Positions 1 through 53,446 of a stretch of 53,446 bases of DNA are shown one piece after another. The translations under genes and the position numbers were made by a program. A model generated the notes under the pieces. That model did no database searches. It was not told the origin of the DNA and saw only the letters and a list, made by a program, of their open reading frames with translations. The stretch covers positions 1-53,446 of the forward strand of contig MEMI01000047.1 of the NCBI GenBank assembly GCA_001767915.1, written 5' to 3'. Positions within the stretch are counted from its first letter, which is position 1. Each line of letters starts with the position of its first letter. Origin of the DNA: Alphaproteobacteria bacterium RIFCSPHIGHO2_02_FULL_46_13 (lineage in GTDB: Bacteria; Pseudomonadota; Alphaproteobacteria; Micavibrionales; Micavibrionaceae).

Positions 1-2
1 CA

Positions 3-62
3 TGGCCAGCAACGGTAGGAATTGCGCCAAGATTGTCTGCGGTTCTGCCTGAGTTTGTGTAA
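3..62 (+). CDS. Possible 3' end of a truncated gene
   Basis: One plus-strand frame is open from the left edge to a TAA at 60-62 and would give a 19-residue C-terminal tail (ending LPEFV). Nothing in it identifies a family, and another plus frame is also open for part of this stretch. It could be the end of a gene lying outside the window or simply noncoding sequence before the tRNA. This is a guess from the open frame only. Confidence 0.25.
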   Translation, partial: WPATVGIAPRLSAVLPEFV

Positions 63-74
63 GGGGTAAATAAA

Positions 75-164
75 TGGCGGGTGAGGTGAGATTCGAACTC
101 ACGGTAGGCTTGCACCTACGACAGTTTTCAAGACTGTAGCAATCAACCGCTCTGCCACTCACCC
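75..164 (-). tRNA. tRNA-Ser (anticodon UGA)
   Basis: Read on the minus strand the sequence folds as a class II tRNA. A 7-bp acceptor stem (GGGTGAG with CTCACCC) is followed by discriminator G and an encoded CCA at 75-77. The anticodon loop reads CTTGAAA, so the anticodon is TGA, decoding UCA. The long variable arm and the TTCGAAT T-loop are typical of tRNA-Ser. It stands alone, convergent with nothing obvious on its left and divergent from the ABC transporter on its right. Confidence 0.96.
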
Positions 165-274
165 GTTTAGGAATGGTCGGTCGAATTACAGAGGGTTCTA
201 CAGAATTTCTTGGCGTTCGTCTATAGTTTTTTATTATGGCTTGTCAGGGGCGAAAAACCTGCTTAATTTGGCGG

Positions 275-1255
275 ATGACCATCGCCGTAGACGTTAAGAA
301 TTTAAGAAAAACATTCAAAATCCGTAAAAAAGCGGGTTTTTGGAAAACTTTATTGTCCCCTGAATATACGGATGTCGAGGCCGTTAAGGGGTTATCATTT
401 ACCCTTCAGCGGGGGGAACGTGTGGCCTTTGTGGGGCCGAATGGGGCGGGAAAGTCCACCACCATCAAGATGTTATCGGGTATTTTGCACCCAAGCGCGG
501 GGGAGGTATCCATCAACGGGTTTACGCCGTGGATTGACCGTACCAAAATGGCCTATCAAATCGGGACGGTTTTCGGGCAGCGTTCACAACTTTGGTATCA
601 TTTGCCCGCCAAAGACACGTTCGAGCTTTTATCTTATGCCTATGAAATGGAGCGGGATGATTTTAAGAAACGTATGGTGACTTTGGTCGATGCGTTTGAT
701 GCGGGGGCACTGATTGAAAAACCTGTGCGCCAATTATCGCTCGGGGAGCGGATGCGCTGTGAAATTATTGCGAGCCTTCTTCATAAACCGTCTATTTTAT
801 TTCTGGATGAGCCGACGGTCGGGCTGGATGTTGTGTCAAAAGGCGTTATTCGTGATTTGGTAAAGCAAGCGTCCGAGCAAGACGGCACAACGGTTCTGCT
901 GACATCCCATGATACGGGCGATATGGAGCGGGTCTGCGACCGTGTGATTGTGATCGACCATGGGCAATTGGTAACTGACCAGCGCGTCAAGGATTTGCGG
1001 ACAGGGTATATCCACGAAAAAGTGATTACGTTGGCCATGACCGAAGTTGAAATTGATATGGCTTTGGATGGTGTGCGTCTGGTTGAAAAAATGCCGCATC
1101 ATTTGAAAATATCGGTTGATACATCCATCGTGTCGGTAGAGCATATTCTACAACTCGCGATGAACAAAACAAGTTTAGAAGACATCACCGTCGAAGACCC
1201 GCCGACCGAAGATATTATCAAGGCGATTTACAGCGGGGTTCAATCATCCAGATGA
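275..1255 (+). CDS. ABC-2 type exporter, ATP-binding protein
   Basis: Cytoplasmic ATPase that would power the two membrane proteins encoded directly downstream. Counting from an ATG at 236, Walker A (GPNGAGKST) is at residues 67-75, the ABC signature LSLGERMR at 167-174 and Walker B (ILFLDEPT) at 187-194, followed by the TSHD H-loop. I prefer the ATG at 275 because MTIAVDVKNLRKTF is a normal family N-terminus, while the 13 extra residues from 236 look unnatural; neither start has a clean ribosome site. The ATPase plus two dissimilar 260-residue permeases is the arrangement of the COG4586/COG4587/COG3694 exporters, some of which export viologens. The substrate here is unknown. It overlaps the first permease at ATGATGA. 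Confidence 0.93.
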   Translation: MTIAVDVKNLRKTFKIRKKAGFWKTLLSPEYTDVEAVKGLSFTLQRGERVAFVGPNGAGKSTTIKMLSGILHPSAGEVSINGFTPWIDRTKMAYQIGTVFGQRSQLWYHLPAKDTFELLSYAYEMERDDFKKRMVTLVDAFDAGALIEKPVRQLSLGERMRCEIIASLLHKPSILFLDEPTVGLDVVSKGVIRDLVKQASEQDGTTVLLTSHDTGDMERVCDRVIVIDHGQLVTDQRVKDLRTGYIHEKVITLAMTEVEIDMALDGVRLVEKMPHHLKISVDTSIVSVEHILQLAMNKTSLEDITVEDPPTEDIIKAIYSGVQSSR

Positions 1256-2034
1256 TGAAATATTTCCACTTCGCCCGCATGGCTTTTGCCGACTATAGCA
1301 ATAACAGACTGCGTATGACGACGCGGTTTGTCGTGTATATGATGTTGGCATGGGTGATGATTGGAATGTGGCGGGTGATCTATGCCACGGGTCATGGGCC
1401 TGTCGGCATATCGCTCCATGATATGGGGTGGTATAACGGCATTGTTCAGATGATGTTTTTTCTGTCGCCCCGTTTATTTGTGGTGATTGATGAAGATGTC
1501 AGGTCAGGCAATATTGCATATTTCCTCAATCGTCCAATTCCTTATTTATGGATGAGGTTGTCTGAGGGGATAGGGTCTCTTTGCGTTCATCTGATTGTTT
1601 TCTTTACACTGGGGATAGCTTTCTTATACCTCTATTTAGGAGGGTGGCCGAGTATTGGTGTGGTACCTGTGTTCGCCGCACTGATATTGCTCATTGGCGG
1701 TTCTGTTATTCATTTGTTGTTTCAGATTTGTTGTGGTCTTGGCACTTTTTGGACGGATGATGCAGCCTTTATTTATAATGGATATATGAAGATTATGTTG
1801 CTCTTGGGAGGGGTATATCTACCGATTAGTTTGTATCCGAGTTTTATGCCGACCAAATTGATTGAATTATTGCCGTTCTCATCAATGGTTGGGGCTCCGT
1901 CTGCTCTATTGATCGGTGTCGGAAATTTTTGGGAGATATTGGGGCTTCAAATAGTCTGGGGTGCTACGATTATGATGCTTCTTCATCGCTTTTACGTCGT
2001 GTGTTTGCGGAAGGTCGAAGTTCATGGGGGGTAA
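1252..2034 (+). CDS. ABC-2 type exporter, permease subunit 1
   Basis: A 260-residue polytopic membrane protein with about six hydrophobic segments, beginning near residue 26 and ending with one near 233-250. Its position between an ABC ATPase and a second permease, and its size, match the ABC2_membrane_6 (DUF990) permeases of three-gene exporters. The start overlaps the ATPase stop (ATGATGA), so translation is probably coupled; either of two adjacent ATGs (1252, 1255) could be used. Its 3' end overlaps the second permease by 11 bases. The transported substrate cannot be read from the sequence. Confidence 0.9.
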   Translation: MMKYFHFARMAFADYSNNRLRMTTRFVVYMMLAWVMIGMWRVIYATGHGPVGISLHDMGWYNGIVQMMFFLSPRLFVVIDEDVRSGNIAYFLNRPIPYLWMRLSEGIGSLCVHLIVFFTLGIAFLYLYLGGWPSIGVVPVFAALILLIGGSVIHLLFQICCGLGTFWTDDAAFIYNGYMKIMLLLGGVYLPISLYPSFMPTKLIELLPFSSMVGAPSALLIGVGNFWEILGLQIVWGATIMMLLHRFYVVCLRKVEVHGG

Positions 2035-2809
2035 TTTACGTTATCTATGGGCATTGTTATCCATTACTTTTAAATCCGTTTCATCCCAACGTGGAGCGAT
2101 ATTGTTACGCGGAATATTTGCGTTTATGAACCATCTGATTTATTTTCCCGTATGGTATGTGATGTTCAGTTTTACACCGTCCATTGGCGGATGGACGTTA
2201 CAGCACGCGTTTTTGGGGTATGGTATTTCAATTGCTTGTTGGGGGATTGTGGTGCTGACCATGTTTGGTCTTCGTACCTTACCGCAACAGATAGATAATG
2301 GGGAACTGGATAGTTATTTGACATTACCCAAGCCTGTTTTATTATCTGCGGCATTATCGTCATCGCGTAATTCGGGTCTTGGTGAATTGCTAGTGGGGAT
2401 TGGTTTTATAACATTTGCAGGATTTAAATATCACATTGATATGACCTTTATTCCGCTGATATTGGTGATGGGAAGTATTGTATTTGCCAGTGGGATTTTG
2501 TTTTTTGCGTCTTTCGGGTTTTGGTTAAGGCAATTTTATGCCTCTGCCGAAGAAATTTATTTTAATTTCAATCTGATGTCATCGCGCCCCGCACCTATTT
2601 TTACAGGTATATTTAAAATCATTACGCTGACCATTGTACCGATTGGTTTTATGACCCATATCCCGATTGAATTTATCATGACACACCAATTTAAATTTCT
2701 GGCATTTGCGATGGTGGGGACCGTGGCCTATGCTATCTTTGCCATCGCATTTTTTTATCACGGCTTAAAATATTACGAATCCGGTAATCGGTTCGGGGTG
2801 AGGGGGTAA
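2024..2809 (+). CDS. ABC-2 type exporter, permease subunit 2
   Basis: A second 261-residue membrane protein with about six transmembrane segments, starting after a GAAGG ribosome site inside the end of the first permease gene. With its partner it would form a heterodimeric export channel driven by the upstream ATPase. A cytoplasmic stretch around residues 85-110 (TLPQQIDNGELDSYLTLPKP) resembles the conserved loop of DUF990 permeases, where phrases like G.LD.YL..P recur. It is followed after three bases by the YdcF-like gene, so all four are probably one transcript. Confidence 0.9.
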   Translation: MGGNLRYLWALLSITFKSVSSQRGAILLRGIFAFMNHLIYFPVWYVMFSFTPSIGGWTLQHAFLGYGISIACWGIVVLTMFGLRTLPQQIDNGELDSYLTLPKPVLLSAALSSSRNSGLGELLVGIGFITFAGFKYHIDMTFIPLILVMGSIVFASGILFFASFGFWLRQFYASAEEIYFNFNLMSSRPAPIFTGIFKIITLTIVPIGFMTHIPIEFIMTHQFKFLAFAMVGTVAYAIFAIAFFYHGLKYYESGNRFGVRG

Positions 2810-2812
2810 ATC

Positions 2813-3628
2813 ATGTTTTTTATGCTGTCCAAATTATTCTGGGTGTTGTTTGCGCCAATGACATTTATATCATTTTTGATTGCCGGTGGATTTTTGGCGC
2901 GCCGTTATAAGGTGGGGCGCATTGCGATGGGGATGGGGATCTCTTTGCTTTTGCTGTGTGGTTTTTTTCCGATTGGAAATAATCTGCTGGTTTATCAGGA
3001 AAACCAATTTCCGCTTTTAAAAAATCTTCCACCGAAGGTGGATGGAATAATCGTGCTCGGCGGGTCAATTGAACTGGAGAGGTCGGTTGCTCGCGGGCAA
3101 GTACAGATGAATGAGCATGCCCCAAGAGTTACCGAAATGATGGCACTCGCCAAATTATATCCGAAGGCCAAAATTGTGTTTAGTGGTGGCAACGGGCGGT
3201 TTAAAGAAACCTCATCCAGTGAAGCAAAAGAAACGGATAAGATTCTGAAAAGTGTAGGGTTTGACACGTCGCGGATGGTGTATGAGGGAGAATCGCGTAA
3301 CACTTATGAGAATTTTATGTTTTCAAAGAAACTTGTTGATCCTAAACCAAATGAAATATGGCTTCTTGATACCTCTGCTTTTCATATGAAAAGGGCTGTG
3401 GGAATTTTTAGGTCGAATGGATGGGATGTTATTCCTTATCCTGCGGGGTATTTAACCGACGGAAACTATGAATTTGTCCCTAATTTTGATGTTCTTGGGA
3501 ATATGTATAAATTGCAGATTGCCGTGAAGGAAATGATAGGTATGATGGCCTATACCCTAACTGGAAAGATTAAATTGAATGAAGTCACTGATCCATTGCC
3601 TGTTTCTTCTGGGCCTGCTGGTCATTAA
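2813..3628 (+). CDS. YdcF/ElyC-like DUF218 membrane protein
   Basis: A 271-residue inner-membrane protein with two N-terminal hydrophobic segments (about residues 5-27 and 35-57) and a DUF218 domain beyond them. Family hallmarks seen are DGIIVLGG near residue 78, VFSGGNG near 122, the ESRNTYEN motif near 162 and TSAFHMKRA near 188. Relatives such as E. coli ElyC and YdcF act in or near envelope biogenesis, with ElyC linked to lipid-carrier metabolism; no enzymatic reaction can be assigned here. The gene starts three bases after the exporter and its last 50 bases overlap the start of the lytic transglycosylase gene, so the envelope genes are tightly packed. Confidence 0.88.
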   Translation: MFFMLSKLFWVLFAPMTFISFLIAGGFLARRYKVGRIAMGMGISLLLLCGFFPIGNNLLVYQENQFPLLKNLPPKVDGIIVLGGSIELERSVARGQVQMNEHAPRVTEMMALAKLYPKAKIVFSGGNGRFKETSSSEAKETDKILKSVGFDTSRMVYEGESRNTYENFMFSKKLVDPKPNEIWLLDTSAFHMKRAVGIFRSNGWDVIPYPAGYLTDGNYEFVPNFDVLGNMYKLQIAVKEMIGMMAYTLTGKIKLNEVTDPLPVSSGPAGH

Positions 3629-4592
3629 TATTCCTGCTAAGGCCAGTGATTTTCCGTCATGGGTCAAGCAATTCAGAAGCGAAGCCCTGCAACGCGGCGT
3701 GAGTGCAGAAACTTTCGACAGAGAGTTTAAAAATGTTGAGCCGAATGTGCGTGTGATTGAGCTTGACCAGAAGCAGCCCGAACGCGCCAAAGCGGGGTTT
3801 GCCGATTATCTGACGAAGGTGATCACCCAGTTGCGCATTGATAATGGACGTGCAGCTTATACAACCAATCAAACATTATTGCGCGAGGTTTCAAGTCAAT
3901 ATGGCGTTCCCGCTGAAATGATTGTGTCTCTTTGGGGATTAGAGACAAGTTACGGCAAGAATACAGGCGGGTTTGACCTGATTCAAGCCTTGGCAACCCT
4001 TGCATGGGAAGGGCGCCGTTCTGAATTTTTTAAAACAGAGCTGGTGAATGCGCTTCTTATTTTGCAAAACGGACACATTACCCGCGAAAATTTCAAAGGG
4101 TCATGGGCAGGCGCCATGGGGCAGAACCAATTTATGCCGTCTAGCTGGAACAGATATGCTGTTGATGCGAATGGCGACGGGCATAAAGATATTTGGACAA
4201 CCAAAGGGGATATTTTTGCCTCGACTGCTAATTACCTCAATAAAAACGGTTGGAATCCTCAATTCAAATGGGGCTGGCAAATTCATGGGAAAGATGGCCT
4301 TTATAAATTACAGCCAGAACATACCATGACCTATCAAGAATGGTTGAGTTATGGCGTGAAGTTTCAAGGGGCTTTGCCAAGTCTGCCCGCGACAACGCCT
4401 CTGAAATTAATTATTCCGGATGGAGGTAACGGTCGTTTTTATTTGGTGACTAAAAACTTTGACGTGATCAAATCATGGAACAGGTCAAACTATTTTGCTC
4501 TGACCGTTGGTTTGTTGTCTGACTTTGTAAGCAAAGGTCAATCAAACGCGATGGTGCGTGATACATCTGCTGATGCTAATTTTAATCAATGA
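3579..4592 (+). CDS. mltB: Lytic murein transglycosylase, MltB type
   Basis: Periplasmic enzyme that cleaves the MurNAc-GlcNAc bond of peptidoglycan with formation of 1,6-anhydroMurNAc. The 337-residue product has a signal peptide (residues 1-22, cleavage after AKA, no lipobox), then an SLT_2/MltB domain with the catalytic Glu122 in WGLETSYG and the substrate motif GAMGQNQFMPSSW near residue 185. DANGDGHKDIW follows, as usual in MltB. The start lies 50 bases inside the preceding ydcF-like gene, but the signal peptide beginning exactly there, and GGAAAG about 12 bases upstream, support it. The next genes, rlpA and the carboxypeptidase, also act on the wall. Confidence 0.93.
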   Translation: MKSLIHCLFLLGLLVINIPAKASDFPSWVKQFRSEALQRGVSAETFDREFKNVEPNVRVIELDQKQPERAKAGFADYLTKVITQLRIDNGRAAYTTNQTLLREVSSQYGVPAEMIVSLWGLETSYGKNTGGFDLIQALATLAWEGRRSEFFKTELVNALLILQNGHITRENFKGSWAGAMGQNQFMPSSWNRYAVDANGDGHKDIWTTKGDIFASTANYLNKNGWNPQFKWGWQIHGKDGLYKLQPEHTMTYQEWLSYGVKFQGALPSLPATTPLKLIIPDGGNGRFYLVTKNFDVIKSWNRSNYFALTVGLLSDFVSKGQSNAMVRDTSADANFNQ

Positions 4593-4599
4593 GAAAAAA

Positions 4600-5559
4600 A
4601 TGAAAAATCTTGTTTCTATACTCCTATTATGTGCTGTGACGTTGATGATGACGGCGTGTGCCGAAGTTGAGTTCGGTTCGGCAATGTATAAAAAATTCAA
4701 TCGGCCTCCTGAAAACACCTCAAAAGGTGTCCTAAAAGTGGGCAAGCCTTACACAGTGATGGGCAAAACATATTATCCTGCCGAGACATATGATTATGTC
4801 GAGACAGGGATTGCGTCTTGGTATGGCCCCGGTTTCCATGCCAATAAAACGGCCAGCGGCGAACGCTATGACCAGAATGAATTGACGGCGGCACACAGAA
4901 CATTGCAAATGCCATCATTGGTACGTGTGACCAACCTTGATAACGGGCGTTCTGTTGTCGTACGGGTGAATGACCGTGGGCCGTTTGCGCGTGGGCGAAT
5001 TCTGGATGTGTCTGCAAAGGCCGCTGAATTATTGGGAATGGTTAGAACCGGAACAGCCCGAGTTAAATTGGAATTATTGGCCGATGAAAGTCGCGCTTTG
5101 GCCAATGCCGCACGGAACGGAAAATCAACCAAGGGGGTTGAGGTTGCCTTTAATCAAACTGGGCAACTACCTGGGGGATACTATGTTGCTCCACAAGGCC
5201 CCGTTGCATCGGATGTGCAGTTGAGCGAGGCTGATCTTGTTCAAACAGCACAGAAAGATAGTGTCGCAGGACATTATAAAGGCGGAACATTCTATCCGAA
5301 CCCTGTCGTTCAACAAAGTCCGGTTTCTGCAACACAAATTTTTGTTCAGGCTGGGGCGTTCGGACAGATGGATAATGCGAATCGATTGGCACAAAAACTG
5401 GGCACAATCGCCAAGGCAAATGTTGAGCCCGTGCAGTATGCTGGAAAGACATTATATAAAGTTCGGTTAGGACCTCTTGACAGCGTCCGTGCAGCAGATA
5501 ATGTCCTTTCTAAAGTCCTTGCAAATGGTCAATCAGATGCAATCATCGTAGTTCAATAA
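4600..5559 (+). CDS. rlpA: RlpA-family septal lipoprotein with SPOR domain
   Basis: Outer-membrane lipoprotein of about 319 residues. In studied bacteria RlpA cleaves glycan strands lacking stem peptides and gathers at the septum through its SPOR domain. The N-terminus is a lipoprotein signal with lipobox MTAC (Cys20). A double-psi beta-barrel domain follows (GIASWYGPGFHANKTASGE about residues 75-95, VRVNDRGPF about 125-135), then a linker, then a C-terminal SPOR domain starting at IFVQAGAFG. An ATG 42 bases upstream is in frame, but the ATG at 4600 starts exactly at the lipoprotein signal. It lies eight bases after mltB and belongs to the same wall-remodelling group. Confidence 0.94.
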   Translation: MKNLVSILLLCAVTLMMTACAEVEFGSAMYKKFNRPPENTSKGVLKVGKPYTVMGKTYYPAETYDYVETGIASWYGPGFHANKTASGERYDQNELTAAHRTLQMPSLVRVTNLDNGRSVVVRVNDRGPFARGRILDVSAKAAELLGMVRTGTARVKLELLADESRALANAARNGKSTKGVEVAFNQTGQLPGGYYVAPQGPVASDVQLSEADLVQTAQKDSVAGHYKGGTFYPNPVVQQSPVSATQIFVQAGAFGQMDNANRLAQKLGTIAKANVEPVQYAGKTLYKVRLGPLDSVRAADNVLSKVLANGQSDAIIVVQ

Positions 5560-5583
5560 CCTTTTTTCGAAATGTATGAGTCC

Positions 5584-6744
5584 ATGAAAAATATACTATT
5601 TATCATCGTTGCTTTATTCCTCTCTGTACCGGTTGCTTTTGCGCAAGTGGCACAAAAGCCAGAGACAACCGCGAAACAAGCTATCATCCTCGATTTCGAA
5701 ACGGGTGAAGTTTTGTATGATAAGAATTCGGATGAAAAAATGCCGACCTCATCTATGTCAAAAGTTTTGACAACGATTGTGGCATACGATGCCATTCGTG
5801 AGGGGAAAATTAAATGGGAGGACGAACTTCCTGTTAGTCAACGGGCGTGGCAAGAGGGAGGGTCTGCATCTGGTGGATCAACCATGTTCCTCAACTTGAA
5901 CAGTACAGTTAAAGTATCTGATCTGATTAAAGGAATTGTTATTCAGTCAGGCAACGATGCTTGTATCGTTATAGCCGAAGGAATTGCTGGAACAGAAGAA
6001 AATTTTGCGGATTTAATGAATCGTAAGGCCAAAGAAATCGGCATGGATAATTCCCATTTTATGAATTCCAGCGGACTGCCTGATCCAAACCATTATTCAA
6101 CTGCCCGCGATTTGGCAAAAATGGCGGTTTATTTGATCAGAGAATATCCTGAGGATTATAAATTCTATTCCGAAAAGGAATTTGTTTATAACAATATCAA
6201 ACAAGGGAATCGTAATCCGTTACTTTATAAAACAATCGGCGCTGACGGCATTAAAACCGGACATACAGAGGTCGGCGGATACGGGATGATTGGTTCTGCG
6301 GTTGCTGCCGGACGCCGCATCGTCATGGTTATTAACGGAACAGAATCTATGCAGGCACGCGCGGATGAGGCCGAGAAATTGATGAAATGGGCGGAAGTAT
6401 CTTTCAAAAATATCGATCTGGTTAAGAAAGAGGCGGTTATCGGGAAAGCTCCTGTTGTTCTTGGTCTTGCCAGAGATGTGTCGATTGTCGCATCCAAAGA
6501 TTTGAAAGCAACTGTTTCTGCTTTTGATAAAGAGCCAGCAACAATGGTTGCCAATTACAAGGTGCCTTTGACAGCCCCTGTCAAGAAAGGCGACCCGATT
6601 GGTGAGTTGGTTGCAACTCTTGGCAACGGTACAAAACTCACCAGCCCATTGGTCGCGGGTGAGGATGTGGAAGAAGCATCATTCTTTAGCCGTTTATCTG
6701 AAAAATTTATGCTGATGGTTGTCGGAGCGCCGAAATATCAATAA
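5584..6744 (+). CDS. dacC: D-alanyl-D-alanine carboxypeptidase (PBP5/6 type)
   Basis: Peptidase S11 penicillin-binding protein that removes the terminal D-Ala from peptidoglycan pentapeptides in the periplasm. With the ATG at 5584 the protein has 386 residues, a signal peptide to about residue 20 (VAFA), the SxxK motif Ser57-Met-Ser-Lys60 holding the nucleophile, SGN at 122-124 and KTG at 224-226. A C-terminal PBP5_C beta domain (from about 275) and an amphipathic tail for membrane anchoring complete it. An ATG four codons earlier (5572) is possible; I chose 5584 because the signal peptide starts there. Its stop overlaps the tmk start by one base. Confidence 0.95.
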   Translation: MKNILFIIVALFLSVPVAFAQVAQKPETTAKQAIILDFETGEVLYDKNSDEKMPTSSMSKVLTTIVAYDAIREGKIKWEDELPVSQRAWQEGGSASGGSTMFLNLNSTVKVSDLIKGIVIQSGNDACIVIAEGIAGTEENFADLMNRKAKEIGMDNSHFMNSSGLPDPNHYSTARDLAKMAVYLIREYPEDYKFYSEKEFVYNNIKQGNRNPLLYKTIGADGIKTGHTEVGGYGMIGSAVAAGRRIVMVINGTESMQARADEAEKLMKWAEVSFKNIDLVKKEAVIGKAPVVLGLARDVSIVASKDLKATVSAFDKEPATMVANYKVPLTAPVKKGDPIGELVATLGNGTKLTSPLVAGEDVEEASFFSRLSEKFMLMVVGAPKYQ

Positions 6745-7385
6745 TGAAAGGCTTATTCATCACATTGGAAGGCGGGGAGGGTGCGGGTAAAAGCACTCAA
6801 TCCCGCCGTCTGAAATCCGCACTCGAGAGTGCGGGGCGTGATGTTGTCCTGACCCGCGAACCGGGCGGCACGCCTGAGGCCGAAAAAATTCGCGACCTGT
6901 TGGTGCAACGTGATGGCGGCAACTGGACGCCGATGGCGGAATGTTTGCTGTTTTTCGCGGCACGCCAGATGCATGTTGAAACGCTTATTAAACCAGCTAT
7001 TGCGGCGGGTAAGATTGTGATTTGCGACCGCTTCACCGATTCAACCATTGCATATCAAGGCTATGGTCATGGGTTTGATATTTCAACCATTCAACAGGTT
7101 GCCAAATTATCACTCGGTGATTTTAAACCTGATCTGACCTTTATTCTGGATTTGCCCGTTGCGGACGGTTTGGCGCGATCTTTAAAACAAAAAGATATGG
7201 CGGGCGGCAAAGAAAACACCGAAGACAGATTTAAAAAACTCAAAATCGATTTCCACGAAAAACTCCGCCAAGGGTTTTTGACAATTGCCAAACACGAACC
7301 CAGCCGTTGTGTGGTGGTCGATGCGGGCGGTTCGGCGGATGATGTTTATAACGTGATTTGGACGCGTATTCAAAATGCTCTTTGA
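6744..7385 (+). CDS. tmk: Thymidylate kinase
   Basis: Phosphorylates dTMP to dTDP, the committed step to dTTP. The 213-residue product has the P-loop GGEGAGKST at the N-terminus, the DRF motif (CDRFTDSTIAYQG near residue 95) that binds the nucleotide, and a lysine/arginine-bearing LID stretch near residues 145-165. Length is normal for the family. It begins inside the stop of the carboxypeptidase gene (TAATG) and overlaps holB by 11 bases; tmk-holB adjacency is conserved across many proteobacteria. Confidence 0.97.
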   Translation: MKGLFITLEGGEGAGKSTQSRRLKSALESAGRDVVLTREPGGTPEAEKIRDLLVQRDGGNWTPMAECLLFFAARQMHVETLIKPAIAAGKIVICDRFTDSTIAYQGYGHGFDISTIQQVAKLSLGDFKPDLTFILDLPVADGLARSLKQKDMAGGKENTEDRFKKLKIDFHEKLRQGFLTIAKHEPSRCVVVDAGGSADDVYNVIWTRIQNAL

Positions 7386-8490
7386 CGACCCCCAAGATGA
7401 TGACGATATGATGTTTGACGATCTGGATGCGTCAGATTTTGTTGATGCGCCATCTGGGCCTGAGGAAATTCCAGTACCTCGTTCAACAGCGAATTTGTTA
7501 GGGCATGTGGAGATTGAAAAACAATTGCTATCGATGCTGGCACATGGGCGTTTTCCGCACGGGCTTGTGTTCTCGGGCATGGAGGGTATCGGCAAGAGTG
7601 TGATGGCGTATCGTCTGGCGCGGTATTTGTTTTCCAAAGATGGCAAACAGGACGATACTTTCAGCATGTTTGGTGATGCGCCTGAACCTGCGACCTCCCT
7701 TTATATTTCCCCGACTGATCCGGTCTTTGCGCGTGTGGCCAGTGGTGGCAATGCGGATTTGTTGATGATCGAACGTCCGGTGGATGATAAAACAGGATTG
7801 ATGAAGGCCAGTGTGCCCGTTGATGAAATCCGCAAAATTGCACCGTTTATGCGCAAGACATCTTCGGCGGAAGATGGCTGGCGGATTGTGATTATTGATG
7901 ATGCGGATACTATGACGCGGTCATCTCAAAACTCGTTGCTTAAAATTCTTGAAGAGCCGCCTGAAAAATCATTGCTGATTTTAATCGCGCATCGTGCGGG
8001 GGCGTTGCTCCCGACCATTTATTCCCGTTGTGTGCATATTCCGTTTATGCCGCTTGGTGACGACCTGATCAAAAATGCAATTGCGGCACGTTGCGCCGCC
8101 GACCGTATTCCGATGATCCTAAGTATGGCAGAAGGATCATTAGGGGCGGCGATTGAATACAGTGATCCAGCCAATGCCGATTTAATTGCGCAAGCCATCG
8201 GATTGTTAAATGACGGACGGAAATTAAGCTGGGGTCAGATACAGATTTTTGCAGATTTCTTCGGCAATAAAGGCAATGACGATGCCCAACGCATTTTCCG
8301 CGAGACGATGTTGTGGGTGGCAAGTGGTTTGGTGAGAAATAAAATCGCTGGCTTTGATACGTTAAAGGCACATTCCGTTGCCAAGAAAATTAAAATCTAT
8401 GATGATCTAAGGGCGCATTTTGATAGATGTATGCTTGGGAATCTCGATAAAAGATTTTTGATTATCGGCGCTTATATGGCGTTTGAATAA
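7375..8490 (+). CDS. holB: DNA polymerase III subunit delta prime
   Basis: Clamp-loader subunit that, with tau/gamma and delta, loads the beta sliding clamp. The 371-residue protein carries an AAA+ module: GMEGIGKS in the P-loop position near residue 65, a DEIRK segment, VIIDDADTM in the Walker B position, LKILEEPPEKS after it, and YSRC as the SRC sensor motif. An acidic N-terminal stretch (DDPQDDDDMMFDD) precedes the usual start of homology, so a later Met is conceivable. It overlaps tmk and is closed by a strong terminator, so the gene that often follows (metG) is not here. Confidence 0.95.
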   Translation: MLFDDPQDDDDMMFDDLDASDFVDAPSGPEEIPVPRSTANLLGHVEIEKQLLSMLAHGRFPHGLVFSGMEGIGKSVMAYRLARYLFSKDGKQDDTFSMFGDAPEPATSLYISPTDPVFARVASGGNADLLMIERPVDDKTGLMKASVPVDEIRKIAPFMRKTSSAEDGWRIVIIDDADTMTRSSQNSLLKILEEPPEKSLLILIAHRAGALLPTIYSRCVHIPFMPLGDDLIKNAIAARCAADRIPMILSMAEGSLGAAIEYSDPANADLIAQAIGLLNDGRKLSWGQIQIFADFFGNKGNDDAQRIFRETMLWVASGLVRNKIAGFDTLKAHSVAKKIKIYDDLRAHFDRCMLGNLDKRFLIIGAYMAFE

Positions 8491-8493
8491 ATA

Positions 8494-8520
8494 AAAGCCC
8501 CCGCGTTGAACGGGGGCTTT
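8494..8520. terminator. Bidirectional rho-independent terminator
   Basis: A perfect 10-bp stem (aaagcccccg / cgggggcttt) around a 7-base loop lies just after holB. It has A/T runs on both sides, so it can end the plus-strand holB operon and also the converging minus-strand gene at 8551. Confidence 0.92.
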
Positions 8521-8550
8521 GTTCTGAACAAGTGAATTTACACAGTTTTA

Positions 8551-8892
8551 TTATGGGGTTGTTTTGCCTTTGCTTGCTTTAATAGCATCGCGGTTTTTCT
8601 GAAGAATTTCTTTTTTTGCGGCTCTTGCATCTTTATGTGCTTGAATGGTTGCTTCCTTGTTAGCTTTGTGTTGTTCAATTCTTGCTTCTTTTTTGGCAAC
8701 ATGCTCTTCGAGTTTGGCTTTCTTGTCGGCTGCATGCTGATCAATTGCGGCTTCTCTTTTGGCTTTCATCGCTTCCAATTTCTCATGGGCTGTTGCTGCC
8801 GTTGTAGGCACGCTATCCGCCATGGCTGGTACAGCCAGTGATAATCCCAAACCTGTGCAGACCAATAAGGTCAAAATTCTTTTATGTGTCAT
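8551..8892 (-). CDS. Exported Lys/Glu/Ala-rich coiled-coil protein
   Basis: A 113-residue protein with a clear signal peptide (hydrophobic residues 6-24, cleavage after AMA). The rest is almost entirely A, K, E, H and Q, and repeats short units of the form KKA.LEEH..KKEARIEQH..NKEATIQAH, which predicts one continuous helix or coiled coil. A good ribosome site (AAGGATAAAATC) precedes the ATG. I recognise no family. It may be a structural or metal/nucleic-acid-binding periplasmic protein, but nothing in the sequence decides this. Convergent with holB across a shared terminator. Confidence 0.85.
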   Translation of the reverse strand: MTHKRILTLLVCTGLGLSLAVPAMADSVPTTAATAHEKLEAMKAKREAAIDQHAADKKAKLEEHVAKKEARIEQHKANKEATIQAHKDARAAKKEILQKNRDAIKASKGKTTP

Positions 8893-9005
8893 GATTTTAT
8901 CCTTTTACATGGTTATAATGATTTAATTCTGAGTAATTTTTATTAAGTAACATGATTAAAACGTAGCCTATAGGATTCTCCCCCCTCATAAAAATCATAA
9001 AAATA

Positions 9006-9034
9006 AAAAACCCACCTTTTACAGTGGGTTTTTC
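9006..9034 (-). terminator. Terminator of glnA
   Basis: On the minus strand, 20 bases after the glnA stop, CCCAC and GTGGG form a stem flanked by A5 and T5, extending pairing to 10 bp, with a further T-rich tail. Confidence 0.85.
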
Positions 9035-9054
9035 ATTACGCAGTATTCTTTTGA

Positions 9055-10509
9055 TTATGATGAATAATACAAAGAGTATTCAATCGGGTGAGGCATGGTT
9101 TCATATGCCATCACTTCTTCCATTTTCAGGTCGATAAAGGCATTGATCAAGTCTTCCGAGAACACGCCGCCAGCGGTTAAGAAGGCGTGGTCAGCTTTAA
9201 GGGAATCCAATGCTTCACGCAAAGAACCGCAAACTGTAGGAACTTTTGCCAATTCTTCAGGTGGCAAGTCATACAGGTTTTTATCATGCGCATCGCCCGG
9301 GTGGATTTTGTTCTTAATCCCGTCAAGGCCAGCCATGAGCATAGCAGCGTATGCCAAATATGGGTTGGCGCATGGATCTGGGAAGCGAACCTCAACCCGT
9401 TTGCCTTTAGGTGAGGCAGAGTGAGGGATACGGCATGATGCAGAACGGTTACGGGAGGAATAAGCCAACAAGACTGGTGCTTCATACCCCGGAACCAAGC
9501 GTTTATAGCTGTTGGTGGTTGGGTTGGTGAAGGCGTTCAATGCTTTTGCGTGCTTAATGATACCGCCGATATAGAACAGTGCCATTTCAGACAGACCAGC
9601 ATATTGGTCACCAGCGAAAAGCGGGGTAGAGCCTTTCCAGATGGATTGGTGAACGTGCATCCCTGAACCGTTATCGCCATACATTGGTTTCGGCATAAAG
9701 GTTGCTGTTTTGCCATACGCCGCCGCTACATTGTGAACCGCATATTTGTAAATCTGCATATTGTCGCCGCAATCCACGAGGGTCGAGAATTTAATCCCGA
9801 GTTCATGTTGAGCGGTTGCCACTTCATGGTGATGTTTTTCAACTTCAACGCCCATGCCGTGAATAACAGACAGCATTTCAGCACGGATGTCATTGCCAGT
9901 ATCAATCGGTGCATCAGGGAAATAGCCACCTTTAACAGGGGCGCGGTGACCGAGGTTGCCTTCGCCATATACTTTATCAGTATTGTGCGGGCTTTCGATG
10001 CTATCAACTTCGAATCCGACTTTGTTCATTTTAACGGAGTAACGAACATCGTCGAAAATAAAGAATTCAGCTTCAGGGCCGAAGAAAGCAGTATCACCGA
10101 TACCAGTTGTTGCCATGTATTTAACGGCAGCCTTGGCGACTGAGCGTGGGCAACGGGAGTAGGGTTGACCACCACCTGATCCGTCAGCGGCTTTTGATGG
10201 CTCGTAAACGTCACAGTAAATTTTGACGGTTGGCTGGGCAGAGAATGGGTCGATGGCCACTTTGTTGTAATCCGGCACCAGAATCATGTCGGATTCGTTA
10301 ATGGCTTTCCATCCGGCAATGGATGATCCATCAAAATAAATCCCTGTATTCAACAAATCTTCGTCAACAGTCGTGACGTGTTGGGTTGTGTGTTGTTGTT
10401 TGCCGCGCAAATCTGCGAATACAAAATCAACATATATAATGCCGTTTTCATTGATGAATTTGACGAATTCAGCGGCGTTCTTAACTTTTACGCCTGTCGG
10501 TGATGTCAT
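9055..10509 (-). CDS. glnA: Glutamine synthetase type I
   Basis: Makes glutamine from glutamate, ammonia and ATP as a cytoplasmic dodecamer. The chosen ATG (10509) has a GGGAG ribosome site and gives 484 residues; the frame stays open to 10623 but those residues do not resemble the family. Seen motifs are DGSSIAGW, the metal site FGPEAEFF, the ATP loop NGSGMHVHQS, and the adenylylation loop NLYDLPPEE with Tyr413, so this is the GSI-beta form expected to be controlled by GlnE adenylylation. In many Alphaproteobacteria glnB lies directly upstream; here the upstream neighbour is tRNA-His and there is no glnB. Confidence 0.97.
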   Translation of the reverse strand: MTSPTGVKVKNAAEFVKFINENGIIYVDFVFADLRGKQQHTTQHVTTVDEDLLNTGIYFDGSSIAGWKAINESDMILVPDYNKVAIDPFSAQPTVKIYCDVYEPSKAADGSGGGQPYSRCPRSVAKAAVKYMATTGIGDTAFFGPEAEFFIFDDVRYSVKMNKVGFEVDSIESPHNTDKVYGEGNLGHRAPVKGGYFPDAPIDTGNDIRAEMLSVIHGMGVEVEKHHHEVATAQHELGIKFSTLVDCGDNMQIYKYAVHNVAAAYGKTATFMPKPMYGDNGSGMHVHQSIWKGSTPLFAGDQYAGLSEMALFYIGGIIKHAKALNAFTNPTTNSYKRLVPGYEAPVLLAYSSRNRSASCRIPHSASPKGKRVEVRFPDPCANPYLAYAAMLMAGLDGIKNKIHPGDAHDKNLYDLPPEELAKVPTVCGSLREALDSLKADHAFLTAGGVFSEDLINAFIDLKMEEVMAYETMPHPIEYSLYYSS

Positions 10510-10667
10510 AGAGCACTCCCAATTGATGTTAATATGAATAAAATGCATGGCTGGCATGCTTGATTTGAAGATTAGGTAGCATGGTTGCAGTGCAGCGTCT
10601 AGTAAAATATCTGTTTTTTTCACTGGACAAAAGCAAAAGTTTTGAGCATAAGAAAGACCTCTCTTGT

Positions 10668-10744
10668 GGCGGCTGTAGCTCAGCTGGTAGAGCCCTCGGT
10701 TGTGGTCCGAGTGGTCGTGGGTTCGAGCCCCATCAGTCGCCCCA
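10668..10744 (+). tRNA. tRNA-His (anticodon GUG)
   Basis: A complete cloverleaf with anticodon loop TTGTGGT. The acceptor stem has one extra pair: G at 10668 (position -1) faces C73 at 10741, the identity element of tRNA-His, encoded in DNA here. CCA is encoded at 10742-10744 and a T-run follows directly. It is divergent from glnA. Confidence 0.97.
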
Positions 10745-10919
10745 TTTTTCCCTCTAAATTTACATATTTTTGGGCAATTTGATTTAATGGTCTGTCGGAG
10801 TTATCTGGAAGATATCGATTTGAAATGCGTTTATGGCGGGCTCGCTGGGCTTGCCTTATTCTCCCATCCCTTGGCAAAGTTATTCACGACTATTTGGCTT
10901 GATCCTGTTTACATGAAAA

Positions 10920-11426
10920 TCAGAATTTAAAATATTTTGATTTTTCAGCGGACTGATCAGGATTGTATTTTTCCTTGGGTAACAGCGCCAGTTCAAACCA
11001 GTATTCGCTTAATCTTTTGATGGCTGCAAAAAAGTTATCAATATCAACTGGTTTTTTGATGTAGGTATTGGCGCCTGCATTATAACACTCATCGACATCT
11101 TTCTCATTGTCCGATGTGGTCAGAATAATGACCGGAATATCACGCAGAAGTTCACTTGATTTTATCTCGACCAGAACTTCACGTCCGCTAATTCCCGGCA
11201 TATTGAGGTCGAGCAAAATAATGCCCGGGCGTGGTGAAGATTTCACATCGGCATATTCATCTTCGCGGTGGAGATATTTTAATGCAGAATCGCCATTGTC
11301 AAAGCGTACAATTGTATTGAGCATTGAAAAGCCGCTGGATTTTAAGGCGCGTAATGTGGCTTCATAATCATCGTCGTTGTCTTCGACCATCATGACAGGC
11401 TGATTTCTTTGAACATTAAGCATCAT
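10920..11426 (-). CDS. Single-domain response regulator (Rcp1-like)
   Basis: A 168-residue receiver-only protein. The acidic pair is EDNDDD near residues 15-20, the phosphorylated Asp is D73 in LLDLNMPG, the conserved Thr is in ILTTSD and the Lys in YIKKPVD. The long loop before D73 (LHREDEYADVKSSPRPG) is typical of the Rcp1 group that partners phytochrome-like and other PAS kinases. There is no output domain, so it probably acts by protein contact or in a phosphorelay. Its start overlaps the end of the histidine kinase gene by 11 bases, which makes that kinase the likely phosphodonor. Confidence 0.93.
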   Translation of the reverse strand: MMLNVQRNQPVMMVEDNDDDYEATLRALKSSGFSMLNTIVRFDNGDSALKYLHREDEYADVKSSPRPGIILLDLNMPGISGREVLVEIKSSELLRDIPVIILTTSDNEKDVDECYNAGANTYIKKPVDIDNFFAAIKRLSEYWFELALLPKEKYNPDQSAEKSKYFKF

Positions 11427-13665
11427 TTTTCTCCTTCAAGGTAAAATAAAATACAGTTCCTTCCCCCACAACAGATTCAAACCAGATGGAACCGCCGTGA
11501 CGTTCGACATTTTTCTTGGTAAATGTAAGGCCTGATCCAGTTCCTTGCCCATAGGTTTTGGGGCTGTGGAGGCGTTTGAAAATGCGGAATACAGACTCTT
11601 TAAATTTAGCGTCTATCCCAATGCCATTATCCTGAACGAAATAGACATCTGTCTCTGTTATTCCATCATGCGTATGTTCTTTTTTGAATCCGACCTTCAC
11701 CATTTTTTTATCTTGGTCATTATATTTAAGTGCGTTGATGATCAGGTTTTGGAAGATCGAAATGACGCGCACCCTGTCACATATAGAAGGGGGGAGCGTA
11801 TCTTCAACAAAGACCTGTCCATTCCGCTCTTCGATATAGGGCGCGATATTCTGGATGACATCTTTCAATAGAAGATTCATGTCCACACTCTCTCTGGTAA
11901 CCTCATTACGACTGAGGCGTGAGAAATTCAGTAAGTCGTCAATTAATTTGTCCATCCGCAACGAAACTTCCAAAAGTTTATTCAGGCGGCTTTTGGCATC
12001 TTCGGGTAATAACTCGCCATGATCTTCCATCAGGAAGCGTGTGTTGTTAAAGATGGCCCTTAATGGTTCTTTCAAGTCATGGGATGCGATATAGGCAAAA
12101 TCATCCAGTTCAGCATTGCTCTTGATTAAGGCCTCGTTGCTGGAGCGCAAAAGATTTTCTGCTTTCTTGCGTGCAGAAATATCACGGACAACACCACTAT
12201 AGAATGTAGAATCTGCCGTGCTGATTTCGGCAACGGAAAGGTCAATCGCAAAGATCTCGCCATTCTTCCTACGGCCCTCGACCTCGCGTCCAATACCGAT
12301 AATTTTTGCATCGCGCGTTTTGTGGTAATTATCAAGATATTGGTCATGGTGTTGGGAATATTTATCCGGCATCAGCATTTTGATGTTCTGGCCAATCAAT
12401 TCCTCAGGTGAATAGCCGAATAATTTTACACAAGCCGGGTTAATCGTTTGGATTAACCCCTGTTTATTAATCGTGATAATGCCATCAACGGCATTATCAA
12501 CGATGCCGCGAAGTTCTTGTAATGCTTTTTTCTCCGACTCCTCGGACTCTGTCAGCCTCAGAAGGAGGTTTTTAAAATGGTCGCTCATTCCCGACGCGAA
12601 TGGCCATGCCAGAAGTGGTGATAAACAGATGGCAATAAGCGCCATCACAAGGCTTTGTTCCATGGTCTTTTGTTGCGGAGCTAAGAATTCATTTTTATGT
12701 TGTATCATAGCAACGCCTAAGAAACGCTCTCCGGAATTGTTTGCAAAATCTGAAAAAGGGATTTTCACGTAATAGACAAAATGATCTTTCCCATGAAAGA
12801 ATTCCTCGAAACTTGCCTCAGGTTGACCAGACAGAGAGAGGATGTGTTGGGATACGGGGTTGACTATATAATCTGAATTTTCATGGAATTGAAGGGCGGT
12901 GTTTTTCCCATTTTCATCAATCATCATATAATCGCCGGCCTCGTTCGTCACGATCATAGAGCCTTCGGTCTTCAGGTTAGCCATGCTAGCTCTGAGCAAA
13001 GATCCGTATTCGGCATTAATAACAATAAACCCGAATAATTTATTTTTTTCATCAATAACAGGGACGACGTTACGGATCATTATTGTTTTTGCAGGATCAA
13101 TTTTGTTACGTTCCCGATTGAGGGTCACTTTGGAGTAATAAGTTTGTCCATCTTTTAAGGAGAGCGAGTCCTGAAAATAAGGCTCATTCCCTTTTTCTTG
13201 GAGTTGATCTTGTTGAACGACCTCGGCCCCATCTTTTGTTCTGTTCACACGCACAATTTCTTTGCCATTGTTGTCAATGCCGATAAAGCGAACTTGCATA
13301 TATTCGGGGCGAATTTGGATAAGATTTCTGAAGTAGGTAGAAATAATAGGGAGAAGATCGTTCGGAGTTCTGTGTGCTTTTTGAAGCCGTTCCTGATTAT
13401 ATTGGTAAGCTGCATAATCCCTGATGGCTGGCATATGGGCAAAGATGAAGGCATCATTATACATTTGTAGAAATGAATTTTTGATACTTGGGACAGCAAG
13501 GCGTGTTTGCCACGCAATATGGCTGGTTCCGTTCTCAAGGCTAATGATATTGGTTCGATATATATAAAAGCTACTGATCAAGCCCGAAGTCAGGAGGGCA
13601 ATGGCGCATGAGAGTAGAGCCAGCTTTTGTTTGAATCTCGGGTTTTCTTTATGGGTGTTCTTCAT
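11416..13665 (-). CDS. Membrane sensor histidine kinase with FixL-like PAS domain
   Basis: A 749-residue kinase. A transmembrane helix at about residues 14-36 and a second at 338-358 frame a periplasmic sensor of about 300 residues with features of a double Cache domain (YFRNLIQIRPEYMQVRFIG, then GFIVINAEYG). A PAS domain spans about 381-500, then HisKA with His529 in IASHDLKEPLR, and HATPase_c with N-box NLIINALKYND, DNGIGID and GTGSGLTF. The PAS helix carries His440 and Arg460, 20 residues apart in contexts very close to haem-binding His200 and Arg220 of Bradyrhizobium FixL, so gas sensing is possible but unproven. Co-transcribed with the downstream response regulator. Confidence 0.93.
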   Translation of the reverse strand: MKNTHKENPRFKQKLALLSCAIALLTSGLISSFYIYRTNIISLENGTSHIAWQTRLAVPSIKNSFLQMYNDAFIFAHMPAIRDYAAYQYNQERLQKAHRTPNDLLPIISTYFRNLIQIRPEYMQVRFIGIDNNGKEIVRVNRTKDGAEVVQQDQLQEKGNEPYFQDSLSLKDGQTYYSKVTLNRERNKIDPAKTIMIRNVVPVIDEKNKLFGFIVINAEYGSLLRASMANLKTEGSMIVTNEAGDYMMIDENGKNTALQFHENSDYIVNPVSQHILSLSGQPEASFEEFFHGKDHFVYYVKIPFSDFANNSGERFLGVAMIQHKNEFLAPQQKTMEQSLVMALIAICLSPLLAWPFASGMSDHFKNLLLRLTESEESEKKALQELRGIVDNAVDGIITINKQGLIQTINPACVKLFGYSPEELIGQNIKMLMPDKYSQHHDQYLDNYHKTRDAKIIGIGREVEGRRKNGEIFAIDLSVAEISTADSTFYSGVVRDISARKKAENLLRSSNEALIKSNAELDDFAYIASHDLKEPLRAIFNNTRFLMEDHGELLPEDAKSRLNKLLEVSLRMDKLIDDLLNFSRLSRNEVTRESVDMNLLLKDVIQNIAPYIEERNGQVFVEDTLPPSICDRVRVISIFQNLIINALKYNDQDKKMVKVGFKKEHTHDGITETDVYFVQDNGIGIDAKFKESVFRIFKRLHSPKTYGQGTGSGLTFTKKNVERHGGSIWFESVVGEGTVFYFTLKEKNDA

Positions 13666-13837
13666 CCTAATGCCGCCTGTATGGGGTAAAATTTAGGTAA
13701 ATTTAATAGACACTCAGGGACTCAATGCTTTATACAACTATAGGATATATTTAATTTCAAAAAGACACAAATCATTGAATTATATTGTGTTAAAAGTTCA
13801 AATCAGATGATGATATAGGTTATATTTTCTCAAGTTC

Positions 13838-13867
13838 TTGACTTATTACAGTGGTTTAGCGTACAAA
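13838..13867 (+). promoter_or_regulatory. Candidate promoter of ribH-nusB
   Basis: TTGACT at 13838-13843 and TACAAA at 13862-13867 are 18 bases apart, about 50 bases before the ribH start. The rest of the 247-base gap between the kinase gene and ribH is AT-rich and shows no RFN (FMN riboswitch) motif. Confidence 0.4.
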
Positions 13868-13915
13868 CAGGGGCTTTTTAGAATAAGAGTTCCACTCAAA
13901 TAAAGGTTATTGCAC

Positions 13916-14407
13916 ATGGTTAACATCGGTCACATCCCAAACGCGGTTAGCGCATTTCAGTTTTTGAATCCGCCGCACGTCCTTATCCTTGAGGCGCGTT
14001 TTTATGAAGACATCAATGATATGATGATTAATGGGGCGACAGATGCTTTGACCAAAGTTGGTGCAACCTTTGAAAAAATCACTGTTCCTGGTGCTTTAGA
14101 AATTCCGACAGCTTTGCAATATGCCGCTCAACGTCAAAATGGTCGTGCGTTTGATGCTTATGTTGTTCTGGGTTGTGTTATTCGTGGCGAGACAACCCAT
14201 TACGAGATCGTATCGATTGAGAGTGCCCGTGGTATTATGGATGTCTCCCTGAAACATAATCTGGCCGTTGGCAATGGTATATTGACCGTTGAAAATGTTG
14301 ACCAAGCTCTGGATCGTGCGGATAAATCACGTCAGAACAAAGGGGGCGGGGCGGCTATCGCTGCGCTGTCTATGCTGGCCCTAAAACAAGCTTGTGGAGG
14401 AGTATAA
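13916..14407 (+). CDS. ribH: 6,7-dimethyl-8-ribityllumazine synthase
   Basis: Condenses 5-amino-6-ribitylaminouracil with dihydroxybutanone phosphate in the penultimate step of riboflavin synthesis. The 163-residue protein has the family motifs VPGALEIP near residue 58, GCVIRGETTHYE with the catalytic His near residue 89, and GILTVENVDQA. I chose the ATG at 13916, with AAAGG upstream; the frame is open two codons earlier from a TTG. nusB follows one base later, a pairing conserved in Alphaproteobacteria; the usual ribBA and ribE upstream are absent. Confidence 0.96.
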   Translation: MVNIGHIPNAVSAFQFLNPPHVLILEARFYEDINDMMINGATDALTKVGATFEKITVPGALEIPTALQYAAQRQNGRAFDAYVVLGCVIRGETTHYEIVSIESARGIMDVSLKHNLAVGNGILTVENVDQALDRADKSRQNKGGGAAIAALSMLALKQACGGV

Positions 14408-14408
14408 G

Positions 14409-14891
14409 ATGTCGTCATCCAAACCCGCATCAAGAGGATCTTTAAAGGCACGTAAGACTGCGGCGCGTCTATTTGCAGTCCAAGCCGTTTATCAGGCGAT
14501 CCAGAACAAAGAACCACCATCCAAATTACATGATGAATTTATCACCTACCGCATCGGAATGGATTTGGAAGATACGGCGGAGGGCGGAGGGCAGATGGTT
14601 GCCCCTGACCAGCCATTATTCCGTGATATTCTGTCAGGAGTGACTGAGCGTTGGGGCGATTTGCAACAGATTATCCAACCGCGCCTCAAAGTGACCAATG
14701 CAGTTGAGCCGCTTCTGACCGCCATTCTGGTCTGTGGTACTTATGAACTTATGGCTCACCATGATATTGATGCGCCGATCATTCTCTCTGACTATATCAA
14801 TATTACAGCCAGTTTCTTTGAATCGTCCGAACCGAAATTGGTAAATGCGGTTCTGGATGCCTTGTCGAAAGAATTGCGACCAGTCAATTAA
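14409..14891 (+). CDS. nusB: Transcription antitermination factor NusB
   Basis: Small helical RNA-binding protein that joins S10 on boxA of rRNA leaders for antitermination. The 160-residue product starts at an ATG eight bases after a perfect GGAGG and shows the NusB pattern: AARLFAVQAVYQ near the N-terminus, ERWGDLQQIIQ in the middle, and the C-terminal block AILVCGTYELM, PIILSDYINI, and LVNAVLDALSKELR. It contains a family-normal insert around residues 45-75. Last gene of the ribH-nusB pair, closed by a terminator. Confidence 0.95.
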   Translation: MSSSKPASRGSLKARKTAARLFAVQAVYQAIQNKEPPSKLHDEFITYRIGMDLEDTAEGGGQMVAPDQPLFRDILSGVTERWGDLQQIIQPRLKVTNAVEPLLTAILVCGTYELMAHHDIDAPIILSDYINITASFFESSEPKLVNAVLDALSKELRPVN

Positions 14892-14918
14892 TCGAAATGT
14901 ATAAGATTTATCTAATTT

Positions 14919-14950
14919 AAAAGCGTCAGATGCGAATCTGGCGCTTTTTT
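14919..14950 (+). terminator. Terminator of ribH-nusB
   Basis: A stem AAAAGCGTCAGAT / ATCTGGCGCTTTT (one G-T pair) with a four-base loop and a T6 tail, 28 bases after nusB. Confidence 0.92.
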
Positions 14951-15031
14951 ATGCTCAAATATTAACGATTCCAGACCGTTTCATTGCGCTGCGTTGTCAT
15001 TTCGGCCTGCATAAAGGAAGGGCGGTTTGCG

Positions 15032-15058
15032 TTGAAAACCGTGGCTCAGCGTTATAAT
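15032..15058 (+). promoter_or_regulatory. Candidate promoter in the 14951-15209 gap before fliL
   Basis: The 259-base gap holds TTGAAA (15032-15037) and a perfect TATAAT (15053-15058), with a rather short 15-base spacer. A small GGGCAGAAGCCC hairpin lies at about 15153-15164 in the leader. Nothing else is recognisable in this stretch. Confidence 0.4.
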
Positions 15059-15209
15059 CCCTGCATTGCAACATTTATCATAAAATTTTATGGAATTGTT
15101 ACCGCACGTTAAGACTTTGCCTGTTATTATTATATACAGAAGATAAAAATAGGGCAGAAGCCCTCCCAAGACTATAAAAAAAATCGGGAAAAGTAAGGGC
15201 GTTAAAAAT

Positions 15210-15707
15210 ATGAAAAAAATCATTCTCATCGTTGTTGCGTTGCTCCTGTTGGGCGGAGGCGGCTTTGCTGCGTTCACTTTCCTTGGCGGAAAGACTGCAG
15301 AAGCATCGATTGATCCTAAACAGGCATCCAAAGATAAATCTGAAGCAGAGACCGCTGCATCCAAAAAAGAAGCCGATGCCAAAGTGAGCTTTGTGAAGAT
15401 GGATGCTTTGACATTGCCGATTGTAAATAAAAACGGCGTTGTTCAGATCGTTAATATCTCCATCACTCTGGAAGTGGAAGATGCCGAGAAAGCAAAAGAA
15501 ATCGAAAAATTTACCCCACGCCTGAAAGACGCCTATATTCAAGATATGTATGGTGCATTGGGTTCGGCAACAGCATTGACCGCGAGCGGTGTTGTGGAAG
15601 TCAACACAGTTAAAAAACGCCTGATGTCAGTGACACAAAAAGTTTTAGGTGATGACAGCGTGCGTGATGTATTGCTGCAGGCCGTACAACAAAGGAAGGC
15701 CGGATAG
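15210..15707 (+). CDS. fliL: FliL-like flagellar basal-body protein
   Basis: FliL is a single-pass inner-membrane protein that rings the stator and supports flagellar motor torque. The 165-residue product has one transmembrane helix (residues 4-24), a charged linker (about 35-60) and a periplasmic FliL domain: VKMDALTLPIVN, then IVNISITLEVED, PRLKDAYIQDMYGAL, and RLMSVTQKVLGDD...VLLQAV near the end. It stands alone with its own terminator, away from any other flagellar gene in the window, so the function is by homology only. Confidence 0.85.
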   Translation: MKKIILIVVALLLLGGGGFAAFTFLGGKTAEASIDPKQASKDKSEAETAASKKEADAKVSFVKMDALTLPIVNKNGVVQIVNISITLEVEDAEKAKEIEKFTPRLKDAYIQDMYGALGSATALTASGVVEVNTVKKRLMSVTQKVLGDDSVRDVLLQAVQQRKAG

Positions 15708-15752
15708 GCCTTCTGAGATAGCACAAGTTTTAGTAGTGAGCCCTAAACTCTG

Positions 15753-15776
15753 CCCCTCCGTTAAGGAGGGGTTTTT
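15753..15776 (+). terminator. Terminator of fliL
   Basis: CCCCTCC / GGAGGGG stem with a five-base loop and T5, 46 bases after the fliL stop, ending just before the convergent terC stop. Confidence 0.9.
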
Positions 15777-15786
15777 CTTTGTAGAG

Positions 15787-16785
15787 TTATTTTTGTTCAA
15801 TGTCTGTGCCGCGTGTTTTCCACAAGGAATAGAACATTCCGATGGCCAAGATAGCAAAGGTAATGCCAAGGGAGAGCAACGGTGGGAATTTAGCGCCATC
15901 CATTAAGAAATCAGCGATAAATATTTTTGACCCGATGAAAACTAACAGCACAGCCAAGGCATATCTCAGGTACGCAAAACGCGCCATCATCGCGGCGAGA
16001 GCGAAATAGAGCGCGCGTAAGCCGAGAATAGCAAAGACGTTACTCGTATAAATAATGAACGTATCTGTGGTCAGGGCAAAAATGGCGGGAACAGAGTCCA
16101 CGGCAAAAATCACATCTGCAAATTCAATCATAATCAGCGCGATGAATAATGGCGTCACATAGGTTGCCAGCTTGCCTGTTTTAGGATCTTTGAGTTTTAC
16201 AAAAAAGTCGTGACCATAAATTTTGTCAGTGGTTCTGAAATGTTTTTTGAAGAATTTCAGGATCGGGTTGTTGCTAAAATCACCTTCTTCTTCTTCCTCT
16301 TTTGACGGGATCAGCATTTTGATACCGGTGACGATCAGGAATGCGGCGAAGATATAGAGGACTTCGTGATATTCTTTAACCAGAGCAGCGCCCAAGCCGA
16401 TCATAATTCCGCGAAGCAGAATGACCCCCAATATTCCCCAGAAGAGAACACGGTGTTGATACAGCCTTGGGATTCCCATGAACGAGAAGATCATGGCAAT
16501 GACAAAGATGTTATCTAGCGCGAGGGTCTTTTCAACCACAAAACCGGTATAATAGAGCATACCGAGTTCACTACCGCGTTCCATCCAGACCCATGCGCCG
16601 AACAGAAGGCCGACGGTGATATAGAAGGCAGAGAGTTTCAAACTTTCCTTTACTTCAATCTCATGGTCTTTTTTATTGAGGACACCAAGGTCAAAGACGA
16701 GGAGAGCCATGACAATTCCCAAAAAGGAAGTCCAGAACCATATCGGGGTGCCAAGGAAGTCATTATATAAAAAATCAGGTAACAT
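15787..16785 (-). CDS. TerC/Alx family integral membrane protein
   Basis: A 332-residue polytopic membrane protein with about eight or nine helices. Two repeated acidic signatures typical of TerC are present: EKTLALDNIFVIAMIF near residue 85 and FADVIFAVDSVPAIFALT near 222, each with an Asp inside a helix. Relatives such as Alx and MeeF-type TerC proteins export or handle manganese; others are linked to tellurite resistance. No tellurite-operon partners are nearby. It lies 46 bases downstream of the glycyl-tRNA synthetase gene on the same strand and may be read through from it. No yybP-ykoY (manganese) riboswitch fits in the gap. Confidence 0.92.
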   Translation of the reverse strand: MLPDFLYNDFLGTPIWFWTSFLGIVMALLVFDLGVLNKKDHEIEVKESLKLSAFYITVGLLFGAWVWMERGSELGMLYYTGFVVEKTLALDNIFVIAMIFSFMGIPRLYQHRVLFWGILGVILLRGIMIGLGAALVKEYHEVLYIFAAFLIVTGIKMLIPSKEEEEEGDFSNNPILKFFKKHFRTTDKIYGHDFFVKLKDPKTGKLATYVTPLFIALIMIEFADVIFAVDSVPAIFALTTDTFIIYTSNVFAILGLRALYFALAAMMARFAYLRYALAVLLVFIGSKIFIADFLMDGAKFPPLLSLGITFAILAIGMFYSLWKTRGTDIEQK

Positions 16786-16831
16786 TTTAAGACATCTCTC
16801 TATTATATGTTCATTTTTAGCGGCTTAGTAT

Positions 16832-18376
16832 TTAGGCCATTTTTGCCATGTTTTCACGAAGATAGGTTTTGACGTTGCTGATGGCAACCCTTTCTTGTTT
16901 CATTGTGTTGCGATGGCGGACAGTCACGCAATTGTCGGTGGCTGTTTCTGTATCCACGGTAAAGCAGAACGGAGTTCCGATTTCATCCTGACGGGCATAA
17001 CGCTTTCCAATGTTTTGTTTAACGTCCAATTCGACCATAAAGTCTTGGCGCAGATCCATGTAAAGCTTTTGCGCGATCTCTGGCTGACCATCTTTTTCGG
17101 TCAGGGGGAGAATGGCGGCTTTGATTGGGGCGACGTTCGGATGGAAATTCATATACATTCCCGCCGGACGATTCGGGTCGATGGTATAGGCTTCACACAG
17201 AACCGCCAGAACACCACGAGTCAGACCGGCGGCAGGTTCGATAACGTGCGGGACATAACGTTTGGTATTATCCATCGGGTCCATATATTCCATTTTGACC
17301 TTCGAGAATTTCTCGTGCTGACCCAAATCGTAATTGGTACGGTACGCAATCCCTTCGAGTTCGCCAAAACCTGGGGAAGTGAATGGGAAGCGATATTCAA
17401 CGTCGAATGTTTTCTTGGAATAGAATACTAATTCATCCGCTTCGTGCTTACGGAAGATAATATCATCCCCGCCAACCCCGATGGATAGCCACCATTTTTT
17501 ACGTTCTTCCATCCAGAAATCAAACCACATATCGGCATCATCAGGGTGGCAGAACCATTCCATTTCCATTTGTTCAAATTCACGGGAACGGAAGATAAAG
17601 TTCCGTGGGTTAACTTCATTACGGAAGGCTTTCCCGATCTGGGCAATCCCGAACGGAACGCGCACGCGGGATGAATCGATGATATTTTTGTAATTGATAA
17701 AAATCCCTTGAGCGGTTTCGCCGCGCAGATAGGCTTTGTTATCGTCTGATTGAATAGGGCCTGTGTGGGTTTCAAAGAGGAGGTTGAAGGCTTTCGGTTC
17801 GGTCAGTGAGGCCGCTTTGGATGCTTCGGGGGCAACAATATTCGGGATATCGGCAAGGGCGATTTTATCAAATGGGGTGGCGTCATAATCTGTGACCGCT
17901 TTACCTTTGGCAAATTTCTTGATGCGGGCGGCGAGCAAGTCCAATTGATCATCTCCAGCCTGAACCGCCAGCCATGGGAGAGAGCCGTCTTTGGCAATGA
18001 AAACCACAAGATGGTCAGCACGGTAGCGTTTTTTGGTTTCACGACAATCTGTCATCGGGTCGGCAAAGCCGCCCACATGTCCGGACGCCACCCAGACTTC
18101 AGGGTTTTGAATGATGGCACTATCTAGCCCCACAATCCGCACAGGGTTTCCGTCCGGCCCGATAGGGGGGCATTTGACCATGGCATTCCACCATAGGTCA
18201 CGAATGTTGTTTTTCAGTTCAGTCCCCAGTGGTCCGTAATCCCAAAAACCGTTGATCCCGCCGTAAATATCAGATGCCTGAAAGATAAAGCCGCGACGTT
18301 TACAAAGAGCCACGATGTCTTTCATATCTTTGACGGGAGGAGTATTAGGGATGGTTGCTGGGGCAGATTGGGACAT
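16832..18376 (-). CDS. glyQS: Glycyl-tRNA synthetase, single-chain (alpha2) class
   Basis: Charges tRNA-Gly. The 514-residue protein is the dimeric, eukaryote/Gram-positive-like class II enzyme, not the alpha2-beta2 GlyQ/GlyS enzyme usual in Proteobacteria. Evidence: the N-terminal block LCKRRGFIFQASDIYGG, class II motif 2 (FRNEVNPRNF followed by RSREFEQMEMEWF), motif 3 in GLTRGVLAVLCEAY, and an HGTP anticodon-binding domain at the C-terminus (NVAPIKAAILPL to TVRHRNTMKQERV). An insertion of about 100 residues between motifs 1 and 2 is normal for this class. A hairpin terminator of the upstream gene lies 40 bases before it. Confidence 0.95.
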   Translation of the reverse strand: MSQSAPATIPNTPPVKDMKDIVALCKRRGFIFQASDIYGGINGFWDYGPLGTELKNNIRDLWWNAMVKCPPIGPDGNPVRIVGLDSAIIQNPEVWVASGHVGGFADPMTDCRETKKRYRADHLVVFIAKDGSLPWLAVQAGDDQLDLLAARIKKFAKGKAVTDYDATPFDKIALADIPNIVAPEASKAASLTEPKAFNLLFETHTGPIQSDDNKAYLRGETAQGIFINYKNIIDSSRVRVPFGIAQIGKAFRNEVNPRNFIFRSREFEQMEMEWFCHPDDADMWFDFWMEERKKWWLSIGVGGDDIIFRKHEADELVFYSKKTFDVEYRFPFTSPGFGELEGIAYRTNYDLGQHEKFSKVKMEYMDPMDNTKRYVPHVIEPAAGLTRGVLAVLCEAYTIDPNRPAGMYMNFHPNVAPIKAAILPLTEKDGQPEIAQKLYMDLRQDFMVELDVKQNIGKRYARQDEIGTPFCFTVDTETATDNCVTVRHRNTMKQERVAISNVKTYLRENMAKMA

Positions 18377-18415
18377 TTTAAAACCTTTTTGAATTTATAA
18401 CCCCTTATAAATAAA

Positions 18416-18450
18416 CAAAAACCTCCAATCTGTAAACAGAAAGGAGGCCT
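18416..18450 (-). terminator. Terminator of the exported-protein gene at 18474
   Basis: On the minus strand, CCTCC and GGAGG plus an inner TCTGT/ACAGA pair form one long hairpin followed by T5. It sits between the 18474 gene and glyQS. Confidence 0.8.
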
Positions 18451-18473
18451 TTAATTGCTAAGAACGGCTAAAT

Positions 18474-18872
18474 TTAGCGTTTTGGCAAAGCATTGGGGGC
18501 GGCGTCCCTTTTAAAGTAACTGACGGGTTTCTCGCGGGGCATCACTCGGCTCCCTGCATCTGGGTCTTCCTGTACGCGGGGACGGTCGACCACTGAATGG
18601 ACATTATAATCTGTATCGGTGCGGCTTCCCCGTGCGATGGATAGAATGGCATCAGCGTTCTGGGTTTGTTGGGATGTGGACGGAATGGGTGCTCTCGCAC
18701 CCAGATTTGTCGTGTCAACGGCATCATCGGCCATGGCATGACTTGACCCAAAAGCCAGTAATCCCATGGTGGCAAAGAGTAAGAATGACTTATAATTCGG
18801 AGATGATAAAAGCTCCAAAGTTTTATAATTCGGCGTGTTGATGCGCCCAGTTTTCTTGTTTCTAATACTCAT
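18474..18872 (-). CDS. Exported protein of unknown function
   Basis: A 132-residue protein with a basic N-terminus, a hydrophobic segment at about residues 29-43 and a likely signal cleavage at SHAMA-DD. The mature part is short, polar and probably disordered (Thr, Ser, Asp, Pro and Arg rich, with PREKPVSYFKRDAAP near the end). The N-terminal region contains a near-repeat, TPNYKTLELL and SPNYKSFLLF. No family is recognised. It has its own terminator and lies upstream of glyQS in the same direction. Confidence 0.7.
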   Translation of the reverse strand: MSIRNKKTGRINTPNYKTLELLSSPNYKSFLLFATMGLLAFGSSHAMADDAVDTTNLGARAPIPSTSQQTQNADAILSIARGSRTDTDYNVHSVVDRPRVQEDPDAGSRVMPREKPVSYFKRDAAPNALPKR

Positions 18873-18942
18873 AATGCCGTTCCTCGGTTCATAAGCCGTT
18901 TACCTGATCAATGAACGGTAGGCGGCGATATTTGTTCCAAAA

Positions 18943-19875
18943 CTATTTATGTTTTTTCTGAATATGGTATTTGTCGCCATCCAATGGGGTTGGGTCGAAT
19001 TGAACAGGGATCAATTCTGCAGGTTGGGCGCAATCAATCGGTATGGATTTCAAGACTTTCCATTGTTCAGCCCAGCCAGATTGGTGGTCGGCATTGTCTA
19101 CCAAGGATACATTCAAACATTGGCCTTGGCTCACGGCTTGGGCAAAGCTGTTGTAAACGGCGGGTGGGGTGGTGGTATCCAGTTTGCCGATAAAGTGGCG
19201 TTGGGGAATATTGGCGATCCCTGCCGCAAAATCCATCGGGTTCAATGATCCCTCTGGGTGTGGCTTTTTGTTCAGGTTGGCGACTGTATTCGGGTCTAAA
19301 TCACCTGCAACAGTGCGAATCGATTTAATATCGGCACGTTGGCTTCCCAAAATAACGGCAATCGCCGCGCCGCCGTCATATCCGACAAGGTCAAAGGACG
19401 GGATGTTGTAATAAGACTTAATATTATCCAGAACCTGATTATAGGTTTCAATGACCTCAGGCGCGAATCGTTTATTGGTTGAATATTCTACAGGGCAACT
19501 TTTCTTATCGCCTTTCCAGCCTTTGTTATATTGGCAGGGGCGAGCAACCCAGATGACGTTATCCCCTTTGTCCTGTGCCGCCATACGGAGAGCCACAGGG
19601 TCGGTTGGGGTAGGATTGTCTTTGCTGAAGGCTTTCACGGCTACGGTATATGTTCCATCGCCCTCGATATAGATCGTAGCTGGTTGGCCTTTTTTATAAA
19701 CGCGTTCATAGGACTGGATAATGAAATCCGTAGTCGGAATATCACGGGGAATCATGAAAACAGGCGCCGCTGTCCGTTTTGCGGCATCATCACGCATAAC
19801 GGTCATATCGCTGTAACAAGCAGAGAGTAGTGAGGAAGTGCAGGCCAAGGCCAATAAAGAACGTACAGAAGTCAT
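18943..19875 (-). CDS. Lipoprotein with an alpha/beta-hydrolase-like fold
   Basis: A 310-residue predicted lipoprotein (lipobox LSAC, Cys20) whose start at 19875 is supported by AGGGGAA upstream; an extra 13 codons upstream are open but spoil the signal. The body shows alpha/beta-hydrolase features: IYIEGDG near residue 70, where the oxyanion loop sits, and a nucleophile elbow LVGYDGGAA at 163-171. The usual Ser is Asp167. Candidate acid Asp233 (GKLDTTTP) and His264 (DNADHQSGW) complete a triad. Asp nucleophiles occur in dehalogenases and epoxide hydrolases, but the substrate here is unknown. Six Cys suggest disulfides in the periplasm. Confidence 0.8.
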   Translation of the reverse strand: MTSVRSLLALACTSSLLSACYSDMTVMRDDAAKRTAAPVFMIPRDIPTTDFIIQSYERVYKKGQPATIYIEGDGTYTVAVKAFSKDNPTPTDPVALRMAAQDKGDNVIWVARPCQYNKGWKGDKKSCPVEYSTNKRFAPEVIETYNQVLDNIKSYYNIPSFDLVGYDGGAAIAVILGSQRADIKSIRTVAGDLDPNTVANLNKKPHPEGSLNPMDFAAGIANIPQRHFIGKLDTTTPPAVYNSFAQAVSQGQCLNVSLVDNADHQSGWAEQWKVLKSIPIDCAQPAELIPVQFDPTPLDGDKYHIQKKHK

Positions 19876-19938
19876 ATGAGATTCCCCTTTAGAATTGTGA
19901 AAACACAATATCATGGCTTCTGAATAAAATCATCAGGC

Positions 19939-20700
19939 TTATTCAGATATTTCCAAAATGATAGGGGTGTGATCCGACGGGGTATCCCAGCCGCGTGGAG
20001 TCTTGTCGATGGTGCAGGATAGGGTTTTGTCGGTGATAGCGGGGGACGTCAGAAAATGGTCAATCCGTATTCCTTTGTTCCTTGGCCATGCGCCCGCCTG
20101 ATAATCCCAGAAGGTATAAACCTCTGATTCTTGATTAAATGTACGGAAGGCGTCAGTTAGGCCTAAATTCAGGAGTTTCCTGAATTGTTTGACTGTCTCG
20201 GGGTGATAGAGGGCATCGTTCCGCCAGAGTGCAGGATCATAACAATCCCTATCCTCGGGGATCACGTTGAAATCACCGCCGACTAGGAATGGCACTCGGG
20301 TATTTCGTAATTCATTTAATCTATGAAGCAAACGTTCCATCCATTTGATTTTATAATCAAATTTATCTGTTCCTAATGGATTTCCATTGGGAAGGTAGAT
20401 GTTGATTAAGCGGATGCCGTTCCAATCGACTTCCAGATAGCGGGCTTGTTCATCGGTATCATTGCCTTCGAGTTTTTTGGAAACAAGGGCTTGCTCTCCA
20501 CGGGTGAGAATAGCGACGCCGTTATAGGCCTTTTGCCCGACGAAGGTTGCTGTATATTCACCTGATATTTCAGGTAAGATTTCGCCTTTAAGCTCTTGAA
20601 GAAAAAGAGCATCTGGTTTTTTCTCTGATAGAAATTGCTGGACATGGCCAAGGCGTGCCTTCACCGAATTAACGTTCCAAGATGCTATTTTATAGGTCAT
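19939..20700 (-). CDS. xth: Exodeoxyribonuclease III
   Basis: AP endonuclease and 3'-5' exonuclease of base-excision repair. With the ATG at 20700, which overlaps the erpA stop as ATGA, the protein has 253 residues. It shows the endonuclease/exonuclease/phosphatase motifs: ASWNVNSVKAR at the N-terminus, LQELKG with the metal-binding Glu, GGDFNVIP, the DNA-binding RIDHFLTSP, and the terminal SDHTPI with the catalytic His. The frame is open for seven more codons upstream, inside erpA, but homology begins with MTYKIASWN. Confidence 0.96.
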   Translation of the reverse strand: MTYKIASWNVNSVKARLGHVQQFLSEKKPDALFLQELKGEILPEISGEYTATFVGQKAYNGVAILTRGEQALVSKKLEGNDTDEQARYLEVDWNGIRLINIYLPNGNPLGTDKFDYKIKWMERLLHRLNELRNTRVPFLVGGDFNVIPEDRDCYDPALWRNDALYHPETVKQFRKLLNLGLTDAFRTFNQESEVYTFWDYQAGAWPRNKGIRIDHFLTSPAITDKTLSCTIDKTPRGWDTPSDHTPIILEISE

Positions 20701-21020
20701 ACCGAGAAGGATTCCCCGCATCCACAGCCGGATGTTGCGTTGGGATTGGTAATTTTGAAATTCTCGCCCATCAGGCTTGTGACATAATCAATGGTTGCGC
20801 CGGAGAGGAGGGCAAGTGACATTTCATCTGTGACCACGCAGTCCTCAAAGACCGTGTCATCTTCATTTACCGTATCATCAAAGGTCATATCATACTTAAA
20901 TCCCGAACACCCGCCGCCCGATACGGTAATGCGGAGGTTTAAATTGGAATTGGACTTCGCCGTACGAATATCCTCGATACGGTTAAAGGTTGTCGGGGTT
21001 ATTTTTAAACTGTTGCTCAT
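20697..21020 (-). CDS. erpA: Iron-sulfur cluster insertion protein (ErpA/IscA type)
   Basis: A-type carrier that passes Fe-S clusters to target proteins. The 107-residue protein has the three invariant cysteines: Cys38 in GGGCSGFKYDM, and Cys99 and Cys101 in the C-terminal SGCGCGESFSV. Length and spacing match ErpA/IscA. It is translationally coupled to xth through an ATGA overlap; erpA next to xth is a common alphaproteobacterial arrangement, and the isc/suf genes are not nearby, which favours ErpA over IscA. Confidence 0.93.
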   Translation of the reverse strand: MSNSLKITPTTFNRIEDIRTAKSNSNLNLRITVSGGGCSGFKYDMTFDDTVNEDDTVFEDCVVTDEMSLALLSGATIDYVTSLMGENFKITNPNATSGCGCGESFSV

Positions 21021-21038
21021 GGAATGAATATGGCTTGT

Positions 21039-21383
21039 TTATATTCTGATATCAAGCAGGCTTCCGCGTTCTAAAGGCGGGATGTTGATAATTTTGTTGT
21101 TATTGGTTAGGGCATTTTTGGTATTTTCCTTGGCTTGATAGCCATGGTTTTCGACCAGCCTTTGATCCAATGTCTGTAGCGCGGATATCCGTTCGGAGGT
21201 GGTGTTTCTATCCTGCAGCCCAAATTCGGCATTTGGATTTCCACTGCCGTTCAGATAGTTGTTTTTATTTGTTTCTATTCTTTGTTGGGCTTCTTTACTG
21301 GCGGCAATACGTTCGGCAGCAGAGTTTTTGTTCTGCAGACCGACTGTAAAGTTATTTGTGATAGGAGGGTTTGTTGTAATCAT
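21039..21383 (-). CDS. Small protein with two internal repeats, unknown function
   Basis: A 114-residue protein starting at an ATG (21383) after GGGAAA. It holds two copies of a roughly 31-residue unit: residues 12-43 (FTVGLQNKNSAAERIAAS...) and 53-84 (AEFGLQDRNTTSERISAL...). Both share the pattern FGLQ.(K/R)N...ERI.A....QR(I/L). The tail LERGSLLDIRI is a proline-preceded strand. There is no signal peptide or membrane segment. The family is not recognised. It lies 18 bases upstream of erpA in the same direction, so it may lead an erpA-xth transcript. Confidence 0.7.
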   Translation of the reverse strand: MITTNPPITNNFTVGLQNKNSAAERIAASKEAQQRIETNKNNYLNGSGNPNAEFGLQDRNTTSERISALQTLDQRLVENHGYQAKENTKNALTNNNKIINIPPLERGSLLDIRI

Positions 21384-21531
21384 TTTTCCCAAATTACCGT
21401 TAACACATATTCCCTGATCTTTAATAGTAATACAAAATGATTAACGAAGCTTTGAAAGTTATGAACGAAAATTCATTTTCTATATTTACCACTTGTAAAT
21501 CTTTTGCTGTCACAATCCAGAATATTAGGGT

Positions 21532-21596
21532 GTGTCACGTTCCGAACTCTGGCGGGTGTCGGGACAAATAAAAAAGAAATGAAAACACTGTGACAC
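21532..21596. promoter_or_regulatory. Paired GTGTCAC / GTGACAC sites in a divergent gap
   Basis: In the 229-base gap between two divergent genes, GTGTCACGTT (21532-21541) and GTGACACGTT (21590-21599) recur 58 bases apart; the heptamers are reverse complements of each other. TTAGGG precedes the first and GTTAGGG overlaps the end of the second. The pair could be an operator, but no regulator is implied by the sequence. Confidence 0.35.
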
Positions 21597-21612
21597 GTTA
21601 GGGTCCGCCGAA

Positions 21613-22746
21613 ATGAGTAACTTATCTTATAATAATGCTGACATGGCATTCAAATCCGGGGCTGCAAATCCTGTATTGGCTAAATTATATCTGACCCACG
21701 GTATTCGTGCCGAGGCGATGAACAACCTTCCAGCGGAAGATCGCGCTGGGTTGTGTGATGACGTTACCTATTTGATCGAGACGGCAGGTCGTCCCAGTGA
21801 TCGCGAAATGGCGACAGATATCCTCCTTTCCTTATTGCGCCATGCCGAAACCCATTTGAAACAAGCTGTCGCAGAGCGCCTTTCTGTATTGGATCAAGCA
21901 CCGCTACGCCTGATTTTAGAATTTATCAATGATGATATCGGGGTTGCCAGATCTGTACTGAAAAACAGTCCAGTCTTAAACGACCTTGATTTGCTTTATA
22001 TTATCCAGTCGAGAGACTCCCCATTCTGGCAGGCGATTGCCGAACGTCAGAATTTAGGCGAGAATGTTGTCGAGACTTTGGTTGATACAAAGGATATCGA
22101 AACCGCCAAAGTGTTGGTTGAGAACACAAGTGTTATCTTTTCTGATTACGCGCTGGGTAAAATTGCTAAGCTTGCCAGTGAGACCGATGTCCTGAATGAT
22201 TGCTTGATCAACCGTAGCCAAACCGCACGAGGCGATTTTGCCCGCAAGATTTATGAGTATGCGGGCGATGCCCTGAAACAATTGATTGCCGAGAATTGCG
22301 GATCATTGTCCAAAGAAGTATCGCGCAAATTGGATGAAGTCCTGATGGAATTCACCGAGCCGACCCCACATCATTTTATGCCGAGTGCATCCATGATTAA
22401 GGCCGCTGAGTTATTCATGGAGCAGGGCAAGATCAACAAGACATTGATGTTGAACACTTTGAAACGTGGTCAGATTGCGTCCTTTATTGCGCTGTTCTCG
22501 AAATTCACAGGGCTGCCAGTGGCGGTTGTGATTGCGATGTTACAACAAAAGAATGGTCGCAGTTTGGCGATTGCGTCGAAAGCTAATGATCTTGATAAAA
22601 CAGATTTTCTGATGATCTTTAATTTCACCCGTAAGATCATGGGTGAGGATTATTTATCCGCAAGTCATGTGGGCGCAACACTGGCTTACTACGACCGGAT
22701 TACACCAGACGTTGCGAAACGTCTGATGAACAGGAGTAAAGTTTAA
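21613..22746 (+). CDS. DUF2336 protein
   Basis: A 377-residue soluble helical protein of the alphaproteobacterial DUF2336 (PF10098) family, which is built from HEAT-like helical repeats. Signature stretches are the N-terminal LCDDVTYLIE, DREMATDILLSLLRHAE, and the block RLSVLDQAPLRLILEFINDDIGVARSVLKNSP, here spanning about residues 80-120, with repeated IAVARPVL-like phrases further on (ETAKVLVENTSV). The C-terminal part (IASFIALFSKFTGLP...) is the second conserved region. The family function is not established; some members are near flagellar, stress or signalling genes. Convergent with pgk, 19 bases apart. A paralogue is at 46387. Confidence 0.88.
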   Translation: MSNLSYNNADMAFKSGAANPVLAKLYLTHGIRAEAMNNLPAEDRAGLCDDVTYLIETAGRPSDREMATDILLSLLRHAETHLKQAVAERLSVLDQAPLRLILEFINDDIGVARSVLKNSPVLNDLDLLYIIQSRDSPFWQAIAERQNLGENVVETLVDTKDIETAKVLVENTSVIFSDYALGKIAKLASETDVLNDCLINRSQTARGDFARKIYEYAGDALKQLIAENCGSLSKEVSRKLDEVLMEFTEPTPHHFMPSASMIKAAELFMEQGKINKTLMLNTLKRGQIASFIALFSKFTGLPVAVVIAMLQQKNGRSLAIASKANDLDKTDFLMIFNFTRKIMGEDYLSASHVGATLAYYDRITPDVAKRLMNRSKV

Positions 22747-22765
22747 TACTAAACAGGTGCGTATC

Positions 22766-23965
22766 TTACGCTGCCTTTTTCTGGGAAGAAAGTGCATCAA
22801 CGCCGGGCAGGGGCTTACCCTCCATCCATTCGAGGAAGGCTCCGCCCGCGCTTGATACATAGGTGAATTTATCACCGCATCCTGCGTGTTCTAACGCAGA
22901 CACCGTATCACCACCACCGGCAACAGACACCAAACCTTTTGCAGTCGCAGCCGCAACAGCTTGAGCCGCCGCAGTTGTGCCTTTGTCAAATGGTGTAACT
23001 TCGAACACGCCCAATGGACCGTTCCAGAGAACAGTTTTGCAACCCGCCAATTTCTCGGTCAGCATGGCAATGGTTTGAGGGCCAACGTCAACTGCTTCGC
23101 GGTCTGCTGGCATTGCCGCCGTCAGAACAATTTCATGCGGAGCGTTCGCGCCGAATTTATCAACGATCACGCGGTCAACGGGCAAAAGGATTTCACAGCC
23201 GGATGCTTTTGCGGCGGCTTGGATACGTTTTGCTTCGTCCACCATGTCGCGTTCGCACAAGGATTTACCAACCTCAACACCGTCGGCAAACAGGAAAGTG
23301 TTGGCCATGCCGCCACCCAAAAACAGGAAATCAACTTTTTTCACAAGGTTTTCGAGAACGGAAATTTTGGTCGAAATTTTTGACCCGCCAACAATTGCCA
23401 TCACCGGACGTTGCGGGTTTTCAAGGGCTGCGGTCAATGCGTTCAACTCTGCTTCCATCAGGAAACCTGCGCAAGACGGCAGGAAGTGGGCAAGGCCTTC
23501 GGTGGAGGCATGTGCGCGGTGTGCGGCAGAGAACGCATCGTTACAATAGATGTCACCAAGGGATGCGAGTTGTTTGGTAAAGCCAACATCATTTTTTTCT
23601 TCTTCTGCGTGGAAGCGAACATTTTCTAACAAGGTGACTTGACCGTTTTGAAGGGCAGCTTTTGCGGCTTCTGCCGGTGCGCCGATGCAGTCATCAGCAA
23701 AACCGACTTTCACGCCCCATGATTTTTCAAGGGCGGGCAACATGAATTTCAAAGAAAATTCAGGGGTTACACCTTTTGGACGACCAAAGTGGGAAATAAC
23801 CAAAGTCTTTGCGCCGTTTTTGGTCAGGAAATCAATGGTTGGGCTCAAACGGTCGATCCGTGTTGTGTCGGTGATATTGCCGCCTTCGGCAGGTACGTTC
23901 AAATCCGCGCGGAGCAGAACGGTTTTTCCTTTAACATCGATATTTTTAAGAGCCTGAAAATTCAT
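22766..23965 (-). CDS. pgk: Phosphoglycerate kinase
   Basis: Transfers phosphate from 1,3-bisphosphoglycerate to ADP in glycolysis, and reversibly in gluconeogenesis. With the ATG at 23965 (AGGGA upstream) it has 399 residues, normal for bacteria. Motifs in order: LLRADLNVP with the substrate Asp and Asn, SHFGRPKG, RFHAEEEKND, GGSKISTK, NGPLGVFE, and GGGDTVSAL near the C-terminus. The reading frame has no stop upstream and stays open to 24532, joining a quite different ORF (next entry); the ribosome site and homology start support 23965. The usual gap and fba neighbours are absent. Confidence 0.96.
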   Translation of the reverse strand: MNFQALKNIDVKGKTVLLRADLNVPAEGGNITDTTRIDRLSPTIDFLTKNGAKTLVISHFGRPKGVTPEFSLKFMLPALEKSWGVKVGFADDCIGAPAEAAKAALQNGQVTLLENVRFHAEEEKNDVGFTKQLASLGDIYCNDAFSAAHRAHASTEGLAHFLPSCAGFLMEAELNALTAALENPQRPVMAIVGGSKISTKISVLENLVKKVDFLFLGGGMANTFLFADGVEVGKSLCERDMVDEAKRIQAAAKASGCEILLPVDRVIVDKFGANAPHEIVLTAAMPADREAVDVGPQTIAMLTEKLAGCKTVLWNGPLGVFEVTPFDKGTTAAAQAVAAATAKGLVSVAGGGDTVSALEHAGCGDKFTYVSSAGGAFLEWMEGKPLPGVDALSSQKKAA

Positions 23966-24445
23966 GAGTATATCCCTATATATGTTGTCGTTGATGTACG
24001 GGGGTATTTTTAATGGCTTCGACAATATTGTGCAAGCTTCTTTGCAGTTTCGCGGATGATCAGATGAGCCGATGATCGGTTGATCGGATATTTTCTGATC
24101 ATCTGATAAACAGATCATCCGATCATCCGCCATAGGATCTATTAGTTCGTTCCCAGAAATTTGAAATTCGTTTTCGTCCTCAAAAAAGCCGTTTTTCTCC
24201 ATAAAAACAAGGGTTTGGATAAAATGGCGTTGCATGCGTAACCAGAGGCAGATTTGTTTGAATTCGATTCCGTAACAGCCGTGGGTGGTGGCGTTTTGGG
24301 AGGATGCGGCTTTGCCTTCCTCTGTTTTAGGGCCAGTGGATTTAAGCCAGATTTTACGGGCGCGGAGCTTCGCGGCCTGTTCGGCGCGTTGTGCATCTGT
24401 CCAAGATCTCTGCCCCCTGCGGCGGGGCTTTGGTACAGCTTCCAT
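23966..24445 (-). pseudogene. Possible remnant of a small STGP...EGK...N...HG protein, in frame with pgk
   Basis: From an ATG at 24445 the frame encodes an N-terminal basic stretch (PKPRRRGQRSW) and then KSTGPKTEEGKAASSQNATTHG, a motif I know from many short bacterial proteins of unknown role that read STGP.TPEGK..SS.NA.KHG. The region after about residue 100 corresponds to a palindromic GATCATC repeat and looks noncoding. There is no stop before pgk, so this is either an N-terminal extension, a separate gene that lost its end when the repeat arrived, or chance. No clear ribosome site precedes 24445. Confidence 0.4.
24052..24130. repeat. Palindromic GATCATC-rich repeat upstream of pgk
   Basis: The segment begins GCGGATGATC (24052-24061) and ends with its exact reverse complement GATCATCCGC (24121-24130). 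Inside, GATGATC, GATCATC and close variants recur at least six times in both orientations, so the RNA could fold into one long imperfect hairpin. It lies 87 bases upstream of the pgk start. Confidence 0.75.
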
Positions 24446-24560
24446 GAGGATATTGTAGGATATAAATCCTAAAATGTCAAGGGTTTTGGTGCGAAAAGTT
24501 ACGCAACACAACCACAAAGACACAAAGGGCACGAAGAATCACAAAGTTCTTCTTTTCGGC

Positions 24561-24589
24561 GCCATTGCGAGCGGAGTGAAGCAATCCAG
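24561..24589. repeat. Partial extragenic palindrome (attgcgag...gcaatccag)
   Basis: The sequence gccattgcgagcggagtg followed by aagcaatccag is one half of the palindromic repeat found complete at 40991-41085. It lies inside element A. Confidence 0.6.
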
Positions 24590-24713
24590 AAAGTTAGTTT
24601 TTTAACACAGAGGTCACAGATTTTTTTACTCTGTGGCTTTCTCTGTGATCTTTATGGAGTCTGTGGTGAAAGAAATTTTTAACGTAAGGCACGCAAGGGA
24701 ACGCATAGATATT

Positions 24714-24780
24714 CGTCATTCCGGCGAAAGCCGGAATCCCCTCTGATAAAAGTGAGATTGCGGCTTTCGCCGCAATGACG
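24714..24780. repeat. Inner palindromic pair of element A
   Basis: A 25-base arm (24714-24738) and an inverted arm (24756-24780) each form their own hairpin around GAAA or TTTC. The arms differ at two positions, and the two changes (C to G and G to C) pair with each other inside the arm, so each small hairpin stays perfect. Confidence 0.75.
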
Positions 24781-24937
24781 GGGGAAGAGGTAACTTTGTG
24801 ATTCTTCGTGTCCTTTGTGCCTTTGTGGTTGTGTGGTTTTCGGGCTTATCACAAAGGGTTGTTTCTTCTGAGCGGGACATATTTCTTGCAATTTAAATAA
24901 ATATTAGTTATGTTAATTCTCCTAAGGGGAGGTTTTC

Positions 24938-25297
24938 ATGAAATATGCTAAAAATCAGATGAAAAATGCCGAAATGATTTCAGAAGATCAGCCCTTCGCA
25001 AATGATCGGGAAAGCCGCAAGGTGATGATCGATCAATTATTTCCTCATGTATCGTTGCTTGAGAGATTTGTCTTATCAACTGTCTTAGCCCATGAACCTT
25101 TTGAAGCATTCAACGATGCAAACGATCCCCATTACTTTGACCTTAGCAAGAAGGGTAAAGAGGTTGCTCAATATGTTGAATATTTGAGGCAAAAAACAGA
25201 ATGGGAACAACGAAAACTAGACGAAAAGTCCAAGGGGCGCCGCGAACCCATTACAATTTATAGGCATAGAGATTCCGAAACAGTTGAGCCTGTCTAG
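24938..25297 (+). CDS. Small soluble protein of unknown function
   Basis: A 119-residue protein with an excellent ribosome site (GGGGAGG, seven bases before the ATG). It is mostly helical and charged, with a central hydrophobic stretch (LFPHVSLLERFVLSTVLA, about residues 33-50) too short and polar to be a membrane helix, and a basic Arg/Lys/Glu-rich C-terminal third (EWEQRKLDEKSKGRREP). No signal peptide. I do not recognise the family. It follows the repeat element and precedes another small unknown gene in the same direction; the two share a loose SR...DQL...FP..S pattern, too weak to call homology. Confidence 0.7.
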   Translation: MKYAKNQMKNAEMISEDQPFANDRESRKVMIDQLFPHVSLLERFVLSTVLAHEPFEAFNDANDPHYFDLSKKGKEVAQYVEYLRQKTEWEQRKLDEKSKGRREPITIYRHRDSETVEPV

Positions 25298-25385
25298 CTA
25301 TATAGGCGTGGATTGTGAGCGATTTTCTTGCAAAATTTCATCATAATGTTGTTATCATCATCATAAAAAATAGGGAGATAACATC

Positions 25386-25715
25386 GTGATGGCGACAACA
25401 GTCATTCATAAGCTGATAACACTCACCAACCGATTCATAGAGGCGGATGAATATCGCACATCCCGCGAAATTCGGGATCAGTTGGTTGCGGATGTTTTCC
25501 CTTTATTAAGCCCCACTATGAGACAAGAGATTTCAAACATTACCGAATATAACGATGTTTTAAAATCCGTTATGCGGGCATACAAAGATAAATCTTGCTA
25601 TGAGCAAGAGGCAATCGCCATGGTTATTATTCGAAGAATGCGCAGAGGGGAACGGGCGGTGCGTGATGATGAAGCGTTATTGGCTTATGCCACAGCCCCA
25701 GAGAGACGGCTTTAA
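25386..25715 (+). CDS. Small soluble protein of unknown function
   Basis: A protein of 109 residues from GTG at 25386 (eight bases after GGGAG) or 108 from the ATG at 25389. It is predicted helical, with LVADVFPLLSPTMRQEIS near the middle and a basic segment IIRRMRRGERAVRD near residue 82. There is no membrane segment or signal. No family is recognised. It lies 88 bases after the previous small gene, with an AT-rich gap that could hold its own promoter, and is convergent with pip. Confidence 0.68.
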   Translation: MMATTVIHKLITLTNRFIEADEYRTSREIRDQLVADVFPLLSPTMRQEISNITEYNDVLKSVMRAYKDKSCYEQEAIAMVIIRRMRRGERAVRDDEALLAYATAPERRL

Positions 25716-25745
25716 ATAAAATCCCAGTTGTTTTTGATCAGTACA

Positions 25746-26759
25746 TTAGGTTAGAGATTTCGCAGCCTCTGTTGCCTCGATCAATCTTGTGCGTAATGTC
25801 GGGTCAAGGAAGGAATGGCCTGCGTCGGGGACGATGACGTAGTCGGCTTCGGGCCACACAGCGTGGAGGCGGTTGGCGCTGATCATCGGGCAAATAATAT
25901 CATAGCGGCCTTGGATAATGCTGGTCGGGATTGAGCGGATTTTATCGATTTCGGTGAGCAGGCTTTTGCCTTCGGGGATCGATTGCGTATAAAAATAATG
26001 GGCTTCGATTTTCGCCATGGCGAGGGCGTAATAGCGTTGGTCGTCCGATACAATGGTTTCTTTTTGCGGGAAGAAAGACGCGCAGGCTGTTTCATAGGCG
26101 TTCCATTGCATTGCGGCCTCAATCGCTTCGCGGTCATTTTTACTGGTGAGGCGGTCATAGTAGAATTTCAAAAGATTTTTCTCGTCATCACATCCGCGCG
26201 CGAAATCATCCCACGCCTCGGGAAAAATATTTTTCATGCCCGTCATGTACCATTCAATTTCGCTTTGCTCCATCAGGAAGATGGAACGGAGGATCAGGCT
26301 GATGCAATACTCGGGGTGTTCTAAGGCGTAGGCGAGGGACAAGGTGCTACCCCATGATCCGCCGAATAAATGCCAGCGCGGGATCCTCAAATGGTTGCGC
26401 AGTAATTCCATGTCGTAAACCAGATGTGCCAAGGTATTATTTTTCAAACTGCCGAGCGGATGCGAACGTCCTGCGCCCCTTTGGTCGAAAATAATGATGC
26501 GGTAGAAGGCAGGGTCAAAAAATCGGCGGTGGATCGATGAAGCGCCAGCACCGGGGCCACCATGGACAACGAGGATCGGCACGCCGTCCGGATTACCGCT
26601 TTGCTCCCAATAAATTGTGTGAACATCATCAACCGATAAGAAGCCTTGGGAATAGGGGGTGAGGGGTGCAAATAATTCACGCATCGGGCGCGGATGCATC
26701 GCCGAGGCATAGCTCAGAGATTTCGGTGCCGTCAAAGAAAGGTCAATTTGTTTGGCCAT
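25746..26759 (-). CDS. pip: Proline iminopeptidase
   Basis: Removes N-terminal proline from peptides; an alpha/beta-hydrolase of peptidase family S33. The protein has the oxyanion loop HGGPGAG near residue 65, DQRGAGRS near 93, the nucleophile elbow GGSWGS near 133, and the final DAGHSF with the catalytic His. From the ATG at 26759 it has 337 residues, about 20 longer at the N-terminus than usual (homology starts around MHPRPMRELFAP), so the Met at 26699 is an alternative; neither start has a clear ribosome site. Confidence 0.94.
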   Translation of the reverse strand: MAKQIDLSLTAPKSLSYASAMHPRPMRELFAPLTPYSQGFLSVDDVHTIYWEQSGNPDGVPILVVHGGPGAGASSIHRRFFDPAFYRIIIFDQRGAGRSHPLGSLKNNTLAHLVYDMELLRNHLRIPRWHLFGGSWGSTLSLAYALEHPEYCISLILRSIFLMEQSEIEWYMTGMKNIFPEAWDDFARGCDDEKNLLKFYYDRLTSKNDREAIEAAMQWNAYETACASFFPQKETIVSDDQRYYALAMAKIEAHYFYTQSIPEGKSLLTEIDKIRSIPTSIIQGRYDIICPMISANRLHAVWPEADYVIVPDAGHSFLDPTLRTRLIEATEAAKSLT

Positions 26760-26889
26760 CCATTAGAGTTAGCGGAAAAAGGTTGGAAATTAAATGGAAT
26801 CTTTGTAGAACGGGGAGAATAACTGTTGACTATTTTCATAATTATAATGTATGGTGATGGTCAAATAACAAAATTCAAAAGGTGTGAAT

Positions 26890-27135
26890 ATGAACAAATA
26901 TGTAGTCGGCGGATTTTTAGCGTTTGCAGTTGGTGTGGGTGGGTTAACACAAGCCTTTCTCGAAGCATTCCCAAAGCCATTGGCAAAACATGCAAATGAT
27001 ATCATGAGTGGTAAGGTTAGCGCGGAAAAAATTGAACAGGCAACTGCAGTTAATCCTACTGCTCAAGTTGGTAAAAATTCATCGAATAATTATGGTCTCG
27101 CAACGTACCAAGAACCTGCGTCTGCACCTAAATAA
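26890..27135 (+). CDS. Small membrane-anchored protein of unknown function
   Basis: An 81-residue protein with an AAAAGG ribosome site seven bases before the ATG at 26890. The N-terminus has one hydrophobic segment (about residues 4-24) that may be an uncleaved anchor or a signal; the rest is polar and ends in Ala/Pro. No family is recognised. It has a terminator directly after it and is divergent from pip. Confidence 0.65.
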   Translation: MNKYVVGGFLAFAVGVGGLTQAFLEAFPKPLAKHANDIMSGKVSAEKIEQATAVNPTAQVGKNSSNNYGLATYQEPASAPK

Positions 27136-27160
27136 GATTATATATTTTTTTAGAATAAAA

Positions 27161-27188
27161 AAAACCGCCAGCGATGTTTGGCGGTTTT
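27161..27188. terminator. Bidirectional terminator
   Basis: A perfect 10-bp stem AAAACCGCCA / TGGCGGTTTT with an eight-base loop separates two convergent genes; T-rich runs occur on both sides. Confidence 0.92.
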
Positions 27189-27190
27189 GT

Positions 27191-28240
27191 CTATTGGTTT
27201 GTTGGGCGTTGAACTGGCGTCAATACGGGTTTTTTGATTTCGGGCAATTTTGGTTCTTCGATTTGCGGTGGTTCGGGGGCGGATAAATCCTGCGTTTTTT
27301 TGCCGCCGATGGTGTGCATGAAGTCTGGTTGTTGTTTTTCATCGGTTGGGCGTGTTGAATTGACGATGTCATCGATAATTTTTGCGGCTTTGTTTTCAGG
27401 GGCGGGTGTGGCCTGTTTATCGGCAATGATTTCCAGTTGTTCAACATGGTCAAGTTCGATATAGGGGCCGTTATAATTACGCAACCAGCCGCGCACACGA
27501 ATGGTTTTGCCTTTGAGTGACATCGGATCAATGCGGAGTTTCGAGAAATCTTTGCGGAGGGTGGACGCGATGCCGATACTGAAATCTGTTTTCCAGTCGG
27601 ATGTGAAATTTAGGAAGATTGCATTGCGGTTTTGCGATGTGGAATAAATTTTGCCTTCGATAATTTCAAAACTATCTATTCTCTGTGCGGCTGTGGACGG
27701 TGTCAGGACGGCATTCATGGGCAGTGCCCAGAGACCTAATTTTTTATCACGCGCCTGTTGTTCGAGGGTTAGCATCTCTGCCGCGTGGATTTTATTGTCG
27801 GGGGTAGTGCGGACACGCGCCAAGCCTTCGGACAGCAAAGTGCCTTGAATCCAGTTATCATCTTTGCCACAGGTGAAATGGCCGACAATCTGGTTCATGC
27901 GGTTAATGCGCCCGACCTTTTCCGAGCGGGTTTGATAGAGGGTACATTTTTTCCCCTCGGCAAGTTCGGTCAGGCGTTTCTGGGTTTTGGGGGCGGTGTC
28001 ATTATCATCGGGAATATCGAGACCCGTGAGGGAATAAATATCACCTGCCTCGGATAACAGAGCCGTTGAATCCACAACTTTTTTAATGCGGACGGGGGCA
28101 GGTTGGCGGATTTCGCGTTTGTTATCTATTGTAAAGGCAATGGGCTTTGCCTCAGGCGGAGTTGACACTGCGTCAGCCGCCTGAGAAGATACCCCACCCA
28201 ATAAAATGAGTAACAAAAATAAAATCCCGATTTTTTGCAT
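27191..28240 (-). CDS. Exported thermonuclease-like (SNase fold) protein
   Basis: A protein of 349 residues with a signal peptide (hydrophobic residues 4-20) from the Met at 28240. A Staphylococcal-nuclease-like domain follows: IYSLTGLDIPDD near residue 75, GRINRMNQIVGHFTC near 115, then LLSEGLARV and DKKLGLWA, which are standard end-of-domain phrases. A second OB-like region near 195-270 and a Pro-rich tail follow. The catalytic Arg of VRL.G(I/L)D.PE is Ser and the Glu is Asp here, so nuclease activity is doubtful. The start is only 12 bases from that of the divergent M48 protease gene. Confidence 0.82.
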   Translation of the reverse strand: MQKIGILFLLLILLGGVSSQAADAVSTPPEAKPIAFTIDNKREIRQPAPVRIKKVVDSTALLSEAGDIYSLTGLDIPDDNDTAPKTQKRLTELAEGKKCTLYQTRSEKVGRINRMNQIVGHFTCGKDDNWIQGTLLSEGLARVRTTPDNKIHAAEMLTLEQQARDKKLGLWALPMNAVLTPSTAAQRIDSFEIIEGKIYSTSQNRNAIFLNFTSDWKTDFSIGIASTLRKDFSKLRIDPMSLKGKTIRVRGWLRNYNGPYIELDHVEQLEIIADKQATPAPENKAAKIIDDIVNSTRPTDEKQQPDFMHTIGGKKTQDLSAPEPPQIEEPKLPEIKKPVLTPVQRPTNQ

Positions 28241-28252
28241 AAGGACATCATC

Positions 28253-29722
28253 ATGGATCATCATCGTTTTTGCAAGGCTGCAGTTTTAGGCGCATCCTTT
28301 TTTACACTGTTATTTGCATCCGGCTGCACCCAAAACCCGATGACCGGCAGAAGCGAATTCACAGGGTTAATGCCCGCGCAACAGGAGGCATCCATCGGCG
28401 CCGCGCAACATGAGGAAATTATCAAGCAATATGGCGGGGTCTATAATAACAAGGCCATTCAGTCCTATGTGAACGAAGTAGGTCAGAAAATGGCGCAGTA
28501 TAGTGAACGTCAGGATGTGCAATATCGATTTACGGTTCTGGATTCACCCGTTGTGAATGCGTTTGCGTTGCCTGGTGGGTATGTATATGTTACACGCGGA
28601 ACTTTGGCGGTTGCCAATAGCGAAGCAGAATTGGCGGCTGTGTTGGGGCATGAGATCGGGCACGTTGCCGCCCGTCATCAGGCCGCGAGGTATTCGCAAG
28701 GTGTCCTGACCCAGTTGGGCGCATCGGTGTTAAGTGCGGCGATTGGCGTTCCTGCTGCGTCACAGGCGATCGGGTTGGGAACAAATTTATACATGTCATC
28801 CTATTCTCGCGATCAGGAAACGCAGGCCGACCAATTGGGCGTGCGGTATTTATCAAGATCGGGATATGACATGATGGGGATGTCCAATTTCCTGCGCGAT
28901 ATGAATCTGTATCAATCGACCAACGCGCAGATTGAGGGAAAGAACGAGAAGGAGTTCAGTTATTTTTCATCCCACCCCGATACCGCAGGACGTGTGCAAC
29001 AATCGCGAAACGAGATTTCAAAATATCCTGTTCAATCATCACCAACACGCAACGAGAACCGTTATCTGTCCATGATCCGCGGGATGCCGTATGGAGAGAG
29101 TGCCACGCAAGGGTTTGTTCGCAACGGTAGATTTTATCATCCCGATATCGGATTCACCTTTAACATTCCGCCCACATTCAACATTGATAACCAACCACAA
29201 CGCATTGCGATTGAGGGGCAGGAGGGAACTGTCTTGGTGTTGGATATGACCAAGCGTGGCAATAATGTAGGCAATGCCGAAGATTATGTGTCGGGCGTAT
29301 GGTTAAAGGGACAGGGAACGGAGGCGCTTGATTCCATTACTGTGGGTGGAATGCCCGCCGCGACAACAGCGGTCAACGTGAATATCAACAATCAACCCGC
29401 CGAGATCAGATTGATTGCGATTGAATGGTCGGATGCTGAATTTGTGCGGATGCAGATTTTAATTCCACGCGGGGCATCAAACGCCGCCGTCGATGATTTG
29501 AAACGGATCAGTTACAGCTTCCGCAGAATGAATGAGGGGGAACGTAATTCTGTTCGTCCATATCAAGTGGATTTGGTAACTGCAAGAGCGGGGGATACAG
29601 CGCAAAGTCTTGCCGCAAATATGGCGGTTGATAAAGCTAAAGTGGAACAATTTGTGGCATTGAATGGGTTGACGCCAGCGACGCCGATTGTGGCGGGACG
29701 GAGTTATAAGGTTGTTCGTTAA
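28253..29722 (+). CDS. M48 metalloprotease lipoprotein with LysM domain
   Basis: A 489-residue outer-envelope protease of the BepA/YfgC kind, which in E. coli degrades misassembled outer-membrane proteins. The N-terminus is a lipoprotein signal (FASGC, Cys25) and the start at 28253 has AAGGA upstream. The zinc motif is His133-Glu134-x-x-His137 in LGHEIGHVAARHQ, and the third ligand is in QETQADQLG. After the protease domain a beta-rich region (about 280-420) precedes a C-terminal LysM domain (ARAGDTAQSLA to VAGRSYKVV) that would bind peptidoglycan. The LysM replaces the TPR domain of BepA. Confidence 0.94.
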   Translation: MDHHRFCKAAVLGASFFTLLFASGCTQNPMTGRSEFTGLMPAQQEASIGAAQHEEIIKQYGGVYNNKAIQSYVNEVGQKMAQYSERQDVQYRFTVLDSPVVNAFALPGGYVYVTRGTLAVANSEAELAAVLGHEIGHVAARHQAARYSQGVLTQLGASVLSAAIGVPAASQAIGLGTNLYMSSYSRDQETQADQLGVRYLSRSGYDMMGMSNFLRDMNLYQSTNAQIEGKNEKEFSYFSSHPDTAGRVQQSRNEISKYPVQSSPTRNENRYLSMIRGMPYGESATQGFVRNGRFYHPDIGFTFNIPPTFNIDNQPQRIAIEGQEGTVLVLDMTKRGNNVGNAEDYVSGVWLKGQGTEALDSITVGGMPAATTAVNVNINNQPAEIRLIAIEWSDAEFVRMQILIPRGASNAAVDDLKRISYSFRRMNEGERNSVRPYQVDLVTARAGDTAQSLAANMAVDKAKVEQFVALNGLTPATPIVAGRSYKVVR

Positions 29723-29730
29723 AAAAGGAT

Positions 29731-29756
29731 GCCGGATTGTTGGGGGACAATCCGGC
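29731..29756 (-). terminator. Terminator between convergent M48 and rpoH genes
   Basis: A perfect 10-bp stem GCCGGATTGT / ACAATCCGGC with a six-base loop. The T-run lies on the minus-strand side (T6 after the stem), so it best serves rpoH; on the plus strand it is weaker. Confidence 0.8.
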
Positions 29757-29811
29757 AAGTTCGTTAGGGGAGATGTCTCTCTTGTGGAGTGACATAGGTA
29801 TAACGGTGGAG

Positions 29812-30702
29812 CTAAACCATATCCCCCACGAAATTCGATAAATCTTGCTTATTTGCAGATAAATTATCACGGAGTTTTTCAAGGGCGCGTGATTCCAGTT
29901 GGCGCACGCGTTCTTTGCTCACACCCAGTTTTTTGCCTAACTCTTCGAGAGTCACGGTTTCATACTGCATGTGGCGTTCACGGATGATATGTTGTTCGCG
30001 TTCACTTAGTTTTTTGAGCGCGTCATTCAACCATTTCGAACGTGTTTGGGAATCTTTCATTCCGATCACGACGTCTTCGGGGTTGGGGCGCGTATCTGCC
30101 AAGAATGATCCGACTTCTTCTTCGCCATCGGTGCTAATCAAGGCGTTTAAAGATTGGTCGCCACGGTTCATGCGGCCTTCCATATCCTCAACATCTTTGA
30201 CACGCACGCCGAGGGCGGTTGCGATCTTAATGCGTCCGTCGGTGGTCAGGCCGTTCTCGTCCTCTGCACCTTCGATTTTTGCGCGGAGGCGGCGGAGATT
30301 AAAGAACAGGGATTTATGTGCGGCAGTTGTACCCGTCCGCACGATTGACCAGTTACGCAAGATATAATCCTGAATCGAGGCGCGCACCCACCATGTGGCG
30401 TAGGTGGAAAAACGCACATCACGGTCAGGTTCGAATTTGTTGGCGGCCTGCATGAGGCCAAGGTTTCCTTCTTGGATCAGGTCGCCCATCGGCAGGCCGT
30501 AATGTTTGAATTTCGCGGCTGTCGCAATCACAAGGCGGGTGTATGAACGGATGAGTTCATGCAATGCATTTTCATCGCCATGATCTTTCCAGCGCGTCGC
30601 CAGATCAAATTCATGCTCGCGTTCCAACATCGGTTCATTCATGGATGACCGGATGTATCCCATGTTTGCTTTTTGTGTGTTAGCGTCATCAATGTAAGCC
30701 AT
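29812..30702 (-). CDS. rpoH: RNA polymerase sigma factor RpoH (sigma-32)
   Basis: Heat-shock sigma factor. The 296-residue protein has region 2 (MGDLIQEGNLGLMQA, then RFSTYATWWVRASI), the RpoH box HKSLFFNLRR near residues 129-138, which distinguishes it from RpoD, and region 4 with the HTH LEELGKKLGVSKERVRQLESRAL. AAGGG precedes the ATG. Alphaproteobacteria often have more than one RpoH; the window contains only this one. The 180-base gap upstream shows no convincing promoter by eye. Confidence 0.95.
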   Translation of the reverse strand: MAYIDDANTQKANMGYIRSSMNEPMLEREHEFDLATRWKDHGDENALHELIRSYTRLVIATAAKFKHYGLPMGDLIQEGNLGLMQAANKFEPDRDVRFSTYATWWVRASIQDYILRNWSIVRTGTTAAHKSLFFNLRRLRAKIEGAEDENGLTTDGRIKIATALGVRVKDVEDMEGRMNRGDQSLNALISTDGEEEVGSFLADTRPNPEDVVIGMKDSQTRSKWLNDALKKLSEREQHIIRERHMQYETVTLEELGKKLGVSKERVRQLESRALEKLRDNLSANKQDLSNFVGDMV

Positions 30703-30883
30703 TTTAATTACCCTTCTTATAATATCGGACTATTTTGGTTCTGTATGTTCAAACGACAATTCCGAAGAATGTCTTTGAAACACAGGACTTTTTTGTGTCC
30801 ATGTAACGGTATTCGGAGGAGGTACTTAAAAGTTACAAAGAAATTTAAAAAATTGTAAATTTTTTGTGCGGGGCAGGATTCTG

Positions 30884-31426
30884 TTAAGTGGTGGTGGCTG
30901 CTTCCCCTATGTTTTTCCAATCAGCCACGATTTGCACCGCATAAGCACTCTTCTTCGTGGCTAACGCTTGGGCGCGTTCGGTAGTTCCATTACTGACGTC
31001 TTTTCCGCCCAAAATAGAATACATAATACTTTTAATATTAAAGGATTTTGCACTATCCTTGGCGGCCATATTCACTGTGTCTAAACGGTATTTTTTCAGA
31101 TCTTTTTGAATGGCATCATAATTGGCCTGATTTTGCGGTTTGTCCTTATATCTCTCTAAAACGGCTTTCAGCTGTTCTTGCTGTTTGGCGGTGAGGGTGA
31201 AGCCGTAATTCTTTTTCGTGGAGGTGGAATCCGCAGATTTGGCAAGCAAGGCCTGAGCTGCGGCACTTAAAGTCACTGTGTCGCCGTCTGTAGTTGAAGA
31301 ACTGGTTGCCCCTGTTGAGCTTGTTGAGTTTTTTAAACTATTGCCGAGAAATGCCGAGGCCGACCCCGAGTTGGATTGGCTTGTCTGGGAATTCAGATAT
31401 TGCGATAGGCTGGTTATGGCTGTCAT
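30884..31426 (-). CDS. Ser/Thr-rich protein of unknown function
   Basis: A 180-residue protein from the Met at 31426 (GGGA upstream); the frame stays open 19 codons more. The N-terminal third is rich in Ser, Thr, Asn and Gln (about residues 5-48) and probably disordered, then GDTVTLSAAAQALLAKSA (48-65), then a helical basic domain with LTAKQQEQLKAVLERYKDKP. No signal peptide. The segment DTVTLS.AA is reminiscent of flagellar-associated and FlgM-like proteins of Alphaproteobacteria, but this is only a resemblance. Upstream of rpoH in the same direction, with a 180-base gap between. Confidence 0.62.
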   Translation of the reverse strand: MTAITSLSQYLNSQTSQSNSGSASAFLGNSLKNSTSSTGATSSSTTDGDTVTLSAAAQALLAKSADSTSTKKNYGFTLTAKQQEQLKAVLERYKDKPQNQANYDAIQKDLKKYRLDTVNMAAKDSAKSFNIKSIMYSILGGKDVSNGTTERAQALATKKSAYAVQIVADWKNIGEAATTT

Positions 31427-31580
31427 TTTTGATCCCGCTGTAAAAAACTCGACATTTGTACGAAGCAAGTTTCGTGCCAGCACTTTAAATAGTCATAATT
31501 AATAAATTAACTATCTTTTCTGCACTTTGCTGTGGTAGAACGCTTGAAAATCAAGATAATTTACAAAAAGTGATCGCAAG

Positions 31581-32708
31581 ATGAGTGTTCAAAAACATGC
31601 CGAGAAATTTTCTGCCCCGCGCAAGGATGCGAGCGGGCGTGTTCAGCTGGTCGGCTTAAGCCTTGAGGAAATGCAGGCGGTTTTGGCCGAGCATAATTTG
31701 CCGAATTTTCGTTCCAAGCAAATCTGGAACTGGATTTATCAGCGCGGTGTGACAACATTTGACGCCATGGGCAATTTGCCGAAAGAGCTTCGCGCGATCC
31801 TGACCGAACATTACGCGATTGACCGACCTGCATTAATTACCGAGCAAAAATCGTCAGATGGAACCATTAAATGGTTGCTGGGCATGTCGGATGGTCAACA
31901 GGTGGAGATGGTGTTTATTCCGACACCGAAACGCGGAACTTTGTGCGTGTCATCACAGGTTGGTTGCACATTGACTTGTAAATTTTGTCATACGGGAACA
32001 CAGCCATTGGTGCGGAACCTTGGCCCCCATGAAATTTTGCAACAGGTGATGTTTGCCAAAGACCATCTGGAAGAATGGCCGTCATCGGGCGAGAAGGAAG
32101 GGCGTGACCTGACCAATATCGTGATGATGGGCATGGGTGAGCCGCTCTATAACTATGATAACGTCGCCAAGGCGCTTAAAATTTGTATGCATCCGGACGG
32201 CCTAGGGATTTCCAAGCGTCACATTACATTGTCGACGTCGGGTGTTGTGCCGCAGATTCATCAATGTGGTGAGGAGTTGGGGGTTAATCTGGCGATCTCG
32301 CTCCATGCGCCGAATGATGAAATTCGTTCAGAGATTATGCCGATTAATAATAAATACCCGCTGGCTGATCTGCTGGACGCATGCCGCACATACCCCGGTG
32401 TATCCGCCATGCGCCGCATTACATTTGAATATGTGATGCTGGACGGCGTGAATGACAGTGATGACAATGCGCGGGAACTAGTCAAACTATTGATTGATAT
32501 TCCGTGTAAGGTAAATTTGATTCCGTTTAATGCGTGGGAGAATAGCGGATTTGTTTGTTCCCCGATGGAACGGATTGAAAGCTTTGCGGCGATTTTAGAA
32601 AATGCAGGGTTCGATGCCCCGATCCGCCGCGCGCGCGGTCGTGATATTATGGCGGCGTGCGGGCAGTTGAAATCGGCTAGTCAGCGGGAAAAAATAAATA
32701 GAGTATAA
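31581..32708 (+). CDS. rlmN: 23S rRNA (adenine2503-C2)/tRNA (adenine37-C2) methyltransferase
   Basis: Radical-SAM enzyme that methylates C2 of A2503 in 23S rRNA and of A37 in some tRNAs. The 375-residue product has an N-terminal HhH-like region (about 25-90, with FRSKQIWNWIYQRG), the CxxxCxxC cluster ligands Cys129, Cys133 and Cys136 (GCTLTCKFC), the MGMGEPLYNY SAM motif, and a C-terminal AACGQL carrying the catalytic methyl-bearing Cys. Length is typical. It is divergent from the 30884 gene. Confidence 0.95.
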   Translation: MSVQKHAEKFSAPRKDASGRVQLVGLSLEEMQAVLAEHNLPNFRSKQIWNWIYQRGVTTFDAMGNLPKELRAILTEHYAIDRPALITEQKSSDGTIKWLLGMSDGQQVEMVFIPTPKRGTLCVSSQVGCTLTCKFCHTGTQPLVRNLGPHEILQQVMFAKDHLEEWPSSGEKEGRDLTNIVMMGMGEPLYNYDNVAKALKICMHPDGLGISKRHITLSTSGVVPQIHQCGEELGVNLAISLHAPNDEIRSEIMPINNKYPLADLLDACRTYPGVSAMRRITFEYVMLDGVNDSDDNARELVKLLIDIPCKVNLIPFNAWENSGFVCSPMERIESFAAILENAGFDAPIRRARGRDIMAACGQLKSASQREKINRV

Positions 32709-32741
32709 ACAATATAATAACTGAGTAAGGGAGAATAAAAA

Positions 32742-33101
32742 ATGTCTAAAAAAGGATTTAATCCATTAGAAAAACAATCATCCACCATATCCAATGCGCA
32801 AGTGTTGAGTTTGATGGCGGCATATAATTTTGCCGTGCAAACATTGGCAAAACCTGTTGAGGAAAAGAAAAGTGTCGGGAGTGCCGTCAGATCAGCCAAA
32901 AGACAGTTTGGTGAATTTGCTCATATTAGTAGCACTGGGGAGTCTGTTTTCTTTCAGGGGCGACATGTTGAAAACAAGTGTCCTGTGAGTAATATTCGTG
33001 TAAAGTTATCCAATATGGTTGGGATTGGAGAGCTTGAGGCTTTGTATAAGGCAACTGGAATTCCTCAACTTCATCCCAATCCTGAACGGCGTATGGCATA
33101 A
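32742..33101 (+). CDS. Small protein, tandem paralogue 1
   Basis: A 119-residue soluble protein starting after GGGAG. Its core AKRQFGEFAHISSTGESV aligns with the next gene, AKRQFGEFAHIS against ARRRFGEYADIS, and both end with GELE.L.K.TG. It starts 33 bases after rlmN and may share its transcript. No signal peptide, no membrane segment, and no family that I recognise. The pair probably arose by tandem duplication. Confidence 0.68.
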   Translation: MSKKGFNPLEKQSSTISNAQVLSLMAAYNFAVQTLAKPVEEKKSVGSAVRSAKRQFGEFAHISSTGESVFFQGRHVENKCPVSNIRVKLSNMVGIGELEALYKATGIPQLHPNPERRMA

Positions 33102-33114
33102 TTAGGAAATCATA

Positions 33115-33429
33115 ATGGGGAACGACTTTAAAAAACAAACATCCACCACATCCGCTAAGCAAGCGCTCGATTATTTGCTGGGACATGGGTTTAAGGTGGG
33201 TGAGGTTCGTGAATTAAAAGACGTCCCGAAAGCTTACCGCAAAGACATATTGGATGCTCGCCGTAGATTTGGCGAATATGCAGATATTAGCAATACGGGG
33301 CGCAGTATTACTCTGGTCGGCCCACATTATCCGTCAGGGCGTATGGTTGAGGTGCATGTGCCGTTGTTCGAAATGCTTCGTCACGGAGAATTAGAACAAT
33401 TGCAAAAAATTACGGGGCTGGGCTTCTAA
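33115..33429 (+). CDS. Small protein, tandem paralogue 2
   Basis: A 104-residue protein, 13 bases after paralogue 1 and sharing the RR.FGEYA.IS.TG.S core (about residues 53-70) and the C-terminal GELEQLQKITG. The N-terminal third is different from paralogue 1 (KQALDYLLGHGFKVGEV). A basic patch (KAYRKDILDARRR) precedes the core. Its stop codon overlaps the stop of the convergent antiporter gene by four bases. Function unknown. Confidence 0.68.
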   Translation: MGNDFKKQTSTTSAKQALDYLLGHGFKVGEVRELKDVPKAYRKDILDARRRFGEYADISNTGRSITLVGPHYPSGRMVEVHVPLFEMLRHGELEQLQKITGLGF

Positions 33430-35186
33430 ACCGTATCCGTATGTTGAAGCATTGCGTTCTGGCGGCTGCGTTCGATTTCGCATTCGATGTCGTATTCATC
33501 AACGCCCACTTTTTCTAATACTTCTGTTGCGATTTTCATGCTGGCTTCCAGAATTTCGGGGATGGCACTGGTTGCCCCAAGCGCATAGAGATGTTCCATA
33601 TGTTCTGTGTCATGGGTGCGCGCAATGATCGGGATGAGCGGCCATTCGGTGCGCAGAGCCTTTAAAATCATTTCGGATGATTCAGGATTATCAATCGCAA
33701 TCACAATCACCTTAACCGAGTCCAGATTTAAATGACGCCAGATGTCTATTTTACGGCTGTCGGCAAAAATTACGCGGTGGCCTTGTTCGCGCAGTTTTTT
33801 GACTTTGTCGAAATTATTCTCGATCGCGACATAGGGAACCATGCGCGATTCAAGCGTTGCGCCAAGAAGGCGACCCACGCGACCGTAACCCGCGATCAGG
33901 ACTTTCGGCGCATCTGATAAATCTTTCTCGGGGCTGACAGATTGATATTCGGCATTTGCGCCAGCAGGGAAAGTTTTGATGATGGTCGGTGCAAGTTTTG
34001 TGAAAAACGGTGTGCAGAACATCGAGAGAGAAGCCACCAACAGGAAGAATTGTTGATCCTCCTTCGGGATAAGCCCACCAGCCACGGCAAGCCCCAAAAT
34101 CAGGAACGCAAACTCACCCGCTTGCGCCAGGCGGATGGAGGCTTCAATCGCCTTGCTGCGTTTGATTTTGAACGGGATGGTCGCCAGATAGGTGCAGATT
34201 GTTTTGATAACAAACAGGCCAATCACCGAGGCGGGAATCCAGAACGGATGACTTCCAATCGCCCGCAGATCTATCATCATCCCGACAGAGAGGAAGAAGA
34301 CGCCGAGGAGGAGGCTTTTGACAGGGTTAATCATCACTTCGATCTCGTGACGGAAATCAGTTTCGGCAATTAATAAGCCCGCAAGGAACGCGCCGAGAGC
34401 GGCGGATAGTCCTGCGCTGTGGGTGATGGTTGCAATACCGATCGCCAAGAAAATCGCGAGGGAGAGTAACCATTCTGGGCTTTTGCTAATGCTTAAAACG
34501 CCGAGGAGTGGGCGGAGCAATTTTGTACCGACAACATAGATGATTCCGACCACCGCCACCGCAATCAACATGGATTTGAGGAGAACGAGGGGGAGGGAGG
34601 TGTCACTATCGGCAAGTGACATCGCGCCGATAATCACCAGCAACGGGACAACCGCCAGATCCTGCATCAGTAAAATCGAGAAAGAGATTTTGCCGACAGG
34701 GCGGTTATTTTGGTGTTGTTCGCCCAACAATTGCATGACGATGGCAGTGGATGATAGCGAGAAGGAAATACCCACCAAGATCGAGATAATCGGGCTGTTG
34801 TCGAATAATAGGACAATGAGGGCAATAGCGATGGCGTTAATAATAATTTGCAGTGACCCAAGTCCCAGAACAAGATTCCGCATCTCCATCAATCGCCTGA
34901 ACGAGAGTTCAAGGCCGATCATAAACATCAGAAAGATAATCCCGATTTCACCGATCAGGGAAACGGTTGAAATGTCAGAAATAATGAATTTCGATAGGAA
35001 CGGGATTTTATCAACGAACAAAGCCGCCCCATAAGGTCCAACGATAATCCCGCAGATCAGGTATCCGAGAACGGGAGATAGTTTCAGGCGTTGAAAAAGG
35101 GGGACGAAGATTCCTGCGATCGCAAAGATAATCAGTAAGGGAATAAGGTTAGTGAACGAGTGTGCGTTTTGAGTAATATCTTCCAT
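33426..35186 (-). CDS. CPA2 family cation:proton antiporter (KefB/YbaL type)
   Basis: A 586-residue inner-membrane transporter that exchanges K+ or Na+ for protons. The N-terminal 390 residues form a Na+/H+ exchanger domain of about 12 helices, with GYLICGIIVGPYG near residue 40, GLELSFRRL near 94, and SAALGAFLAGLLIAET near 260. A TrkA-N domain (about 410-525) has the nucleotide loop IAGYGRVGR, so K+ efflux gated by NAD(H) or glutathione-type ligands is plausible. No KefF/G-like partner is next to it. The start lacks a good ribosome site. Confidence 0.93.
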   Translation of the reverse strand: MEDITQNAHSFTNLIPLLIIFAIAGIFVPLFQRLKLSPVLGYLICGIIVGPYGAALFVDKIPFLSKFIISDISTVSLIGEIGIIFLMFMIGLELSFRRLMEMRNLVLGLGSLQIIINAIAIALIVLLFDNSPIISILVGISFSLSSTAIVMQLLGEQHQNNRPVGKISFSILLMQDLAVVPLLVIIGAMSLADSDTSLPLVLLKSMLIAVAVVGIIYVVGTKLLRPLLGVLSISKSPEWLLSLAIFLAIGIATITHSAGLSAALGAFLAGLLIAETDFRHEIEVMINPVKSLLLGVFFLSVGMMIDLRAIGSHPFWIPASVIGLFVIKTICTYLATIPFKIKRSKAIEASIRLAQAGEFAFLILGLAVAGGLIPKEDQQFFLLVASLSMFCTPFFTKLAPTIIKTFPAGANAEYQSVSPEKDLSDAPKVLIAGYGRVGRLLGATLESRMVPYVAIENNFDKVKKLREQGHRVIFADSRKIDIWRHLNLDSVKVIVIAIDNPESSEMILKALRTEWPLIPIIARTHDTEHMEHLYALGATSAIPEILEASMKIATEVLEKVGVDEYDIECEIERSRQNAMLQHTDTV

Positions 35187-35286
35187 ACAAAGATTGTAAC
35201 CATATGGGCTTCAATATCAAGGATTTCATTGATTATTCGTAAATTTAAATGGACAGCGATCCTATAAATTGTCTAAAACAAGAACC

Positions 35287-35760
35287 ATGAGTGTCTATCA
35301 AAAAGAAAAATACGTCTCATGGGACGAGGTGCAAATTCTTTGCCGCATGTTGGCGGCTCGTATCCATCACGACAGGCCGGATTTAATCCGTATTTTGGCG
35401 ATTACACGCGGCGGACTTTTCCCTGCGGGAATTCTGGCACGCGAACTGAATATCAAGTTAATTGAAACCGTCGGTATGGAATCTTATAACGGGATGGAGC
35501 AGGGGAACGATGTTCAGGTGTTAAAAGAATTTAACCAGAGATTTTCCCACAATGTTTTGGTGGTTGATGATTTGGCTGATACTGGTCGTACCCTGAAAGA
35601 ATTGAAAAAAAGTCTGGTGAAGCCCGTTGTTGTCACATTGTTCGCAAAACCTGAAGGGTTGTCCATGGTCGATTATTATGCCGAAGAAGTGCCGCAGGAT
35701 ACATGGGTTAGATTTCCGTGGGATACAGCTCGCGCTTATGTTCCTCCGTTGGTGTCATAA
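35287..35760 (+). CDS. gpt: Purine-type phosphoribosyltransferase (xanthine-guanine-like)
   Basis: Salvages a purine base with PRPP. The 157-residue protein has the PRPP loop VLVVDDLADTGRTL near residue 95 and the early TRGGLFPAGILARELN near 40, as in E. coli Gpt (152 residues). I chose the ATG at 35287; six codons earlier a TTG is in frame. DTWVRFPWDTARA near the C-terminus also resembles Gpt. The exact base specificity is not shown by the sequence. Confidence 0.85.
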   Translation: MSVYQKEKYVSWDEVQILCRMLAARIHHDRPDLIRILAITRGGLFPAGILARELNIKLIETVGMESYNGMEQGNDVQVLKEFNQRFSHNVLVVDDLADTGRTLKELKKSLVKPVVVTLFAKPEGLSMVDYYAEEVPQDTWVRFPWDTARAYVPPLVS

Positions 35761-35885
35761 AAAAAACAGCTCTTTGTTCTCTCTGGGTTCTCTCTGGTGG
35801 ATTTTAACTGAACAAAAATTCTGTTGCATATTTGTCGTAAGTTGGTAAGAAGGGCTGTCTTTTTATTTTTTGAGAGCTATTGAGT

Positions 35886-36170
35886 ATGGAAATTCTTCTT
35901 TCTTTTAAAAACACTGCTGAATTGAAAATTACGGCAGAAGTCATTCTCGAGAGTCTTTTTGAAGGAACTCATAGAAAATTTAACAATGCGGCAGAGCATG
36001 CGTGCTTTATAGTTGATCTGAATGAGGGGCAAGTTCAAACACTAAAGGAAAAGGTCGCTAAAGCGAACGCAGATCTCCACAAAAATGAGGGGAAAGAGCC
36101 AACTAGAAGCTTCTCTGTCTTTACAGGCGTTCCTATTTTAAATGATGTTTTTAGCGCAATGCCTGCATAA
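35886..36170 (+). CDS. Small soluble protein of unknown function
   Basis: A 94-residue protein from the ATG at 35886, with GAGAG and TTGAG before it; an in-frame TTG at 35880 is an alternative. It reads as an alpha/beta fold: a strand EILLSF, a helix to about residue 27, AEHACFIVDLNEGQVQTLKEKVAKAN, and a hydrophobic C-terminus. No signal peptide. I recognise no family. It lies between the phosphoribosyltransferase and rpsD, with AT-rich gaps on both sides. Confidence 0.62.
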   Translation: MEILLSFKNTAELKITAEVILESLFEGTHRKFNNAAEHACFIVDLNEGQVQTLKEKVAKANADLHKNEGKEPTRSFSVFTGVPILNDVFSAMPA

Positions 36171-36246
36171 GACAGGATTTTGCATTCATTTTTTCATATA
36201 TTTTGCCCTCAAAGCACTTTTCATTCATTGCGGACTGAAAATATGT

Positions 36247-36274
36247 TTGACAATTCCCCACGAATCCTTATATT
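36247..36274 (+). promoter_or_regulatory. Sigma-70-type promoter of rpsD
   Basis: A perfect TTGACA (36247-36252), a 16-base spacer and TATATT (36269-36274) lie about 110 bases before rpsD, leaving a leader of about 105 bases where S4 autoregulation could act. This is the strongest promoter match I found by eye in the window. Confidence 0.75.
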
Positions 36275-36385
36275 GCCGCCATTCCTGAGAAGTTCCCACG
36301 GTGGGGACGTTGAATTTCCTTCTTTAGAAGGTCATAACAATCCGCAAGGTAATCGGGACAACAACAATAATAAATGGAGTTAAAG

Positions 36386-37003
36386 ATGGCTGGTAAGCGT
36401 CTTGAAAGTAAACATAAAATTGATCGCCGCCTTGGTTGTAACCTTTGGGGTCGCGCAAAATCCCCATATAACACTCGTCAAACTGGCCCAGGCCAACACG
36501 GTGCTAACCGCGGCAAACCAACAGACTACGGTCTGCAATTGCGCGCTAAACAAAAATTAAAAGGCTACTATGGTGGTATCGGCGAGAAACAATTCCGCAA
36601 ATATTACTTCGAAGCCATTCGTATGTCCGGTGACTCTTCACAAAACTTGGTTGGTTTGTTGGAAAGCCGTTTGGATGCAGTTGTATACCGCGCCAAATTT
36701 GCTCCGACTGTTTTCGCAACCCGTCAGTTGGTGTCCCATGGACATTTCAAAGTAAACGGCAAACGCGTGAACATTCCTTCTTACCAAGTTAAAGAAGGTG
36801 ACGTCATCGAAGTTCGTGAAAAATCACGCACTGTTGCAATTATCATGGCTGCTCGTGAATCTGCTGAACGCGATACACCTGAATTCTTGTCCATGGAAGA
36901 CAACGGTTTCAAAGCAACTTTCGTTCGTACACCAAAACTGGAAGACATTCCTTACCCAGTCGCGATGGAACCGAACCTTGTGGTCGAGTTTTACTCACGT
37001 TAG
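36386..37003 (+). CDS. rpsD: 30S ribosomal protein S4 (uS4)
   Basis: A primary 16S rRNA-binding protein that starts 30S assembly. The 205-residue protein begins at the ATG at 36386, six bases after GGAG; the frame is open four codons more. It has the N-terminal [20 protein letters not shown], a C-terminal S4 RNA-binding domain (about 93-160, [31 protein letters not shown] and [10 protein letters not shown]), and ends NLVVEFYSR. The zinc-cysteine pair of some S4 proteins is absent. Own promoter and terminator, so it stands outside the ribosomal operons, as is common in Alphaproteobacteria. Confidence 0.98.
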
Positions 37004-37021
37004 TTGTTATACGATATTCAA

Positions 37022-37057
37022 AAAAGCCGTTGGAATTTTCCAGCGGCTTTTTTTATT
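37022..37057 (+). terminator. Terminator of rpsD
   Basis: AAAGCCGTTGGAA / TTCCAGCGGCTTT stem with one G-T pair and a T7 run, 19 bases after the rpsD stop. Confidence 0.92.
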
Positions 37058-37072
37058 GTGTTGGAAAATTTT

Positions 37073-37259
37073 TTCACCACCAAGACACTAAGGACACTAA
37101 GACCACTAAGTTCTCCCTTATCGTCATTCCGGCGAAAGCCGGAATCTAGCTTTCTTAAATGTGATATAGGAAGAGAGATTCCGGCTTTCGCCGGAATGAC
37201 GGGGGACGGGGGGAGAAGAACTTTGTGATTCTTCGCGTCCTTTTTGGCTTTGTGGTGAA
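37073..37259. mobile_element. Nested inverted-repeat (MITE-like) element, copy B
   Basis: An outer left arm (37073-37115, ttcaccaccaagacactaag...) matches the reverse complement of 37214-37259 imperfectly. Inside lies a perfect 25-base inverted pair (37122-37146 and 37177-37201) of the same cgtcattccggcgaaagcc sequence as in copy A. The right outer arm shares ctttgtgattcttcg with copy A. No ORF in it looks coding. It fills most of the 330-base gap after rpsD. Confidence 0.7.
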
Positions 37260-37298
37260 GGGGGCTGTGTTTGGTGCGTGGGGCTTTCCCTCACCCAA

Positions 37299-37319
37299 CC
37301 CTCTCCCGAGGGGAGAGGG
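37299..37319. repeat. Palindromic hairpin (ccctctccc/gggagaggg)
   Basis: A perfect 9-bp stem with a three-base loop, preceded by tcaccc and followed by ggggtggg about ten bases further on, which extend the pairing. No T-run is seen at once, so it resembles an extragenic palindrome more than a plain terminator, though it could slow transcription from the minus-strand gene at 37334. Confidence 0.6.
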
Positions 37320-37333
37320 CTTAGAGGGGTGGG

Positions 37334-37561
37334 TTATTTTTTGAAATTTTTGGTCATTTGTTTCATTAGGCCGAATGGATCAAACGGATTGAAATCGGAG
37401 TCCTGTTGCGGGAATTTGAAGGCGGAGTTTTTCATCATTTCGGACATCATCATTGGATAGGCCTTGATGGCGGAGTCAATAAATTGCTGACGAACCTCTG
37501 CTGGGAATCCTGCAATAAATTGGCCGAATTCTTCTGGTTCTATTTCGACTGTAAATTTCAT
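37334..37561 (-). CDS. Small Met/Phe-rich protein of unknown function
   Basis: A 75-residue protein with a good ribosome site (GAGGAAAATAAA before the ATG). It has an acidic amphipathic N-terminus (VEIEPEEFGQFIAGFPAEVRQQF) and a Met-rich middle (YPMMMSEMMKNS), then a basic end. No signal or membrane segment. It begins 15 bases after trmJ ends, in the same direction, and is probably co-transcribed. I do not recognise the family. Confidence 0.62.
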   Translation of the reverse strand: MKFTVEIEPEEFGQFIAGFPAEVRQQFIDSAIKAYPMMMSEMMKNSAFKFPQQDSDFNPFDPFGLMKQMTKNFKK

Positions 37562-37576
37562 TTTATTTTCCTCGTT

Positions 37577-38326
37577 CTATCCGTCTTTTCTATCATGGCT
37601 GTTTAAAAGTGTCGTGATAATTCCGTGCAGAGTGTTAATTTCCTGATCGGTCGGGTGGGCACGGGAGAAGAGGGAGCGGATGTTGCGGGAGATGATGTCT
37701 TTCATCTCTGCCACGCGGTAAAACCCCCCTGTTTGAAGTTCATTATCCAAACGGTCAAAGAAACCGTTGAATAATTCGGCGGGGGCGGGGTTGCTTTTGC
37801 CCAAGGGTACGGCGATTTCAGGGGCGTTAAACGTGCCTTGTGACCATTCGTAGGACACCAGCAGCACGGATTGCCCCAAATTCAGGGATGAAAAATCGGG
37901 GTTCAGCGGAATGGTGATGAGTTTATGCGCCATCATGACTTCGTCATTAGTAAGGCCGGAGCGTTCCGCGCCGAACAGAATGGCAATTTTCTGGCCTTCT
38001 GTAATGTCTTGGTGCATGGCGACACCCGCACTTCGTGCCGTCATCACGGGTTTGACCAGATCGCGGGCGCGGGCGGTGGTGGCGTAAATAGTGTGGCAGT
38101 CGGCAATCGCGTCTTCAAGGCTTGCGAAGACCTGAACAGGGGGCATGACTTCTAATGCCCCTGCAGACATGGCGTCTGCCCGTTCGCTCGGCCAGCCGTC
38201 GCGGGGATTGACCAGACGGAGATTCGTCAGCCCGCAATTGAGCATCGCCCGCGCCGTTGCGCCGATATTTTCACCCATTTGCGGGTTGACCAGAATGATA
38301 ATTGGTTGCGTGATTTGTTGCGTCAT
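37577..38326 (-). CDS. trmJ: tRNA (cytidine/uridine-2'-O)-methyltransferase TrmJ
   Basis: SPOUT-class enzyme that 2'-O-methylates position 32 of several tRNAs. The 249-residue protein from the Met at 38326 shows the knot motifs: GENIGATARAMLNCGL near residue 16, the SAM-binding ILFGAERSGLTNDE near 115, and IPLNPDFSSLNLGQSV near 138. The C-terminal third is helical, as in TrmJ. The frame is open 41 codons further upstream, but that stretch is not conserved. A small gene follows directly. Confidence 0.92.
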   Translation of the reverse strand: MTQQITQPIIILVNPQMGENIGATARAMLNCGLTNLRLVNPRDGWPSERADAMSAGALEVMPPVQVFASLEDAIADCHTIYATTARARDLVKPVMTARSAGVAMHQDITEGQKIAILFGAERSGLTNDEVMMAHKLITIPLNPDFSSLNLGQSVLLVSYEWSQGTFNAPEIAVPLGKSNPAPAELFNGFFDRLDNELQTGGFYRVAEMKDIISRNIRSLFSRAHPTDQEINTLHGIITTLLNSHDRKDG

Positions 38327-38470
38327 GGAAAAAAGCTTTGCCGTATAATCTATTGAAACACAAGAAAAAATGAGGTTGCGCATTGCATTTTCATAACCAA
38401 ATTTGACAAATGCGAAAGTTAAGGATATATTAAGACCATAAGCGTTCACACTTTGTTAAGGATTTAGTCA

Positions 38471-38743
38471 ATGGAAGCCACAAATATGGATTACTTGCAC
38501 CAACCCCCGTCCCAACAAAATAACGGCAAACAAGATAATGGCAATGGTTTTGACATTGTCACAGCTTTTTCCCAATTAGAAACATCCCGCAAAATGACCC
38601 TGTTCGACCAATTGATGGTTGGGCGAGCCAATGCGTATCGAAATACCCTGAAATCCATTTGGCCTGAATCCAATGACCATGATGCCCGTAAGTTGGAAAT
38701 CATCCTCCGCGCACGTCTTGATCGACTTAAAAAATTCTCCTGA
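38471..38743 (+). CDS. Small soluble protein of unknown function
   Basis: A 90-residue protein with AAGGA 11 bases before the ATG. A Gln/Asn-rich disordered N-terminus (about residues 9-25) is followed by a helical part (FSQLETSRKMTLFDQLM, then ARKLEIILRARLDRLKKF). No signal or membrane segment. Family not recognised. It ends before a strong terminator and is divergent from trmJ, so it is probably monocistronic. Confidence 0.6.
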   Translation: MEATNMDYLHQPPSQQNNGKQDNGNGFDIVTAFSQLETSRKMTLFDQLMVGRANAYRNTLKSIWPESNDHDARKLEIILRARLDRLKKFS

Positions 38744-38777
38744 TTATTCGTCGTAAGGAAAGATAGCGATTACTTTT

Positions 38778-38802
38778 ATCCCGACAGAATGTCGGGATTT
38801 TT
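38778..38802 (+). terminator. Terminator after the 38471 gene
   Basis: ATCCCGAC / GTCGGGAT perfect 8-bp stem with a five-base loop and a T5 run. Confidence 0.9.
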
Positions 38803-38850
38803 CTTGCTCTTTGGGTTGAGATTGGAGCGGGAGAAGGCTAGACTGCCCTT

Positions 38851-40080
38851 ATGTCCCATGATTCTTCACTTGCTTATAATTACTGCGCTTTGCCACTGGC
38901 TGCTTATGCTTGCCGTCCCGATTTGTCGAGGGGGCGCATTGTGGTTGAAGACGAGAGTAAACACCGCACCGCATTCCAACGTGATAAAGACCGCATTATT
39001 CACACATCGGCCTTTCGCCGTTTGAAATATAAGACACAGGTCTTTGTGTATCACGAAGGCGACCATTACCGCACGCGGTTAAGTCATACGATTGAGGTCG
39101 CACAGATTGCCCGCACCATTGCGCGGGCGTTGATGGTGAATGAGGATTTATCCGAAGCCGTGGCACTCGCGCATGATTTGGGGCATACACCGTTCGCCCA
39201 TATGGGCGAAGATGCCCTGAAAGATTGTATGAAAGATTTGGGAGGGTTTTATCACAACGACCAATCATTGCGTATCCTCACCACACTGGAACATAAATAT
39301 CCGTTATGGTCTGGCCTTAACCTGACTTGGGAAACTTTGGAAGGTGTTGCAAAACATAACGGGCCTGTCCTTCAGAAAGGGCAAAAACCAACGCGCGATA
39401 TTCTGCCTGTTGCGTTGTTCGAGTTGTCCCAGAAAATGGATATGGAACTGGATAAATATGCGTCGATGGAGGCGCAGGCCGCAGCGATTGCAGATGACAT
39501 TGCCTATAACAACCATGATGTTGAAGATGGTTTGAGGGCGGGGTTCTTTACATTGGACGAAATCGAACAACTGACTTTGTTTAAAGAACCATTGGAAAAA
39601 ATTCGCAAAACCTATCCGAATATTACCCCCACCATATTGGTCGCCGAAATGGTGCGCGGGATGATTGGCAAGATGGTTGAAGATGTGTTGGATACCAGTA
39701 TTGAAAATATCAAACGCATTAATCCGCAATCACCCAAAGATGTCGCGAATGCGGGGGAGCAGATTGTGCGCTTTTCACCGCAGATGGAGGCGAATGTCAC
39801 CGAACTCCGCAAATTCCTGTTTGACCGCATGTATCGTCATTACACGGTTGAGCGTATTCGTTTGAAGGTGGAACGGATTCTCCCTGATTTATTCAATGCG
39901 TTTTTCAGTCAGTATCGTTTACTGCCCGACCATTGGCAACGGCGCGTGGAAGCGGCGGGCGGCGTTGATGATAAAATGGCACGCGCGCGCATGGTGTGTG
40001 ATTATGTGGCGGGCATGACCGACAGGTTTGCGATCCGCGAACATGAACGCATGTTCGACCTATATTGGGATTTAAAATAA
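38851..40080 (+). CDS. dgt: dGTP triphosphohydrolase-like HD protein
   Basis: Dgt-type hydrolase that would convert a deoxynucleoside triphosphate to nucleoside and tripolyphosphate, balancing dNTP pools. The 409-residue protein has N-terminal SRGRIVVEDESKHRTAFQRD, the HD-domain ligands His79 (RLSHTIEVAQ) and His108-Asp109 (ALAHDLGH), then NNHDVEDGL with a further ligand. It matches Dgt type 2. First gene of the cluster to zapE; argS, which often follows dgt in Alphaproteobacteria, is absent here. Confidence 0.94.
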   Translation: MSHDSSLAYNYCALPLAAYACRPDLSRGRIVVEDESKHRTAFQRDKDRIIHTSAFRRLKYKTQVFVYHEGDHYRTRLSHTIEVAQIARTIARALMVNEDLSEAVALAHDLGHTPFAHMGEDALKDCMKDLGGFYHNDQSLRILTTLEHKYPLWSGLNLTWETLEGVAKHNGPVLQKGQKPTRDILPVALFELSQKMDMELDKYASMEAQAAAIADDIAYNNHDVEDGLRAGFFTLDEIEQLTLFKEPLEKIRKTYPNITPTILVAEMVRGMIGKMVEDVLDTSIENIKRINPQSPKDVANAGEQIVRFSPQMEANVTELRKFLFDRMYRHYTVERIRLKVERILPDLFNAFFSQYRLLPDHWQRRVEAAGGVDDKMARARMVCDYVAGMTDRFAIREHERMFDLYWDLK

Positions 40081-40108
40081 AAAAAGAAACGTCTGAAAGG
40101 AAAATAAA

Positions 40109-40978
40109 ATGGCAAGAAATAGTGGTGATTTTGATGATGATGAAGGTTTCTTTGAAAGCCTGATGAAACGCAAAGACAGTGTGCCGATGCCCGATTCAAT
40201 GGCAAAAATGTTTAAAGTGATTATCGGTGGTGGCGTTTTGTTGGTCGTTGCCTTGATCGCGTGGGCAGTATGGCCGAGTGGGAATAAAACGTCCGATGAA
40301 AACGTGCCGATTGTGCGCGCTGAATCCGGCGATTATAAGGTTGAGCCGGATGACAAAGGCGGCATGATTATCCCAAATAAAGACAGCACCATTTTCGAGA
40401 CAATGGACCATGACGCGCAACCAGAGAAAAAAGTTGAAAGCCTTCTGGAAGATTCCGAACAGCCGATGAAAAAGGAAGAAGCCTTTGTTGAAGGGGATGC
40501 AGTTATCCCTGAAGAAAAGCAGGATGATCCGATTATTGTTCGCGCGGGTGAGGTGGAAAAGGTCGTTGAAGATGTGAAGCCTGAAACAAAACCAGATGTT
40601 AAAGCGGCAGAGGTAACACCTGTTATAAAAGAAGTTGCAAAGGAGGTTGTGAAAGCTCCAGCTAAGAAAATCAACATCATTGATGCGTTGAAAGAAGAAG
40701 CAGGCACGAAAAAACCTGAAACTGCAAAGGCAGCAAAAGGAAATGTTTACATCCAATTGGCCTCTGTGAAATCTGAAGCCGATGCAAAAACAAAATGGGC
40801 AAGTTTGAAATCTAAATATGCTTCATTGTCGTCTTTGTCACTCAAAGTCCAAAAAGCTGATTTAGGCGCGAAAGGAACTTTTTATCGCGTTCAAGCGGGG
40901 CCAACATCCGCAGACAATGCGACAAGCATCTGTGCCAAGATTAAAGCTGCTAAGGGCGATTGTATTATTGCGAAGTAG
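40109..40978 (+). CDS. SPOR-domain cell-division-associated membrane protein
   Basis: A 289-residue single-pass inner-membrane protein: cytoplasmic acidic N-terminus, transmembrane helix at about residues 36-55, a long Glu/Lys/Pro linker in the periplasm, and a C-terminal SPOR domain (from VYIQLASVKSEADA near 211 to the end) that binds denuded septal peptidoglycan. AAAGG precedes the ATG. A SPOR protein upstream of nagZ is a conserved alphaproteobacterial feature, which supports a role in division or wall turnover. Confidence 0.9.
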   Translation: MARNSGDFDDDEGFFESLMKRKDSVPMPDSMAKMFKVIIGGGVLLVVALIAWAVWPSGNKTSDENVPIVRAESGDYKVEPDDKGGMIIPNKDSTIFETMDHDAQPEKKVESLLEDSEQPMKKEEAFVEGDAVIPEEKQDDPIIVRAGEVEKVVEDVKPETKPDVKAAEVTPVIKEVAKEVVKAPAKKINIIDALKEEAGTKKPETAKAAKGNVYIQLASVKSEADAKTKWASLKSKYASLSSLSLKVQKADLGAKGTFYRVQAGPTSADNATSICAKIKAAKGDCIIAK

Positions 40979-40990
40979 TATTTTTTATAG

Positions 40991-41085
40991 CGTCATTGTG
41001 AGGAATGAAATGACGAAGCAATCCAGAATGTCGATCGTCATCTAAATCCTGGATTGCCACGTCGCTAACGCTCCTCGCAATGACG
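40991..41085. repeat. Extragenic palindromic repeat (attgcgag...gcaatccag type)
   Basis: Left arm 40991-41026 (cgtcattgtgaggaatg...) and right arm 41049-41085 are imperfect inverted copies, both framed by cgtcattg and gcaatccag. It sits in the 133-base gap between the SPOR gene and nagZ. The same unit appears in part at 24561-24589. Confidence 0.72.
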
Positions 41086-41111
41086 GAAGATTTTTTGAGC
41101 GGATTTTAAGT

Positions 41112-42086
41112 ATGTCAGATTTGCCTTTACCATTGGCTTGTGTTTTTTCCGTTGAAGGGGAGACGTTGACCTATGGTGAGAAGTCGTTGTTTTCGGCGGC
41201 GCAGCCGTTTGGGTTTATTTTGTTTGGGCGGAATTGCGTATCGCCTCAACAAATTAAAAAACTGACCGATCAATTGCGGACTGCTGTCGGATGGAATTGC
41301 CCAATTATGATTGATCAGGAAGGCGGGCGGGTTGCTCGGTTACGCGAGCCGCACTGGCCTGAATTTCCTGCGGCAAAAATTTTTGGCGATCAGATTGCCA
41401 GTGGGGCGGGAGGAAAAGACCTTTACCGCGATATGACGGCAATGGCGAAAATGCTGAAAGATATCGGCATTGATGCAAATTGCGCCCCTGTGTGTGATGT
41501 GTTGTTTCCCGAAACGCATCAGGTGATCGGGGATCGTGCTTATTCATCCGACCCTGAAATTGTAGCAACGGCGGCGTTGTCCACCTGTCAGGCGTTTCTG
41601 GATATGGGTGTGCAGCCGATCATGAAACATTTACCCGGACATGGGCGTGCAACGGCGGACAGTCATGTGCATTTGCCGGTGGTGGAGGCAAGCTTTGATG
41701 ACCTCCGGAAAACCGATTTTTTGCCGTTTTCCAGACTGTCCAGAACATCGCTTGCGCCTAAAATCTGGGGGATGGTCGCGCATATTATTTACAGCCAGAT
41801 TGACCCTGAATTACCGTCCACCCTGTCTAAAACCATTATAGATGACATAATCCGTAAAGAAATCGGGTTTGACGGCCTGTTATTCTCGGATGATCTGGAC
41901 ATGAAAGCCCTCGAAAAGTATGGGACAATTCCAGAAAGAGCCAATCTTTCCTTGCAAGCCGGTTGCGATATTGCTTTATATTGTTGGGCTAAACTAGACG
42001 TGATGGAACAACTGGCAGCAAGTCTGCCCCCATTGTCCGCCAAAGGGTGGATGCGATGGGAAAAGTCGCTTTTAGTGGGCAAATAA
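41112..42086 (+). CDS. nagZ: beta-N-acetylhexosaminidase
   Basis: Glycoside hydrolase family 3 enzyme that removes GlcNAc from anhydro-muropeptides in the cytoplasm during wall recycling. The 324-residue protein has IDQEGGRVARLRE near residue 63, the signature KHLPGHGRATADSH near 174 with the catalytic His/Asp dyad, and FSDDLDMKAL near 258 with the nucleophile Asp. Length is normal. No signal peptide is seen, as expected. It lies between two extragenic repeats. Confidence 0.95.
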   Translation: MSDLPLPLACVFSVEGETLTYGEKSLFSAAQPFGFILFGRNCVSPQQIKKLTDQLRTAVGWNCPIMIDQEGGRVARLREPHWPEFPAAKIFGDQIASGAGGKDLYRDMTAMAKMLKDIGIDANCAPVCDVLFPETHQVIGDRAYSSDPEIVATAALSTCQAFLDMGVQPIMKHLPGHGRATADSHVHLPVVEASFDDLRKTDFLPFSRLSRTSLAPKIWGMVAHIIYSQIDPELPSTLSKTIIDDIIRKEIGFDGLLFSDDLDMKALEKYGTIPERANLSLQAGCDIALYCWAKLDVMEQLAASLPPLSAKGWMRWEKSLLVGK

Positions 42087-42092
42087 AACTAT

Positions 42093-42152
42093 CGTCATTG
42101 CCCGATTTATTCGGGCAATCCATGGATACCCCGAACAAGTCGGGGTATGACA
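42093..42152. repeat. Double-hairpin extragenic repeat
   Basis: Two adjacent hairpins: ATTGCCCGA / TCGGGCAAT (42097-42119) and ATACCCCGA / TCGGGGTAT (42126-42148), framed by cgtcat and atgaca. It sits in the gap between nagZ and scpA and is of the same general kind as the repeats at 24714 and 40991. Confidence 0.7.
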
Positions 42153-42170
42153 GAATAGAGATTGATTGAA

Positions 42171-43058
42171 ATGACTGAAAACGCACAAAATTTTGTTGAG
42201 GATCCTGCGCCGGTTTCTGCTGTGGTGGAGGAGGCGACTTCGACTGAATTGTTATTGCTGAAACTGGATCAATTCGAAGGACCGCTCGACGTGTTGCTTC
42301 AACTGGCGCGTGACCAGAAAATTGATCTGACGCAAATTTCAATTCTCCAACTCGCGCGGCAATATCTGGCATTTATTGATCAGGCACAGAAATTATCGCT
42401 TGATGTGGCTGCCGAATATCTGGTGATGGCGGCTTGGCTTGCCTATCTGAAATCACGTTTGTTGCTTCCGCGCGAAGAAAAGAACGAGGATGAGCCGTCT
42501 GCCGAAATGATGGCCGAAGCCTTGTCATTCCAGTTGTTACGTCTCGAAGCTTTCCAAGCGGTTGCCAAAAAAATGAAAGGCAAAATGCTTCATCAATTGA
42601 CCGTGTATGGTCGGGGTGAGCGTGAGAAATTTGTGGCGGCAACTCCCGATAAATATGCGGTTGATTTGTACCAGTTGTTAAAAGCCTATGGCGATATTAC
42701 CCAACGCCAAACCAGTAGCCATTATAAACCACTGACTTTCCCCGTGATGTCGATGGAAGATGCGATGGCGCGGATGGTCAAGATGCTCGGGCGGTTGCCG
42801 AAGGCAGGCGTTGCGTCCGTTTGGGCAACACTCACCAGTTTTGTGCCTGAGGCGATTAAAGACCCGCTATTTGCACGGTCATCCATTGCATCACTCCTGA
42901 CCTCTGCGTTGGAACTTGCGAAGCAGGGCAAGGTTGAAATCCGTCAGGACGACACATTCCGCCCGATTTATTTGCGCGCCGTTGATCGCGACCCCGTTAC
43001 AGATGAAAAACCTAATCAAGTAGAAACAGAAGAAAAAGAAAATGTCACAGTCAATTGA
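42171..43058 (+). CDS. scpA: Segregation and condensation protein A
   Basis: Kleisin subunit that joins the SMC dimer in the condensin complex. The 295-residue protein has the N-terminal KLDQFEGPLDVLLQLARDQKI block followed by QYLAFIDQAQ...AAEYLVMAAWLAYLKSRLLLP, and a C-terminal winged-helix region ending GKVEIRQDDTFRPIYL. An in-frame TTG three codons upstream is possible; the ATG at 42171 is preferred. Its end overlaps scpB by 17 bases. Confidence 0.95.
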   Translation: MTENAQNFVEDPAPVSAVVEEATSTELLLLKLDQFEGPLDVLLQLARDQKIDLTQISILQLARQYLAFIDQAQKLSLDVAAEYLVMAAWLAYLKSRLLLPREEKNEDEPSAEMMAEALSFQLLRLEAFQAVAKKMKGKMLHQLTVYGRGEREKFVAATPDKYAVDLYQLLKAYGDITQRQTSSHYKPLTFPVMSMEDAMARMVKMLGRLPKAGVASVWATLTSFVPEAIKDPLFARSSIASLLTSALELAKQGKVEIRQDDTFRPIYLRAVDRDPVTDEKPNQVETEEKENVTVN

Positions 43059-43917
43059 ATCTGAAATTCCTGAAGACGAAGTAGAAGGCGCTGAAGCAGA
43101 GGAAGTCATGGACGATGCTCCCGCGGATGATGTCGCGGTTGAGCCGTTGCCTGTTGTGGCGCTTGATGATCCTGCTGAACAAAAGCGGTTGATTGAGGCG
43201 TTGTTGTTTGCGTCACCTGAACCGATTGCCCTGAAAGCTATTCAAAGCCGCTTGCCTGCGACGGCGGATGTCGGGTTTATTCTGACGGAACTTCAGGAGG
43301 AATATTCAAAACGCGGGGTCAACCTTGTGCGTCTTGAGGATGCTTGGGCGTTCCGGACGGCGGCGGATGTCGGGCCTTATCTGGCACTGACCAAAAAAGA
43401 AGAGAAAAAATTATCGCGTGCGGTTCTGGAAACATTGGCGGTCATTGCGTATCACCAACCTGTCACCCGTGCCGAAGTTGAAAACATCCGTGGTGTTGCC
43501 ACCAATAAAGGGACGCTCGATGTATTGCTCGAGGCAGGATGGATTAAACCGGGTCGCCGCAGAGAAACTCCGGGGCGTCCGGTCACTTGGATCACGACCA
43601 ATGCGTTCCTTGATGAATTTGGTATTTCGCTCCTCACTGACCTTCCGGGGCTGCAAGAGTTGAAAGCGTCGGGCTTACTTGACACACGTCCGGCAATTGA
43701 AAATATTGTGGGTGCCGACCTCTTTGCAAATGGCGATAGCGCCTTACCTGAAGGTGAAGAAAAAGACGAAGCAACCGGAGAATTCGATCAGGAAACAGAC
43801 GCCGTTGAGGAAGAAGTTCTGGAAGATGTTGTTTTGGAAGCTACAGAAGAAATGGACGATGAAATTTCTGAAGAACATTCAGAAGATGAAACCATAGAAG
43901 AAAAGGAAAGCGCATAA
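43042..43917 (+). CDS. scpB: Segregation and condensation protein B
   Basis: Winged-helix partner of ScpA, binding it as a dimer in the SMC complex. The 291-residue protein has [18 protein letters not shown] near residue 50, [29 protein letters not shown] near 127, and [16 protein letters not shown] near 172. A very acidic 80-residue tail (Glu/Asp-rich) follows the two wHTH domains and makes it longer than the family average. It overlaps scpA by 17 bases and tatA by one (TAATG). Confidence 0.95.
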
Positions 43918-44081
43918 TGTCATTAGCACACTGGGCGATTGTTGCGATTGTTGTTTTTTTACTGTTCGGTGCTGGGAAGCTCCCACGCCTCATGGGCGAT
44001 GTTGCCGAAGGAATTAAAGCCTTTAAAAAGGGCATGAAGGAAGACGAGCCATCAAAACAAATTGAAGACAAAAAAGAATAG
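43917..44081 (+). CDS. tatA: Sec-independent translocase TatA
   Basis: Pore-forming subunit of the twin-arginine translocase. The 54-residue protein starts inside the scpB stop (TAATG). It has one transmembrane helix (about residues 5-20), the hinge [10 protein letters not shown], the amphipathic helix [17 protein letters not shown], and a charged tail. All family features are present although the protein is short. It is 22 bases before tatB. The small size may make automated callers miss it. Confidence 0.95.
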
Positions 44082-44103
44082 TTCAGGGGGATAGATAACC
44101 CTG

Positions 44104-44424
44104 ATGCTGGACTTTGCATGGTCTGAATTTTTGGTGGTGATTATTGTGGCCGTGATTGTGATTGGCCCCAAGCAGTTGCCTGAAGTCTTATACGGTTTGG
44201 GTCGCGTTGCCCGCCGTTTGCAATATATGAAATTTGCTCTGTCCAAACAGTTCGAAGATTTCATGGAACAAGCCGACCTCAACGAAATCCGCAATTTCAA
44301 AAAGATGACATTCGACGGCGCACTGCATAATGGTGTTGAGGAGGATGAAATTGCCGAAGAACAAAAATTGGCTGAGGCCTCTGCCCCTCATCCTAGCCAT
44401 CCTCCTCTGGTGAAAAATGACTGA
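44104..44424 (+). CDS. tatB: Sec-independent translocase TatB
   Basis: Substrate-recognition partner of TatC. The 106-residue protein has an N-terminal helix (LDFAWSEFLVVIIVAVIVIG), the hinge GPKQLPEVL with the TatB-type Glu, an amphipathic helix and an acidic C-terminal end with Pro and His. Its stop overlaps tatC by eight bases. GGGGGATAG lies before the start. Confidence 0.95.
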   Translation: MLDFAWSEFLVVIIVAVIVIGPKQLPEVLYGLGRVARRLQYMKFALSKQFEDFMEQADLNEIRNFKKMTFDGALHNGVEEDEIAEEQKLAEASAPHPSHPPLVKND

Positions 44425-45190
44425 TACCCATCCCAAACAACATTTACTCGAACATGTTACCGAACTGCGCAATCGTTTGTTGTGGGCGGTTGGGGCGTTG
44501 GTGATCGGGACGATGATTTCTTATCATTTTTCTAAAGACATCTATGGTTTCCTTGTAAAGCCTTTGGCGGATGCGATGGGTGAGGGGGCAAATCAACGGA
44601 TGATTTACACCGACCTGACCGAGGCATTTTTTACGTATCTGAAAGTATCCATGTTTGCAGGCGGGTTTTTTACCTTTCCGTTTTTGATTTTGCAAATTTG
44701 GTTATTTGTATCGCCGGGGTTGTTCCCGAAAGAGCGTAAAGCGGTTATTCCGTTTCTTGTTGCATCGCCCACCTTGTTTATTCTTGGGGGCGCGCTTGTA
44801 TATTATTTGGTTTTGCCGCTGGCGTGGAAATTCTTTCTGGGTTTTCAAAGCTCCGCCGATGAAACCGTTTTGCCGATTATGTTAGAGGCCAAAGTGGGGG
44901 ATTACCTCAATCTGGTTATGGTGTTGATTTTTGCATTCGGAATTTGTTTCCAATTGCCTGTCGTTCTGGCCTTTATGGCCAAGGCAAAACTGATTACCGC
45001 AAAGACCCTTGTATCCAAACGCCGTTATGCCATAGTAGGGATATTCGTGGTGGCGGCAATTTTAACGCCGCCTGATGTGATAAGCCAATTCTCTCTTGCT
45101 GTGCCGCTTCTGGCACTTTATGAAATTTCAATTCTTCTGGTTCGGTATATAAATCCTGATGTCTCCCCTGATGAACCCTACACCATCTGA
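44417..45190 (+). CDS. tatC: Sec-independent translocase TatC
   Basis: Six-helix membrane protein that binds twin-arginine signal peptides. The 257-residue protein has the signature LLEHVTELRNRLLW near the N-terminus, FFTFPFLILQIWLFVSPGLFPKERK near 85-112, and FGICFQLPVVLAFMAK near 175-190. Length matches the family. Its end overlaps zapE by 32 bases; serS, which follows tatC in many Alphaproteobacteria, is not here. Confidence 0.96.
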   Translation: MTDTHPKQHLLEHVTELRNRLLWAVGALVIGTMISYHFSKDIYGFLVKPLADAMGEGANQRMIYTDLTEAFFTYLKVSMFAGGFFTFPFLILQIWLFVSPGLFPKERKAVIPFLVASPTLFILGGALVYYLVLPLAWKFFLGFQSSADETVLPIMLEAKVGDYLNLVMVLIFAFGICFQLPVVLAFMAKAKLITAKTLVSKRRYAIVGIFVVAAILTPPDVISQFSLAVPLLALYEISILLVRYINPDVSPDEPYTI

Positions 45191-46280
45191 CCGTTATCAT
45201 TCTCTTTTGAAGAAGGGCGTGATTGATCCTGATCCGATGCAGGAGGCGGCTTCGTCTGTTTTAAATCGCCTTTATCATGACGTTTTGAATTATGAAGAGC
45301 AACGCAAGGGGTGGAAATATAAAGTTCTGTTGAAGGTCGCAAAAAAGATGCCGCCGCGTGGTGTGTATCTCCATGGCCCTGTCGGACGCGGCAAGTCGAT
45401 GATGATGGATATTTTCTACGACTCTATTCCATTGGGCATTAAAAAACGTCGTGTGCATTTTCACCAATTTATGATCGAGGTGCATGACTATATCCATTCC
45501 CGCCAAAGCGATGGCGTGTTGGAGGATATGGATGCCGCATTGCCATCACTGGCCTTGGTGATTTCCAACCGTTCGCGCGTCTTATGTTTTGATGAGTTTC
45601 ATGTGACAGATGTGGCGGATGCGATGTTGTTGTCACGGTTATTTACCGCCATGTTTGATCAAGGTATTACCGTTGTGATTACCAGTAACTGGCCGCCCGA
45701 TGATTTATATAAAGGCGGATTGCAACGCGAGCGTTTCTTGCCGTTTATCAAATTGGTCAAGGAACGCATGGAGGTGGTCGCGGTTGAAAGCCCCACGGAT
45801 TACCGCGCCCGTAAATTAAAAGAAATGTCGGTTTATTTCTCCCCCCTCAATGCCGAAAGCCAAAAGCGCGCCGATGATTTGTTCCTGAACCTTGCCGAAG
45901 GCCAAGAGGGCGGGCAAGATTTGGTGAGTGTTAAAGGCCGCACCATTCAAGTACCGATTGCCGCAAAAGGCGTTGCTCGTTTTAGTTTTTCACAACTGTG
46001 TGAACGTCCATTGGGTGCAGAAGATTATCTGGCATTGGCCAAGCGGTATCATACTGTCTTTTTGGAAAATATCCCCGTCCTTGGATATGACCGTCGTAAT
46101 GAGGCCAAGAGGTTGATGACCTTGGTTGATGTTTTATATGATAACCATCGCAATTTAGTGATTACCGCAGAAGACACGCCGCATAAAATTTATACTGGGC
46201 ATGACCATGCGTTTGAATTCCAGCGGACGATTTCCCGTCTCTTGGAAATGCAGGGTGAGGCTTATTTGAATCGGAAATAG
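45159..46280 (+). CDS. zapE: Cell division protein ZapE (AFG1-like ATPase)
   Basis: AAA-type ATPase that interacts with the FtsZ ring in E. coli. The 373-residue protein has Walker A GPVGRGKS at 73-80, HFHQFMIEVHDYIH near 100, Walker B VLCFDEFHVTD near 145, and TSNWPPDDLY near 185, with the C-terminal TLVDVLYDNHRNLVITAE typical of AFG1. The start overlaps tatC by 32 bases; the Met at 45171 is an alternative. Last gene of the cluster, with a terminator. Confidence 0.94.
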   Translation: MSPLMNPTPSDRYHSLLKKGVIDPDPMQEAASSVLNRLYHDVLNYEEQRKGWKYKVLLKVAKKMPPRGVYLHGPVGRGKSMMMDIFYDSIPLGIKKRRVHFHQFMIEVHDYIHSRQSDGVLEDMDAALPSLALVISNRSRVLCFDEFHVTDVADAMLLSRLFTAMFDQGITVVITSNWPPDDLYKGGLQRERFLPFIKLVKERMEVVAVESPTDYRARKLKEMSVYFSPLNAESQKRADDLFLNLAEGQEGGQDLVSVKGRTIQVPIAAKGVARFSFSQLCERPLGAEDYLALAKRYHTVFLENIPVLGYDRRNEAKRLMTLVDVLYDNHRNLVITAEDTPHKIYTGHDHAFEFQRTISRLLEMQGEAYLNRK

Positions 46281-46310
46281 TGGCAAAATACTTTTATCTG
46301 CTGGATTGGG

Positions 46311-46346
46311 ATGAGTTATAGAATTTTGTTCTATAACTCATTTTTT
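46311..46346 (+). terminator. Terminator of the dgt-to-zapE cluster
   Basis: A perfect 13-bp stem ATGAGTTATAGAA / TTCTATAACTCAT with a five-base loop and a T6 run, 30 bases after zapE. Confidence 0.93.
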
Positions 46347-46386
46347 ATAGTATGATGAGTGATAGAAAAGGGATTTATACAGAGCA

Positions 46387-47634
46387 ATGGGATTTTTTTC
46401 TAAAATATTCGGCAAGAAAAGTAAGGCTGAAATTTATGAGGCCGAAAAAAATATTGCCCTGTCCGATAATGTCAAAGACCGATTGAAGGTCGCCAAAAAT
46501 CCCAAGACCCATCAAGAGATTTTATTTTATATGGCACAAACAGATGGTAGTGCCGAAGTCCGTTTGGCGGTTGCGGGGAATAAAGCCACGCCCGTACAGG
46601 CCAGCGGTGTTTTATCCAAAGACAAAAGCGAAGATGTACGCTTGGCGCTTGCCGGACGGTTGGCGGCATTACTGCCTGATTTATCAAGTGATAAGCAGGG
46701 GCAGCTTTATAAATTCGCGGTTGATGCTCTAGGGAATTTAGCGTTGGATGAAGTGTTGAAGGTGCGGGTTGCGCTATCATCTGCCCTGAAAGAATGTGCC
46801 GATACGCCGCCAAGTGTTGCGGGGCAATTGGCGCGGGACGTGGAACGCGAAGTGTCTGAGCCGATTTTACGGTTTTGTATTGCTCTCTCAGATGATGATT
46901 TGCTGGATATTTTAAAATCTCACCCTGCGTCATGGGCGGTACAGGCCGTGGCATCACGTCCGCGCATTGCCGCCCCTGTATCACAGGCGGTTATTGATAC
47001 GAACGATGTTGCCGCCGGACAAATATTGATGGAAAACAAAGGCGCGGATATTTCGCTTGAGACACTGAAAGACATTGTCGAAAAATCAAAACAATATCCG
47101 GAATGGCAAAAACCGATTGCGATGAAAAAATCATTGCCGCCAGAATTGGTGCGTGAATTAGCTGGGTTTGTCGATTTATCTGTCCGCAACATATTGATGG
47201 AACGAACCGATTTCGATGCGGAATTGATGGACGACGTATCGTCCACCGTTCAACGCCGCATGGATTATATGGATCAAGCGGATAACGAAACATTGGAGCA
47301 ACGCGCCCTTAGATTATACAAAACCGGAAAATTAAATGACGAAGTTTTTGGCGATGCCTTGTCGATGCGCGATAAAGATTTTGTGAGTGTAGGGTTGGCT
47401 GTTTTGCTAAAAACCAATAAAGCCAATATTGATAAAATATTTGCGATGGGGGCGGCAAAGCCTGTTGTGGCCATTTGTTGGAAGGCGGGGTTGTCGATGC
47501 GGTTTGCGCTACGTCTGCAACAAGACATGGCAAAGGTTCCGCACACGGAATTGATTTATCCACGCGGCGGAACAGATTATCCTTTATCCGAGGCCGACTT
47601 AAAATGGCAGTTGGAGTTTTTGGGGCTTTCGTGA
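46387..47634 (+). CDS. DUF2336 protein
   Basis: A 415-residue soluble helical protein, second DUF2336 member in the window. HEAT-like units such as AEVRLAVAGNKATPVQ and EDVRLALAGRLAALLPDL (about residues 57-100) and the phrase EVREVSEPILRFC-like (VEREVSEPILRFCIALSDDDLL) near 160 are the family core. FVDLSVRNILMER and LRLYKTGKLNDEVFGDAL come later, and the end is IYPRGGTDYPLSEADL. It follows the zapE terminator and so has its own promoter. Function not established. Confidence 0.88.
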   Translation: MGFFSKIFGKKSKAEIYEAEKNIALSDNVKDRLKVAKNPKTHQEILFYMAQTDGSAEVRLAVAGNKATPVQASGVLSKDKSEDVRLALAGRLAALLPDLSSDKQGQLYKFAVDALGNLALDEVLKVRVALSSALKECADTPPSVAGQLARDVEREVSEPILRFCIALSDDDLLDILKSHPASWAVQAVASRPRIAAPVSQAVIDTNDVAAGQILMENKGADISLETLKDIVEKSKQYPEWQKPIAMKKSLPPELVRELAGFVDLSVRNILMERTDFDAELMDDVSSTVQRRMDYMDQADNETLEQRALRLYKTGKLNDEVFGDALSMRDKDFVSVGLAVLLKTNKANIDKIFAMGAAKPVVAICWKAGLSMRFALRLQQDMAKVPHTELIYPRGGTDYPLSEADLKWQLEFLGLS

Positions 47635-47734
47635 TTTCGGAAAATATGTTCACGGGATATTTACCTTTGACGGGTTAAAATCCAATGTTACTATTCTGTG
47701 ACGCGTAAATCTTACTATCTATGGAGCCTTATAC

Positions 47735-48214
47735 ATGACTTCCCAATATTTTGAGTCAATTCAACTGATCGAACGACTGCACCGCTATTTCCTTGATGTT
47801 GTGAAAACAGAGTTGGATAGAAAAGGCTTGCAAGACATCAACAACGTTCAGGCCATGATTTTGCACAATATTGGTCGTGATGAAATGACCGTAGGCGAGT
47901 TGACATTGCGTGGATACTACCTCGGGTCAAACGTGTCTTATAACGTCAAGAAGATGACCGAGAATGGTTATATTACGCAGGAGCGTTCTGTCCATGACAA
48001 GCGTTCCATTCGTGTGAAGTTGACCGCCAAAGGAACAGACCTTTGCAAAACTCTTGATGAAATGTTTGTTAAGCATGAAGATAAATTGAAATCAATCGGC
48101 ATCGAAAATCCTGATCTGGTTGACCTGAACCACACCATGAAACAACTGGAACGCTTCTGGGCAAGCCAGACATCCTTTACAGGATTGGCAAGTCTTGACG
48201 ACTCTGATTTCTAA
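47735..48214 (+). CDS. MarR-family regulator (LdtR-like)
   Basis: A 159-residue winged-helix protein. The first helix (ESIQLIERLHRYFLDVVKTELDRKG), the phrase DINNVQAMILHNIGRDEMTVGEL, and TLRGYYLGSNVSYNVKKM as the recognition helix are very close to the rhizobial LdtR group, which controls L,D-transpeptidase and stress genes. The wing is ERSVHDKRSIRVKLT. No L,D-transpeptidase gene is in the window. Its end overlaps the DUF6898 gene by 20 bases, so the two are likely co-translated. Confidence 0.9.
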   Translation: MTSQYFESIQLIERLHRYFLDVVKTELDRKGLQDINNVQAMILHNIGRDEMTVGELTLRGYYLGSNVSYNVKKMTENGYITQERSVHDKRSIRVKLTAKGTDLCKTLDEMFVKHEDKLKSIGIENPDLVDLNHTMKQLERFWASQTSFTGLASLDDSDF

Positions 48215-48395
48215 TCGCGAAGTTTTCATCGAATTTCACACCATCGGACAATTCGTAAAAGTCACGGCCATGGACACAGCGACCATGACCGAGATTTCTA
48301 TTCAGGGCAGTGCGTCATCCAGCGAGACCACATTAAAAACAGCCGCACTAAGGCGGCTGGAATATGTTCTTAAAAAGAATGGTGTGATCGAGTAG
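48195..48395 (+). CDS. DUF6898 family small protein
   Basis: A 66-residue protein matching the alphaproteobacterial DUF6898 pattern: REVFIEFHTIGQFVKVTAMD, then EISIQGSAS, then LKTAALRRLEYVLKKNG at the end. The domain begins before any ATG, so the start must be a non-ATG codon; the only suitable one is TTG at 48195, inside the regulator gene, with AGGA 11 bases upstream. The stop at 48393-48395 abuts the convergent gltX stop exactly. Function unknown. Confidence 0.75.
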   Translation: MTTLISNREVFIEFHTIGQFVKVTAMDTATMTEISIQGSASSSETTLKTAALRRLEYVLKKNGVIE

Positions 48396-49754
48396 TTAGG
48401 CCGCTTGTTTCAACAAGCGGGCTTTTGCTTTTTCAGAGCCAATCAGAGGCAGTAAATCGCGGAGTTCTGGGCCGTGATCCATTCCTGTCAAAGCCTGACG
48501 CAGGGGCATGAATAACTCTTTACCCTTAAGTCCTGTTGCGGTTTTGATGGCGTCTGTCCAGCTTTTCCATGTTGTGGAATCCCATGGGGCGGGGGGCATA
48601 AACTCAATTGCTTTTGCGGCGAATGCATCATCGGCAACAATCGGGGTTACTGGGCCATTGGCAACGACCCACCATTCTTTGATGTCTTTGATGGTTTCCA
48701 AATTCGGGCGCACGATGTTCCAGAATTCTTCGGTGACTTCTTCAAGCCCGATTTGTGCCAAGCGAACTTTTGCGCGTTCGAAATCAAGGCCGTGCAAGAT
48801 TTTAGAATTGAGGCGTAAAAATTCATCAGGATCCATTTTCGGTGAACCGCGTCCGAATTTTGACATGTCAAAATTTTCGATCAGCGGGGCAAAGCTGTCA
48901 TAGGCCTCAATCGGATCAGAGCTTCCGAGGCGTGCGAGGAGGGATGGAATGGCCATCGGCTCAATACCAACGTCATCGCGTAATTCCAGGACACCTAAGG
49001 CGCCTTCACGTTTGGATAATTTTGCGCCTTCTGCACTTGATACCAATGGTAAGTGTGCGAAAGTAGGCATGGTTGCTCCCATCGCTTCAAACATCTGGGT
49101 TTGTGCGGCAGTGTTGGAGACGTGGTCTTCGCCGCGGACGATGTGCGTGATGCCGAAATCCGCGTCATCAATGACCGAGCAAAGATTGAAAAGAGGGTTG
49201 CCGTCTTCGCGGATCAAAACAGGGTCGGACATATCCTTGCCTTCGAAATGGACTGCGCCACGGATTAAATCATTCCATTCAATCGGGGCATCATTCATCA
49301 GGAAGCGCCAGTGCGGTTTGCGGCCTTCGGCTTCAAATTTTGCTTTTTGTTCGGCGGTGAGTTTTAATCCTGCGCGGTCATAAATTGGCGGCATGCCTTG
49401 TGATAATTGGGATTTGCGTTTCAACGCCAATTCTTCGGGTGTTTCGTAACAGGCGTATAAACGTCCAGCCTTTTTCAACTGTTCAATCACTTCGTTATAT
49501 CTGCCGAGGCGTTTGCTTTGGTGCGCAACTTCGTCCCATTTCATGCCGAGCCATGTCAGGCTTTCATAAATTGCGGCTTCATATTCTGGTTTCGAGCGTT
49601 CGGTATCCGTGTCGTCAATACGAAGCAAGAAATACCCGTCATTGCTCTGGGCAAACAACCAAGCAATCAATGCGGTGCGGACGTTACCAATGTGTAACAT
49701 ACCGGTCGGGGAAGGGGCGAAACGTGTGCGAACTTTTTGTTTTGTATTTGTCAT
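48396..49754 (-). CDS. gltX: Glutamyl-tRNA synthetase
   Basis: Class I aminoacyl-tRNA synthetase. The 452-residue protein has RFAPSPTGMLHIGNVRTA with the HIGN signature, IDDTDTERS, RGEDHVSNTAAQTQ near 215, and the KMSKS-type motif KLSKREG near 250. Length is typical of the alphaproteobacterial enzyme, which may also charge tRNA-Gln for GatCAB; discrimination cannot be read here. It lies between DUF6898 (convergent, no gap) and sucB. Confidence 0.95.
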   Translation of the reverse strand: MTNTKQKVRTRFAPSPTGMLHIGNVRTALIAWLFAQSNDGYFLLRIDDTDTERSKPEYEAAIYESLTWLGMKWDEVAHQSKRLGRYNEVIEQLKKAGRLYACYETPEELALKRKSQLSQGMPPIYDRAGLKLTAEQKAKFEAEGRKPHWRFLMNDAPIEWNDLIRGAVHFEGKDMSDPVLIREDGNPLFNLCSVIDDADFGITHIVRGEDHVSNTAAQTQMFEAMGATMPTFAHLPLVSSAEGAKLSKREGALGVLELRDDVGIEPMAIPSLLARLGSSDPIEAYDSFAPLIENFDMSKFGRGSPKMDPDEFLRLNSKILHGLDFERAKVRLAQIGLEEVTEEFWNIVRPNLETIKDIKEWWVVANGPVTPIVADDAFAAKAIEFMPPAPWDSTTWKSWTDAIKTATGLKGKELFMPLRQALTGMDHGPELRDLLPLIGSEKAKARLLKQAA

Positions 49755-49814
49755 GATGATTATGTTTAGCGGATTTTCAGGGTTTTGGCAATTTCAATAG
49801 TGGGGCTTCATCAG

Positions 49815-49843
49815 AAAAAACCCCGCGAATTGCGGGGCTTTTT
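49815..49843 (-). terminator. Terminator of sucB
   Basis: On the minus strand, directly after the sucB stop: CCCCGC / GCGGGG stem with a five-base loop and a T6 run. Flanking A/T also allow weaker termination in the plus direction. Confidence 0.85.
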
Positions 49844-49845
49844 AA

Positions 49846-51036
49846 TTAGATATCGAGAATAAGACGTTGTGGATCTTCCAGTGCTTCCTTGATACGCACA
49901 AGGAAGGTCACAGCTTCGCGACCATCGATGATGCGGTGGTCGTAGGAGAGAGCCAGATACATCATCGGACGAGCTTTGATGTCACCGTTTGGCATGACCA
50001 TCGCGCGTTGTTGGATTTTGTGCATTCCGAGGATGGCCGATTGTGGTGGGTTGATGATCGGGGTGGACATCAGTGAACCGAATGTTCCGCCGTTGGTGAT
50101 GGTGAATGTTCCGCCCATCATTTCTTCAACTGTCAATTTTCCGTCTTTAGCACGGACGCCCAAGCTACCGATATTTTTCTCAATCTCGGCCATGGATTTG
50201 ATGTCACAGTCTTTTACGACCGGCACAACCAAACCTTGTGGTGTGCTGACGGCCACGGAAATATCATAGTAATTTTTATAGATGATTTCATCGCCTGAAA
50301 TTTCTGCGTTCACCGCAGGAAGTTCACGGAGGGCATTGACTGCGGCCTTCACAAAGAAGGACATGAAGCCAAGTTTCACGCCGTGTTTTTTCTCGAACAC
50401 ATCTTTATACAGATTACGCATTTCCATGACGGCAGTCATGTCCACTTCGTTGAAAGTAGTGAGCATCGCCGCAGTGTTTTGTGCTTCTTTCAAGCGTTGT
50501 GCAATTTTTTGACGAAGGCGTGACATTTTCACTTTTTCTTCGCGTGGGCCGGCGGCGCGGGCAGGGCCGGCAACAACTGGTGCAGCAGGGGCAGCTTTCG
50601 GTGCTTCCATATGGTTGATGACATCGCCTTTGGTCACACGACCATCTTTGCCAGTGCCAGTCACATCAGCAGGATTGATGTTGTTATCAGCAGTGATTTT
50701 TTGAACGGATGGTGCCAATTTTTCCGCAGGTGCAGGAGTAGGTGCGGCAACAGGCGCAGGAGCAGCAGGTGCAGCAGCTTTCGGTGCAGGCGCAGCGCCA
50801 GACCCAGCAGCGATTTCGCCGAGGATTTCACCGACCTTCACAGACGCCCCAACATTTTGAGCAATTTTCACAATCACGCCAGCGGCAGGAGAATTGACTT
50901 CAAGGGTTACTTTATCAGTTTCTAATTCCACGATAGGCTCATCCACGCTGACGGCGTCGCCTTCTTTTTTCAACCATTTTGCAACGGTTGCTTCACTGAC
51001 TGACTCACCAAGGGCTGGGACGAGAATTTGGGACAT
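49846..51036 (-). CDS. sucB: Dihydrolipoyllysine succinyltransferase (E2 of 2-oxoglutarate dehydrogenase)
   Basis: Core of the 2-oxoglutarate dehydrogenase complex, transferring succinyl groups to CoA. The 396-residue protein has an N-terminal lipoyl domain with Lys42 in ETDKV, an Ala/Pro linker, an E3-binding domain ([25 protein letters not shown], here about 110-140) and a catalytic domain ending [13 protein letters not shown], with His367 and Asp371. The N-terminal [12 protein letters not shown] is typical of SucB. The usual upstream sucA and downstream lpd are absent; an unknown gene lies upstream. Confidence 0.96.
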
Positions 51037-51132
51037 GGTTTTTGTATCCTGAATCTAAAGGTTTATTGTGCCTAGAAGATCGGACTTTTTTCCCTAAAGG
51101 TCAAGGGGATAGGTGTTAAAAATGGTAAAAAT

Positions 51133-52386
51133 TTATGCGGGGATAGGGGCAGGGTCGGAGGTTGGGGCAGATGTTGGCGATTTGGCCTTTTCAGCCTTTC
51201 TTAACGCGTGAGCTTCCCGTGCTTTGGTGGCTTTTTTAATGTCGTCTGCGAGTTCTTGTTGTGTCATTTTGATTATGTCACATGGGCGGAGGATGTCAAA
51301 ATGCTGGCGGTACGCCCCATTTAGCCCGTCATCTTTGAACAGGTAAGGGTGTGCAATTGCAAAGAATTCATCACCCTCTTTAATGGATGCAAATATGGCT
51401 GGGTCTTTAATGTGGACATAGGGAACAACCGCAACTTCCGGAAGCGCCAGACGGGCAGGGGTATTCGACTTTCTGAAAGGATTTTCGACCATAAATTTGG
51501 GCAGATCAATTCTCATCCGCCTATCTTTGCCCTGTTCCATATATTTTGGTGCATGCTCGACTTTAAAATGAAGGAGGACAGGATACTTGATATCCAGTTG
51601 TTCCGTATGAAGAAGCGCTGCAAAACGGTCAAACTGTCCATCGCGGGCCATCAAAAATTTTGTGGGCAGGCCAGCGTTCTCGCGTGATGCTTGCATATCA
51701 TCATCTGACCGGAGCATGGATTTTTGGCCTGCACGCACAATCATGTTTGATATTTTGACGGCGACACCATTATTGATAACCCATGTATCCTGTAGCTTCT
51801 GAGGAGTGAGAGTCTTTATCACTCTTATAAAATCTTTCACGCTTGTGATGGGATTTAAACGTGGGCGGTCTTTGAAATCGGCATTCCCGATTGAATCAAA
51901 ATCATGATTATTTTTTGTATATGTTATTGCCTTCAACCAAGTGGGAATAAGGCTTAATGATTTTTGCGGGATATAGGCGGCGGCTTTATTAAAGACAGAT
52001 TTATAAGGGGGGCGTTTTGTAAGATTAGAGGCATTCATGTAAACATAAGGGGCTTTTTCGTGGTCTATCACTCTGTCTTGTGAGGGATATTCCAAAGCCA
52101 TAATGCCAACCTCGCAAAACAAGTCATGATCTTCGCCAGCATTGCGCGCAAAATGATCTCTTCTGGTTTTTTTATCTCCTGCGGTTGGTCGCTCAGGTTT
52201 AAAATGAAGATTGGGTTTTTCACATTTTGGGCAGGTGAGGTGGCCTTTATGTTTTTCGGGATCATAAAACTCGACAATTCCATCCTCGTCCACACGACCA
52301 GAGGCATTGGGAATTACAAAATGCCCTGTCACTCTATCGAGTGCATAGGGGTTTAAAACGTCGCCTTTTTCTTTTTTCCGAGCCAT
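51133..52386 (-). CDS. Unknown protein with a CoiA-like putative zinc site
   Basis: A 417-residue soluble protein, not recognised as a whole. Near the N-terminus, TCPKCEKPNLHF (Cys52, Cys55, His61) is followed by RRDHFARNAGEDHDLFC (His78, His87, Cys91). The CxxC...HF...HxxxC layout resembles the N-terminal zinc ribbon of the competence protein CoiA and some DNA-processing proteins, but the rest shows no nuclease motif that I can see. The C-terminus is charged and Pro/Ala-rich (KATKAREAHALRKAEKAKS). Upstream of sucB with a 96-base gap. Confidence 0.7.
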   Translation of the reverse strand: MARKKEKGDVLNPYALDRVTGHFVIPNASGRVDEDGIVEFYDPEKHKGHLTCPKCEKPNLHFKPERPTAGDKKTRRDHFARNAGEDHDLFCEVGIMALEYPSQDRVIDHEKAPYVYMNASNLTKRPPYKSVFNKAAAYIPQKSLSLIPTWLKAITYTKNNHDFDSIGNADFKDRPRLNPITSVKDFIRVIKTLTPQKLQDTWVINNGVAVKISNMIVRAGQKSMLRSDDDMQASRENAGLPTKFLMARDGQFDRFAALLHTEQLDIKYPVLLHFKVEHAPKYMEQGKDRRMRIDLPKFMVENPFRKSNTPARLALPEVAVVPYVHIKDPAIFASIKEGDEFFAIAHPYLFKDDGLNGAYRQHFDILRPCDIIKMTQQELADDIKKATKAREAHALRKAEKAKSPTSAPTSDPAPIPA

Positions 52387-52451
52387 GGGGAGGTTTTTAT
52401 CACAAGATAAAAGTATTATGCAAATAATTTGTGAGATTTGTTCGAAAAATC

Positions 52452-53432
52452 TTATTTAATGACGTCCACCACATCCGGCATGGCCTTGCTGTAGAGCCAG
52501 CCTTGGCCTTTGTCGACTCCGATGGATTCTAGGTAGTCGGCTTGGGCTTGGGTTTCGATCATTTCGGCGACGACGTAAACGTCCATTTCGTGGCACATTT
52601 TGGTGATGTTTTTGACCATGGTGGCGTCGCGCGGCTTTTCCATGATGGTTTTGATGTAGGAACCGTCGATTTTAATGCCATCGACCTCTAATTTCTGGAG
52701 ATATTGGAAGGAGGCGGCGCCAGCCCCGAAATCGTCCAGACAAACGGAGTAACCTGTTTTTCTGAGTTGTTGGATAAACTGGTTTACTTTTTCAAGATCT
52801 TTAATCTCGCTCGATTCCGTGAGTTCGAAAATAATATGTTGGGACTCTTTCGGATATTCTTTGAGAGTCGATAAAAGTTTATCGAGGAAAATATCGTTCT
52901 GGATGGAGGCACCCGAAATATTGACGGCCAGTTGCCCGACTTGTTTGCTTTTATTCATATCGACATATTTAATCGTTTGCCTGCACACCGATAAATCAAT
53001 GTCGGGCGAAATACCAACCTCTTCCCCCATCACAATCATGTCATAGGGGGATGTGTGGCTGTCGAAACGGATCAGCACTTCGTGGTGGGAAATCGTTTTA
53101 TCAGTGAGCATCACAATCGGTTGAAAATGGATTTTGAATTCCTGATGTGAAATAATGCGTTTTAGATTCACAATCTTTTTTGCATTTTCCTGAAGGAAAT
53201 TACCAAAGGCTTCTTTCAGATTATCCGGTGAACTATCGATGCCGGATTTTTCCATTTTATTCAGGGTGTACATGATCGCACGCGTTGTCTCCCGCGCGTT
53301 CAGGGCGTCTGGATCGGCTGTAATATCTCGTGTATTCAGGTCGAGCGGAATTTCAATGTTATAGCTTTTTGCGAGAGCTGCGATTTTTTCATGGAGGACG
53401 GCTTCGTCCGATGCCTGATCATTGAGCATCAT
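52452..53432 (-). CDS. EAL-domain protein (cyclic-di-GMP phosphodiesterase-like)
   Basis: A 326-residue product, possibly cut by the window edge. The EAL domain (from about residue 95) shows FQPIVMLTD, EVLIRF (EVL for EAL), an NISG motif, FELTESSE, DDFGAG, IKIDGSYI and AEMIETQ, so the main metal and catalytic residues appear present. The first 90 residues are helical with no clear domain. An ATG at 53432 has GGAA upstream, but the frame stays open to the right edge (GKYMMLN), so an N-terminal sensor or GGDEF domain may lie outside the window. Confidence 0.88.
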   Translation of the reverse strand: MMLNDQASDEAVLHEKIAALAKSYNIEIPLDLNTRDITADPDALNARETTRAIMYTLNKMEKSGIDSSPDNLKEAFGNFLQENAKKIVNLKRIISHQEFKIHFQPIVMLTDKTISHHEVLIRFDSHTSPYDMIVMGEEVGISPDIDLSVCRQTIKYVDMNKSKQVGQLAVNISGASIQNDIFLDKLLSTLKEYPKESQHIIFELTESSEIKDLEKVNQFIQQLRKTGYSVCLDDFGAGAASFQYLQKLEVDGIKIDGSYIKTIMEKPRDATMVKNITKMCHEMDVYVVAEMIETQAQADYLESIGVDKGQGWLYSKAMPDVVDVIK

Positions 53433-53446
53433 ATATTTTCCATCAC

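Follow-up and report, generated by a model that had tools for sequence, protein, structure and literature searches.

The window analysed here (the whole stretch of 53,446 nucleotides, bases 1-53446 of contig C47 of a 2.13-Mb genome in 56 contigs that is 97% complete, to be referred to as G000) contains a set of nested inverted repeats at 24507-24833. The locus raises the question of what such an element is made of and what could have spread it. The reading that we prefer, with a probability of roughly 0.55, is that the element is a nest of gene-less palindromes from two unrelated families that also have nuclease-bearing forms, spread by nuclease-triggered repair copying. A nest of REPs and palindromes is of a kind already described. 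The specific association of the two repeat families with one small nuclease family each, as suggested by sequence comparison, appears to be unreported in the open-access literature.

The outer palindrome is nearly perfect. The left arm and the inverted right arm are identical at 40 of 42 positions, with mismatches at 24520 and 24529, in agreement with a preliminary description of this DNA that had counted two differences. The best inverted 42-mer match in the real 700-nt region is 40, compared to 21-24 in 10 dinucleotide-block shuffles. With ungapped extension the arms lengthen to 64 nt (24506-24569 and 24771-24834) at 83% identity. As a single strand, the segment 24490-24850 folds with a z score of -14.7 as DNA and -14.4 as RNA, and none of 100 shuffles equals it. 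The interior consists of repeat modules only, with no enclosed nuclease gene or remnant. The further inverted pair that the preliminary description had placed at 24714-24780 is present as two hairpins (module D). Modules B and C, located between the left arm and this inner pair, are absent from that description. The order within the arms is B, C, a short piece E, and D:

24507-24548, forward strand: left outer arm, CACAAC followed by four CACAAAG-type 9-mers with spacing 8/9/10, convergent with the right arm.
24563-24590, forward strand: module B, a CGTC-REP-like hairpin (CATTGCGAGC...GAAGCAATCCA) with an altered CGTC tag.
24596-24684, forward strand: module C, CACAGAG-type inverted 9-mer arms.
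24714-24738, forward strand: left hairpin of module D, a CGTC-1 REP with an 8-bp stem and a GAAA loop (ATTCCGGC-GAAA-GCCGGAAT).
24756-24780, reverse strand: right hairpin of module D, a second CGTC-1 REP, of GCGGC type, that faces the left hairpin head-to-head (ATTGCGGC-TTTC-GCCGCAAT).
24792-24833, reverse strand: right outer arm, an inverted copy that matches the left arm at 32 of 34 positions across the 9-mer core.

Module D is made of two unlike CGTC-1 REPs, members of a known published family, that form a head-to-head heterodimer. According to a 2013 survey by Di Nocera et al. (PMC3733652), CGTC REPs have a CGTC (or TGTC/CCTC) tag at one end, and those of family 1 have a stem of 8 that starts with AT, a loop of 4, and a short tail that is mostly CCA. 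They are mostly arranged as head-to-head dimers, either homo- or heterodimers, with a spacer of 20-100 bp in most. Module D has CGTCATT... at both outer ends, 8-bp stems starting with AT, and 4-nt loops. Its two 25-nt units are head-to-head with the tags outside, and the 17 nt between them are slightly under the usual spacer. The tails are CCC and CTC, the published rule being 'most' CCA and not all. The same survey (PMC3733652) reports CGTC-1 REPs from Micavibrio aeruginosavorus and describes some REP dimers as nested in longer palindromes, in H. neapolitanus and A. variabilis.

The two hairpins of module D are both perfect over 8 bp, and they differ by one base pair, on both sides of the stem. 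The preliminary description had seen a compensatory change here. The perfect pairing of both hairpins stands, while a recent change does not. The combination of a GCGGC-type and a CTGGC-type hairpin, with four-base loops on both, is found again in G000 (C43:45690/45748) and at three loci each in the relatives G002 and G007. With this pairing recurrent at several loci, the supposed compensatory change is therefore a standing heterodimer. Stems vary with the pairing kept (CCGGC, CTGGC, GCGGC, CCAGC, and 9-bp ones) among loci of G000, G002, G007 and G011.

A genome-wide search for copies, as had been proposed in the preliminary description, places the element in dispersed repeat families. G000 has 54 matches at E ≤ 10 and 26 at E ≤ 0.001, four of the latter being the element against itself, and 15 of the 38 genomes searched (G000 included) have a match. 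Copies of module B are located on contigs C4, C40, C43, C38, C31, C50, C9, C49 and C30, and those of module C at C43:98218, C26:19409 and C4:2034. The matches form a mosaic, with P-A-B-C on C43, P-A-B-(C end)-E on C40, P-B-C-D on C4, P-A on C46, and A-D-A' in a second nested copy in the window:

37073-37259, forward strand: CACTAAG/CACAAAG arms around a CGTC-1 homodimer, downstream of an rpsD-like gene and beside a third repeat.

This third dispersed repeat (CCCTCACCC...GGGAGAGGG type, 37285-37324) has many copies in G000 and some in relatives.

At both window sites, some relatives keep the gene neighbors without the insert. In G007, about 98 bp separate the matched gene parts at the second site, compared to 367 in the window. 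At the first site, 19-92 bp are found between the matched parts from pgk to the PIP gene in G003, G005, G008 and G010; the empty site is confirmed by sequence in G005, G003 and G010, with boundaries that are not base-exact. In G001 and G004 this place is occupied by small ORFs, in G004 together with a B-like hairpin and other repeats. Since copies elsewhere and empty sites are both found, the outcome that the preliminary description had named as speaking against its proposal, a lack of both, is not what is seen. The target duplications that it had also suggested looking for do not abut the ends in any of 15 elements. In thirteen of these, any repeat near the ends is no longer than 5 nt, and the other two have a 6-nt repeat that is offset by 10-11 nt on one side, a length reached by 19 of 2000 random placements.

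The outer arms belong to a family of their own (to be referred to as CACxxAG arms), defined as runs of four CACAAAG-like units with spacing 8/9/10. There are 45 such runs in 290,745 fetched bases, which were picked because they matched and so are not a blind sample, and 1 in 870,762 bases of shuffled sequence. Wherever two runs lie less than 500 nt apart (13 pairs), they face inward. The window outer arms are likewise convergent, with one 9-mer type and one register. Convergent pairs recur in three related genomes, gene-less or with cargo. The shortest are hairpins of 82-89 bp (in G011 and G013), and others enclose REPs (twice in the window and at G011:C30), other repeats, or a gene. Overall the palindromes measure 82 to 471 bp, with interiors from 10 to about 400 nt and of differing content. 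A broader distribution, with CACAAAGRNCACAAAG as a phylum-wide motif, was considered and rejected: it occurs 29 times in 15 of 398 genomes, clustered in some of them, compared to 13 reversed-control matches.

MITEs, for example Correia/NEMIS and ERIC, have terminal inverted repeats, are intergenic and have no coding capacity, and the window element shares these features. It could be a classical MITE, derived from an insertion sequence by deletion and mobilized by a DDE transposase that recognizes the 42-bp terminal repeats, and the long terminal inverted repeats, the related copies elsewhere and the lineage-specific presence would all be expected of one. However, window-type palindromes differ from MITEs in having no abutting duplication in the 15 elements and no fixed size or conserved interior, and such arms enclose nuclease genes (see below). 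We regard a classical MITE as quite improbable. The preliminary description had supposed a helper transposase elsewhere in the genome. With no abutting duplications, with the range of interior lengths given above, and with no Y1_Tnp in G000, a classical one is unlikely; the nuclease genes between the same arms are likelier partners. The transposase search was for Y1 only, and it finds 0 matches to Y1_Tnp/RAYT (PF01797) in G000 at its completeness of 97%, while 6 of 38 genomes and 5 of 14 control genomes are positive. GTAG REPs with a RAYT were rejected as a candidate identity, as the repeats have no GTAG tag and G000 has no PF01797 match.

The mismatches in the arms bear on what keeps the palindromes intact. 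In 15 pairs, 6 are identical at 32-34 of 34 positions and the rest at 21-31. An arm matches its own partner with a modest excess over the others in its genome (29.6 vs 28.7, permutation p 0.02). In these pairs, 43 of 66 mismatches give G-U on neither strand, and there is no strand-specific G-U excess. Selection on folded RNA, one of the possibilities in the preliminary description, is not indicated for the arms, as these 43 mismatches break pairing on both strands. The same observation weighs against the idea that the hairpins are kept for an RNA or chromosome function (terminator, mRNA end protection, nucleoid binding), with mobility incidental. Stable folds would suit such a function, as would the location of REP groups: in a rough test based on ORFs, 27 of the 32 classifiable ones (of 37) have tandem or convergent gene neighbors. 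The window copy is between divergent genes, however, and Rfam finds no family at gathering score over 23900-25400, where the four sub-gathering matches are to eukaryotic or plasmid families. This explanation appears improbable.

Template switching is described in PMC8794818 as a process that perfects hairpins, and near-identical arms could have arisen by it alone, with no mobile unit needed. It leaves unexplained, however, the dispersed homologous arms in 8/9/10 register across several genera, as well as the presence and absence of the element between relatives. We consider template switching alone very improbable; it fails as a full account and remains a likely contributor.

The genes enclosed by CACxxAG arms point to a different kind of partner. 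At G011:C13:52859-53326 and G013:C22:106632-107102, the arms enclose ORFs that match PF13366, and the G011 protein also matches TIGR04256 (GxxExxY). We take the catalytic motif (VDF...ELK) of the GxxExxY ORF to be intact, as judged by eye. The window left arm is identical to the left arms of these gene-bearing palindromes at 30 of 34 (G011:C13) and 29 of 34 (G013:C22) positions. Convergent 9-mer runs are located on both flanks of the GxxExxY gene at 31 of 53 loci, and at 0 of 134 control ORFs of these loci; the other 22 genes are without detectable arms on both sides. The relatives contribute 14 of 25, a set that is not blind as the 9-mer unit pattern was widened after viewing their loci, and 12 of 25 under other flank limits. 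Thirty loci had been fetched for this set; 27 are left without fragments or broken genes (L283, L285 and L297), and 25 without those at edges (L282 and L291). The wider phylum contributes 17 of 28, with flanks unseen before scoring; these loci were drawn from 398 genomes, 63 of which have the gene, and 2 of 30 were dropped (L330 and L334).

The arm units vary among the GxxExxY loci (CACGAAG, CACTAAG, CACCAAG, CACAGAG, CGCAGAG) and are mostly alike on both flanks of one gene. CACAGAG-type arms, as in module C, bracket the genes at L271 (G011:C41), L272 (G027), L279 (G024) and L280 (G015). G000 has no match to PF13366, though the arms are present, and the outer palindrome would therefore be an orphan in this genome. 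G002 has four PF13366 matches, yet no strict arm run in 16 fetched stretches, which were chosen for REPs. The window outer palindrome is at most a gene-less member of the proposed CACxxAG/GxxExxY family.

A second nuclease family is found with the CGTC hairpins. A GIY-YIG ORF in G000 (C40:83450-83668) is enclosed by REPs at C40:83362 and C40:83696-83721, and the window segment 24714-24741 is identical at 28 of 28 positions to C40:83358-83385 beside it. Its catalytic motifs (YTG and ENP) are presumably intact, as judged by eye. This arrangement is repeated next to the same gene in G002 and G007, and the three genomes therefore represent one event. In G031, a hairpin related to module B (GTCATTGCGAGG...GCAATCCATGC) flanks a GIY-YIG gene.

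This arrangement is not limited to the relatives. Among 33 records of a plasmid collection with a GIY-YIG match, 14 named ones were chosen so as to avoid near duplicates. A strict script detects a CGTC hairpin on both flanks of the gene (about 97 aa) in 8 of the 14, and an inverted flank match of at least 30 is present in 10 of the 14. The corresponding figures for control genes in five of these records are 0 of 187 and 1 of 187. Because many of these control genes are in operons, a stricter control with gaps of at least 50 nt on each side was added, which gives 0 of 60 with CGTC hairpins on both flanks. The 187-gene control left out cut genes and one 141-nt gene, the latter being present in the list of the stricter control. 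Records with CGTC hairpins on both flanks include Sinorhizobium meliloti, Azospirillum lipoferum, Novosphingobium aromaticivorans and Neisseria, for all of which CGTC REPs are listed in the survey (PMC3733652). On Azospirillum lipoferum AZO_p3 (L364), the gene lies within CGTC REP pairs between sufB and sufC and splits the suf cluster.

The GIY-YIG genes in the relatives fall into two size classes. Thirty were fetched of a larger number of matches; 28 are left without L320 and L321, and 22 without six UvrC-sized ones that have no flank. CGTC hairpins are on both sides for 5 of 12 in the class of about 97 aa and 0 of 10 in that of about 80 aa, and the inverted flank match is at least 30 for 10 of 12 and 0 of 10, respectively. 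The five positives amount to about three independent cases, because one locus is common to G000 and G002, and those of G001 and G004 are nearly copies of each other. At least one flank fails the strict hairpin test for 7 of 12 in the relatives and 6 of 14 named records; the test misses some evident pairs (as in Aeromonas, where the second hairpin is tagged CGTT), and the strict count was kept. As background, tagged hairpins are found in 107 of 4000 random 200-nt pieces and, farther out at these loci, in 5 of 28 pieces.

The two associations are specific in a crossing test: CGTC hairpins bracket none of the 25 GxxExxY genes, and convergent 9-mer arms are seen at none of the 22 GIY-YIG genes. 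The two flanks of a gene also match each other better than they match the flanks of other genes, with means of 34.8 vs 18.5 for GxxExxY (53 loci) and 47.4 vs 18.5 for GIY-YIG (25 of 26 loci, L367 being left out as its frame runs off the stretch). Neither difference is reached in 5000 shuffles, in a comparison that includes orthologous loci. An inverted score of 40 is reached by 8 of 25 GxxExxY genes, 7 of 22 GIY-YIG genes and 6 of 550 random placements, some of which may overlap real elements. About four in ten of the tested nuclease genes are without arms on both sides, an observation in line with decay, but with weak coupling as well.

These data bear on whether the nucleases are agents or passengers. 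Some GIY-YIG enzymes are homing enzymes (I-TevI), and the nuclease genes could have homed into existing palindromes, with the loop as target, while the palindromes spread by other means. That many palindromes are gene-less is in line with such passengers, as is the situation in G002, which has many CGTC dimers in the fetched stretches and only three GIY-YIG matches, one of them UvrC-sized. Homing into random palindromes would not by itself explain, however, why the type of flank tracks the type of nuclease, and the match between both flanks of one gene also argues against it. We consider passenger genes rather unlikely.

Nuclease-triggered repair copying, the reading that we prefer, would proceed as follows. 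The nuclease would act in trans, recognizing hairpins of its own kind, and would nick or break DNA in or close to palindromes that are extruded or single-stranded. A palindrome would then be inserted or replaced by repair copying, either alone or together with its gene, and no target duplication would arise. Some palindromes may be kept near perfect by template switching from one arm to the other. Hairpin loops would tolerate insertions, and palindromes of one family could come to be nested in those of the other because the loops are dispensable. We infer from the associations that the nucleases are candidate partners that move the repeats. A more far-reaching version is offered tentatively: GIY-YIG enzymes for CGTC REPs and GxxExxY PD-(D/E)XK enzymes for CACxxAG palindromes may be the dedicated mobilizers of two superfamilies of bacterial palindromic repeats, the gene-bearing forms being hairpin-ended cassettes that spread by cut-and-repair instead of transposase or HUH chemistry, and REPs such as dRS3 and RPE-6 their gene-less derivatives.

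CGTC REPs 'apparently lack a dedicated transposase', in the words of the 2013 survey (PMC3733652), and the GIY-YIG link, if causal, would answer this explicit open question. Should the nuclease be the partner, a single small protein and a synthetic hairpin would suffice to test how the repeats spread. The CACxxAG palindromes would, if this is true, likewise gain a partner enzyme. The term 'GIY-YIG' is absent from PMC12306157 (RepRanger), and both 'GIY-YIG' and 'GxxExxY' are absent from the main text of PMC3733652. Open-access searches for either nuclease name with inverted repeats or REPs gave nothing pertinent among the matches listed, a weak result as most subscription journals lie outside their coverage. 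The REP strings were found for Neisseria only, and the arm strings only in unrelated papers, among the matches listed; we found no published description of the CACxxAG palindromes in the open-access literature, which is a weak indication of novelty.

Among known systems, the CGTC-1 REPs, including Neisseria dRS3 and Rickettsia RPE-6, are similar to module D in tag, stem, loop and dimers, as described in PMC3733652. In comparison, palindromes of the kind that encloses module D in the window are also found with no REPs inside, and relatives have ones with a nuclease gene. The GTAG REPs with RAYT (REPtrons) are alike in having short palindromes in gene-bearing and gene-less forms and a dedicated enzyme gene (HUH) beside the repeats, but differ from the window repeats in tag and enzyme family. 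Enterobacterial BIMEs and Neisseria NIMEs are also mosaic intergenic blocks of several short palindromic repeats; to our knowledge, CACxxAG arms are part of neither.

The CACAAAG arm pattern is also observed in viral contigs, where 28 stretches (L182-L209) have it over 25 bases, mostly without a good inverted partner. In one stretch (L183), a clear inverted pair is present at a distance of about 40 bases. No close relatives of the two nuclease proteins were found in viral contigs, in a search sensitive to close relatives only.

The element is located between a leftward small ORF and two rightward ORFs that have no significant family matches. The small ORF and its promoter-like site are outside the palindrome:

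24142-24445, reverse strand: small ORF of the STGPKTxxGK..NA..HG family.
24452-24480, reverse strand: promoter-like site of the small ORF, TTGACA-17-TACAAT.

This ORF was considered as a carrier gene and rejected, as neither hairpin type is located on both sides of the ORF in any of 14 copies. Four copies in G000 share modules upstream. In the C33 and C27 copies, the block common to the family stops at the -35 box or slightly past it.

The family is multi-copy, with 13 matches in G000 (on C33, C55, C27, C43, C38, C4, C29, C22, C39 and others). A TTGACA-17-TAyAAT-like promoter is common to several copies, and between its hexamers lies an AGGATwTAwATCCT near-palindrome. On the reverse strand of the window (22766-24460), the small ORF runs in frame, with no stop, into phosphoglycerate kinase (pgk), and in G017 (L066) it runs in frame into a 621-codon ORF that is pyruvate kinase-like by eye. 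A GAACGAACT(A/G)-like word, as seen by eye, recurs near the small ORFs of relatives, either coding for NELL/NELI or upstream of the start. At the far end of the small-ORF block there is a GATCATCTGAT-type inverted repeat, at 24057-24135 in the window and at C33:83-165.
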